Source: Candidatus Coatesbacteria bacterium | GTDB taxonomy: Bacteria > RBG-13-66-14 | Reading direction: 5' to 3' | Assembly: GCA_014728225.1 (NCBI GenBank) | Contig: WJLX01000043.1 | Location: forward strand, 1 to 36,043 | Length of the DNA stretch: 36,043 nt | In this document: positions 1 to 36,043 of the stretch, one piece after another | Numbering within the stretch: the first letter of the stretch is position 1 | How the letters are laid out: every line of letters begins with the position of its first letter | Notes under the pieces: generated by a model | The model's input: only the letters and a program-made list of their open reading frames with translations | Databases searched by the model: none | What the model was told of the DNA's origin: nothing | Translations under genes and position numbers: made by a program

Positions 1-64
1 GAGGTTTTTAGCTCGCCAGCTCCCCCCTGGCTCGGAGCGGGAGGTTTTCAGCCCACCTGCTCCC
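1..64. repeat. Two imperfect 24-bp direct repeats, 40-bp period, at window edge
   Basis: A 24-bp segment beginning GAGGTTTT at position 1 recurs at 41-64 with about 20 of 24 bases matching (both end GCTCCC). It lies just downstream of the tRNA gene and may continue to the left of the window. On the minus strand the second unit can fold weakly (GGGAG pairing with CTCCC), so it could help end tRNA transcription, but no T-tract terminator is seen. Confidence 0.4.
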
Positions 65-88
65 GGTTACCAACGGTGTGGGTATTGA

Positions 89-165
<77 letters not shown>

Positions 166-251
166 ACGGTACTGCGCGTAATCAACGGCGGTTCGGAGGG
201 GGACGCCGCGCAAGGGCGGCGTGGCGGTCGCGGTTGCGATCGCGGTAGAGA

Positions 252-280
252 AGTGTACCTAGTTTGGGGGGAAAATGCAA
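252..280 (-). promoter_or_regulatory. sigma-70 type promoter for tRNA-Pro
   Basis: On the minus strand TTGCAT (275-280) is followed after exactly 17 bases by TACACT (252-257). Transcription would start near 245, about 80 nt before the mature tRNA 5' end. The promoter sits directly after the stop codon of the neighbouring gene at 284, so the tRNA has its own transcription start. Confidence 0.65.
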
Positions 281-283
281 GAT

Positions 284-760
284 TCAGTTGCCGAGGAAGA
301 TGGCGCGGATCAGGCCCTCGCCGCCGTAGTAGACGGCGGTGACGATCCCGCCGGCGATCAGCACGCCGAGGACGATGGCCGGGAGGGCTTTGCGCGCCGG
401 GATGCCGAAGAGAAAGGCGGCCAGGGTTCCGGTCCAGGCGCCGGTGACGGGCAGGGGGATCATCACGAAGATCGTCAGCCCGAGGGTGCCGTATTTTTCA
501 ACCGTCTTCTCGGTGCGGCGACGGGTGCGCTCGAACAGCCAGGTAAAGAAACGGTTGGCCCAGCGCCACTGCTTGCGCATCCAGTTGCTGATGGGCTCGA
601 GCAGCAGCAGGATGGGGATGACCGGGATCAGGTTGCCGAGGACGGCGAACAGGTAGGCCTCGCTCCAGGGCAGGCCCTGACTGAGACCGATGGGCAGGCC
701 GCCGCGCAACTCGATGATCGGCAGCATGGACCAGACGAAGACTTTGAGCCACAGGGGCAC
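284..760 (-). CDS. Small multidrug export family membrane protein (COG2426-like)
   Basis: This 158-aa, very hydrophobic protein matches the Sm_multidrug_ex family: an N-terminal segment with IELRGGLPIGLSQGLPW (about residues 16-32), membrane helices near 35-60, a basic cytoplasmic loop rich in R, K and W (about 60-90), and C-terminal helices around a PLPVTGAWTGTLAA motif (about 103-116). Family members are inner-membrane proteins whose transport role is inferred, not proven. The start is GTG at 760, set by GGAGG five bases upstream. It follows the acyltransferase gene by 13 bp and the ClC gene before that, so the three probably form one minus-strand operon. Length is normal for the family. 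The family match is strong; the substrate is unknown. Confidence 0.82.
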   Translation of the reverse strand: MPLWLKVFVWSMLPIIELRGGLPIGLSQGLPWSEAYLFAVLGNLIPVIPILLLLEPISNWMRKQWRWANRFFTWLFERTRRRTEKTVEKYGTLGLTIFVMIPLPVTGAWTGTLAAFLFGIPARKALPAIVLGVLIAGGIVTAVYYGGEGLIRAIFLGN

Positions 761-773
761 GGGAACCTCCGGG

Positions 774-1490
774 TCAGTTGATGCTCCAGCGGTCGCCGGG
801 GCGGGGACGCCGGGGCTTGGGGTCGTCGACGTAGCTTCCGTAGGGCTCGGGTTCGCCGCCGTGGTGGACGAGGTGCCAGTTGCGCATCGCGGCGACGGCC
901 CGCATCACCCGCGCGCTCTGTTCCCTGTAATAGCGCTGCCGGTCGATGTCGGCGCCGGGACGGGTGATGCGCAGGGGTGGACCGATGTAGGCCCGGACGC
1001 GGGGCAGTCGGCCGCGTTGTAATCGAGCGAGGGCGTCGTGGCTGTCGTGGATGTAGAGGGGCAGGACGGGTGCGCCGGAGCGGGCGGCGATCATCGCCAC
1101 GCCGGGGGCGGGACGGCCCAAGCCGTCGCGACGGATCCGGGTGCCTTCGGGGAAGATCAGCACGGCTTTGTTCCGACGCAGGAGCTTGAGAGCCAGCCTG
1201 ACCGCCCCGACATCGCCGCCGTCCTCACTCAGGGGAAAGGCCCCCAGCTTGCGGATCAAGCTACCGAAGAGGAAGGGCTCGAAGAGGAAGGCCTTGGCCA
1301 TGAAGGTCAGCCGCCGCCTGACGGCCACCCCGGCGATGATCGGGTCGAGGAAGGAGCTGTGGGTGGGGGCGACGATCAGCGGTCCGCTCGGCGGTACGAA
1401 GGCCCGTCCGCGGACCCGCAGCCGCAGCGGCAGGGCGCAGAGGACCTTGGAGAGGAAGAGCAGGGAGCTGTAGAGCAGACGGCGCAGCAT
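774..1490 (-). CDS. plsC: 1-acyl-sn-glycerol-3-phosphate acyltransferase (PlsC family)
   Basis: The protein carries the acyltransferase HX4D signature as THSSFLD, a phosphate-binding FPEGTR block about 70 residues later, and a hydrophobic N-terminal anchor (LLYSSLLFLSKVLCALPL). The family transfers an acyl chain to lysophosphatidic acid at the inner face of the membrane, making phosphatidic acid for phospholipid synthesis. From the ATG at 1490 the product is 238 aa, usual for the family. An in-frame TTG at 1520, four bases from the ClC stop codon, would add ten residues; neither start has a good Shine-Dalgarno sequence, so translation may be coupled to the upstream ClC gene. The C-terminal tail is basic and proline-rich. 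Family assignment is firm; the exact acyl acceptor is inferred. Confidence 0.88.
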   Translation of the reverse strand: MLRRLLYSSLLFLSKVLCALPLRLRVRGRAFVPPSGPLIVAPTHSSFLDPIIAGVAVRRRLTFMAKAFLFEPFLFGSLIRKLGAFPLSEDGGDVGAVRLALKLLRRNKAVLIFPEGTRIRRDGLGRPAPGVAMIAARSGAPVLPLYIHDSHDALARLQRGRLPRVRAYIGPPLRITRPGADIDRQRYYREQSARVMRAVAAMRNWHLVHHGGEPEPYGSYVDDPKPRRPRPGDRWSIN

Positions 1491-1523
1491 CCCGCCGATA
1501 ATAGCCGTTGACGCCCGCAAGGG

Positions 1524-2828
1524 TCAAGCGTCGGCCTCATCCTCGGGCAGGCTGGTAATCAGGTCGACCTTGCCGCGCCAGGTGAGGATCGAGTGGTAGG
1601 CCACCAGGCGGCGGCCGGCCAGGTTGCCGATCAGGCCCGCCAAGGTGACGGGGATCAGCACCGAGGGGCCGAAGACCTCGACCATCATCACCGCGGCGGC
1701 CAGGGGGGCGTTGGTCAAGGTGACCAGGACGACGGTCACCCCGGCGGCCATGAACAGGGGCTGGTCGGCCAGACCGCAGGCGTCGGCGGCCAGGGCACCG
1801 ACCAGGCTGCCCAGGTAGACGGCGGGGGCCAGCAGACCGACGCTGGCCCCGCTGCCCACGGTCAGGGAGACGCAGGCCGTCTTCAGGCCCAGCAGGATCA
1901 GGATGGTCAGTAGGGGGACGGGGACGGCGGCGTTGAGGGTCTGGATCTCGGTGGCGCCGAGGGAGAGGACCCGCCCGGCCAACTCCGGCGCCAGGGCGAC
2001 CACCAGGACCCCGCCGGCCAGAGCACCCAGCAGGGGTCGCACGACCTTGGGGGTGTCGAGCTTCTCGTGCAGGCCCGCGACGGCACGCATGGACAGGGAG
2101 AACAGGGCGGCGACGACTAGACCGGCGCCGATGCTGAGCCAGACGCCGCCGATCAGCTCCCAGCGCGGCGAAAGGTCTTCGACCAGGGTGAAGCGGAACA
2201 GGGGGCGATAGAAGCCGGTCAAGCGGGTCAACAGGTGGGCGGCCAGGGAGGAGAGCAGGACGGGGAAGAAGCGGCGGTACTCGAGGTGGCGCAGGAACAG
2301 CACCTCGGTGGTGAACAGGGCCGAACCGAGAGGGGCGCCGGTGATCGCCGTCAGCGCCGCCGCCATCCCGCACAGGCCGGCCGTCTTGAACCGCTCGGGG
2401 TCGAGGCGCAGGGCCCGACCGATCCAGCCGCCGAGGCCCAGCCCGGCGTAAGTCAACGGCCCCATCAAGCCGCCGGAAATCCCCGAGCCCAGGCCGATCA
2501 GGCTGGCGGTCAGCTTGAGCGGGGCGTCGGCGGGACGCTGGGCGCCGCCGCGGCGGTGGTAGCACTCCAGGGTATCATCGAGTCCGGCGCCGGAGATCAG
2601 CTCCCAGTCGTAGCGCGAGATCAGCCCGACCAGCAGGCCGCCGGCCGCCAGGGGCCACAGCACCTGCCACCAGGCCAGCCCGCCCCACTCCCAGGGTGGC
2701 AGGCCGCCGTGAAGCAGGGAGCCGAACCAGACGATGAACTCCCGGGCGCCGACGGCCGTCGCCGCCGCGCCGACGCCGATCACCAGCCAGGCCGCCAGTC
2801 GCCGAAGCTGTTTCATCCTGGATTTCAA
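1524..2828 (-). CDS. ClC-family chloride channel/transporter without CBS domains
   Basis: This 434-aa polytopic protein has the ClC core: a GSGIS block (about 115-119) for the selectivity-filter serine, a GAPLGSALFTTE helix (about 164-175), and a GSGASVGLLAP block near residue 330 matching the GxFxP motif. The position of the gating glutamate (normally GREGP) reads GGLMGP, with methionine at 122. The position of the proton-pathway glutamate reads valine (176, after E175). H+/Cl- exchangers usually need both, so a passive anion channel is more likely. The start is TTG at 2828, preceded by GGAG five bases upstream; an ATG four codons later lacks a binding site. It is first in a probable operon with plsC and the 284-760 gene. 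No regulatory CBS domains follow the membrane core. Confidence 0.88.
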   Translation of the reverse strand: MKSRMKQLRRLAAWLVIGVGAAATAVGAREFIVWFGSLLHGGLPPWEWGGLAWWQVLWPLAAGGLLVGLISRYDWELISGAGLDDTLECYHRRGGAQRPADAPLKLTASLIGLGSGISGGLMGPLTYAGLGLGGWIGRALRLDPERFKTAGLCGMAAALTAITGAPLGSALFTTEVLFLRHLEYRRFFPVLLSSLAAHLLTRLTGFYRPLFRFTLVEDLSPRWELIGGVWLSIGAGLVVAALFSLSMRAVAGLHEKLDTPKVVRPLLGALAGGVLVVALAPELAGRVLSLGATEIQTLNAAVPVPLLTILILLGLKTACVSLTVGSGASVGLLAPAVYLGSLVGALAADACGLADQPLFMAAGVTVVLVTLTNAPLAAAVMMVEVFGPSVLIPVTLAGLIGNLAGRRLVAYHSILTWRGKVDLITSLPEDEADA

Positions 2829-3020
2829 CGCGGCTCCGTTGTTGGACTATCGCAATAAGGTGTTACCCTTGCCATTTCCGTCCTTTTGGGCTAACCTTAT
2901 GGATGCGGGTGATGTCTGCTTGGCCCGTGGGTAAGGCCCAAAATAAAGAACCAACACTCGATTAACGGGACCCGGCATGGGGCAGTGGCGCTCCGGTCCT
3001 CAGCGACCACGAGCATAAGC

Positions 3021-3397
3021 CGCCCCGACGGCACCCACCTGGGAACTGGGTTCTATTTATTCGGCAAACCCCACGACCCGGCGGTGCACCCGCACCAGCC
3101 CTCATTCAAGATTGATAACAGCTTGTTTTTCCCCGGCCGGCGGTTCGCCAAAGCGGCACCGGCCGGTTCGTCGTTATGTGCCGTTCGTGTCTTGCATAAG
3201 TGTTTTCCAGCGGTTTTCCGTTGGGGTGCGGCGACAGGGGAAAACCGCCCCGACGGCACCCACCTGGGAACTGGGTTCTATTTATTCGGCAAACCCCGCG
3301 ACCCGGTGGTGCGCCCGCACCAGCCATCAGGCGAGCTTGATCACAGATTGGTTTTTCCCGGTCGGCGGCTCGCCCAGGCGGCTCCGGCCGGTTCGTC
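3021..3397. repeat. Two-copy direct repeat, 225-bp period
   Basis: An 80-bp block (3021-3100) recurs at 3246-3325 with only a few substitutions, and similarity decays but continues without indels to about 3172 and 3397, ending in the shared GCCGGTTCGTC. Between the copies is an inverted repeat, GCGGTTTTCC (3210-3219) with GGAAAACCGC (3239-3248). The block fills most of the gap between the ClC gene and uvrC. The two copies are in the same reading frame, but many differences change the encoded residues and no start signal is seen, so I treat it as non-coding. I see no gene between 2829 and 3620. Confidence 0.75.
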
Positions 3398-3419
3398 ACG
3401 TCGCCGCGGGGCCGGAGGG

Positions 3420-3613
3420 CGCCGCCGGGAGCCCCTCCGATCCGTCCCGGCGACCCGGTCCGGCCGCACTGCGCCCCCGGAACCGGCACGGTTTTTGCAT
3501 CTCGGCGCCCGTCGCAACGGCGGTGCGGTGTGGCCTCCGCAAAAACCGTGCCGGTTCCGGGGGCTTGGCGGATGCTGACGCCGTGCCGCCGCACCGGGGG
3601 GCTCCCGGCGGCG
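3420..3613. repeat. Nested palindrome, copy A (downstream of uvrC)
   Basis: The outer arms 3420-3435 and 3598-3613 are a perfect 16-bp inverted repeat. The inner arms 3473-3498 and 3539-3564 are a perfect 26-bp inverted repeat containing GGCACGGTTTTTGC. Spacers are 37 and 33 nt and the loop is 40 nt. It ends seven bases from the uvrC stop codon. It is one of five equivalents in the window (others at 20031, 22209, 26711, 32486). Its most likely roles are an mRNA 3'-end structure or a protein-binding cruciform. Confidence 0.88.
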
Positions 3614-3620
3614 CGGGCGG

Positions 3621-5630
3621 CTAGAAGTAATGGATCTTGAGGTAGTTGAGCAGCTCCCGGGCCAGCTTCTCGCTGACGCCCTTGACGGCGCTGAGCTCCT
3701 CGACGGTGGCCCGGCGGATGCCTTTCAGCGAGCCGAAGGTGTCCAGCAGGGCCTTGCGCCTGGTGGGGCCGATACCGGGGACCCGTTCGAGGATCGACTG
3801 CAGCCCGTCGGCGCGCCGCAGTTGACGGTGGAAGCGCAGGCCGAAGCGGTGGGCCTCGTCGCGGACCCGCTGGAGCAGTTGCAGGGCCGGAGAGTCCAGG
3901 GGCAGCTTGACGGGGGTCTTGCGGCCGGGCTTGAAGATCAGCTCTTCTTTCTTGGCCAGGCCGATGACGGCGAAACGCCCGGCCAGACCTTCGGCTTCCA
4001 GGGTTTCAACCACGGCGCCGAGCTGGCCCTTGCCGCCGTCGACGACGAGGAGGTCGGGAAGTTTACCCTTGTCGGCCAGTTTGGGGTAGCGGCGTCGGGT
4101 GACCTCGGCCAGCATGGCGTAGTCGTCGGGCCCCGGCGTTTTGAGTTTGTAGTGGCGGTAGCCGCCCTTGAAGGGCCGGCCGCCGCGGAAGCGGACCAGG
4201 CTGGCCACGGGATTGTCGGCGCCCAGGTTGGAGATGTCCAGGCCCTCGATGACCAGGGGTACGCCGTCGAGGCCCAGGCGCTCGGCGAGCTGGACGGCGG
4301 CTTCGGCCTGGCCCCGCTTGGCCAGTTGGTCGATCAGCAACTGCTCGAGGTTGCGCCGGGCGTTGCGCTGCGCCGATTGTTGCAGTTCGCGCAGCCGACC
4401 GCGCTGGGGTACGATCAAGCGGACCCGACCGCCCCGGGTGCGTCGGGTGGGTTCCGTCGAGGGCGAGGCCCGCAGTAGGGCCCGAGTGGCCGGGGCCTCA
4501 CCGATCTCGTTGCGCAACCGGGTGATCAGCTTGGTCAGGTCGTCGGCGTCGGCGGGTTCCGTCGGCAGGATGATTCGCTGGGGGATCCAGTCGGCGCCGG
4601 TGTAGTAACTGGAGAGGAAGGCGGCCAGCACGGCGGCGTCGCTCTCCGCAGGGTGGGCCGTCAGGGGGAAGGCGTCATCGCCCAGCAGGTAGCCCTGGCG
4701 GATCTTGAGCAGCTCGACGACGCTTTCACCGCGCCGCCGGGCCAGACCGAGGATGTCCAGGTCCTCGGCCCTGGTGCTGACGGCGCGCTGCTTGGTCATC
4801 ACCTGCTCGACGGCCCGCAGGGCGTCGCGGTACTTGGCGGCGCGTTCGTACTCCCGTCGCTGACTGGCCTCGCCCATCTCCCGCTTCAGCCGCTCGGCGA
4901 CCTCGCCGCGGCGGCCCTGGAGGAAATCCGTCGCCGCCCGGACGTAGGAGGCGTACTCGCGCTTGGAGACCGCGCCGACGCAGGGCGCGCTGCAGCGCTC
5001 CAGGCCGTGCAGCAGGCAGGGGCGCCAGTCGGGCATCGGCTGCTTCCCGCCCTGCTCCCGCCAGACGTGGATCTCCCGCTTGCAGACCCGCAGACCGAAC
5101 AGGCGCTGCAGGGTCTTGAGCGTCGAACGGGTGGCCTTGGCGTTGGAGAAGGGACCGAAGTAGGTCGAGGCCCGCTGCGAGGTGTCCCGGGTGACCATGA
5201 TCCGCGGAAACACGTCCTCCGTGGTCAAGCGGATGAAGGGGTAGCGCTTGTCGTCCTTGAGGTTGATGTTGTAGCGCGGCTTGTGGAGCTTGATCAGCGA
5301 GCTCTCCAGCAGCAGCGCCTCGACCGGGTTGGCCGTCACCGTGACGGTGAAGTCCTCGACCCGGCGCACCATCGAGCGGGTGTGCGGCTCGAGGGTCGCC
5401 CCGGCTTGGAAGTAGGAGCGTACACGGTTGGCCAGGTCGTCGGCTTTGCCGACGTAGAGCACGCGGTTGCCCTTGCCCAGGAAGCGGTAGACGCCGGGCT
5501 CGTGGGGCAGGCGGCGCAGCTTGAGCTGCAACGGATCCTCCGCCGGATTATCCGCGGCTTCTTCCGCGGCCGGTTCGTCGCCGATCGCGCTCTCGGGTGC
5601 GTTCGGTTGTTCGTTGTGTTCGTCGCTCAT
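3621..5630 (-). CDS. uvrC: Excinuclease ABC subunit C
   Basis: UvrC makes both incisions beside bulky DNA lesions after UvrA and UvrB have marked them. The order of parts is complete: N-terminal GIY-YIG nuclease (GVYRFLGKGNRVLYVGKA), a four-cysteine-type region near CLLHGLERCSAPC, the UVR UvrB-binding helix pair (REYERAAKYRDALRAVEQV), the RNase H-like nuclease (DISNLGADNPVASLV, then VVDGGKGQLG), and two helix-hairpin-helix motifs at the C-terminus (VPGIGPTRRKALL, VKGVSEKLARELL). Length, about 669 aa, is slightly above usual because of an acidic N-terminal extension. The start is uncertain: AAAGGAG lies only one base from a TTG at 5648, while the ATG at 5630 has none well placed. It is monocistronic, bounded by repeats on both sides. 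Confidence 0.96.
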   Translation of the reverse strand: MSDEHNEQPNAPESAIGDEPAAEEAADNPAEDPLQLKLRRLPHEPGVYRFLGKGNRVLYVGKADDLANRVRSYFQAGATLEPHTRSMVRRVEDFTVTVTANPVEALLLESSLIKLHKPRYNINLKDDKRYPFIRLTTEDVFPRIMVTRDTSQRASTYFGPFSNAKATRSTLKTLQRLFGLRVCKREIHVWREQGGKQPMPDWRPCLLHGLERCSAPCVGAVSKREYASYVRAATDFLQGRRGEVAERLKREMGEASQRREYERAAKYRDALRAVEQVMTKQRAVSTRAEDLDILGLARRRGESVVELLKIRQGYLLGDDAFPLTAHPAESDAAVLAAFLSSYYTGADWIPQRIILPTEPADADDLTKLITRLRNEIGEAPATRALLRASPSTEPTRRTRGGRVRLIVPQRGRLRELQQSAQRNARRNLEQLLIDQLAKRGQAEAAVQLAERLGLDGVPLVIEGLDISNLGADNPVASLVRFRGGRPFKGGYRHYKLKTPGPDDYAMLAEVTRRRYPKLADKGKLPDLLVVDGGKGQLGAVVETLEAEGLAGRFAVIGLAKKEELIFKPGRKTPVKLPLDSPALQLLQRVRDEAHRFGLRFHRQLRRADGLQSILERVPGIGPTRRKALLDTFGSLKGIRRATVEELSAVKGVSEKLARELLNYLKIHYF

Positions 5631-5667
5631 GCCGTCGTCCGGGGTCAATCTCCTTTAGTTCCACACG

Positions 5668-5676
5668 ATTATAGCA
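5668..5676 (-). promoter_or_regulatory. Extended -10 promoter of uvrC
   Basis: On the minus strand TGC-TATAAT forms a consensus extended -10 element about 20 bases upstream of the possible TTG start and 38 upstream of the ATG. No convincing -35 hexamer lies 16-18 bases further up, which is normal for extended -10 promoters. Transcription should start near 5661, giving a very short leader. Confidence 0.55.
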
Positions 5677-5740
5677 GAAACACCGCGGGAGGGCGGCGGG
5701 GGCTTCGAGCGGACTCGTCGGCGGACCGGTGAGCCGCCGG

Positions 5741-5837
5741 CGCGGTTCTTGCCCGTCCGTCAATCCGCTCCCGGTCTGCCGAACGGGTGTTCGGCCGCGA
5801 TTGGCCGAACGGGTGGGGGCGGTCTGCAAGAACCGTG
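5741..5837. repeat. Short palindrome variant F1
   Basis: The arm CGCGGTTCTTGC (5741-5752) pairs with GCAAGAACCGTG (5826-5837), with one wobble. The pattern CGGTTCTTGC/GCAAGAAC is that of the large palindromes (CGGTTTTTGC/GCAAAAACCG) with a compensated central base. The 73-nt interior contains two copies of GCCGAACGGGTG-like sequence. It flanks the left side of the 43-bp tandem array. Confidence 0.6.
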
Positions 5838-5845
5838 ACGGCGGC

Positions 5846-6114
5846 GGCGCCGGGTTGGTCGCCGGGCCGCTTCCCGCCGATGACCGGCGGCGCCTGGTTG
5901 GTCGCCGGGCTGCTTCCCGCCGATGACCGGCGGCGCCTGGTTGGTCGCCGGGCTGCTTCCCGCCGATGACCGGCGGCGCCTGGTTGGTCGCCGGGCTGCT
6001 TCCCGCCGATGACGGGCGGCGCCTGGTTGGTCGCCGGGCCGCTTCCCGCCGATGACCGGCGGCGCCTGGTTGGTCGCCGGGCCGCTTCCCGCCGGATGAC
6101 CGGCGGCGCCGGAT
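5846..6114. repeat. 43-bp tandem repeat array, six units
   Basis: The sequence GGTTGGTCGCCGGGC starts at 5853, 5896, 5939, 5982, 6025 and 6068, exactly 43 bp apart. Units differ only by scattered changes (CTGCTT or CCGCTT; one GACGGG; one extra G in the last unit). Each unit holds CCGGCG/CGCCGG and CCGCCG/CGGCGG inverted repeats, so alternative hairpins are possible. Because 43 is not a multiple of three, the open frames across it are by-products. Units abut without unique spacers, so it is not a CRISPR array. It is bounded by palindromes F1 and F2. Confidence 0.92.
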
Positions 6115-6120
6115 GCTCCC

Positions 6121-6191
6121 CGGCCCGTCACGGTTGTTGCGGGGCCGGGTTCGCCAGCGGGCGAACCCGGCGCAACAACCCGCGCCGGGCC
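6121..6191. repeat. Short palindrome variant F2
   Basis: Arms CGGTTGTTGC (6131-6140) and GCAACAACC (6172-6180) are extended outward by GGCCCG and CGGGCC-type pairing, and enclose a perfect inner hairpin CCGGGTTCGC (6145-6154) with GCGAACCCGG (6161-6170). Compared with F1 and the large palindromes, the central base of TTNTTGC changes together with its partner. It lies downstream of the 39-codon gene on the minus strand and could act as its terminator. Confidence 0.7.
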
Positions 6192-6252
6192 CTCGACTAT
6201 ACGTTATCGATACGCTTCCCGTCTCTGTCGAGGCTCGGGAAAGAAACGATGA

Positions 6253-6372
6253 CTACTCGTCTTTAGCATACATAGAAAACAGTAGAAACCCTACTCCAGC
6301 AAGTATAATGAATAATACATTAGCACTGAGTATGCAAGGAGTTACCATTAGTAAATTCGCTACTAGGTACAT
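6253..6372 (-). CDS. 39-aa single-span hydrophobic membrane peptide
   Basis: The reading frame ATG (6370-6372) to TAG (6253-6255) encodes 39 residues. The product begins MYLVANLLMVTPC, continues as an uninterrupted hydrophobic stretch (about residues 13-34, LFIILAGVGFLLFS in its second half), and ends in a short charged tail, MYAKDE. The initiation region is near perfect: AAGGAGGTGA (6376-6385) with GGAGG six bases from the ATG. A near-consensus promoter lies 55 bases upstream. Codon use is AT-rich (TTA, CTA, ATA, GTA), unlike every neighbouring gene. I do not recognise a family. The size and layout resemble small membrane peptides, including type I toxin peptides (TisB, Fst/Ldr), but this is inference and no antisense RNA gene is evident. 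Confidence 0.7.
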   Translation of the reverse strand: MYLVANLLMVTPCILSANVLFIILAGVGFLLFSMYAKDE

Positions 6373-6426
6373 ATGTCACCTCCTTAGTAATTTCTGAGCC
6401 GGTTAATCCGACTGATTACGTATTAT

Positions 6427-6455
6427 ACTATAGCATAAAACTTAGAATAAGTCAA
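6427..6455 (-). promoter_or_regulatory. Near-consensus sigma-70 promoter of the 39-aa gene
   Basis: On the minus strand TTGACT (6450-6455), a 17-base spacer and TATAGT (6427-6432) are preceded by TGC, an extended -10. A second TATAAT overlaps just downstream (6422-6427). Upstream of the -35 is an A/T-tract region (6456-6485) like an UP element. The start would be near 6420, leaving a leader of about 48 nt. It is among the best promoter matches in the window, implying strong expression or dependence on an unseen repressor. Confidence 0.8.
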
Positions 6456-6575
6456 GTTTTTATTAATTGTATTTTTTTATATGTCTTTTGGGCTCTATTT
6501 ATGTTATCTATTTGGTAATATACTATGTATCTGCGTAAATTACATTAATTGCCACCAGTCGTATACTATATTTTA

Positions 6576-6595
6576 AACCCGCCATTCGGCGGGTT
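6576..6595 (-). terminator. Terminator of the redox operon
   Basis: AACCCGCC (6576-6583) pairs perfectly with GGCGGGTT (6588-6595) around a 4-nt loop. On the minus strand the stem is followed by TTTAAAATATAG. It lies 27 bases after the stop codon of the FMN/4Fe-4S gene and separates that operon from the AT-rich island. Confidence 0.75.
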
Positions 6596-6622
6596 ATCAA
6601 CATCTCCCAGGTGCTGTGTATA

Positions 6623-7603
6623 TTAGACCTCGAACAGGCTGCGCTTGGCGGCGATGGCCTTGCCGGCGGCGGAGAGGGCGCTGATGCCGTTGGGGCAGCG
6701 GGCGGCGCAACGGGCGCAACCCACGCAGTACTTGGCCAGCTCCTCGACGCGCTCGTAGTTGCCCAGCCGGGTCTCGAGCACCATGGTCATCGGCAGGGGG
6801 ACGTCGTCCTCGACGCGGCCGACGGGACAGACGCCGACGCAGGCCTGGCAGTTGTAGCAGTTGAGGCTCTCGCCGGTGTCGCGGACGACGACGCCGGAGA
6901 TCATGAAGTCGAGGAGGAAGATGATGCCGTAGATGATGCAGAGCTGGAAGATCATCTCGCGGCTGAACTCGCCGTAGGTCAGCCACTGGAGCGCCTCGAC
7001 GTAGAAGGGCTGCTCGCCGGCGCCGCCGGCCTGTTGCAGGGCCTCGTAGGCGGCGGCCTTGACGCCGTCGGAGGTGTAGGTGGCCCCGGAGACGGCGTCG
7101 ACGTCGAGGGTCCGGGCGGCGGCGATCCGTTCGGGCAGTTGTTCGAGGGCCTCGTCGACGGCGGGCCGGCCCTGGGATTCGCTTTCGGCGGTGACGGCGA
7201 GTTCGACGATCCCGCCGCTGGAGACCTCGGCGGTCACTTCGAGGGGGTCGACGGCGTTCTTGCCCACTCCGTTGCCGACGTAGGTGCCGGGCTGCAGGGC
7301 CTCGAAGTCGATGCGCTCGGCTTGTTCGAGCAGGTAGAAAGCGCCGGTCAGTACGGCGGGGACGCTCAGCACCAGGGCGACCAGCACCAGGCGGTTCTTC
7401 TTGGCCCAGCGTCGACCCGGACCGAGGAAGAGGAAACTGAAGCCCAGGATCAGCACCAGCAGCAGGCGCGCCGGGGGGAAGAAGACGGCCACCACGATCG
7501 TCGCCAAAGCGATGCGCCAGGAGCGCCGCGGTAGCAGCTTGGCCGCCAGGTAGCCCTCGCCGCGGTTACGGGGGCGCTCGACTGTCGCCTCAGCGGTCGG
7601 CAA
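6623..7603 (-). CDS. Membrane FMN-binding / dicluster 4Fe-4S electron-transfer protein
   Basis: The 326-aa protein has hydrophobic segments at about 31-62 (probably two helices split by PP) and 71-90, then an FMN-binding domain (about 100-195) with the flavinylation motif DAVSGATYTS (170-178; Thr175 is the expected FMN-linked residue), another helix at about 217-240, and two ferredoxin clusters: C249-C252-C255-C259 and C293-C296-C299-C303. Positive-inside reasoning puts the flavin domain outside and the Fe-S clusters inside, as in the NosR/RnfG style of transmembrane electron transfer. Covalent FMN attachment would need ApbE, which is not in the window. The start is TTG, fixed by AGGAGG six bases upstream, and overlaps the preceding gene by 14 bp, so translation is probably coupled. 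It is last in the operon. Confidence 0.88.
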   Translation of the reverse strand: MPTAEATVERPRNRGEGYLAAKLLPRRSWRIALATIVVAVFFPPARLLLVLILGFSFLFLGPGRRWAKKNRLVLVALVLSVPAVLTGAFYLLEQAERIDFEALQPGTYVGNGVGKNAVDPLEVTAEVSSGGIVELAVTAESESQGRPAVDEALEQLPERIAAARTLDVDAVSGATYTSDGVKAAAYEALQQAGGAGEQPFYVEALQWLTYGEFSREMIFQLCIIYGIIFLLDFMISGVVVRDTGESLNCYNCQACVGVCPVGRVEDDVPLPMTMVLETRLGNYERVEELAKYCVGCARCAARCPNGISALSAAGKAIAAKRSLFEV

Positions 7604-8255
7604 CCTGGACCTCCTCGCCGGCCCGGCTCTCGATGATGGCCAGCATTTCGTCGTACAGGCGGGCGACCTTCTCGTAGCCTTCGCGGGCGTAGCGCGCCCG
7701 GGCGGCCTCGACGGTCAGCGGTTCCCGGGTCTGGGGATCGATGAAGCCCTGCTCGAGGACCAGCTCGGGTGAGACCTTGCCGTCGGCCAGGGCCTCCAGG
7801 GTCAATTCCTGCATCCGGGCGGCGATCTCCGGGATGTTGATCTCCAGGATGCACCACTTGGTGCAGTTGCCGCACTGGATGCAGCGCAGGCCGCCCTGGC
7901 GGATGAAGCGCTCATAGTCGGCGGTCCGGCTGGCCACGACCATCTCGACGGGGTAGATGAACTCGGGGCAGTTCTCGCCCTCGGGCTGGGAGAGGACGCG
8001 CATGCAACTGCGGTCCTCCAGGCAGTAGACGGAGTAGCCCGTACCGATGAAGACGGCTTTGAAGATGACGAAGGTAAGCGCCAGGGCGATGATCACCATG
8101 GCGATGCGGTTGAGGTGCTTGGTCAGCATCCGGTGCTGACTCTTGGAGATGAACTGGTAGCGCCGGACGCCGGGCAGGACCTCGATCTCCTCCCGCGGCC
8201 GGTCGTAGACCAGCTGCTCCTTGTCTTGACCCGACTGTTTGTTCTTGTCGGCCAT
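7590..8255 (-). CDS. Membrane-anchored 4Fe-4S protein (HdrC-like)
   Basis: The 221-aa protein has a charged N-terminal tail, one membrane helix (about 50-71), three extra cysteines (78, 84, 96) and a single complete cluster motif CIQCGNCTKWC (C125, C128, C131, C135), followed by a helical region (about 140-215). The motif and length resemble the ferredoxin-like subunit HdrC, but only one cluster is visible and no CCG-type HdrB partner is nearby. It most likely passes electrons to or from the flavin/Fe-S protein encoded by the overlapping next gene. The start is ATG at 8255 with only a weak ribosome binding site, 16 bases after the small membrane protein. Partner and direction of electron flow are inferred. 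Confidence 0.8.
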   Translation of the reverse strand: MADKNKQSGQDKEQLVYDRPREEIEVLPGVRRYQFISKSQHRMLTKHLNRIAMVIIALALTFVIFKAVFIGTGYSVYCLEDRSCMRVLSQPEGENCPEFIYPVEMVVASRTADYERFIRQGGLRCIQCGNCTKWCILEINIPEIAARMQELTLEALADGKVSPELVLEQGFIDPQTREPLTVEAARARYAREGYEKVARLYDEMLAIIESRAGEEVQVADR

Positions 8256-8271
8256 GGTTTGCTCGGGGGTT

Positions 8272-8424
8272 CTAGGTCAGCAGGTAGAGGACGGCGACGA
8301 TCACCCCGCCCAGGGCGCCCTGGAGGATGGCCTTGCGGGTGCGGAAATCCATCGCGTAGGCGATGATGGCCCCGGAGACGGCGCCGCCGAAGAGAAAGGC
8401 CAGCCATTTGGTCAGCTCGGTCAT
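8272..8424 (-). CDS. 50-aa two-helix membrane protein related to the transporter tail
   Basis: A short frame, ATG at 8422-8424 to TAG at 8272-8274, encodes 50 residues: MTELTKWLAFLFGGAVSG, a helix, a short loop DFRTRK, and a second helix LQGALGGVIVAVLYLLT. AGGGAGG lies eight bases upstream of the ATG. It fits tightly between the transporter gene (10 bp upstream) and the 4Fe-4S gene (16 bp downstream), so it is a real operon member. Its FGGAVSG and QGALGG segments match LGGAVAG and QGAVGG in the last 58 residues of the 606-aa transporter, suggesting it arose by duplication of that tail. Function is unknown; it may be a small subunit. Confidence 0.8.
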   Translation of the reverse strand: MTELTKWLAFLFGGAVSGAIIAYAMDFRTRKAILQGALGGVIVAVLYLLT

Positions 8425-8434
8425 CGTCGCCTCC

Positions 8435-10255
8435 CTAGGTCGCCAGGAGCAGGGCCCCGGCGATCGCTCCGCCGACGGCTCCCTGGGCCAGGGTGGTCAG
8501 GAAGGGGGCCGTGCCGGCGATGGCGAAGAAGCCGCTGGGATCGGGATAGAACAGGGCGATGCTCATCAGTACGCCGGCGACGGCGCCGCCCAGCAGGAAG
8601 GTGATCCAGGTGGCGGTGTTCTGCTCGCGCTCCTGGGTCGGAGTGCGGCGCTTCTTGAAGGTGTTGGGGTTGATCAGCTTGACCACCCCGAAACTGAACA
8701 GGAAGACCACGGCCAGCAGGCCGAAGTAGATCGCCAGGTTGGAGAGGGTGAAGGGGTTGTGGCTCAGGACGAGGAAGCGCATCGTCAGGGCCGCCAGGGG
8801 GGTCATGCCGACGAGGATGCCGAAGCTCTGGGCGTTGCGCAGGTAGCCGATCTCGGAGCGCACCATCCCCTCGGAGATGGTGCCGATGCCCCCGATGGGA
8901 CTGGGTCCGCAACTGGCCGCGGCGTTGACGATGAAGGCGGCCAGCACGCAGGCCAACTGATCACCGGAGAGCAGGCCGGAGGCGCCGGGCATCCAGCCCG
9001 ACTTGGGTCCCATGGCGACGACGACGGGCAGCAGGGCCGCCGCCAGGATCCGCCCGCAGGGCATGGGCAGGATGGTCTCGAGCTGGACGAACAGGGCGAT
9101 CATCCCCGCCACGCCCAGGCCGATACCGAGGATCTTGAACTCGGCCAGCCAGCGCAGCAGGTCGCTGAGGGCCTCGAAGCCGCCGGAGACGGCCAGGGAG
9201 CCGGCCATCAGAAAACCGGCCACCAGGGCCGTTATCGGGTGGAGGATGATCCCGGCGATCACCTGGCGGATCGACAGCCGGGCGATGACCATGATCAGCA
9301 CCGTGGCCACCAGCAGGGTGGTGGTGATCGGCGTCTTGCCGAAGAGGTTGAAGACGGCGCCGATCAGGGCCAGCAGGAAGATGCCCAGGGAGATGTAGCC
9401 GACGAGGGGGGCCTTGAACTTCTCGGCGATGGCCTTCTCTTCCTCGGGCGTCGGCTGGGCGGGTTCCTCGGCGACGACGGCGTCGTCGGCCGTGGCGGCG
9501 CCGACGGACTTCGGGGATGGCGAGCCTTCCGCGGCGAGCTTGGAGGGGCCCGCGCTCAGGCGGATCTTCTCGTCCATGTCGAAGCGGGTGATGAACAGGC
9601 TGATGAACAGCGCCGTGAAGGCGGTGCCGATCATGATGCCGAATTCCTGGGCGTTGGTCAGCAGGCCCAGCTCCTGGAGGAAGCCCTCGCCGATCTGGCC
9701 GATGCCGCCGATCTGGCTGGGTCCGCAACTGGCCGCGGCGTTGACCGCCAGGGCCGTCACCAGGACCACCATCTGCTTCTTGGTGATCAACCGGGTGCCC
9801 TCGGGCCCCAGGGTGATGATCACCGGCAGCAGGGCCGCCGCCTGGATGCGCCCGCAGGGCATGGCGAAGATGGTGGCGAACTGGGCGATGAAGACCAGGG
9901 TGCCCGCCATCCCCAGCGGGGTGCCGCGCATCTTGTTGATGACCACCCGCAGGGCGGCGAAACCGCCGGAGCCCTCCAGGGCGCCGGCGATCAAAAAGCC
10001 GCCGGCCATGGCCATGATCGGCAGCAGGATCACGTTGGAGCCCACCGCCGAAGGCAGGCTGAGCAGCTCGGACAGGTTGCCTCCGTCCAGCCATTTGCCT
10101 AGGGCCGCCAGCAGGATATTCACCAGCGCCCCCAGGACCAGCAGCGTCTGGAGGGGCAGGGGGATCAACCGCCGGCCGCCGACCATCAGCAGGGGACCGA
10201 GGACGCAAAAAATAAAAACAACCAGGGACAGGATGCTGATAACCTCAGAGGCCAA
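8435..10255 (-). CDS. Polytopic membrane protein with internal duplication, putative transporter
   Basis: The 606-aa protein is almost wholly membrane-embedded and built from two homologous halves. Half one contains MPCGRI (132-137) and NAAASCGPS-x-IGGIG (172-186); half two repeats both (398-403 and 444-458). A charged, acidic and proline-rich linker (about 227-283) joins the halves, as expected for an ion-transporter-like fold in which the two polar hairpins meet in the membrane. A separate two-helix tail (about 549-606) follows. I do not recognise a named family and cannot give a substrate. The start is TTG at 10255, with AGGAG five bases upstream. It leads an operon with a 50-aa membrane protein and two Fe-S proteins, so coupling of transport to redox chemistry is a reasonable guess. 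Confidence 0.8.
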   Translation of the reverse strand: MASEVISILSLVVFIFCVLGPLLMVGGRRLIPLPLQTLLVLGALVNILLAALGKWLDGGNLSELLSLPSAVGSNVILLPIMAMAGGFLIAGALEGSGGFAALRVVINKMRGTPLGMAGTLVFIAQFATIFAMPCGRIQAAALLPVIITLGPEGTRLITKKQMVVLVTALAVNAAASCGPSQIGGIGQIGEGFLQELGLLTNAQEFGIMIGTAFTALFISLFITRFDMDEKIRLSAGPSKLAAEGSPSPKSVGAATADDAVVAEEPAQPTPEEEKAIAEKFKAPLVGYISLGIFLLALIGAVFNLFGKTPITTTLLVATVLIMVIARLSIRQVIAGIILHPITALVAGFLMAGSLAVSGGFEALSDLLRWLAEFKILGIGLGVAGMIALFVQLETILPMPCGRILAAALLPVVVAMGPKSGWMPGASGLLSGDQLACVLAAFIVNAAASCGPSPIGGIGTISEGMVRSEIGYLRNAQSFGILVGMTPLAALTMRFLVLSHNPFTLSNLAIYFGLLAVVFLFSFGVVKLINPNTFKKRRTPTQEREQNTATWITFLLGGAVAGVLMSIALFYPDPSGFFAIAGTAPFLTTLAQGAVGGAIAGALLLAT

Positions 10256-10337
10256 GGCAGCTCCTGGGTGTTTTACTCACGGTTGGCAGGCTTGTCGCTC
10301 AGCGCAAACGGGTTGCCGGGAGGGGTAGCCGAGGGAA

Positions 10338-10365
10338 GAAACCGCGCTTTTCCCGGAAAACGGTT
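10338..10365 (-). terminator. Terminator of the response-regulator gene
   Basis: AACCG and CGGTT (10340-10344 and 10361-10365) with inner TTTT/AAAA pairing form a hairpin that overlaps the stop codon of the regulator gene. On the minus strand it is followed by TCTTCCC. It separates the regulator from the transporter operon. Confidence 0.45.
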
Positions 10366-10748
10366 CAGTCAGCACCCTGCGACGACCGACGGCGATGGAC
10401 CTCTTCCACCTTGCGGGCCACTTCTAGCGGGTCGAAGGGTTTGTGCATGATCATCTCGGCGCCGATCTCGCGGCTGATGCGGGTGGTCAGCTTGTCGTCG
10501 AGGGCGGTGAGAATGACCACGGGCAGGGCGGCCAGTTCCGGGTCCTCGGCCAGGGTGTGGTAGGTGGCGAAGCCGTCGGCGCCGGGCATCATGATGTCCA
10601 GCATGACGATGTCCGGTTTCTGATTCCGGACCACGGGGATGACCTTGAGCGGGTCCGATAGGGTGACGGCCTGATGGCCCAGACGCTTGAACGCCAGGGA
10701 AAGGGTCTCGAGAATGTGATCTTCGTCGTCGACGATCAAGACTTTCAT
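10365..10748 (-). CDS. Single-domain CheY-like response regulator
   Basis: From ATG at 10748 the protein is 127 aa, exactly one receiver domain. Acidic residues DDE (7-9), phospho-acceptor D51 in VMLDIMMPG, the switch T81 and the conserved K103 (HKP) are all present. There is no output domain, so it acts through a partner protein, as in CheY or Spo0F-like relays. A longer frame upstream is arginine-rich and unlikely to be translated. No histidine kinase is in the window. A REC-GGDEF gene lies 146 bp upstream on the same strand. It ends before the redox operon with a terminator in between, so a link to that operon is unproven. Confidence 0.9.
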   Translation of the reverse strand: MKVLIVDDEDHILETLSLAFKRLGHQAVTLSDPLKVIPVVRNQKPDIVMLDIMMPGADGFATYHTLAEDPELAALPVVILTALDDKLTTRISREIGAEMIMHKPFDPLEVARKVEEVHRRRSSQGAD

Positions 10749-10894
10749 TGCGTCGCCGTTTCTCCTGCGGCGCCGTTGCCGAGATGGGGAACCGGCCACG
10801 GTTCCGATACCCCCATTTCTCCAGCGCCAAGGTCAATAATACAAGCTCAAATCCCTTTCGGCAAGCATTCGAGGGGTGATGAGATGTGTTTGCT

Positions 10895-11896
<1,002 letters not shown>

Positions 11897-11992
11897 GGGT
11901 CGGGGGTCTCCCAGCGGGGCCGGTGCGAGAAGGGCGGCTGACGTGCAGACGGTGGAACAGGTAGGCGGTCGCGAAGGGACAAAGCGCTCTAA

Positions 11993-12006
11993 GTGATAAA
12001 TATCAC
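11993..12006. promoter_or_regulatory. CRP/FNR-like palindromic operator
   Basis: The perfect palindromic arms GTGATA and TATCAC, separated by AA, form GTGA-N6-TCAC, which also reads TGAT-N4-ATCA. This combines the core of CRP and FNR-family sites. It lies six bases after the nadD stop codon and upstream of the REC-GGDEF gene, and stands out as AT-rich in GC-rich DNA. No CRP/FNR gene is in the window. Confidence 0.45.
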
Positions 12007-12011
12007 AAGCT

Positions 12012-12590
12012 TTAGCCGCGACGATACAACCTGCTCTCGGCAATATAGCCAATTACAGGGTCCGGGGTCAAGTAACGTAGTGAACGCCCCGCCACGACGT
12101 GTTTGCGCAACAGGGTGCTGGAAACGCCGAAGGGCGGCATCTCGAGGGCCCGGGTCCGGGTTCCCGGCGGTAGCACGCCCTCGTCGATCGTCACCCCGGG
12201 GCGGGGCACGTAGGCGAAGCGCACCAGGCGGACCAGCTCGCCGATGCGGTGCCAATCCTCCAGTTCGACGAGGTTGTCGGCGCCGACGAGGAGCCAGGGT
12301 TGTTCCAGCCCCAGGCGCTCGACAGTTTCGATGGTGTAGGACAACCCGCCGCGACGCAGCTCGAGTTCGGTCAGCGCGAAGGCCGGATTATCGGCCAGGG
12401 CCAGCTCGAGCATCGCCAGCCGGTCGGCCGCCGAGGCCCGGGGAGATCGATCGCGGTGGGGACCCCGGGCCGCCGGGACGAAGATAATCCGCCCCAGCTC
12501 CAACTGATCCCGGGCCGTCTCGGCGAGTAACAGGTGACCGTAGTGGATGGGATCGAAGGTGCCGCCGAAGATTGCCGTCTCACCAGACAT
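12012..12590 (-). CDS. nadD: Nicotinate-nucleotide adenylyltransferase
   Basis: NadD joins ATP and nicotinate mononucleotide to make deamido-NAD in NAD biosynthesis. The nucleotidyltransferase signature GGTFDPIHYGH lies at the N-terminus (about residues 9-19). It is followed by FVPAARGPHR (substrate loop), LVGADNLVELEDW in the middle, and the C-terminal ISSxxLR-like VSSTLLRKHV with SLRYLTPDPVIGYI. At 192 aa it has normal length. I chose the ATG at 12590; GGAGG lies 12 bases upstream, while a TTG four codons earlier is too close to it. A TATAAT near 12717-12722 may be its -10 element. Confidence 0.96.
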   Translation of the reverse strand: MSGETAIFGGTFDPIHYGHLLLAETARDQLELGRIIFVPAARGPHRDRSPRASAADRLAMLELALADNPAFALTELELRRGGLSYTIETVERLGLEQPWLLVGADNLVELEDWHRIGELVRLVRFAYVPRPGVTIDEGVLPPGTRTRALEMPPFGVSSTLLRKHVVAGRSLRYLTPDPVIGYIAESRLYRRG

Positions 12591-12716
12591 CGAGCGCCGC
12601 AACCTCCGCTTCGGTTCTCCGTCGTTCCCTGCTGCTTCGCTGTCGGTGTGCCGATCACGGGCCGTTGCTTGCTGGGCTCGTGTAACCCGCGCATCTTACG
12701 CCGACGGTGGGCGGCC

Positions 12717-12722
12717 ATTATA
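12717..12722 (-). promoter_or_regulatory. Probable -10 element for nadD
   Basis: The minus strand reads TATAAT in a short AT-rich patch (12715-12740), about 127 bases before the nadD ATG. The -35 region is weak (TGTTAT at 17 bases). No other gene lies in the 12591-12891 gap, which otherwise holds only the bamD terminator and GC-rich sequence. Confidence 0.4.
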
Positions 12723-12848
12723 ATACAAATCGAGCTAAATAACATTGGGGGGCGTCGGGGAGGGGACCCGGAGGAGACCTTGGGTCGCCGTCCAGCGCCG
12801 GCGTTTCAAGTTCGCCGGCGGTCGGGCGGCGTCGGCGCCGGAAGAAGA

Positions 12849-12868
12849 GCGCGCCCCGGGGGGCGCGC
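12849..12868 (-). terminator. Terminator of the bamD-like gene
   Basis: GCGCGCCCC and GGGGCGCGC form a nine-base perfect stem. On the minus strand it is followed by TCTTCTTCC, a pyrimidine-rich tail. It lies 23 bases beyond the stop codon of the lipoprotein gene. Confidence 0.65.
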
Positions 12869-12891
12869 CGTGAGTCCGCAGGAGGGCGGGG

Positions 12892-13683
12892 TCAGGCCTC
12901 GTCGACGTCGTCTTCGCCGGCGTAGCCCAGCTCGTTCAGGCTGTCGCGGGCGTCCTCGGCGTAGGGGTTGTCGGGGTGTTCGTCGAGGATGCGCTGGAAA
13001 CTGTCGCGGGCCTCGGCGGGGCGTTCCAGCTCCCGCAGGGCCTCGCCGCGGCGCCAGAGGACCTCGGGCAGGTAGCTGCTGTCGGGGAAGCGCTCCAGCA
13101 GCAGGTCGGCGTAGTAGATCACCGGGACGGGCTCGCCCATTCGCCGGTAGATGTAGGTGGTGTAGGCCAGCTTGCGTGACTGGATGTCGAGGACCTCGGC
13201 GATGGCGGCCTCGACCTCCGGGGTGAGTTCGGAGCCCGGGAACAGCTTGAGGGTGCGGCGGAACTCGCCCAGAGCCTGGTCCAGCATCGAGGTGTCGCGC
13301 TGGAAGCCCGGAGAGCGCTCCAGGTAGCAGCGGCCGATCAGGTAACGGGCGTCGTCGGTGTAGGGGGAGTTGGGGAAGCTGGTGGCCAGGTCCTCGAAGA
13401 TGGCCTGGGCGTCGAGGTACAGCTCGTCACGGAAGTAGGACAGCGCCAGGTAGTACTGGGCGTCGTCGGCGTAGGTGACGTTCTCCGGATAGACGGTGGC
13501 GTTCTCGAAGCAGATCCGCGCCGTTTCGTAATCCTCTTCGTCGAAGTAGCGCTGACCCATCTCGAACCATTCCTGGGCGGTCAGGCTGAACAGGTCGGGC
13601 AGCTCGACGCCGCAGCCCGTCAACAGCGCCGTCAGCGCCAGGGCGCCGAGCAGGAGGGGGAATGCTGGATGGTTTCTCGCCAA
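12892..13683 (-). CDS. bamD: Outer-membrane assembly lipoprotein, BamD-like
   Basis: The 263-aa product has a lipoprotein signal peptide ending in LLTGC (lipidated Cys24), then repeated TPR helices: YFDEEDYETARICFENATVYPEN, YLDAQAIFEDLATSFPNSPYTDDARYLIGRCYL, FRRTLKLFPGSE, and a C-terminal RDSFQRILDEHPDNPYAEDA. The DARYLIGRCYL-type second repeat and overall length match BamD, the essential lipoprotein of the BAM complex that inserts beta-barrels into the outer membrane. A YbgF/CpoB-like TPR lipoprotein is the main alternative. The next gene upstream ends two bases before this start and also encodes TPRs, so the two are co-transcribed. Confidence 0.8.
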   Translation of the reverse strand: MARNHPAFPLLLGALALTALLTGCGVELPDLFSLTAQEWFEMGQRYFDEEDYETARICFENATVYPENVTYADDAQYYLALSYFRDELYLDAQAIFEDLATSFPNSPYTDDARYLIGRCYLERSPGFQRDTSMLDQALGEFRRTLKLFPGSELTPEVEAAIAEVLDIQSRKLAYTTYIYRRMGEPVPVIYYADLLLERFPDSSYLPEVLWRRGEALRELERPAEARDSFQRILDEHPDNPYAEDARDSLNELGYAGEDDVDEA

Positions 13684-13685
13684 GG

Positions 13686-14393
13686 CTAGTCCTTGAGGTG
13701 GTTGTTGATGTAGGCCAGGTAGAGGTCGACGGTGCGGCCGATCTCCTCGTCGAGGAGCTTGGCGCTCTGCAGGTGCTCCCGCGCCGCCTGGTGTTCACCC
13801 TCGCCGAAGAGGACGATGCCCAGCTCGAGATGGCCGCGGCCGTAGCGGGGGTTGATCTCCAGGGCTCGCTCCAGGGACTCGCGGGCTTCGCGGTGCCTGC
13901 CGGTGTGGCGCAGCAGGGAGCCGCGGAAGGTGTGCAGATCGGGGTAGTTGGGCGCCAGCTCCAGGGCGGCGTCGATGAGCCGCTCGGCGGCGGCGCTGCG
14001 ACCGGCCTGCATCTCCAGGCGGGCCAGTTCGAGGTAAGAGTTGGCCAGGCGCGAAGCCAGACCGGGTTGCAGCTCGGGTCCGTCGGTCAGGGGCTCGAAG
14101 AGCTTCTCCCGTTCCCCCTCCACCTCGTCGTAGCGTCCCAGGTCGCTCAGGGTGATCAACAGATTCAGCCGGGCTTCCTCGTAGGCCGGGTTGAGCTCCA
14201 GGGCCTTGCGGTAGTACCCGGCGGCGCTCTCGTACTCCCCGCGCAGGGAGTGGCACATCCCGATCAGGTTGTAAACGTCGGGATAGGTCAAGCCTTCGCC
14301 CACGGCCATGCGCAGCTCGTTGAGAGCCTCGACGTACTGGCCGCGGTCGATCAAGCGGCGGGCGGCCTGGATGCGATCGTCTGCCTTGGACAC
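13686..14393 (-). CDS. TPR-repeat protein
   Basis: From GTG at 14393 the product is 235 aa and almost entirely tetratricopeptide repeats, for example AARRLIDRGQYVEALNELR, AAGYYRKALELNPAYEEARL, AERLIDAALELAPNYPDLHT and SLERALEINPRYGRGHLELG. No signal peptide or membrane segment is visible, so it is probably a cytoplasmic scaffold. The GTG is set by GGGGGAG five bases upstream; a longer frame reaching 14513 has a proline-rich start without TPR character. It precedes the bamD-like gene by two bases. No specific function can be assigned. Confidence 0.85.
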   Translation of the reverse strand: MSKADDRIQAARRLIDRGQYVEALNELRMAVGEGLTYPDVYNLIGMCHSLRGEYESAAGYYRKALELNPAYEEARLNLLITLSDLGRYDEVEGEREKLFEPLTDGPELQPGLASRLANSYLELARLEMQAGRSAAAERLIDAALELAPNYPDLHTFRGSLLRHTGRHREARESLERALEINPRYGRGHLELGIVLFGEGEHQAAREHLQSAKLLDEEIGRTVDLYLAYINNHLKD

Positions 14394-14472
14394 GCAGTCT
14401 CCCCCTTGAGTATTGCCTCTATACCACTGATGGTCAGCCTGGGGGGAGTATAGAACCTGAGACGGGGCCCCG

Positions 14473-14949
14473 TCAACGGCTGTCGGGGTTCTCGGGGTCG
14501 GAGCCGGGTTCATCGTCGGGCGGTCGTGGCGCGAAGGCCGGGGCGAAGGGATAGCTCATCGCGTAGACCAGCAGGATGCCGCCGATGGCGGCGGCGGCCC
14601 AAGTCCAGTCCGTTTCCCGGGCCAGGGCGTTGACGATCAGGGAGTAGATGGCGGCGACGACGACCAGGGCCCCGGTGCCGAGGGCGGCCCAGCGTCCCCA
14701 GGGGCGCAGGGCGACCAGGCCGACACCCGTAACGGCCATGCCCGCCGTCAACAGCCAGTAGAGGATGCGCCAGAAGCCCACGGCGGGCAGGGGGGGGCGG
14801 TCGAACCAGGCCAGCGGGGGGTGGACGCTCAGGCCGACGGCCTGCAGCACGGCGCCGGCCAGCGCCAGACAACCCACCGCGCGCAGCACGCTGCGGGCGA
14901 TGGTCCAGGGGTAGGGGGGGCGTTCCTCGGGTCGGATGATATTGGGCAT
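14473..14949 (-). CDS. Hypothetical four-helix membrane protein
   Basis: The 158-aa protein has four predicted membrane segments (about 17-42, 58-80, 87-110 and 118-137), a proline-rich first loop and a disordered acidic tail (PDDEPGSDPENPDSR). AGGTG lies five bases before the ATG. I do not recognise a family. It is divergent from lpxB across a 104-bp gap, and 80 bp ahead of the TPR gene on the same strand. It may belong to the TPR-bamD transcription unit, but nothing in the sequence shows a shared role. Confidence 0.75.
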   Translation of the reverse strand: MPNIIRPEERPPYPWTIARSVLRAVGCLALAGAVLQAVGLSVHPPLAWFDRPPLPAVGFWRILYWLLTAGMAVTGVGLVALRPWGRWAALGTGALVVVAAIYSLIVNALARETDWTWAAAAIGGILLVYAMSYPFAPAFAPRPPDDEPGSDPENPDSR

Positions 14950-15017
14950 GGCTCACCTGAGATAAGTAAACGTCCGGCGGCGGCCGGGGGTTCCCGGACG
15001 GCGGCGTCCGGCGACCT

Positions 15018-15047
15018 TTGACCGGGCGCGCGGGGCTGGGGTATCAT
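15018..15047 (+). promoter_or_regulatory. Promoter of lpxB-msbA (apparently leaderless)
   Basis: TTGACC (15018-15023), an 18-base spacer and TATCAT (15042-15047) resemble a sigma-70 promoter. Transcription would start six to eight bases later, at or next to the lpxB ATG at 15054. No Shine-Dalgarno sequence lies between the promoter and the ATG. Confidence 0.55.
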
Positions 15048-15053
15048 CGCCGC

Positions 15054-16172
15054 ATGGTCAACGCGTCGAAGGTGTTGTTGAGCGCCGGTGAGGCCTCGGG
15101 GGATCTGCACGCCGCCGCCCTGCTGCGCGAGCTGCGTGCCCGACGGCCGAGCTTGAGCGCCGTGGGGCTGGGCGGCGAGCGCCTGCGGGACGCCGGGGCC
15201 GAGTTGACCCTGGAGTATGGCGAGCTGGCCCTGATCGGCTTCGCCGAGGCCGTCCGGCGGCTGGGCGAGGTCCGCCGGGCCCTCGGGACCCTCGAAGCCG
15301 AGCTGGACTCCGTCGACGCCGTGATCTGCGTCGACTTCAGCGGCTTCAATAAACGTCTGGCCGCCCGGGCCGCCCGGCGCGGCGTTCCCGTAGTCTACTA
15401 CATCTGCCCCAAGGTCTGGGTCTGGGGGGCCTGGCGGGCGGCGGGTATCGCCCGCCGATGCTCGCTGATGCTGACCATCTTCCCCTTCGAGGCGCCTTTG
15501 TGGCGGCACTACGGCGTTGCGGCCCGCTACGTCGGCAACCCGATCCTGGATTACCTGCCCGCGCCCGCTCCGCCGGGCGATCCGCGGCGGGTCGCCGTCC
15601 TGCCCGGCAGCCGAACCAACGAGCTGTGCGGCCTGCTGCCCGTGCTGGACGCCGCGGCGCGGCTGTTGCGGCGTCGACGCCCCGGATTGCGCTTCGTCGT
15701 CCCCTCCGCCGCGGAGGACATTCGTCGGTCGACCCGGGAGGTCCTGGCCGCCCTGCCCCCGGGTTCCCCCCTCGAAGCCGTGGACGGCGGCTTCCATGAG
15801 GAAATCGCCGCCTGCGGTCTGGCCCTGGTCTCCTCGGGCACGGCCAGCCTGGAGGTCGCCTGCCTCGGCGTGCCCCAGGTTCTCGTCTACCGGGTCAACA
15901 CGCTGACGGCCCTGTTCGCCCGGGCCTTCATCCGCCTGCCCTGGGTCGGGCTGCCCAACCTCGTCGCCGAACGGACGATCGTTCCCGAGCTGTTGCAGGA
16001 ACGGCTGACGCCGGCCAACCTGGCCGGGACGGCCGACGAGCTGCTGGCGAGTCCCGGGCTGCGCGCCGCGCAGCGGTCCGCGGGCCTGGAGGTCCGCCGC
16101 CGCCTGGGCGGTCCCGGAGCGGCCCGACGCGCCGCGGCCGCCGTCCTCGAACTCCTCGGGAGGCCGTCGTGA
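15054..16172 (+). CDS. lpxB: Lipid-A-disaccharide synthase
   Basis: LpxB joins UDP-2,3-diacylglucosamine and lipid X to form the lipid A disaccharide at the inner membrane. The 372-aa product shows the family markers: SAGEASGDLHAA near the N-terminus, VDFSGFNKRLA, YYICPKVWVWGAWRA (about residues 115-130), VGNPILDYLP, LPGSRTNEL and SSGTASLEVACLGVPQVLVYR. Length is typical. The ATG at 15054 fits family N-termini; the in-frame extension upstream overlaps the -35 box. The next gene overlaps its stop codon by four bases (GTGA), so translation of the flippase gene is coupled. The pair covers lipid A synthesis and export. Confidence 0.97.
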   Translation: MVNASKVLLSAGEASGDLHAAALLRELRARRPSLSAVGLGGERLRDAGAELTLEYGELALIGFAEAVRRLGEVRRALGTLEAELDSVDAVICVDFSGFNKRLAARAARRGVPVVYYICPKVWVWGAWRAAGIARRCSLMLTIFPFEAPLWRHYGVAARYVGNPILDYLPAPAPPGDPRRVAVLPGSRTNELCGLLPVLDAAARLLRRRRPGLRFVVPSAAEDIRRSTREVLAALPPGSPLEAVDGGFHEEIAACGLALVSSGTASLEVACLGVPQVLVYRVNTLTALFARAFIRLPWVGLPNLVAERTIVPELLQERLTPANLAGTADELLASPGLRAAQRSAGLEVRRRLGGPGAARRAAAAVLELLGRPS

Positions 16173-17950
16173 GCGGCAACCCCCGTAGACGGTCTCTCGG
16201 GCGCTTCGTCGAGCAGCTCAAGGGCCACTGGCTGGTCCTGGCCGGCGGGATGCTGGCCAACCTGACCGCCTCGGCTTTCGAGGGCGCCGTCCCCTGGCTG
16301 GGCGGCCTGTTCGTCGACCGTCTCGAAGGCCCCGTCGCCGGGCTGGACGCCTTTCTCGCCGGGCTGGGCTTTTCCGATCCGGCGGCGACGGCCCTCTGGC
16401 TGATCCCCGTCGCCCTGGGCCTGGCTTTGCTGCTCAACGCCGTTTTCGTCTTCGGCGGCGGCTTCGCCGTCCAGTACATCGGGCAGAAGACGGCCTACAA
16501 CCTGCGCGGTCGCCTGTGGAAGCACCTGCTGACCCTCGATATGGGCTACCACGTCCGCGAGGGCGTCAGCCGGCCCTTAGACCGCCTGGTCAGCGACGTC
16601 AACACCCTCTCTCAATCCGCCAATTCAGTCAAGGAGCTCATCAGCGCCGTTTCGCGCTGCCTGGTCCTGCTGAGCCTGATCTTCGTGCGTCACTGGCAGC
16701 TCAGCCTGGTGACCCTGGCCGTGCTGCCGCCTCTGGCCCTGCTGCTCAACGTCCTCGGCCGCCGGGTGCGGCGCTACAGCCACCGGGTGCGCGACGAGGA
16801 GAGCTCGTTGTTGGGTCGCCTGCGACAGACCATCAGCTCGATGCGCGTGGTGCGGGCCTTCGGCGCCGAGGACCACGAACGCCGGGGCTACGGCGGGCGC
16901 GTCGAGGCCGTCCGTCGCGCCGAACTCAAGCGCGCCCGGGTCCAGGCCGCCACCCAACCCGCCATCGAGGCCCTCGGGGTGGCCGGGATCATCGGCGTCG
17001 TGGTCTACGGCGTCTTCCTCGTCGACGCCGGAACGATCTCCACGGGGAAGCTGATCGAGTTCATCGGCCTCGTCGCCCTGCTGCTGCAACCCCTGCGCGC
17101 CCTCGGCCAGGCCAACAACAACCTCAAGCGTATCGGCGCCTCCCTGGAACGCATCTACGAGGTTTTGGACACCGTGCCCGCCGTCGTCGAGCCCGCCGCC
17201 CCCCGGCGTCCGGAGCAGGTCCGCGGCGCCGTGGAGTTCGACGACGTCAGCTTCGGCTACGGCGAACGCGATGTGCTGCGCGGCGTCTCCTTCAGCGCCC
17301 CGCCGGACTCGGTCACCGCGATCGTCGGACCATCCGGCGCCGGCAAGAGCACCCTGGTGCGCCTGGTGCCCCGGCTCTACGACCCCCGCGACGGCCGGGT
17401 CCTCGTCGACGGCCTCGACGCCCGCGACTGGCCGCTGAACGAACTGCGCGGCCTCGTCGCCGTCGTACCCCAGGAGCCGATCCTCTTCGGCGTTAGCGTG
17501 GCCGAGAACCTGCGCTACGGCGCCCCCGGGGCGACCGACGACGAACTCTGGACCGCCCTGGAGGCCGTCGGCCTGACCGGGCGCATCGACCGCTGCGCCG
17601 CCGGGCTCGACGAGCGCCTGGGCGAGTTCGGCGTCACCCTCTCCGGCGGCGAGCGTCAGCGGATGTCGGTGGCCCGGGCCATGCTGGCCGACCCGCGGAT
17701 CCTGATCCTTGACGAGGCCACCAGCTCGCTGGACGCCGAAAGCGAGGCCGCCGTCCAGGCCGCCCTGGAACGCTTGATGCGCGGCCGCACCACCCTGGTG
17801 ATCGCCCACCGCCTGTCGACGGTCGCCGGGGCCGACCAACTGCTGGTCCTCGACGAGGGCCGGATCGTCGAGCGCGGCACCCACAGCGCGCTGCTGGCAG
17901 CCGGCGGACTCTACGCCGACCTCGTCGCCCGCCAGGAGGGCCTGCGTTGA
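16169..17950 (+). CDS. msbA: ABC transporter, lipid A flippase type (MsbA family)
   Basis: This is a 593-aa half-transporter: a six-helix exporter domain (about 1-330) fused to an ATPase domain (about 350-593) with Walker A GPSGAGKST (near 387), Q-loop VPQEP, signature LSGGERQR (near 491), Walker B ILILDEATSSLD (near 510-521) and the switch histidine in IAHRLS. Homodimers of this type flip core lipid A across the inner membrane. The position directly after lpxB, starting at GTG within its stop codon, supports the MsbA role over a generic multidrug exporter. A hairpin terminator follows at 18036. Confidence 0.9.
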   Translation: MSGNPRRRSLGRFVEQLKGHWLVLAGGMLANLTASAFEGAVPWLGGLFVDRLEGPVAGLDAFLAGLGFSDPAATALWLIPVALGLALLLNAVFVFGGGFAVQYIGQKTAYNLRGRLWKHLLTLDMGYHVREGVSRPLDRLVSDVNTLSQSANSVKELISAVSRCLVLLSLIFVRHWQLSLVTLAVLPPLALLLNVLGRRVRRYSHRVRDEESSLLGRLRQTISSMRVVRAFGAEDHERRGYGGRVEAVRRAELKRARVQAATQPAIEALGVAGIIGVVVYGVFLVDAGTISTGKLIEFIGLVALLLQPLRALGQANNNLKRIGASLERIYEVLDTVPAVVEPAAPRRPEQVRGAVEFDDVSFGYGERDVLRGVSFSAPPDSVTAIVGPSGAGKSTLVRLVPRLYDPRDGRVLVDGLDARDWPLNELRGLVAVVPQEPILFGVSVAENLRYGAPGATDDELWTALEAVGLTGRIDRCAAGLDERLGEFGVTLSGGERQRMSVARAMLADPRILILDEATSSLDAESEAAVQAALERLMRGRTTLVIAHRLSTVAGADQLLVLDEGRIVERGTHSALLAAGGLYADLVARQEGLR

Positions 17951-18035
17951 GTCGCCGTTGACCCCCGTCAGCCGCCCGGATCAGCTTCGCCGGGCGACGC
18001 GGCCCCGTCAGCAGGATCCGATGAAGTATGATCGA

Positions 18036-18058
18036 GCGCCCGTCTTCGCGACGGGCGC
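18036..18058. terminator. Hairpin between convergent msbA and nth
   Basis: GCGCCCGTC (18036-18044) pairs perfectly with GACGGGCGC (18050-18058) around TTCGC. On the plus strand CGTTCTTGATC follows. It sits between the 3' ends of two convergent genes and could end transcription from both sides. Confidence 0.6.
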
Positions 18059-18087
18059 CGTTCTTGATCAGTCGACCGACCAATACG

Positions 18088-18807
18088 TCAGCGGCTGTGC
18101 TCGACGCCCAGCCGGGGGCAATCGTCCAGCAGAGGGCAGTCCGAGCAGTGGGGCGAGACGGGCTGACAGCGCTCGCGGCCGAAGACCACCAACATCGAGT
18201 TGATGGGGATCCACCACTCCCGGGGCAACTCTTTTCTCAGCTCGCGCTCGGTCTGGTCCGGGCTCTTCGTCGCGACGTAACCCCAGCGGTTGACGATGCG
18301 GTGGACGTGGGTATCGACGCAGATGCCGGGCTTGCCGTGGCCGACGGTGACCACGAGGTTGGCGGTCTTGCGGCCGACGCCCTTGAGCCTGGTCAACTCG
18401 TCGACGGTGTCGGGGACGCGGCCGTCGTATTCCTCGACCAGACGGCGGCTGACCCGGCGGATGGTCTCGCCCTTCTGATTGTAGAAACCGGCGGGGTAGA
18501 TGGTCCGGGCGATGGTCTCAGCGGGTAGTTCGGCCATCCCGATCGGGGTGTCGGCCAGCTTGAACAGGCGCTCCGTCGCCGGACCGGTGACCTCGTCCTT
18601 GGTGCGCAGGCTGATCAGACAACTGACCAATACGCGGAAGGGAGCCTGGTCGTCGGTGTGGTCCGGCTCGGGGTGGTAGGCGGCGGGATCGGTGGGCGGG
18701 GGCCCCTGCCAGCGTCCCTCCTGGTCGACGGTCAGGGCCCGGACGTCGACGATGTCGGCGGCCACCCGGCGCAGGACGTCGTCGATGTCGGTATTGGTGA
18801 TCGGCAT
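18088..18807 (-). CDS. nth: Endonuclease III (DNA glycosylase/AP lyase)
   Basis: The enzyme removes oxidised pyrimidines and nicks the abasic site. The 239-aa product carries the helix-hairpin-helix LKGVGRKTANLVV with catalytic Lys147, the catalytic Asp165 in CVDTHVHRIVNRWG, and the 4Fe-4S loop C214-x6-C221-x2-C224-x5-C230. SCLISLRTKD replaces the common LSAQTTD, a variant seen in related Nth-like proteins. The N-terminal ~50 residues, with a proline-rich PPPTDPAAYHPEPDH segment, are longer than in E. coli Nth. It lies 44 bp after the phosphofructokinase gene on the same strand. Confidence 0.94.
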   Translation of the reverse strand: MPITNTDIDDVLRRVAADIVDVRALTVDQEGRWQGPPPTDPAAYHPEPDHTDDQAPFRVLVSCLISLRTKDEVTGPATERLFKLADTPIGMAELPAETIARTIYPAGFYNQKGETIRRVSRRLVEEYDGRVPDTVDELTRLKGVGRKTANLVVTVGHGKPGICVDTHVHRIVNRWGYVATKSPDQTERELRKELPREWWIPINSMLVVFGRERCQPVSPHCSDCPLLDDCPRLGVEHSR

Positions 18808-18851
18808 AGGCGAAGGGGTCCTGAACAGCCCCCCGACGTAAGGAGATGAGC

Positions 18852-19919
18852 CTAGTAGTAGAAGTTGCGGGCCATGTCGAGGAAGTCCTGCTCGACCATC
18901 TTGGTCTCGCTGACGGCGTCGTTGATCTCGACGGGGACGATGCTGCGACCCTGGAGCGCCGTCATGTAGCCGAAGCGTTTGGTGGCGATCAGGTCGACGG
19001 CGGCGGCGCCGTAACGGGTGCCCAGGATACGATCGTAGGCGCAGGGGCTGCCGCCGCGCTGCAGGTGACCGAGAACGACGTGGCGGGTCAGATCGTTGGT
19101 CTTGCGGCCGAACTGCGGCGCCAGCTCCTTGGCCAAAGCCTTGGAAAGCTCTAGGCCGATGCCGCCCAGATAAACGTGACCGAACTCGTCCCTGGGCATG
19201 TCCTCCTGGTAGACCTCGCGACCCTCCCAGACGGCGCCTTCGGCCACTACGACCACGGCGTAGTGCAGTCCAGACTCCCAGCGGCGCTTGAGGCTCCAGA
19301 CCAGGTCGTCGACCTTGAAGGATTGCTCAGGGGTGAAGATGTAGTCGGCGGCGCCGGCCATCCCGCCGTAGGCCGCGATCCAACCGGCGTGACGCCCCAT
19401 GGCCTCGACGACGAAGATCCGCTCGTGGCTGCGCGCCGTCGTCCGCAGGTTGTCGACGCTCTCCATCACCCGCTCGACCGCCGTCCAGAAACCGAAGGTG
19501 TAATCGGTGGCCGAGAGGTCGTTGTCGATGGTCTTGGGCACGCCGACCATCGGCAGACCGCGGTCGGAGAATTGCCGCGCCACGCCCAGGGTGTCATCGC
19601 CGCCGACGGCGATCAGGGCGTCCAGCTCGAGCTGCTTGAAGCTCTTCTCGCATTGGGGCACCTCGACCTCGGCGTTATCGCCGAAGGGATTGGTCCGGCT
19701 GGAGCCCAGGATGGTGCCGCCCCGGCCCAGAATCTCCTCGACCTCGGGCAGGCCGAGGGGGACGGCGTCGGCCTCGATGAGTCCCTGCCAGCCCATGCGC
19801 AGGCCGACGAAGTCGTAATCGTAAACGGTGACTCCGCGACGCACCGCGGCGCGGATAACGGCGTTGAGTCCCGGGGCGTCGCCGCCGCCGGTCAGGATTC
19901 CCACGCGCATCTCGGCCAA
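18852..19919 (-). CDS. pfp: 6-phosphofructokinase, probably pyrophosphate-dependent
   Basis: The 355-aa protein is a complete PfkA-family enzyme: GILTGGGDAPGLNA (7-20), GGTILGSSRTNPF, VGGDDTLG (105-112), PKTIDNDL (128-135), EAMGRHAGWIA and HLQRGGSP. ATP enzymes normally have GGDG and PGTIDND. Aspartate after GGD together with lysine in PKTIDND is the combination found in pyrophosphate-using members, so PPi rather than ATP is the likely phosphoryl donor and the step could be reversible. The start is TTG at 19919 with GGGAGG six bases upstream; an internal ATG (residue 4) has no better site. It probably shares a transcript with nth. Confidence 0.92.
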   Translation of the reverse strand: MAEMRVGILTGGGDAPGLNAVIRAAVRRGVTVYDYDFVGLRMGWQGLIEADAVPLGLPEVEEILGRGGTILGSSRTNPFGDNAEVEVPQCEKSFKQLELDALIAVGGDDTLGVARQFSDRGLPMVGVPKTIDNDLSATDYTFGFWTAVERVMESVDNLRTTARSHERIFVVEAMGRHAGWIAAYGGMAGAADYIFTPEQSFKVDDLVWSLKRRWESGLHYAVVVVAEGAVWEGREVYQEDMPRDEFGHVYLGGIGLELSKALAKELAPQFGRKTNDLTRHVVLGHLQRGGSPCAYDRILGTRYGAAAVDLIATKRFGYMTALQGRSIVPVEINDAVSETKMVEQDFLDMARNFYY

Positions 19920-20030
19920 GGTAGACCTCCCCTGTCAAACGGTTGGAGTGGGTGAAGACTGACGGGAAAAGGATAAAACCGACCGGCCCCGGCGTCAACC
20001 TCGGCAAACGGCGTGCGGCGTTATTGGACC

Positions 20031-20214
20031 GAGACCTTTGAAAAACAGCCCCGAACCCGCAGAGCCGTTCGCGCGGCGGAACTGGTACGGTTTTTGCATC
20101 TCGGCGACCGTTGGACCGACGACAACGGTCCGCCTCCGCAAAAACCGTACCAGTTCCGCCGCTGGTTCACTCATCGTATGCTGGTATCGCGTGAGGCTGT
20201 TTTTCGAAGGTCTC
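20031..20214. repeat. Nested palindrome, copy B
   Basis: The outer arms 20031-20050 and 20195-20214 pair over 20 bases with one G-T wobble (GAGACCTTTGAAAAACAGCC on the left). The inner arms 20073-20097 and 20138-20162 are a perfect 25-bp inverted repeat in which the usual GGCACGG is GGTACGG and the partner strand is changed to match (CCGTACC). Spacers are 22 and 32 nt; the loop is 40 nt. It lies between the start of the phosphofructokinase gene and the 3' end of the upstream small gene. Confidence 0.88.
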
Positions 20215-20215
20215 C

Positions 20216-20249
20216 AACAACGAGGGCGCCCGCGGGCGCCCTCGTTGTT
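20216..20249 (-). terminator. Perfect 34-nt palindrome after the 92-aa gene
   Basis: AACAACGAGGGCGCCCG is followed directly by its exact reverse complement. It lies 20 bases beyond the stop codon of the 92-aa gene and two bases from palindrome B. No run of T follows on the minus strand, so it may be a processed or Rho-linked 3' end rather than a classical intrinsic terminator. Confidence 0.55.
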
Positions 20250-20269
20250 CATCTCGGACTTGTCGGTGG

Positions 20270-20548
20270 TCAGCGTTCCTCGTCCTCGTAGCCTCGGCGG
20301 AAGGCTTCGCCGAAGGATTCCAGGGTACGCATGAAGCCCTCGCCCAGCTCTTCGAGGCCCTTGCGGACCTCTGGCCAGGCCTGCTTGGCCTTGGTGGCCC
20401 ACTCGTCGAGTTTTTCCTTGCTGATGCGCGCGCCGCGACCGATGGAGGCGGCGACTTCTTCGACCTTTTTCTCGAAGTCCGAGCGGTCGATGTCCTTCTC
20501 GTCCTTGAGCCCCTCGCGGACTTCGTTGACGAAATCTTCGAATTTCAT
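20270..20548 (-). CDS. Small charged helical protein, unknown function
   Basis: The 92-aa protein is rich in E, K, D and R and predicted almost wholly helical: MKFEDFVNEVREGLKDEKD, then a central segment, then AWPEVRKGLEELGEGF and LESFGEAFRRGYEDEER. No membrane span, signal peptide or cysteine is present. AAAGGGGAT lies five bases upstream of the ATG. It follows the 110-aa gene by 15 bp and shares with it a WPxxxxxL...G pattern, so the two may be distant duplicates that work together. I do not recognise a family. Confidence 0.75.
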   Translation of the reverse strand: MKFEDFVNEVREGLKDEKDIDRSDFEKKVEEVAASIGRGARISKEKLDEWATKAKQAWPEVRKGLEELGEGFMRTLESFGEAFRRGYEDEER

Positions 20549-20563
20549 CGGTATCCCCTTTAC

Positions 20564-20896
20564 TCAGTTGTTGGGTGGTTTATCATTTGTCTTTATTTTC
20601 TGCTCAGCGGTATCGCTGTCCTTGGAGTCGTCATCCTGGCGGTTACGCAGTTTTTCCTGGCGCAGGCGGCGGGCGGTGGTCTCCGAAGCGGTCATCGATT
20701 CGGCGTAGGCCCGACCGAAGTTGCTCAGGCTGCGAACGATCCGGGGCCAGAGATCCTTGAGCCGTCCGATCAGTTCCTGGATACCGCAGAACAGACGCTG
20801 GAAGCCACGCCCCAGGCGTTTACCCAGGCGGATCAGGGGAGCGATGAATTTCTTGTGGTAGCCTCGCCCGCTGCTTTTCAGCTCGTCGAATGCCAA
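20564..20896 (-). CDS. Small basic helical protein, unknown function
   Basis: The 110-aa product has a basic amphipathic N-terminal half (KKFIAPLIRLGKRLGRGFQRLF), a segment ELIGRLKDLWPRIVRSLSNFGRAYAESM, and a strongly charged disordered tail (RNRQDDDSKDSD, ending NDKPPNN). It starts at TTG (20896) with GGAGG six bases upstream, a clear initiation site. The amphipathic helix could bind membrane surfaces or nucleic acid. It sits 18 bp after the SRPBCC gene and 15 bp before the 92-aa gene, in a likely three-gene unit. No family recognised. Confidence 0.72.
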   Translation of the reverse strand: MAFDELKSSGRGYHKKFIAPLIRLGKRLGRGFQRLFCGIQELIGRLKDLWPRIVRSLSNFGRAYAESMTASETTARRLRQEKLRNRQDDDSKDSDTAEQKIKTNDKPPNN

Positions 20897-20914
20897 GACC
20901 GGCCTCCGCTGGTC

Positions 20915-21409
20915 TTAGTTCTCCTCAACCGCCGCATCAACGTTATCGATTTCGTCTGTTTCGTCCGCGATCGGCTCTTCGAGCTCGACGGCGGCGCCGG
21001 CCAGGTAGTCGCGCAGGTCCTCCAGCAGCGAGGTCCAGCCCTGTTGGTACTCCTCGACGTTGTACTGCAGACTGGGTCCCAGGGCTTCGAAGCCTTCGTG
21101 GAGCAGTTCGAGGGTCGAGCCCGACTTGGACTGCGTCAGTTCCATTTTGACCGTGGTGGCGGCGGGCCAGTCGTCGTCGCGCCACGATAGCGCGAGCAAC
21201 TCGTTATCCCGCACCTGGACGACCTTGCCCTCGCTGGTTCGCTCCCGGCCGTCGCCGTCGCGCCAGTACTCGATGAAGGTTGAACCCGCCTCGGGTTTGA
21301 GGTTGACCCGCGGCGCCCACCACAACCGGCGCACCGCCGGGGTGAAGAGGGCTTGCCAGACCTGGGCCGGTTCCCGAGGTATCTCGATGCTGATGCGAAC
21401 CTGGTCCAT
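20915..21409 (-). CDS. SRPBCC/AHSA1-like domain protein
   Basis: The 164-aa product starts MDQVRISIEIPREPAQVWQAL, the standard opening of the START-like SRPBCC fold, and continues with LWWAPRVNLKPEAGSTFIEYW, GKVVQVRDNELLALSWRDDDWP, TVKMELTQSKSGSTLELLHEGF and QGWTSLLEDLRDYL, matching the AHSA1 (Hsp90 activator C-terminal-like) group. These bind hydrophobic ligands or act in stress responses; the ligand here is unknown. An acidic tail follows (about 140-164). The ATG at 21409 has AGGAG four bases upstream; the in-frame upstream extension is not family-like. Confidence 0.85.
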   Translation of the reverse strand: MDQVRISIEIPREPAQVWQALFTPAVRRLWWAPRVNLKPEAGSTFIEYWRDGDGRERTSEGKVVQVRDNELLALSWRDDDWPAATTVKMELTQSKSGSTLELLHEGFEALGPSLQYNVEEYQQGWTSLLEDLRDYLAGAAVELEEPIADETDEIDNVDAAVEEN

Positions 21410-21494
21410 TCTGCTCCTCGCTAAGGCTACTCGAATCTCGCTGGTGTCTGCCAACGAGTTCAACTTAGCACAGTGGTCGCGGCCCTGTCATCCC

Positions 21495-22109
21495 TCAATT
21501 CCAGCCCCGACCGTGGAAGTGGACGAATTCGTTCTGGGGGCGGCGGGGCCGCCGCTCGCTCTCCTCCTTGCGCTGGGCGTCGCTGAGGATCTCCGGCGGG
21601 GCGCTCGGGTAACCGATGGCGATGGCTGCCTTGTAGGTGTAGCCGTCGGGCAGCGGATAGTGCTTTTCGAGCTCCTTGCGCGAATATCCCGCCATCTGGT
21701 GGAAGACCAGGCCCAGTTCGACGGCCTGTAGTGCCGCCAGCACCGTGGCCTGGCCGGCGTCGTAGGAGCTGAAGCGGTTGTTCTTGCCGTTGTGGTCGAA
21801 GCGCTTCTTGGCGATGCTGAAGGCCAGCACCGGCGCCCGCTCGGCCCAGGCGTTGCCTGCGCCCAAGCACTTCCGCGCCTTGTCCAGGGCGGCCCGCTCC
21901 TCGACGGTGAAGACGTTGTATTCCCAGGGCTGCTCGTTGAAACACGAGGGCGCCCAGCGGGCAGCCTCGAAGATCCGGCGCAGCTTGTCCTCTTCCACCG
22001 GGCGTTCCGGATCGAAGGAGCGCGGACTCCAGCGCCCGGCGACCAACTCGTGAACGGGATGCTCCGTCGGCGCGCTCAGGCGCACGGGGACGGATTCTGT
22101 CGCTGACAT
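21495..22109 (-). CDS. Nitroreductase-family FMN oxidoreductase
   Basis: The 204-aa protein has the family landmarks: GRWSPRSFDPERPVEEDKLRRIFEAARWAPSC (FMN phosphate-binding RxSxRxF-like and the ARWAPS helix), NEQPWEYNV, a central DAGQATVLAALQAVELGL segment, and HQMAGYSRKELEKHYPLPDGYTYKAAIAIGYP. Such enzymes reduce nitro groups, quinones or enones with NAD(P)H as FMN-bound dimers; the physiological substrate is unknown. Three start codons sit in tandem (GTG, ATG, ATG). The last, at 22109, has the best spacing from AGGAG. It has its own promoter at 22159. Confidence 0.9.
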   Translation of the reverse strand: MSATESVPVRLSAPTEHPVHELVAGRWSPRSFDPERPVEEDKLRRIFEAARWAPSCFNEQPWEYNVFTVEERAALDKARKCLGAGNAWAERAPVLAFSIAKKRFDHNGKNNRFSSYDAGQATVLAALQAVELGLVFHQMAGYSRKELEKHYPLPDGYTYKAAIAIGYPSAPPEILSDAQRKEESERRPRRPQNEFVHFHGRGWN

Positions 22110-22158
22110 CATCACTCCTCGGTTGGGGGAAGCCGCTTTTCGTGGTCGGCGGTCTTTA

Positions 22159-22188
22159 ACTATAAGACGAACCGGACCGTTGGGGCAA
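22159..22188 (-). promoter_or_regulatory. Promoter of the nitroreductase gene
   Basis: The minus strand reads TTGCCC (22183-22188), 18 bases, then TATAGT (22159-22164). The expected start near 22152 leaves a 43-nt leader before the ATG. Confidence 0.6.
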
Positions 22189-22208
22189 GCGTCACCCCCG
22201 GGATCGTC

Positions 22209-22405
22209 CCGGCGACCTTTGAAACCAGCAAGCCCCCGCGGTGAGCGCCCGCCCCAACCCCGCGCCCCGGAACCGGCACGGTTTTTGCATCTCGACGACC
22301 GTTGACGTGTTGTTAACGGTTCGTCTCCGCAAAAACCGTGCCGGTTCCGGGGCGCTGACGGTGTGGGCCCGCAGTATGGTTGGTGTTGTTTTCAAAGGTC
22401 GCCGG
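22209..22405. repeat. Nested palindrome, copy C
   Basis: The outer arms 22209-22224 (CCGGCGACCTTTGAAA) and 22390-22405 are a perfect 16-bp inverted repeat. The inner arms 22262-22288 and 22329-22355 are perfect over 27 bp and contain GGCACGGTTTTTGC. Spacers are 37 and 34 nt; the 40-nt loop folds as GACGACCGTT/AACGGTTCGTC. It lies between the nitroreductase promoter and the 3' end of the sugar transferase gene, which stops 88 bases away. Confidence 0.88.
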
Positions 22406-22492
22406 CGGCGTGGTTCTGCAGCCGGTGAGGGGGTTGAAAAAACCGCCCGGTGGGGCGGAACTTCATCCGGGGATGGCAGCCGGCGGTGGTTG

Positions 22493-23116
22493 TTAGGTCA
22501 TGTGTTTCTTGCCGCGGAAGATGATGCTGGGGATGGTCCGCAGGATGATCCAGAGGTCGAACCAGAAGCTCTTTTTCTGAACGTAGATCATGTCGTACTT
22601 GAGCTTGTCGGCTGTGCGGTACTTGGTGTCGCGCTTGACCTGGTGGTAGCCGGTCAAGCCGGGCTTGACGGCGTGGATGATCGCCCACTCCTCGGCGGAG
22701 AACTCGTCGCACTGGCTGGGCATCACCGGGCGGGGGCCGACCAGTGACATGTCGCCGGTCAGGACGTTCCAGAGCTCGGGGATCTCGTCGAGGCCCCAGC
22801 GGCGCAGGAAGCGGGAGAAGGGGGTGGTGTAGTCTTCGTAGTTCTTGACGGGGGTTTTGGAGTCGCAGGTCAGGCTGTGGAACTTGACCATGGTGAACAG
22901 CTCGCCGTCGCGTCCGACGCGCTTCTGAAAGAACAGGGGTTTGCCGACGTCGTGGATCAGGATCAGGGCGAAGATGATTTGGATCGGCAGGGAGAGGATG
23001 AAGGCGGGGATGCCCAGCAGCAGGTCGAGGATTCGACTGGAACGGCTGTGGCGACGCAGGGCCTCGCGCTTGTCGGGGCTGAGGAAGTCGCTGGCCTTGA
23101 ACCGGGATTCGTCCAT
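22493..23116 (-). CDS. Polyprenyl-phosphate sugar-1-phosphate transferase (minimal type)
   Basis: This 207-aa protein is the bare catalytic core of the bacterial sugar transferase family: one membrane-embedded helix (about 29-54), GKPLFFQKRVGRDGELFTMVKF, the catalytic DE pair in RRWGLDEIPELWNVLTGDMSLVGPRP, and KPGLTGYHQV. It transfers a sugar phosphate from a nucleotide sugar to undecaprenyl phosphate, the first membrane step in exopolysaccharide, O-antigen or glycan synthesis. Length matches monotopic PglC-like enzymes rather than the larger WbaP/WcaJ type. It lies near a GT2 glycosyltransferase and an RmlD-like reductase on the same strand. The sugar is unknown. Confidence 0.92.
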   Translation of the reverse strand: MDESRFKASDFLSPDKREALRRHSRSSRILDLLLGIPAFILSLPIQIIFALILIHDVGKPLFFQKRVGRDGELFTMVKFHSLTCDSKTPVKNYEDYTTPFSRFLRRWGLDEIPELWNVLTGDMSLVGPRPVMPSQCDEFSAEEWAIIHAVKPGLTGYHQVKRDTKYRTADKLKYDMIYVQKKSFWFDLWIILRTIPSIIFRGKKHMT

Positions 23117-23245
23117 CGTTTTTTAAGCTCGCTACCGGAGTTGTCCGCAGTCGGCGGTCGAAGGGGGCCGGGCGTGTTGGGGGTATTGATTATCCTCTGT
23201 ATTGCTAAAAGCTTGCGCGGTCGGTTGGTGCATTATCCAATTAAA

Positions 23246-23275
23246 ACCCCCGCGGGGTCAAGCCGCTCCGCGGGG
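23246..23275 (-). terminator. Terminator of the GT2 gene
   Basis: CCCCGCGG and CCGCGGGG form the stem. On the minus strand it is followed by GTTTTAATTGG, a short T-rich run. It lies 38 bases past the stop codon of the glycosyltransferase gene, so the sugar transferase downstream must have its own promoter. Confidence 0.65.
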
Positions 23276-23312
23276 TTGGCTTTGTGGTGCGCCGGGGGCC
23301 GCAGGCGCAGCG

Positions 23313-24512
23313 TCAATCCTGGCGGGGTTTCCAGGTCACGGCGCGGCGCCCTTTGCAGAAGCGCCCCCAGGCCACGGCCATGGCGGCGAAGGTAGCCGTG
23401 GTGTAGTAGGGCAGGGCGGGGAGGCCGCGGAGGCGGTCGTGGAGCAGGGCGCCGACGGCGGCGGCCAGATAGAAGGCGCCCTGGGCCAGGCTGAGCCAGA
23501 GATACGGATAAGCCGAGGCGAAGACGCCGACGTGGGCGGTCACGGCGCCGACGGTGCCGCTGAAGGCGCAGACGACGCCGGAGAGCAGCAGCGTCAGCAG
23601 CCAGAGCGGCGTTGTTTGGCGCAGGGTTTTGCGCAGGAAGAAATTGAGATGGTAGAGGAGGTGGCCCCGGAGCGGCAGGACCTGGTGCAGGTAGGGGAAG
23701 AAGCCCATCTCGAGCAGGGACAGCCGCACCCGTCGGCGGAACTCGTCCCCCGAAGCGGTCTGGGTCTCCTCCCAGGCCCGGACCCGGGGGTCGTAGATCG
23801 TCCGCTTGCCGAAGGCCACCGTGGAGACGGTCAGCAGGGTGTCCGGCGAGACCTCGGGGGCCGAGGGGTGGTAGAGTTCGCGACGCAGGGCCATGTGGCC
23901 GCCCTGGACGTAGATGCAGCTCCACATCCGGCTCTCCCAGATCTTCTGCCGGTCCTCGTAGCGACGGATGAAGGAGTTGCCGTAGGCGGTCGCCGTGGCG
24001 CCGTCCGTCGATGGGGGGCGCTGTTCGAGGTAGCCGCCGACGCAGCCGACGCTCGGATCGGCGAACAGCTCGGCGAAGCGCAGCAGGGCGTCGGGCTCCA
24101 GCATGACGTTGCCGTCGGAGTAGACGATGATCTCGCCTCGGCAGGCGGGGGAGAGCTCGTTCATCACCGTGGTCTTGCCGCGGTTCTCCTCGAAGGCCAC
24201 CACACGTACCCCCCGATCCTCGTAGCGCCGGGCGAGGGCGACGGTGTCGTCGGCGGAGCCGTCGTCGGCGACGAGGATCTCCAGCTTGTCGGCCGGATAA
24301 TCCAGCGCCAGGGCGTTCTCCAGCTTGGCGGCGATGTTGGCCGCCTCGTTGTAGCAGGGGATGAACAGGGTGAAGCTCGGGCGGTGGGCGGGATCGCGCT
24401 TGACCGGTCGGTGGATGAAGCGGGAAAGCAGGAACAACAGCAGGGGGTGGAGGAGGTAGATCTCCGCCAACACGAACAGCGATAGCCAGAAGATGACGGC
24501 GGCGACGGTCAT
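23313..24512 (-). CDS. Membrane glycosyltransferase, family 2
   Basis: The 399-aa protein has an N-terminal anchor (about 5-30), a GT-A catalytic domain (about 46-270) with FIPCYNEAANI, LVADDGSADDTV, the metal-binding-type YSDGNVML, and an EETQTASGDEFRRRVRL acceptor region, then several C-terminal membrane helices (about 290-380). This is the layout of processive or membrane-linked GT2 enzymes that build cell-surface polysaccharides. An RRxRL-type segment takes the place of the QxxRW motif. The start overlaps the stop of the RmlD-like gene by four bases, so the two are translationally coupled. Donor and acceptor sugars are unknown. Confidence 0.9.
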   Translation of the reverse strand: MTVAAVIFWLSLFVLAEIYLLHPLLLFLLSRFIHRPVKRDPAHRPSFTLFIPCYNEAANIAAKLENALALDYPADKLEILVADDGSADDTVALARRYEDRGVRVVAFEENRGKTTVMNELSPACRGEIIVYSDGNVMLEPDALLRFAELFADPSVGCVGGYLEQRPPSTDGATATAYGNSFIRRYEDRQKIWESRMWSCIYVQGGHMALRRELYHPSAPEVSPDTLLTVSTVAFGKRTIYDPRVRAWEETQTASGDEFRRRVRLSLLEMGFFPYLHQVLPLRGHLLYHLNFFLRKTLRQTTPLWLLTLLLSGVVCAFSGTVGAVTAHVGVFASAYPYLWLSLAQGAFYLAAAVGALLHDRLRGLPALPYYTTATFAAMAVAWGRFCKGRRAVTWKPRQD

Positions 24513-25354
24513 CGGCGGTATTCGGCGCGGACGGCGGCGGTCCAGTCGTCGGTGGGCTCCAGCTTCAACGAGCGCAGCCGGTCGATGTTCAAGCCCAGAT
24601 ACGGCCCCCGGGGAACCTTCTCGCCGAAGTGGTCGCTGCTGACGCCCTCAAGCTCGACCTGGGCGAGATCGTTGGCGGCCAGGATCTCCCGGGCGAACTC
24701 CAGCCGGTTGGGCGGCGGGCCGGGGTTGGCCACATGGACGTAGCCCCGCAGCTCTTTCAGGGGCACTACGCCCAGCAGGATCTCCAGCAGATCGGCCATC
24801 CGCATCGGCGAACCGTAGCGGTCGTCGACCACCTGGAGCCGGTCGCGCTCCCGGGCCAGCTTGATGATGAAGTCGGGGAACTTGCCCACCTGGGTGCCGC
24901 CGAACAGCCAGCCGATGCGCAGGATGGTCCAGTCGTCGGCCTTGTCTTCGACCTCGAGTTCGCCCTCGCGCTTGGTCCGGCCGTAAACGTTGACGGGGTT
25001 GGGCGCGTCGGTCTCGGTGTAGGGCGTTCCCTTGACGCCGTCGAAGACGGCGTCCGTCGAGAGGTACAGCAGCCGGGCGCCGACGCGGCGGGCGGCCGCG
25101 GCGGCGTTGCCGGCGACGACGGCGTTGACCTGCCGGGCCAGCTCGGGCTCGCGCTCGCACTGGTGCAGGTCGGTCAGGGCGGCGTAGTTGACGACCAGGT
25201 CGGGCTCGGCCGTCTCGACGGCCCGGAAGAGAGCCTCGCGGTCGCGGGCGTCCAGCTCGGCCAGAGTAGGCGCGGTGACCGCCCAGCGCCGGGCCAGACT
25301 CGGAATTGTGAAGGTGCCGACGCGACCCTCGCCACCCAGGATGAACAGGCGCAT
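24509..25354 (-). CDS. RmlD-like NAD(P)-dependent sugar-nucleotide reductase
   Basis: The 281-aa product is an extended short-chain dehydrogenase: nucleotide-binding GGEGRVG (8-14), NYAALTDLHQCEREPELARQVN, LYLSTDAVFDG, and catalytic YGRTK. This matches dTDP-4-dehydrorhamnose reductase (RmlD), which makes dTDP-L-rhamnose; however rmlA, rmlB and rmlC are not in the window, so another 4-keto-sugar substrate is possible. The ATG at 25354 has GAGG five bases upstream; the longer frame to 25462 lacks domain homology. It is first in an operon with the GT2 gene and diverges from the flavoprotein gene at 25488. Confidence 0.85.
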   Translation of the reverse strand: MRLFILGGEGRVGTFTIPSLARRWAVTAPTLAELDARDREALFRAVETAEPDLVVNYAALTDLHQCEREPELARQVNAVVAGNAAAAARRVGARLLYLSTDAVFDGVKGTPYTETDAPNPVNVYGRTKREGELEVEDKADDWTILRIGWLFGGTQVGKFPDFIIKLARERDRLQVVDDRYGSPMRMADLLEILLGVVPLKELRGYVHVANPGPPPNRLEFAREILAANDLAQVELEGVSSDHFGEKVPRGPYLGLNIDRLRSLKLEPTDDWTAAVRAEYRR

Positions 25355-25450
25355 GACTACCTCGGTGAAGGCTTTCCTCAGGGATTGAATTGGTATTTTA
25401 CCGTACCGGCGGTCAAAGGTAAAGCGTAGCTGGGCCGTTGCCGCGCGGTT

Positions 25451-25459
25451 TGCTATAAT
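25451..25459 (+). promoter_or_regulatory. Extended -10 promoter of the reductase gene at 25488
   Basis: TGC-TATAAT is a consensus extended -10 element. Transcription would start near 25466, 22 bases before the GTG start codon. No good -35 box is present. Confidence 0.6.
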
Positions 25460-25487
25460 CAACGCGCCACCGTCACCCGGGAGCGCC

Positions 25488-26705
25488 GTGGGTCGTCAAA
25501 GCGCCCAACTGGTAATCGTCGGCGCCGGTCCGGCCGGTTCCGCCTGCGCCCTGCACGCCGCCCGGGACGGCCTCGAGGTTCTGCTACTCGAAAAACGCCA
25601 ACAGGTAGGTTTTCCCGTCCGCTGCGCCGAGGCCGTCGGCCGGGAGGGTTTCGCCGCCGAATTGGCCGCCGAGCCGGCTTTCTTTCCCGACGGACCCGCG
25701 GGCGATCCCGCCCCCGGGATGCTCGCCGACTTCATCGACGGCGGCGCCCTCGTCGCCCCCGACGGCACCACGGCCTATCTCGAAAAGCCCCGCGTCGGCT
25801 ACGTGCTCGAGCGCAAGATCTTCGACCTGCTGTTGGCCGAGGAGGCCGTCCGCTGCGGGACCGAGCTGTGGACCAAGGCCCGGGCCGTCGGCCTGCGACG
25901 CGACGGCGACCGTTGGCGGATCATCGTCCAGCGCCACGGCTCGCGGATGGAGCTCGAGACCCCCCTCGTCGTCGGCGCCGACGGCGTCGAGGGTCTCGTC
26001 GGCCGCTGGGCCGGTCTCAAGAAGCCGCTCAAACCCGGCGAAATCCACTCCTGCGCCCAGGTGCTGGCCGCCGGTCTGGGCGATGAGATCCGCCCGCGCA
26101 GCGTCTACTTCCACCTCGGCTCCCGCCTCGCCCCGCGCGGCTATCTGTGGATCTTCCCCAAGGGCCCCGGCCGGGCCAACATCGGCCTCGGTCTGCGCGG
26201 CCCCGTCGAGGGGCCTCCCGCCCGAGCCCACCTCGAGGCTTTCCTCAACGCCAACTTCCCCGGAGCGGGTGTCCTGGAGGAGGTCCACGGCTGTGTGCCG
26301 ACAACGGAACCGCCGACGGACCTCGCCGCCGACGGCCTCCTGCTCATCGGCGACGCCGCCCGCCAGGTCGACCCCTTCTCCGGCGCCGGCATCAACTGGG
26401 CCCTCGAGGCCGGTCGCCTGGCCGCCGAAACCGCCGCCGCGGCGCTCACCGCCGAGCGCACACCCACCCTCGAGCGCCTGAAAACCTACGAGCGCAACTG
26501 GCGCCGCGCCCATCGGCGCGAGCACCAGAAGCTCCTGCGCGTCAAAAACTTCGTCGACGAGCTGACCGACGAGGAGATCAACCGCGCCGCCGCCGCGCTG
26601 GCCGCCTCCACCGATGAGCTGGGCGAGTTCTCCGTCGGACGGATGCTCGGCCACATCCTGCGCCGGGATCCCGGCCTGCTCTGGAAGGCCCGCAAACTGC
26701 TCTGA
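25488..26705 (+). CDS. Geranylgeranyl reductase family FAD-dependent oxidoreductase
   Basis: The 405-aa flavoprotein has the FAD dinucleotide fold VGAGPAGSACALHAA (11-25) with LLLEKR, the family motif FPVRCAEAVGREGF (PVxCxE type), GADGVEGLVGRWA, YLWIFPKGPGRANIGLGL (the YxWxFPKG motif of geranylgeranyl reductases) and IGDAARQVDPFSGAGINWALEAG. These enzymes saturate isoprenoid chains of archaeal-type lipids, chlorophyll or menaquinone side chains. A UbiA prenyltransferase gene follows on the same strand, which fits isoprenoid lipid or quinone modification. The start is GTG at 25488 with GGGAG four bases upstream. A nested palindrome begins five bases after the stop codon. Confidence 0.9.
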   Translation: MGRQSAQLVIVGAGPAGSACALHAARDGLEVLLLEKRQQVGFPVRCAEAVGREGFAAELAAEPAFFPDGPAGDPAPGMLADFIDGGALVAPDGTTAYLEKPRVGYVLERKIFDLLLAEEAVRCGTELWTKARAVGLRRDGDRWRIIVQRHGSRMELETPLVVGADGVEGLVGRWAGLKKPLKPGEIHSCAQVLAAGLGDEIRPRSVYFHLGSRLAPRGYLWIFPKGPGRANIGLGLRGPVEGPPARAHLEAFLNANFPGAGVLEEVHGCVPTTEPPTDLAADGLLLIGDAARQVDPFSGAGINWALEAGRLAAETAAAALTAERTPTLERLKTYERNWRRAHRREHQKLLRVKNFVDELTDEEINRAAAALAASTDELGEFSVGRMLGHILRRDPGLLWKARKLL

Positions 26706-26710
26706 AACCG

Positions 26711-26901
26711 CCGGCGAGAACTCAGAAAAACCCTCCGGCGATCGTGAGCACAGCGCTCACGCTCAGCGCCGGAACCGGCACGGTTTTTGCGGAGGCGGAC
26801 CGTTGTCGGCGCGCTCAACGGCCGCCGAGATGCAAAAACCGTGCCGGTTCCGGCCGGTGGTGATTGACGAAACCGCCGCCTTTTTTCTGAGTTCTCGCCG
26901 G
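26711..26901. repeat. Nested palindrome, copy D (reverse orientation)
   Basis: The outer arms 26711-26730 (CCGGCGAGAACTCAGAAAAA) and 26882-26901 are a perfect 20-bp inverted repeat with a sequence unlike the other copies. The inner arms 26768-26790 and 26832-26854 are perfect over 23 bp. Spacers are 37 and 27 nt; the loop is 41 nt. The left spacer has its own hairpin GTGAGC/GCTCAC. The asymmetric loop runs on the opposite strand compared with copies A, B, C and E. Confidence 0.88.
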
Positions 26902-26933
26902 GCACCGGTCATGGACAGACAACCGGGAAGGCG

Positions 26934-27821
26934 ATGTCCCCATTCCGCAAAGCTAAGGCCCTCTGGCGTCTGGCCCGTCCGGGCAACGTGCTGCTGATCT
27001 TCGCCGCCGTCGTCGTCGGGGCGGTGCTGGGTGTGCCGCCCGCGGCCTGCCCGCTGGCCGGGGTGGGGGCGCTGTTGGGAACGGTACTGCCCGCCGCCGC
27101 CGCCCTGGGTCTGGTGGCCGCCGGAGGTTACGCCGTCAACGACCGTTGCGATCTGGCGATGGACAAGGTCAACCGCCCGCAGCGCCCCCTGCCCGCCGGG
27201 GAGCTCTCGCCCCGGACGGCGTCGCTCTTCGGCGGCTTCTGCTGGCTGGCGGCCCTGGGGCTGGCCTGGCTCGGACCCCGGGAGGGCTTCTGGATCGTTC
27301 CCGGCTGCATCGTTCTCTCCCTGGTCTACGCCCTGTGGCTCAAGCCGACGGGGTTGCCCGGCAACCTGGCGGTGGCCCTGATGACCTCGCTGGCGCTGGC
27401 CTACGGGGCGACGGCCCTCGGCGCCCTGGAGCTGGTGTTGCCGATCGCCGCCCTGGCCTTCCTGGTCAACCTGTCCCGGGAGCTCTACAAGGACGTCGAG
27501 GACCTGCCGGGCGACGAGGCCGCCGGCGCCCGCACCCTGGCTGTGCGTCTGGGCGGCCGGTGGACCCGTTTGATCGGCTCGGCGACGGCCTTTGCCGTGA
27601 CCCCGGCCCTGTTGGCTTTCTACTTCAGCGGGGAGATCGGCTGGCTCGACGCCGCGGCCCTGGGGGCCGGTTTCGCCCTGCCGCTGATCGTCATCGGCGT
27701 CTACGGTCTGGGGCGTCCCGCCGAAGCCGGTCGGGTCCAGCGCTGGCTCAAGGAAACCATGTTCGCCGGGCTGGCCGTGCTGCTTCTCGGCCGGGCCCTC
27801 TTCCGCTTATTGTCGAACTGA
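26934..27821 (+). CDS. UbiA-family prenyltransferase (possible DGGGP synthase type)
   Basis: The 295-aa protein has about eight to nine membrane helices and both aspartate-rich motifs: NDRCDLAMDKVNRPQRPLPAG (69-89) for prenyl diphosphate and Mg2+, and SRELYKDVEDLPGDEAAGARTLAV (180-203). The RELYKDVEDxxGD form resembles geranylgeranylglyceryl-phosphate geranylgeranyltransferases of archaeal lipid synthesis more than MenA or UbiA, and the neighbouring geranylgeranyl-reductase-family gene supports this; quinone or heme-type prenyl transfer remains possible. GGGAAGG lies three bases before the ATG. Between it and the reductase gene is palindrome D. Confidence 0.88.
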   Translation: MSPFRKAKALWRLARPGNVLLIFAAVVVGAVLGVPPAACPLAGVGALLGTVLPAAAALGLVAAGGYAVNDRCDLAMDKVNRPQRPLPAGELSPRTASLFGGFCWLAALGLAWLGPREGFWIVPGCIVLSLVYALWLKPTGLPGNLAVALMTSLALAYGATALGALELVLPIAALAFLVNLSRELYKDVEDLPGDEAAGARTLAVRLGGRWTRLIGSATAFAVTPALLAFYFSGEIGWLDAAALGAGFALPLIVIGVYGLGRPAEAGRVQRWLKETMFAGLAVLLLGRALFRLLSN

Positions 27822-27868
27822 GTCACGGCGCTGATGCTGTTGACGTTCAGTTATGGAACCACGCCGCA

Positions 27869-28256
27869 GGAGCGCGGCTGGGCCGGCTGGAGGATAAACT
27901 GGCAAAACGGCGGCGCCGAAGCTGAAGACCTATGACAAAGGGTCCTTGGCGAAGGAGCGCAGATGGGCCGGCTGGAGGATAAACTGGCAAAATGGCGGCG
28001 CCAAACTGAAGACCTTGACAAAGGGTCCTTGGCGCAGGAGCGCAGCTGGGCCGACTGGAGGATAAACTGGCAAAACGGCGGCGCCGAAGCTGAAGACCTA
28101 TGACAAAGGGTCCTTGGCGCAGGAGCGCAGATGGGCTGGCTGGAGGATAAACTGGGAAAATGGCGGCGCCAAACTGAAGACCTATGACAAAGGGACCTTG
28201 GCGAAGGAGCGCAGATGGGCTGGCTGGAGGATAAACTGGGAAAATGGCGGCTGGGG
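27869..28256 (+). repeat. Tandem ~84-bp repeats: duplicated ribosome site and start region
   Basis: The gene at 28215 is preceded by four copies of its own beginning, with start-codon positions at 27878 (CTG), 27963 (ATG), 28046 (CTG) and 28131 (ATG), spaced 85, 83, 85 and 84 bp. Each unit holds AGGAGCGC as ribosome site, then GGGC-GGCTGGAGGATAAACTG, a TGGCGGCGCC region and GACCTATGACAAAGGG. The copy at 28131 is an intact 18-codon frame, MGWLEDKLGKWRRQTEDL then stop (28131-28187). The copy at 27963 lacks one base at its stop and reads on for 46 codons through the next unit. Only the last copy runs into the full gene. Confidence 0.85.
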
Positions 28257-28871
28257 ATCGCCGCTGAAACGAGCGAGCGGGACGCGGCCTACATCGTCGC
28301 CGGTGCCGATGACCTGGCCGGGATGACCCCCGTCGAGCGGAGCGCCTGGACCGCCGGAGCCCTGGAACGCTTCAAGGAGCGGGTACCCGCTTCAGCCACG
28401 CGCCGGCGGTTGTTGACGAGCTTCAGTTGCAGTTACCTGGAGGAGGTCGAGCTGGGGCTGGGGCCGGAGCCGCTGGAACGGATGCGCAGCCTCTACCGGA
28501 AAACGGGGGACCTCGACGGCGTCCTGGCGGCGATGCGGGAAGCCAACGCCGTCGAGGGCCGCAAGCTCTACCCGGCCTTCGAGCGGCGCGGCGCGACCGT
28601 CGCCGTCACCAAACCGCCCCGGGATCCCGCCGCCTACGAGCAAGCCGCCACGCCCCTGGAGAAAAGGCGGGCGGCCTGTTTCTGCCCCCTGGCCGCGGCG
28701 GGCGCCGAGACCCTGCCGGAGGAGTACTGCTACTGCGGCGCCGGTTGGAGCAAGATCATCTGGGAGTTCATCCTCGAACGGTCCGTCGAGGTCGAGGTCA
28801 GCGGTTCGCTGATGGCCGGCGACGAGGCCTGCAGCTTTATCATCCGACCGAGCGCTCCGCCGGAGGGTTAG
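28215..28871 (+). CDS. Cysteine-pair protein of unknown function (DUF6144/4-vinyl-reductase-like)
   Basis: The 218-aa soluble protein has a helical N-terminal half and a C-terminal half with CxC pairs at C155/C157 (ACFCPLA) and C172/C174 (YCYCGAGW), then WEFILERSVEVEVSGSLMAGDEACSFII, which resembles the ligand-binding end of 4-vinyl-reductase/DUF6144 proteins, where such cysteines may bind metal. Recognition is tentative and no reaction can be assigned. The ATG at 28215 has AAGGAG six bases upstream and is the last of a series of duplicated start regions. Its stop codon overlaps by three bases the stop codon of the convergent cyclase-like gene. Confidence 0.75.
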   Translation: MGWLEDKLGKWRLGIAAETSERDAAYIVAGADDLAGMTPVERSAWTAGALERFKERVPASATRRRLLTSFSCSYLEEVELGLGPEPLERMRSLYRKTGDLDGVLAAMREANAVEGRKLYPAFERRGATVAVTKPPRDPAAYEQAATPLEKRRAACFCPLAAAGAETLPEEYCYCGAGWSKIIWEFILERSVEVEVSGSLMAGDEACSFIIRPSAPPEG

Positions 28872-30190
28872 GTCGAATCGTCGTCCCCCGGCTCCGTTTC
28901 ACCCGTCTCCATTTCACCGATGAGCAGCTCGAAGCGCGGATCGCTGCGCAGGGGGGCCAGGTCTTCGTCGCTCTCGACGGCCCGGCTCAGGGAGGGGTCC
29001 AGTTCCAGGGCCCGCTCGAGATACCCGAGGGCCGTCTCCCAATCCCCGTGCCGTACCGCCAGGCAGGCCAGATTGTAGCGGGGCAGCGGCAGCGAGGGGT
29101 TCAGCTCGGCGGCGCGGCGGAACTCCTCGGCGCCCAGCTCCTCGGCGCCCAGCCGACAGTGGGTCACGCCGGCGTTGTAGTGGGCCATGGCGAAGTCCGG
29201 ATCGAGCTCCAGAGCCCGGCGGGTGTTGGCCAGGGCCTCCTCCAGTTTGTCCGTCCGCTCCAGCAGGCCCCCGAGGGTATAGTGGATGTCGGCGTCGTCG
29301 GGGGCCACCCGCAGGGCCTGGCGAGCGGCCTCGACGGCCTCGTCGAAGCGGCCCAGATTGCCCAACTGCTTGGCCAGCTCGACCCGGGCCGGAATCAGCC
29401 GGGGATGGTAGCGGACGGCGCGGTGAAAGCAGGCCGCGGCGGCTTCTCGCCTGGCCCGATCATCGGCGGTCAGCATGCCGCGGAAGTACCACTCCCGGGC
29501 CAGGGCGCGTCGCTCGAAGCCCAGCAGCGTCTGCGGCTCCTCCGGTTTTCGCGGCGGCCGGGTCAACCCCAGCAGCTCGTAGTAGGCCCGCCGGTCCTCC
29601 TGGGGCACGTCGGCCGAAGGCGGCCGGTCGAGGACATCGAAGCGCCCCAGGTAGCGGTAACGGTAGAGGGTGTTGGAGGCCAGCGCGGCGGCGACCTCGG
29701 TGACGGCTACACCGCCCGGCGGGGCCAGGTGCTGCAGGACGAAGGCCGTATTGATCGCCGAGCTGTACGTCGCCCCCTGCCGCAGTTGTTCGAACTGCTC
29801 GGCGATGACCTCGCCGTAGTGGACGGCGATGCGCAGCCGCAGACTGCCCCCGTGGAGGGCGTTGCGGGAGCTGCGCAACCGTGGAGCGATGAGCTTCCGC
29901 CAGCGGCTCTCCCAGCTGCGGGCCAGGCGCAGGGCCAGCAGCAGGGCCTCGTCGATGTCCCGCAGGATGAACAGGTTGCCGTCGCCGAGGTTGGTCGGCG
30001 GAAAGGCCAGTTGCCGTTCCGGATGCCGACCGCCGGCCAGCCGCAGGGCCAGACCGCTGTGTTCACGCAGCACCCGTCTGACCCAGGCGGCCGGCAGGTA
30101 GTGCATCGCGCCCTTCGAGCCGACCAGGTCGGTGAAGACGATGGGCAGGAAGTGTTGCGCGCGTTGAACGCGTTGTTCGGCTGTTTCCAT
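28868..30190 (-). CDS. Class III nucleotidyl cyclase-like domain fused to TPR repeats
   Basis: The 440-aa protein begins with a cyclase-homology domain (about 10-200): [13 protein letters not shown] (usual FTDLVGST), [10 protein letters not shown] (usual GDG), and [14 protein letters not shown] (usual RIGVHTGEV). The metal-binding aspartates appear kept, but spacing and the catalytic C-terminal part are unusual, so cyclase activity is unproven. About six TPR units follow (about 225-420), for example [27 protein letters not shown] and [23 protein letters not shown], ending in an acidic tail. Such fusions usually form signal-responsive scaffolds. The gene diverges from pdxJ and converges on the Cys-rich gene. 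Confidence 0.85.
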
Positions 30191-30293
30191 CGCATCGACC
30201 TCGGGTGGATCGAACTGTTGCCACGAGCATTACAGCTCGGCGACCATTATCCAGTTTACCAACCGCCCGCTGTTCATTCAACAACACCAGCCG

Positions 30294-30322
30294 TTTACTG
30301 TCATCACCGTTACCGGTATAAT
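30294..30322 (+). promoter_or_regulatory. Promoter of pdxJ
   Basis: TTTACT (30294-30299), a 17-base spacer and consensus TATAAT (30317-30322) lie in the divergent gap between the cyclase-like gene and pdxJ. The expected start near 30329 gives a leader of about 30 nt. Confidence 0.7.
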
Positions 30323-30359
30323 CAACCGGCCCTTACCAAGGCGAAAGCGAGGAGCAGTC

Positions 30360-31067
30360 ATGGCCCGTCTGGGCGTCAACATCGATCACATCGCCACCCT
30401 GCGTCAGGCCCGCCGCACCTTCGAGCCCGATCCGGTCAACGCCGTGGGCGTCGTCGAACGTGCCGGGGCCTTCGGCATCGTCTGTCACCTGCGCGAAGAC
30501 CGCCGCCACATCTCCGACCGCGACCTGCGCCTGATCCGCCGGGTCTGCGCCGTCCATCTGAACCTCGAGATGGCCGCCGAGCCGTCGATCGCGGCCCTGG
30601 CCCGCGAGGTGCGACCGGACGCCTGCACCCTGGTTCCCGAGCGTCGGCAGGAAGTAACCACGGAGGGCGGTCTCAACGTCGTCGGCAACTACGCCCAGTT
30701 GGCGGAGACGGTGAACGGGCTGGCGCCGATCCGCTGCAGCGCCTTTGTCGATCCCGAACCCGAGCAGATCCGCGCCGCCCAGGAGGCCGGCTTCCATGCC
30801 GTCGAGCTGCACACCGGCGAGTACGCCAACGCCGCCGACGAGCCCGCCCGCCGCGCCGAGCTGGAGCGCCTGGCCGCCGGGGCCCGCCTGGCCGATGAGC
30901 TGGGCCTCTACGTTGCCGCCGGTCACGGTCTGACCTACTTCAACGTCACCCCCGTCGTCGAACTCGGCGTCTTCGCCGAATTCAACATCGGCCACTCGAT
31001 CATCAGCCGCGCCGTTTTCACCGGTCTCGACGAGGCCGTGCGCGAGATGGTCCTGCTGGTCGGCTAG
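30360..31067 (+). CDS. pdxJ: Pyridoxine 5'-phosphate synthase
   Basis: PdxJ condenses 3-amino-1-hydroxyacetone phosphate with deoxyxylulose phosphate, the last ring-forming step of DXP-dependent vitamin B6 synthesis. The 235-aa product contains the family signatures [16 protein letters not shown] at the N-terminus, [52 protein letters not shown] and [14 protein letters not shown]. Length is typical. GGAG lies five bases before the ATG. A TolB-like gene starts 11 bases downstream, so they share a transcript, though no functional link is apparent. Confidence 0.98.
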
Positions 31068-31078
31068 AGGTTCCTCAA

Positions 31079-32476
31079 ATGCACCGCCGCCTGACAATTC
31101 TGCTGCTCTGTCTGCTCGCCGGGACGACGTCCGCCGTCCCCCGGATCGCCCTGGTGCCCCTGGTGCCCCGCGAAGTCGTCGCCGCCTTCGCCGACGGCGT
31201 CACCGCGGACCTGTCGAACCGCATCGCCCGCTCGGGTTGGTGCGATCTGCTCGACGGCGCGAGTATCGCCGCGGCCCTCGAGGAGCTGGACCTGGAGCCC
31301 GTCGAGCTGCTCGAGGAGCTCGACGAGGATGCGGAGCTGGAGAGCGCCCGTGAGCTGGCCCACTATCTCGACGCCAACTACCTCCTCTGGGGCGCCCTCG
31401 AGGGCGGCGACGGTTTCGCCGTCCGGCTGTGGTGCCTGAAGCGCCTTGACGGCCGCATCGTTCTCCAAGCCGTCGAGACGGCGACGAGCGTCGGCGCCCT
31501 GGGCGAGGCCGCCCACCAACTGGCCCGCCGTCTGGCCGCCGGCCCCGGCGGGATGCCGGTGACCCTCCCCGCTGAGCCGCCCCGCCCCCGCCCCGTCGAC
31601 GACGACCCCGGCCGGCTGGCCTATTCCCTCCACGAGGGCGAGGTCTACCTGATCGACGCCGACGGCGCCAACCTGCGCCAACTGACCCTCGACATGCGCG
31701 CCGGGGACTGGACACCGACCGCCTCCCTGTCACCCGACGGCTCCCGGGTGGCCTTCAGCTCCGCCGTCGACGGCGACGGCGAGATCTACGTCATCGGCAT
31801 CGACGGCGGCTTTCTCCAGCGCCTCACCGATAACGACTACTGGGACGACTACCCCAGTTGGTCCGCCGACGGCGCCGCCGTGGCCTATTACACTCAGTCC
31901 GCGGATTCAGTCTCCATCCGCCTGCATAATCTGGAGACCGGCGAGGAACGCGAGCTGTCCAGCGGTCTGGCCGCCCAACGCTCGCCCTCCTGGAGCCCCG
32001 ACGGCTCCCTGATCGCCTTCTACGATCCCTCCGGCGCCGGACAGCTCAGCATCATGCGCGCCTCGGCCTCCGAGGGCCGTTGGCTGTCCAACGACTCCAC
32101 CGCCGATTGGGCCCCCGCCTGGCACCCCGCGGGGACCTACATCGCCTTCAGCACCTACACCGACGACAACCTCGAGCTCTACCTCGTCGACGAATACGGC
32201 GAGAATCCCCAACGGTTGACCGAGAACAGCGTCCGCGATATCTCGCCCTGCTTTTCCGGCGACGGCCGCTTCCTCTTCTTTCAGCAGGGTCGCGACGTCC
32301 GCGGCCAGCTCTACTCCCTCGAACCGGCCACCGGGGAGATCCGCAAGCTGACCCTCCACGGCGGCTGCCACCCCTCCTGGGGCCCCTCGTGGCGCCCGGG
32401 GACGCCGAGCGCCTCCAGCGAACCGGAACCTCCAGAACCCAACCTCATCGACCAGGCGCCGACCGCGGACGGCTGA
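31079..32476 (+). CDS. Secreted TolB-like beta-propeller protein
   Basis: The 465-aa protein has a signal peptide (RRLTILLLCLLAGTTSA, cleavage near residue 19), an N-terminal domain like that of TolB/CsgG-type proteins (RIALVPLVPREVVAAFADGV...LSNRIARSGWCDLLD, about 20-155), then a six-bladed-type propeller of PD40 units (about 180-440): ASLSPDGSRVAFSS, PSWSADGAAVAYYT, PSWSPDGSLIAFYD, PAWHPAGTYIAFST, PCFSGDGRFLFFQQ. It would act in the periplasm, possibly in envelope integrity as TolB does, but pal, tolQ, tolR and tolA are not nearby. The tail is proline- and glutamate-rich. A palindrome starts at its stop codon. Confidence 0.88.
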   Translation: MHRRLTILLLCLLAGTTSAVPRIALVPLVPREVVAAFADGVTADLSNRIARSGWCDLLDGASIAAALEELDLEPVELLEELDEDAELESARELAHYLDANYLLWGALEGGDGFAVRLWCLKRLDGRIVLQAVETATSVGALGEAAHQLARRLAAGPGGMPVTLPAEPPRPRPVDDDPGRLAYSLHEGEVYLIDADGANLRQLTLDMRAGDWTPTASLSPDGSRVAFSSAVDGDGEIYVIGIDGGFLQRLTDNDYWDDYPSWSADGAAVAYYTQSADSVSIRLHNLETGEERELSSGLAAQRSPSWSPDGSLIAFYDPSGAGQLSIMRASASEGRWLSNDSTADWAPAWHPAGTYIAFSTYTDDNLELYLVDEYGENPQRLTENSVRDISPCFSGDGRFLFFQQGRDVRGQLYSLEPATGEIRKLTLHGGCHPSWGPSWRPGTPSASSEPEPPEPNLIDQAPTADG

Positions 32477-32485
32477 CGCCGCCGA

Positions 32486-32671
32486 CGGGAGACCTTTGCC
32501 CCGCCCCGGGGCCGATTGCACGCCGATCAACTCCGCAGCGGCCGGAGCCGGCACGGTTTTTGCATCTCGGCGACCGTTAGACCGCTGAAAACGGTCCGCC
32601 TCCGCAAAAACCGTGCCGGCTCCGGCCACCGCTGCGGCGACCGACGCGCCGGCGGGGGCAAAGGTCTCCCG
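32486..32671. repeat. Nested palindrome, copy E
   Basis: The outer arms 32486-32502 (CGGGAGACCTTTGCCCC) and 32655-32671 are a perfect 17-bp inverted repeat, with GC-rich pairing continuing outward after a bulge. The inner arms 32540-32563 and 32604-32627 are perfect over 24 bp; the usual GGAACCGG is GGAGCCGG and its partner is changed to CCGGCTCC. A further CGCAGCG/CGCTGCG pair lies outside the inner arms. Spacers are 37 and 27 nt; the loop is 40 nt. It begins ten bases after the TolB-like stop codon. Confidence 0.88.
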
Positions 32672-32730
32672 CCGGCGGTCTTAATCTCGCGCGCTGCCGC
32701 ACCCCGTCGACCCGCAGGGAAACGAGCCTG

Positions 32731-34080
32731 ATGGATTTCGCCGCCGCCCGTGATTACCTGTTGTCCTTCGCCGACTACGAGCAGAAGGATCGCTTCGCCT
32801 ACGGCACCCGGACCTGGAACCTGCGGGCCTTTCGGGCCTTTCTGGACGAGTTGGGCGCGCCGGATCGCTCGTTGAGGGTGGTCCACGTCGCCGGGACGAA
32901 CGGCAAGGGCGTCGTGGCGGCGGCGGTCGGCGCCCTGTTGACGGCGGCGGGGGAGCGGGTCGGCCTCTACACCTCGCCCCACCTGGTGACGCTGCGCGAG
33001 CGGGTGCGCGTCAACGGTGCGATGATCGCCGCGGCGCAGTTCGCCGCTCATGTCGAGCGACTGAAGGAGCTGCAGGAGCGGATGGGCCACGGCGTCGACG
33101 GCGGCTATCGTACGACCTTCGAGCTGCTGACCGCCCTGGCCCTGCGATACTTCGTCGAGGCGGGTTGCCGTTGGGCGCTGCTCGAGGTCGGCCTGGGCGG
33201 ACGCCTGGACGCCACCAACGTCGTCGAGCGCCCGGCGCTCTGTTTGTTCAGCCGGATCGCCCGGGACCATGAGAACGTTCTCGGCCGGGGGTTGCAGCGG
33301 GTGGCCGTCGAGAAGGCGGGCATCCTCAAGCCCGGCGTTCCGGCGCTTTCGGTGGCGCAGGAGCCCGTGGTCGAGGAGGTCCTGCGCGAGCGGGCGGCGG
33401 AGTTGGGCTGTCGGCTGGGTTTCGTCAAACCGGGTCGCGAACTGACGCTGAGCGACGACGGCCGGGTCGCTTACCGGGGGCGGCCGACGGTTCTGCGCGG
33501 CGCCTTCCAGCGGGACAACCTGGCGCTGGCCCTGGCGGCTTTACGCGGTCTGGCGGGGCGGTTGGAGTCGCCGGCGGTCGAAGACGTCCCGTGTCGTGGG
33601 TTGGCGGCGCTGCGTTGGCCGGGCCGGCTGGAGGTCGTCGGCCGGGAACCGGCGGTGATCCTCGACGGCGGTCACAATCCGGCGGCCCTCGAGGCGGCGC
33701 TGGAGCACATCGCCGCCCGGAGCGCCGGGCGCCGCCTCGGCGTTTTCGGCGCTTCGGCCAACAAGGACCTGGCGGCGCTGACGCGGCCGCTGCCGCAGGT
33801 CTTCGATCACCTCTATCTCTGTGCCGCGCCGACGCCCCGGGCGACTCCCCCGGCCGACCTGGCCGCCCTGTTGCCCACGGAACGGACGACGATCGTCGGG
33901 GAGGGCGTCGCCCGGGCGCTGGAGTTGGCCCTGGCCGCGGCCGCTCCCGCCGATCTCGTCGCCGTGCTGGGCTCGCTGTACGTCGTCGGCGAGGCCAAGG
34001 CTCACGCCGCCGAACTGGGCCTGGACGGCTCGCTGGAGGTTTATCGTCCACGCGAAGATGATGCTGCCGGGACCGATTGA
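32731..34080 (+). CDS. folC: Folylpolyglutamate synthase / dihydrofolate synthase
   Basis: FolC adds glutamate to dihydropteroate and to folates. The 449-aa product is a complete Mur-ligase-type enzyme: FAYGTRTWNL near the N-terminus, the P-loop VVHVAGTNGKGVVAAAV (about 50-66), YTSPHLVTLRERVRVNG, the ATP-domain LLEVGLGGRLDATNVV, VAVEKAGILKPGVPAL and the C-terminal ILDGGHNPAALEA. Length is typical. The ribosome binding site is weak (AGGGAAACGAGCCTG before the ATG). It stands alone between palindrome E and the promoter at 34096. Confidence 0.97.
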   Translation: MDFAAARDYLLSFADYEQKDRFAYGTRTWNLRAFRAFLDELGAPDRSLRVVHVAGTNGKGVVAAAVGALLTAAGERVGLYTSPHLVTLRERVRVNGAMIAAAQFAAHVERLKELQERMGHGVDGGYRTTFELLTALALRYFVEAGCRWALLEVGLGGRLDATNVVERPALCLFSRIARDHENVLGRGLQRVAVEKAGILKPGVPALSVAQEPVVEEVLRERAAELGCRLGFVKPGRELTLSDDGRVAYRGRPTVLRGAFQRDNLALALAALRGLAGRLESPAVEDVPCRGLAALRWPGRLEVVGREPAVILDGGHNPAALEAALEHIAARSAGRRLGVFGASANKDLAALTRPLPQVFDHLYLCAAPTPRATPPADLAALLPTERTTIVGEGVARALELALAAAAPADLVAVLGSLYVVGEAKAHAAELGLDGSLEVYRPREDDAAGTD

Positions 34081-34095
34081 CCCGGCGAATGAATC

Positions 34096-34124
34096 TTGCA
34101 AGATGACGAGCCATCGGCTATACT
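34096..34124 (+). promoter_or_regulatory. Promoter of the secreted protein gene
   Basis: TTGCAA (34096-34101), exactly 17 bases, then TATACT (34119-34124). The start near 34131 leaves a 51-nt leader before the ATG at 34182. Confidence 0.7.
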
Positions 34125-34181
34125 CTATTAATTCGGGACGCGAGGAACGTGCCCGCTAACAGGTAAACCAGGAGGAACGCC

Positions 34182-34694
34182 ATGCGCAAGCTTACGATCC
34201 TGATCCTGCTCGCCGCCCTGGTCGCCACAGCCGGTCCCCCGGCCCTGGGCGGACCCGCCGGACCCTTCGTCGCCAACCTGCCCGGCGTCGCCGTCAAGGC
34301 CGACCTGCCCGACGGCTGGAGCAAGGACGGCGGGGCCACCACGCCCAACAAGTTCGTCCTCAAGGGCCCGAACGGCGCCAGCATCACCATCACTCTGCTG
34401 CCCGCCGCCCAGAGCGTCGACGCTCCCAAGACCGACAGCATCTGCCGGGATCGCCTGACCCAGCTGGCCCGCGTCGAAAGCGTCGGCACCCGAGTGGCCC
34501 ACGGCACCGCGGCCGCCGTCTCCTACACCGCCCGCACCGCCGTCGGCTCCGACGGCAAGGCCCACGGCGTCGGCGTCGTCGGCAGCTCCGTGGCCGGCGT
34601 CCTCTTCCATCTCGAAGGCCCGTCCAGTGCCCTGGCCAACCTGGGCGACGATCTGGCCTCGATCATCAAATCCGTCAGCATCAACGAGCGCTAG
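34182..34694 (+). CDS. Secreted protein of unknown function
   Basis: The 170-aa product has a clear Sec signal peptide (KLTILILLAALVATAGPPALG, cleavage near 23), then a compact domain that opens PGVAVKADLPDGWSKDGG and contains KFVLKGPNGASITITLLP and a C-terminal helix LANLGDDLASIIKSVSI. This layout, a lipid-binding-like beta sheet followed by an amphipathic helix, recalls secreted DcrB/PsbP-like domains, but the match is only by eye. One cysteine is present. AGGAGG lies six bases before the ATG. The gene is monocistronic, with its own promoter and a following hairpin. Confidence 0.75.
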   Translation: MRKLTILILLAALVATAGPPALGGPAGPFVANLPGVAVKADLPDGWSKDGGATTPNKFVLKGPNGASITITLLPAAQSVDAPKTDSICRDRLTQLARVESVGTRVAHGTAAAVSYTARTAVGSDGKAHGVGVVGSSVAGVLFHLEGPSSALANLGDDLASIIKSVSINER

Positions 34695-34713
34695 CCCGTT
34701 GCGATCAATGACC

Positions 34714-34741
34714 GAGTCCGGCCCCGTCGCGGGCCGGGCTC
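34714..34741 (+). terminator. Terminator after the secreted protein gene
   Basis: GAGTCCGGCCC (34714-34724) pairs with GGGCCGGGCTC (34731-34741), with one G-T wobble. The following TGTTATAAT is only moderately T-rich and also forms the next gene's -10 element, so terminator and promoter abut. Confidence 0.6.
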
Positions 34742-34750
34742 TGTTATAAT
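34742..34750 (+). promoter_or_regulatory. Extended -10 promoter of the metallophosphoesterase gene
   Basis: TGT-TATAAT is an extended -10 element directly after the hairpin stem. The start near 34757 gives a 25-nt leader before the GTG start. The -35 position falls within the hairpin and does not match consensus. Confidence 0.55.
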
Positions 34751-34781
34751 CATTCCCGAGGCCCCACGCCCGCGAGGAACC

Positions 34782-35654
34782 GTGCGCATCGCCTACACCT
34801 CCGATCTGCATACCGACCACTCCCCGGAGAACCGCCGCCTGCTCGAGCTGCTGGCCGAGCGGCTTGTCCGGGAAGCCCCCGACGCCTTCGTCCTCATCGG
34901 CGACATGGCCAGCCGGCCGACGGTTATCGGCGAATCCCTCGCCCGCCTCGCCGACACCCCGGGAGACAAGCTCTTCGTCGCCGGCAACCATGACGTCTGG
35001 GTTTCGCTGCGCGAGCAGCATCGTGGTGTGGACAGCTTCCGCCGCCTCGACGAGGAGCTGCCCGCCCTCTGCGCCGAGCACGGCTGGGTCTACCTCGACG
35101 CCGGTCCCCACCGCGTCGGCGACACCGCCTTCGTCGGCGGGATGGGCTGGTACGACTACGAGCTGCGCAACCGCGCCCGCGACGGCGAGATAACCCTCGA
35201 GCACTTCCGTCAGAAATCCTACGGCACCTGGCGCTGGGGCGACCTGCACTACGCCCGCTTCCCCGCCGACTCGACCGACGAGCGCCTCTCCGACCCCGCC
35301 CTCTGCGAGTTGCTGAGCGAACGCCTGCGCCGACACCTCGCCGAGGTCGCCGCCTTGGACGTCGACCATGTCGTCGCCGCCTTCCACCACCTGCCCTACG
35401 ACGCCCTCCAGCCCCCCGGCCGCCTGCCCTGGGACTTCTTCCTCGGCTTCGCCGGCTCGCCGCGCTTCGGTAAGCTGCTGGACACCGAGGATCGCCTGGC
35501 CGCCGTCCTCTTCGGCCACGTCCACATGAAGCTCGCCCTCTTCACCCCCCGGGGCGTGCCCCTGCGCTGCTCGTGTGTGGGCTACGCCCGCCACTGGCCG
35601 GAGAAGGATCTGAACCTGGTCCTCGACCGCTCCCTGGCCTTCATCGAGATCTAG
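34782..35654 (+). CDS. Calcineurin-like metallophosphoesterase
   Basis: The 290-aa protein shows all five metal-binding blocks of the family: SDLHTDH (7-13), LIGDMAS (38-44), VAGNHDVW (67-74), AAFHHLPYD and LFGHVHMK. These bind two metal ions that hydrolyse a phosphoester. The substrate could be a nucleotide, phosphoprotein or nucleic acid and is not evident. No signal peptide is present, so it is cytoplasmic. The start is GTG at 34782 with GAGG five bases upstream. It has its own promoter and terminator. Confidence 0.9.
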   Translation: MRIAYTSDLHTDHSPENRRLLELLAERLVREAPDAFVLIGDMASRPTVIGESLARLADTPGDKLFVAGNHDVWVSLREQHRGVDSFRRLDEELPALCAEHGWVYLDAGPHRVGDTAFVGGMGWYDYELRNRARDGEITLEHFRQKSYGTWRWGDLHYARFPADSTDERLSDPALCELLSERLRRHLAEVAALDVDHVVAAFHHLPYDALQPPGRLPWDFFLGFAGSPRFGKLLDTEDRLAAVLFGHVHMKLALFTPRGVPLRCSCVGYARHWPEKDLNLVLDRSLAFIEI

Positions 35655-35689
35655 CGGCGGGCCTTGACGATTTGCGCTGTCGGTTTATC

Positions 35690-35720
35690 CCGGAACGGGC
35701 CTTGGGCCCGTCCCGGTTTT
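35690..35720 (+). terminator. Intrinsic terminator after the metallophosphoesterase gene
   Basis: CCGGAACGGGCC (35690-35701) pairs with GGCCCGTCCCGG (35705-35716), with one mismatch, and is followed by TTTT. It lies 35 bases after the stop codon. Confidence 0.75.
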
Positions 35721-35750
35721 AGCTATCTGGTCTCGCCCCGCTCCGCCCTC

Positions 35751-35828
35751 CCGGCCCCGTCACGGTTCTTGCGTTCCGCAGACCTCCCTTCGGCGGGAGG
35801 TCTGCGGGCAAGAACGCGCGCCGGGGCC
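35751..35828. repeat. Short palindrome variant F3
   Basis: CGGTTCTTGC (35763-35772) faces GCAAGAAC (35808-35815), with outer CCGGCCCC/CCGGGGCC-type pairing. Inside is a perfect 13-bp hairpin CCGCAGACCTCCC/GGGAGGTCTGCGG (35776-35788 and 35795-35807). The layout matches F2: the same outer arms, a different inner hairpin. It lies between the metallophosphoesterase terminator and the promoter at 35872. Confidence 0.7.
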
Positions 35829-35871
35829 TTGCGTTAGTTCCCTCCCGCGCCGGTTAATGTGTCGCGGGCCC

Positions 35872-35900
35872 TTGACGGGGGGCTTTCTCGGGGCTATATT
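35872..35900 (+). promoter_or_regulatory. sigma-70 promoter for the gene entering at the right edge
   Basis: TTGACG (35872-35877), 17 bases, then TATATT (35895-35900). Transcription from about 35907 gives a relatively AT-rich leader of about 95 nt, long for this window. The leader contains ATATCGTGATA-like dyad sequence and three very short ATG frames. Confidence 0.65.
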
Positions 35901-36002
35901 TCAAAGGGATACCTTAACGCTTATGGATCATCATATATCGTGATAATCTTGTAGTCACGAGAGTTACCAGGATGCTATCATGCCACAAGTAAAGGAGGCG
36001 AT

Positions 36003-36043
36003 GTGGCAGATGGCTTAAAGAGTAATCCCGACAGGCATGTCAA
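36003..36043 (+). CDS. Partial gene, first 13 codons only
   Basis: A GTG at 36003 follows AAAGGAGG with four bases between, and the frame stays open to the window edge (starting MADGLKSNPDRHV). The overlapping ATG at 36001 stops after five codons, so the GTG is the more likely start. The segment is less GC-rich than other genes here. No family can be assigned from 13 residues. Confidence 0.4.
   Translation, partial: MADGLKSNPDRHV

Follow-up and report, generated by a model that had tools for sequence, protein, structure and literature searches.

In the genome of an uncultured Candidatus Coatesbacteria member, our analysis points to a single-gene cassette, orphan and probably acquired horizontally, that would encode a membrane microprotein with one span, a gene that, judged from its sequence, is probably though far from certainly real and that would be ordinary as a kind. 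The cassette lies in an AT-rich island (6240..6600, delimited by its composition profile) of contig C43, the whole of which, 36,043 nucleotides, forms the window analysed here; the host MAG comprises 2.96 Mb in 181 contigs and is 96.8% complete, with 65% GC. We favour this reading because promoter, leader, ribosome site and frame all point the same way at suitable distances from one another, because the strong site together with the frame exceeds chance and its ten bases are nearly unique in the genome, because about 1% of random AT-rich frames reach the hydropathy of the peptide and a single helix is predicted with confidence, because the AUG is mostly unpaired, the GC3 is 0.31 against ~0.9 and the unit stands alone, and because the island is absent at the equivalent places in the relatives G003, G004 and G006 and other AT-rich islands of the genome hold accessory genes.

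The first-pass annotation had described a minus-strand promoter of the form TTGACT-N17-TATAGT with an extended -10, and this is borne out by the DNA. The -35 element TTGACT (6455-6450) and the -10 element TATAGT (6432-6427) are separated by a 17-nt spacer with TG at 6435-6434, so that the extended -10, TGC TATAGT, occupies 6427..6435; ten of twelve consensus positions match, and the site is the best promoter-like one on either strand of the island. An equally good promoter arises in 2.5% of first-order simulated islands, and the promoter by itself is thus only moderately unusual for AT-rich DNA. The A/T-rich upstream element also claimed is present as A/T tracts (6456..6490, minus strand), a weak candidate for an UP element, but carries little weight since the entire island is AT-rich. 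Transcription would start near 6420, which gives a predicted leader of 48 nt (6373..6420), as had been estimated, with a predicted hairpin near its 5' end (AGTCGG-ATTAA-CCGGCT, 6397..6413). The leader has an unremarkable fold energy (z -0.21); that of a longer transcript (z -2.68) is probably due largely to a GC-rich hairpin 3' of the frame. Within the leader, the Shine-Dalgarno site AAGGAGGTGA (6376..6385, minus strand) matches the anti-SD complement at all ten positions, and CAT and the ATG come next. The spacing of six bases given previously is therefore correct for the GGAGG core, which ends 6 nt before the ATG, but not for the whole 10-mer. The AUG is largely unpaired in the predicted folds.

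The frame itself (6253-6372, minus strand; 120 nt, stop TAG) encodes MYLVANLLMVTPCILSANVLFIILAGVGFLLFSMYAKDE, 39 residues that are hydrophobic almost from end to end. This agrees with the earlier description of one hydrophobic span with a charged tail, here a long hydrophobic helix followed by AKDE. The highest hydropathy over 19 residues is 2.52, which 1.1% of random AT-rich frames with 30-50 codons attain, and AlphaFold2, run without an alignment, predicts a single helix over residues 2-38 (mean pLDDT 92), which is what such a sequence would be expected to give and is no proof of a fold. The tail has a net charge of -1 and is not cationic. The helix is preceded by no basic residue and followed by one K together with D and E, so any topology preference is weak, and the C-terminus may be slightly favoured inside. 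Prodigal has a minimum gene length of 90 nt; the frame exceeds it, so that, against the suggestion that the gene is too short for most gene callers, length need not cause it to be missed.

How far such an arrangement departs from chance was assessed with 20,000 composition-matched first-order simulated islands. Frames of at least 39 codons occurred in 37% of them when no ribosome site was required, so frame length alone is no evidence. When a ribosome site of at least 7 nt had to precede an ATG frame of at least 39 codons, only 4 of the 20,000 islands qualified, and fewer would with all ten bases; the joint occurrence of strong site and frame is far beyond chance. In the 2.96-Mb genome, AAGGAGGTGA with an ATG 2-6 nt downstream occurs four times, and the reversed control not at all. 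That AT-rich intergenic DNA merely resembles a gene here might seem plausible from the frequencies of long frames and of comparable promoters, but is exceedingly improbable given the simulated joint frequency, the near-unique 10-mer and a hydropathy reached by about 1% of frames. The unit is likely to be a real gene, or else a recent relic or the intact start of a former gene.

Read from right to left, the minus strand carries the FMN-binding/4Fe-4S gene (6623-7603) and a terminator-like hairpin, then the AT-rich island that houses the peptide unit, and after it an inverted repeat rich in GC, a 43-bp repeat in six copies and finally uvrC (3621-5648). The hairpin, AACCCGCC-GAAT-GGCGGGTTT (6577..6597, minus strand; from sequence and fold), appears to terminate the FMN-binding gene and separates it from the peptide unit, and uvrC is preceded by a -10 of its own (TGCTATAAT, 5668..5676, minus strand). 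uvrC thus appears to be transcribed from a separate start, which makes a monocistronic peptide unit probable; the terminator-like hairpin of the upstream neighbour and the -10 of uvrC together leave it standing alone. Its 3' boundary may be the GC-rich inverted repeat (6132..6180, minus strand), which forms a hairpin without a U tract and hence is not a standard terminator. The GC-rich tandem repeat just upstream of uvrC (5842-6110) consists of 6.2 copies of 43 bp that are 97% alike, and no further copy was found elsewhere in the genome. A second tandem array in the window (27865-28251) is built of 84-85 bp units in a 168-bp higher-order unit, 94-97% alike. The window also holds a candidate for another small membrane protein, of 50 aa (8275-8424, minus strand), with a GGGAGG site and in DNA of native GC content; it is flanked by a CitMHS-like transporter and a 4Fe-4S gene, and all its Pfam matches are sub-threshold.

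A search for relatives with tblastn, proposed as a check in the first-pass annotation, returned none for the 39 residues in the genome itself or in 385 others (98 genomes, then 386 in all). Neither was there a significant match among phage, plasmid and PDB sequences, a family match in Pfam, NCBIfam or PHROGs, known toxin families included, or a match in viral contigs to degenerate DNA patterns written for three segments of the gene. The tblastn hits obtained in genomes, phages and plasmids were rejected as noise (E of at least 0.014 per genome and at least 5 per collection), lying mostly inside larger frames or over stops; the DNA matches in 98 genomes were likewise rejected, being short AT runs only. 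The island DNA is single-copy in its own genome. An exact 19-nt match to the LFIILA stretch on contig C125 was dismissed as a copy, because it lies in a lipoprotein signal sequence (MKRYTFILFIILAC...), and is best read, from the sequence context, as convergence of hydrophobic codons. That contig has an AT-rich island with two tandem lipoprotein-like genes, probably imported, whose signal sequences carry a lipobox such as LLACD (L110:14007-14933 and 13076-13996).

The closest named relatives of the FMN-binding/4Fe-4S protein are in Candidatus Coatesbacteria MAGs, at 84%, 72% and 67% identity, which places the host among GC-rich Coatesbacteria. The island was found to be absent at the equivalent places in relatives of genus g4. 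In G004 and G006 unrelated GC-rich DNA follows the homologous FMN-binding gene, and in G003 and G004 another gene precedes uvrC. The contig of the nearest relative, G001, ends 156 bp past the homologous FMN-binding gene, in AT-richer DNA (41% GC) that we rejected as a homologue of the island, since it is not alignable and 74% of shuffles align equally well. No uvrC was found in G001 (99% complete), whose contig ends just beyond the FMN-binding gene. The absence of the island in G003, G004 and G006 suggests that it was probably gained recently in this lineage, which the contig end in G001 cannot confirm.

Composition is consistent with such an origin. GC is 0.30 in the island and 0.65-0.77 on both flanks, and the GC3 of the frame stands against 0.90-0.93 in three neighbouring genes. 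This foreign composition goes together with the patchy presence of the island, absent at the equivalent places in three relatives and unreadable at that place in G001. Neither element ends nor attachment repeats nor an integrase turned up around the island, which is flanked by uvrC and the FMN-binding/4Fe-4S gene. The earlier statement that composition and codon use are unlike those of all neighbours holds for the immediate surroundings, but islands of such AT-rich DNA are a common feature of the genome: counted as stretches below 42% GC, there are 53 in a sample of 882 kb (L094-L113 and L144-L183). The genes recognised in them are of accessory or defence types: a GmrSD N-domain with HEPN, two DUF429, DUF4258, DUF6602, DUF3892 with a zinc ribbon, and two genes that fall short of the Pfam cut-off, one PIN-like and one, by a small margin, YjzC-like. 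Equally strong ribosome sites precede the PIN-like, DUF429, DUF3892 and YjzC-like genes, and the promoter of the DUF4258 gene, TTGACG-17-TATATT with an extended -10, is comparable. Judged by its sequence, the peptide cassette appears to be one imported single gene among many, and one of the smallest that have every signal in place. A zinc-ribbon frame on contig C102 of the same genome (L090:406-549) has the same perfect ribosome site and adjoins a DUF3892 gene; it has an in-frame TAA after 13 codons (MRGPTGGPQPTTK, stop, CPECGGFLKATTQGSHNYRCDKCGKHFEINNLD, stop), so that the gene may be broken, misassembled or subject to read-through.

A type I toxin or toxin-like peptide, whose helix would depolarise the membrane and whose synthesis an antisense or divergent RNA would silence, is in our view unlikely. 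Its length of 39 aa, below 60, its hydrophobic helix, P12 and C13 within that helix and the accessory-island context fit membrane type I toxins (PMC8309996), and the peptide resembles Hok, Ldr/Fst, TisB, IbsC, ShoB, AapA1 and TimP in size, hydrophobic helix and setting. It differs from them in that no convincing sign of an antisense or divergent RNA, no significant masking of the ribosome site and no family match were found. The one antisense promoter candidate over the frame, weak and on the plus strand (TAGAAA-15-TATAAT, 6283-6309), could yield an antisense RNA, but its score of 11.6 lies within the range of simulated islands, whose best candidates average 10.9 (sd 1.3), and between the leader and the neighbouring intergenic DNA we found no complementarity suited to a divergent antitoxin RNA. 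A masked ribosome site or an inactive full-length mRNA is common, if not universal, among type I toxins; here the site is unpaired at 0.40, compared with 0.36 ± 0.08 in synonymous-codon shuffles, 81% of which are equally or more masked, so masking by the in-frame ACTCCTT was rejected as a toxin-like control. The acidic AKDE tail also sets the peptide apart from most membrane type I toxins, which have positive C-terminal residues, with IbsC, ShoB and DinQ as exceptions (PMC8309996). The toxin TimP, 38 aa long, shows that a toxin can be both small and poorly conserved (PMC7667032), and our estimate of the toxin reading is lowered only; nothing in the analysis shows the peptide to be a toxin.

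The composition that suggests import would also suit a relic, that is, the decayed start of an AT-rich foreign gene of which promoter, ribosome site and a shortened frame are left and which is useless now. We consider this rather unlikely. The sharp compositional difference, the lack of relatives and the rare codons are in line with decay, as are other apparently broken AT-rich frames in the genome, among them the zinc-ribbon frame with its in-frame TAA, and the LFIILA stretch shared over 19 nt with a lipoprotein signal sequence of another AT-rich island. However, the charged tail ends the frame at about the point where the AT-rich sequence stops, no protein continuation is visible downstream, the peptide has neither a signal-peptide n-region (no K/R before the helix) nor a lipobox, and the 19-nt match is better explained by convergence. 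A regulatory leader or small RNA, in which translation and not the peptide would matter, could draw on the unit's own promoter, the leader hairpin and the strong GC-rich hairpin 3' of the frame. It is very unlikely, since within ~600 nt only uvrC follows, with its own -10 and beyond the repeat array, since the leader fold energy is ordinary, and since Rfam covariance models at gathering thresholds matched in the window only a tRNA, located elsewhere than the peptide unit.

KdpF, CydX, AcrZ and MgtS are small regulatory membrane proteins. The peptide is like them in having one helix and a short polar tail; unlike theirs, its gene does not share an operon with a target complex, and no Pfam or NCBIfam profile matches it. 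Among the closest known systems are the orphan bacterial single-span microproteins below 50 aa in the GMSC smORF survey, which sets singletons without a matching family aside as error-prone (PMC11364881).

Taken as an imported cassette, the island would use its own sigma-70-type promoter to produce, in the leftward direction, a short mRNA on which the very strong ribosome site would direct translation of the 39-residue peptide. The product would most likely insert itself into the membrane as a single transmembrane helix whose short charged C-terminal tail probably faces the cytoplasm, and may act as an accessory membrane microprotein, either adjusting some membrane complex or being mildly membrane-active. 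The promoter, leader, ribosome site and frame are established as sequence and the hydrophobic helix by prediction, and the foreign composition and the lack of relatives are likewise observed; from these we infer transcription, translation, membrane insertion and any effect of the peptide. Several points count against the cassette: the frame has many CTA, ATA, GTA and TTA codons, likely rare in a host with a GC3 of ~0.9; the searches gave no relative of any kind that might reveal synonymous versus non-synonymous constraint on the frame; the promoter is only moderately unusual; and no mobile-element ends, attachment repeats or integrase came to light near the island. What had been proposed, a strong expression cassette for a tiny membrane peptide typical of type I toxins, stress peptides or membrane-acting regulators, survives as a cassette in foreign-looking DNA, but these three roles are not specifically supported. 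We give very little credence to the broader idea that Coatesbacteria acquire tiny self-contained AT-rich cassettes, each with its own promoter, a perfect ribosome site and one very small product, and that this one encodes a new class of membrane-active peptide that serves in conflict with phages or mobile elements.

Small, lineage-restricted families are common (PMC11364881), and the finding is therefore a modest one unless expression or a phenotype is shown. If expressed, the peptide would stand as a clear example of an orphan membrane microprotein whose expression signals are unusually complete, from a candidate phylum that has been little studied and is known here from MAGs. Our results also suggest looking to AT-rich islands with a single gene for accessory and defence-type genes in the GC-rich genomes of this group.

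Follow-up and report, generated by a model that had tools for sequence, protein, structure and literature searches.

A conserved Coatesbacteria operon groups a transporter-fold membrane protein bearing four invariant cysteines with ferredoxin and FMN-domain proteins

The window analysed here, a 36,043-nucleotide stretch of contig WJLX01000043.1 (assembly GCA_014728225.1) from a Candidatus Coatesbacteria bacterium, carries on its minus strand four open reading frames that form a tightly spaced, conserved unit. In order of reading they encode T (8435..10255), a 606-aa membrane protein with an internal duplication, a predicted ion-transporter fold and four invariant cysteines; S50 (8272..8424), a 50-aa membrane protein; F (7590..8255), a 221-aa membrane-anchored ferredoxin with two 4Fe-4S motifs; and FMN (6623..7603), a 326-aa protein composed of an anchor, an FMN-binding domain, a further anchor and two 4Fe-4S motifs. 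T and S50 are separated by 10 bp and S50 and F by 16 bp, F and FMN overlap by 14 bp, and ribosome sites of the GGAG/GGAGG/GAGGAGG type precede the starts of T, S50 and FMN. A response regulator ORF (10365..10799, minus strand) lies directly upstream of T across a gap of 109 bp, and its orthologues also stand upstream of T in family members. Since T orthologues within the family are 77-92% identical and are followed by the same downstream genes, the four ORFs are real genes. The initial annotation had described a four-gene operon including a 50-aa membrane protein, and all four frames are indeed found on the minus strand with the motifs it named; a literature search, mostly outside subscription journals, returned no description of the T-S50-F-FMN operon.

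The duplication of T, pointed out in that annotation along with the paired motifs, is borne out by a half-versus-half alignment (48% identity over 150 aa, E 1e-37). AF2 models of two different T proteins (pLDDT 75 and 82) both display the fold of the IT (Ion Transporter) superfamily of VcINDY, NaS1 and ArsB. The Foldseek match has an E of about 1e-5 (prob 1.0), VIA-align comparison of T with NaS1 gives Z of 21.4 and 22.8 over 417-421 residues, and among the fold matches of the AF2 models NaS1/NaDC3 reach Z 21-23 and ArsB Z 17. Judged by these models, T carries an IT superfamily fold with two inverted repeats. At the level of sequence, T scores 28.9 bits against Pfam CitMHS (PF03600), under the gathering cut-off of 31.9; searches of the PDB with T alone and with a 26-row T profile, and of NCBIfam with T, gave no match, and no T relative was found in the viral contigs searched. 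The earlier view of the 606-aa protein as a putative transporter of unknown family must accordingly be revised as to the fold, which does match known transporters; the Fe-S-rich neighbours that it named are conserved.

Four cysteines are present in 31 of 31 rows of a T alignment that reaches relatives down to 34-36% identity, and theirs are the only invariant Cys columns among the 20 with any Cys. They pair up across the internal duplication: Cys134 (codon 9854..9856, minus strand) occupies MPCGRI at the tip of hairpin HPin and Cys400 (9056..9058, minus strand) the second MPCGRI at the tip of hairpin HPout, and Cys177 (9725..9727, minus strand; NAAASCGPSQIGGIG) and Cys449 (8909..8911, minus strand; NAAASCGPSPIGGIG) lie in loops L5ab of the unwound TM5 and L10ab of the unwound TM10. 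All four fall at helix breaks in both AF2 models. In relatives MPCGRI may be replaced by LSCSRI or LSCARI with Cys and Arg kept, R136 and R402 being the two invariant arginines at the hairpin tips, and both tips read (M/L)(P/S)C(G/S/A)R instead of the polar SNT/DN motifs. Profile alignment with CitMHS places the cysteines at the HPin tip, L5ab, the HPout tip and L10ab; a global alignment was used for this mapping because the local profile-profile alignment spanned only 88 columns. The same four elements form Na1 and Na2 in VcINDY (PMC9098524). A Cys occurs at most 3 columns from the C449 position in 14 of 24 ordinary CitMHS proteins, which leaves three of the four positions as clearly new. On the models, the MPCGRI and NAAASCGPS pairs resemble a metal or Fe-S site of four cysteines at old Na+ sites, a resemblance that makes T more likely an electron conduit than a redox-gated solute transporter. 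Of the original proposal of a redox-driven or redox-gated transport system, the redox operon and the transporter-like membrane partner are supported.

Of the smaller proteins, S50 is homologous to the C-terminal tail of T (blastp of S50 against T tails), and the T profile matches S50 in 10 genomes. F, whose closest named match is the ferredoxin region of RnfC, had been read as a one-cluster protein; two 4Cys cluster motifs are in fact present, the first with Asp81 here in place of its second Cys (YCLEDRSC versus YCYECRAC elsewhere). F has one predicted helix preceded by positive residues, so that the positive-inside rule would place its clusters outside, a predicted topology which counts against the explanation favoured below. 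FMN matches solved FMN domains and scores 36.8 bits against PF04205 (FMN_bind; cut-off 22) and 37.9 bits against Fer4_8 (cut-off 27). The predicted flavinylation site is Thr175 of its SGAT motif (codon 7079..7081, minus strand), and ApbE, for which the initial annotation had recommended a check, is encoded in the same genome; FMN_bind with [ST]GA[ST] plus a genomic ApbE is the combination that marks ApbE-flavinylated systems. The description of FMN as a flavinylated two-ferredoxin protein agrees with the motif of this sequence and not with several other lineages, the SGAT Thr being gone from most Desulfomonile and KSB1 relatives in the alignment. Its charge pattern suggests that the Fe-S clusters and FMN are on opposite sides of the membrane, and its own membrane helices are without a cofactor motif, which would call for a mid-membrane carrier.

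Several phyla share this neighbourhood, and the refuting check named in the first reading did not overturn it, although the fold of T matches known transporters. In 26 of the 27 loci with at least 0.7 kb of sequence downstream of T, that stretch carries F. The pattern might reflect close kinship alone; the set takes in Coatesbacteria, a Planctomycetota MAG, KSB1 and Desulfobacterota-type genomes, but it includes several near-duplicates, so that counts overstate independence. Every relative named is a MAG from an uncultured organism, a point against the explanation favoured below. The operon is larger in other phyla, adding a multihaem cytochrome, extra ferredoxins and a fumarate-reductase-type flavoprotein, and its constant partners include fumarate-reductase and Psr-type respiratory genes. 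In the genome studied here, the p156, FeS and FAD genes of the larger operon reside on another contig, C11, and a search for the cytochrome of the related operons did not find it. Rnf/Nqr core genes, stated earlier to be lacking, are missing from the operon itself, but Rnf core genes are present elsewhere in this genome. Even in the most divergent T (G308) the four cysteines are retained, and the 12 kb read at its locus contain F and a two-cluster ferredoxin but neither an FMN domain nor a fumarate-reductase gene. One single-contig MAG (G012, 89% complete) has T with all four cysteines and neither F nor FMN, and another genome (G013, 78% complete) has S50-F-FMN and no T; these two gene sets count against the best explanation.

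The FAD subunit on contig C11 keeps the FrdA/NadB catalytic residues His233, Glu246, the Arg of EPRD, His356 and Arg391 (FrdA count), all of which the 7 members compared have at the same aligned positions, and its partner subunit combines Fer2 with two 4Fe-4S. In both respects it resembles FrdA, SdhA, TfrA and NadB, and sequence accordingly points to a fumarate reductase/succinate dehydrogenase-type flavoprotein as the catalytic end. Unlike in fumarate reductase/succinate dehydrogenase, the covalent-FAD His is replaced by Asn (Ser in NadB), and electrons appear to exit via p156/F/FMN/T instead of a cytochrome b anchor, none of which was seen nearby. The earlier contention that the partner of the redox proteins is a transporter and not an oxidoreductase thus stands for the fold of T and fails for this predicted catalytic end.

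With the balance tipping slightly in its favour, the best explanation is that T, by way of a presumed metal, carries electrons across the membrane, perhaps with ion coupling, in an electron-transfer system linked to fumarate/succinate. Through putative subunit contacts, T, S50, F and FMN would make up the membrane core of a complex for transmembrane electron transfer, and the two Na+ sites of T, at the hairpin tips and the unwound TM5/TM10, would have turned into a buried pseudo-twofold four-cysteine centre, most likely holding an Fe-S cluster or iron. T would pass electrons between 4Fe-4S clusters on the cytoplasmic side, those in the ferredoxin domains of FMN, F and p156, and the FMN domain on the extracytoplasmic side, whose place a multihaem cytochrome c would take in other lineages; any direction assigned to this flow is presumptive. 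The fumarate reductase/succinate dehydrogenase-type flavoprotein, with its Fer2 + two 4Fe-4S subunit, would stand at the cytoplasmic end. Alternating access might couple this transfer to Na+ or H+, and T is possibly also a redox-driven ion pump.

The best fold matches of T, DASS dicarboxylate and sulfate carriers, would suit a true fumarate/succinate transporter feeding the operon's fumarate reductase/succinate dehydrogenase; F, FMN and the cytochrome would then provide the electron path, and the cysteines would be structural or regulatory. The FAD subunit retains a fumarate/succinate active site, and the invariant R136 and R402 could bind carboxylates. Such a role nevertheless appears unlikely: the SNT/DN motifs are replaced by cysteine-bearing tips, cysteine is a poor ligand for Na+, T and ferredoxins persist at the divergent G308 locus, whose 12 kb show no fumarate reductase gene, and no cofactor would be left to cross the membrane.

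IT folds move as elevators (PMC7553777), and T might by such movement act as a thiol/disulfide electron shuttle like CcdA/DsbD, its Cys pairs, not a metal, passing reducing equivalents. The arrangement of the cysteines in two inverted halves, the CxxC of the m118 proteins adjoining T and the DsbD_2 protein encoded at the G308 locus agree with this; however, every constant partner is a one-electron protein of the Fe-S, flavin or haem type, a scan of neighbours showed no thioredoxin-like gene, and the cysteines are flanked by Arg and Gly and not set in CxxC, all of which renders the shuttle improbable. More improbable still is that T uses redox power to carry or export a thiophilic solute (a metal ion or an As/Se/S oxyanion) held by the four cysteines. 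Thiols bind soft metals and arsenite, and the best fold matches include ArsB, but the conserved neighbourhoods showed no recognisable ars or metal-resistance genes and the constant partners are the respiratory genes named above.

If T holds a membrane-buried cluster, it would show how a secondary transporter can become a primary redox pump, and Coatesbacteria, KSB1 and Desulfomonile-type anaerobes would gain a predicted energy-coupling complex that is linked with fumarate/succinate chemistry and, in part of them, with a molybdoenzyme. With IT transporters (DASS/VcINDY, NaS1, ArsB; CitMHS PF03600) T shares the fold over about 400-420 residues, the inverted repeats, the hairpin tips and the unwound TM5/TM10. 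It departs from them in its cysteines, in the likeness of its halves (48% versus at most 33% in IT transporters, alignments over 50 residues), in scoring below the Pfam cut-off and in its near-constant Fe-S neighbours.

RnfA/E bind Fe or [2Fe-2S] via four invariant cysteines at four unwound-helix kinks in two inverted halves (PMC9588780; PMC11889175), and the authors of the 2025 Rnf structure confine a membrane-buried [2Fe2S] cluster to Rnf and Nqr (PMC11889175). T is like RnfA/RnfE and NqrD/NqrE (PF02508) in having four invariant cysteines at unwound-helix breaks of inverted halves in mid-membrane, and its operon is like Rnf/Nqr in its predicted ferredoxin donors inside and flavinylated FMN domain outside and in possible ion coupling by alternating access. 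The four-cysteine resemblance is one of arrangement, not homology. T is a single chain with the IT fold and a predicted metal centre, PF02508 has no match in T, S50, F or FMN, and RnfA/E chains are absent from the fold-match lists of T, an absence compatible with a relation. The operon also differs in having no RnfD/NqrB, NADH or quinone site. Should T hold a buried cluster, it would be a second solution to the Rnf/Nqr problem, on a fold with well-studied ion coupling. Tentatively, and at somewhat less than even probability, T may be proposed as a membrane-buried Fe-S electron carrier of a third kind, evolved independently, of IT/DASS fold with the cluster at former Na+ sites, whose reduction could drive elevator-type, fumarate/succinate-linked ion pumping; T would then be a redox-driven pump derived from a sodium symporter. 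Shared between the operon and flavin-linked extracytosolic systems (PMC8238504) are an SGAT-bearing FMN_bind domain outside, Fe-S on the inner side and ApbE in the genome; searches of T, S50, F and FMN, however, yielded none of the five membrane components of those systems, namely NapH-like, MsrQ-like, PepSY, DsbD and RNF/NQR-like (PMC8238504). The operon belongs to none of the named classes of flavin-linked electron transfer at the membrane, and T would make a sixth kind of membrane component beside those five.

Four open reading frames make up the operon in the window, all on the minus strand and where the initial annotation had placed them: the 606-aa membrane protein T (8435-10255), the 50-aa membrane protein S50 (8272-8424), the membrane ferredoxin F (7590-8255) and the FMN-domain and ferredoxin membrane protein FMN (6623-7603). 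Gaps of 10 bp (T-S50) and 16 bp (S50-F) and a 14-bp F/FMN overlap suggest co-transcription, and ribosome-site-like GGAG, GGAGG and GAGGAGG precede T, S50 and FMN, respectively. The 2.96-Mb genome has named relatives in Candidatus Coatesbacteria, and in its family T orthologues share 77-92% identity and precede the same genes. Immediately upstream (10365-12052) lie two response regulators, one with GGDEF, a pair kept within the family and not seen adjoining T in other phyla. A 43-bp tandem repeat (5842-6110; 6.2 copies, 97% matches) separates the operon end from uvrC and is a possible misassembly site, because the remaining operon genes lie on contig C11; another, of 85 bp in 4.6 copies or alternatively 168 bp in 2.3, occupies 27868-28251.

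In relatives, the operon is larger, running from a TAT-signal NHL propeller and m118 (one helix and a CxxC domain) through T, S50, F and FMN to a cytochrome c with seven CxxC (NrfH/NapC-like plus c7), the two-cluster ferredoxin p156, FeS (Fer2 and two 4Fe-4S) and an FAD flavoprotein. The propeller, whose best named match is ScyF, and m118, which has no Pfam family, are near-constant upstream neighbours of T outside family f1 (L044-L046, L063-L078). In the window genome p156, FeS and FAD sit on C11, which begins at the gene before p156; the Planctomycetota relative (L059, L128) likewise has T-F and FMN-p156-FeS-FAD on two contigs. Several loci extend to a c7 cytochrome, PsrB-like ferredoxin, NrfD-like protein and molybdopterin oxidoreductase, placed between FMN and the cytochrome in KSB1-type loci. 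At L072, L074, L124, L126, L065 and L078 the last three, the oxidoreductase being TtrA/PhsA/QrcB-like, lie within or after the T operon, in some with the c7 cytochrome.

Among loci chosen solely by similarity to T, conservation of the neighbourhood was borne out: F lies downstream in 26 of the 27 that extend 0.7 kb or more past T, at a distance of 7-13 kb in f3 genomes. Exceptions are two single-contig MAGs, one with T but neither F nor FMN (G012, 89% completeness), the other with S50-F-FMN and no T (G013, 78%). A divergent T locus (L127, G308:C215, 1566-7740) has no FMN domain and encodes Fe-S proteins together with one DsbD_2 (PF13386) and one DUF1858-like protein; it may represent an ancestral or alternative version of the system.

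T had been described as a putative transporter of unknown family; a transporter fold is indeed modelled, and it is that of the known Ion Transporter superfamily. AF2 models of the window protein (pLDDT 75, pTM 0.79) and a Desulfomonile MAG protein (pLDDT 82, pTM 0.83) match superfamily structures in Foldseek (E about 1e-5 to 1e-6, probability 1.0) and, in VIA-align, NaS1 (Z 21.4, 421 residues, 4.3 A; Z 22.8, 417 residues, 3.7 A) and ArsB (Z about 17); the Pfam CitMHS score, 28.9 bits, is below cut-off. The halves of T are 48% identical across 150 aa (E 1e-37), whereas CitMHS proteins compared likewise do not exceed 33% where the alignment is longer than 50 residues, with E no better than 1e-13. 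S50 is homologous to the final 50-60 residues of T.

Across 31 aligned T proteins, 20 columns hold any Cys and only C134, C177, C400 and C449 are invariant; the flanking motif varies, and the most divergent T (G308) retains all four. They fall at modelled helix breaks (130-134, 177-183, 396-400, 448-456), with equivalent breaks in the Desulfomonile model. In a profile alignment with CitMHS, C134 and C400 map to the tips of hairpins HPin and HPout, and C177 and C449 to the unwound loops L5ab and L10ab, elements that in VcINDY make up sodium sites Na1 and Na2 on either side of the substrate (PMC9098524). None of 24 CitMHS proteins has a Cys within three columns of the C134, C177 or C400 position; 14 have one that close to the C449 position, which is thus not unique to T.

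FMN matches PF04205 and Fer4_8, both above cut-off, as well as solved FMN domains. Its charge pattern suggests a cytoplasmic ferredoxin domain and an outer FMN domain, and its own helices hold nothing to pass an electron between them. F, annotated as a one-cluster protein, in fact has two cluster motifs, the first with Asp for its second Cys in the window's family and the Planctomycetota relative. The proposed SGAT flavinylation Thr is conserved in Coatesbacteria and altered in most KSB1/Desulfomonile members (HGSIEAT, RGARLT, RGAEQT; RGAT retained in L064), whose operons also encode a multihaem cytochrome. In L065-L078 loss of the Thr goes with a neighbouring gene for that cytochrome, as though haem took the place of the covalent flavin. 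The genome does encode ApbE. Rnf/Nqr core genes, reported absent, are missing from the operon, but PF02508 genes occur elsewhere in the genome (C135, C28) and in most of its family, so ApbE alone proves nothing about the operon; they were not found in the phylum's four f3 genomes, all four with the F-FMN module.

We infer a metal centre in T, which would link the clusters on the cytoplasmic side to the FMN or cytochrome outside by relaying electrons, with the FAD flavoprotein as the cytoplasmic end. That protein has Asn for the FAD-linking His and keeps five catalytic residues of FrdA/NadB (His, Glu, Arg, His, Arg), a pattern that suggests a fumarate or succinate substrate. Desulfomonile- and Syntrophaceae-type anaerobes would gain from succinate oxidation if it were ion-driven. 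The most ordinary rival makes T a dicarboxylate transporter serving this fumarate reductase, a reading favoured by the DASS match and two invariant Arg at the hairpin tips; yet the SNT/DN motifs are gone, and the G308 T has ferredoxin partners while the 12 kb examined around it contain no gene for fumarate reductase. A CcdA-like dithiol shuttle or a carrier of a thiophilic solute is less likely.

The operon is best filed with flavin/Fe-S transmembrane electron transfer, a known kind, yet none of T, S50, F and FMN is one of the five membrane components that PMC8238504 names for extracytosolic electron transfer linked to flavin, and a literature search found no paper on the T-S50-F-FMN operon. 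A metal centre in T, if true, would make it categorically new. The closest parallel for such a centre is RnfA/E, where four invariant Cys at unwound-helix kinks in two inverted halves hold Fe or [2Fe2S], whose reduction is proposed to drive also Na+ binding and alternating access (PMC9588780; PMC11889175); the four-Cys arrangement of T is alike, the fold different.
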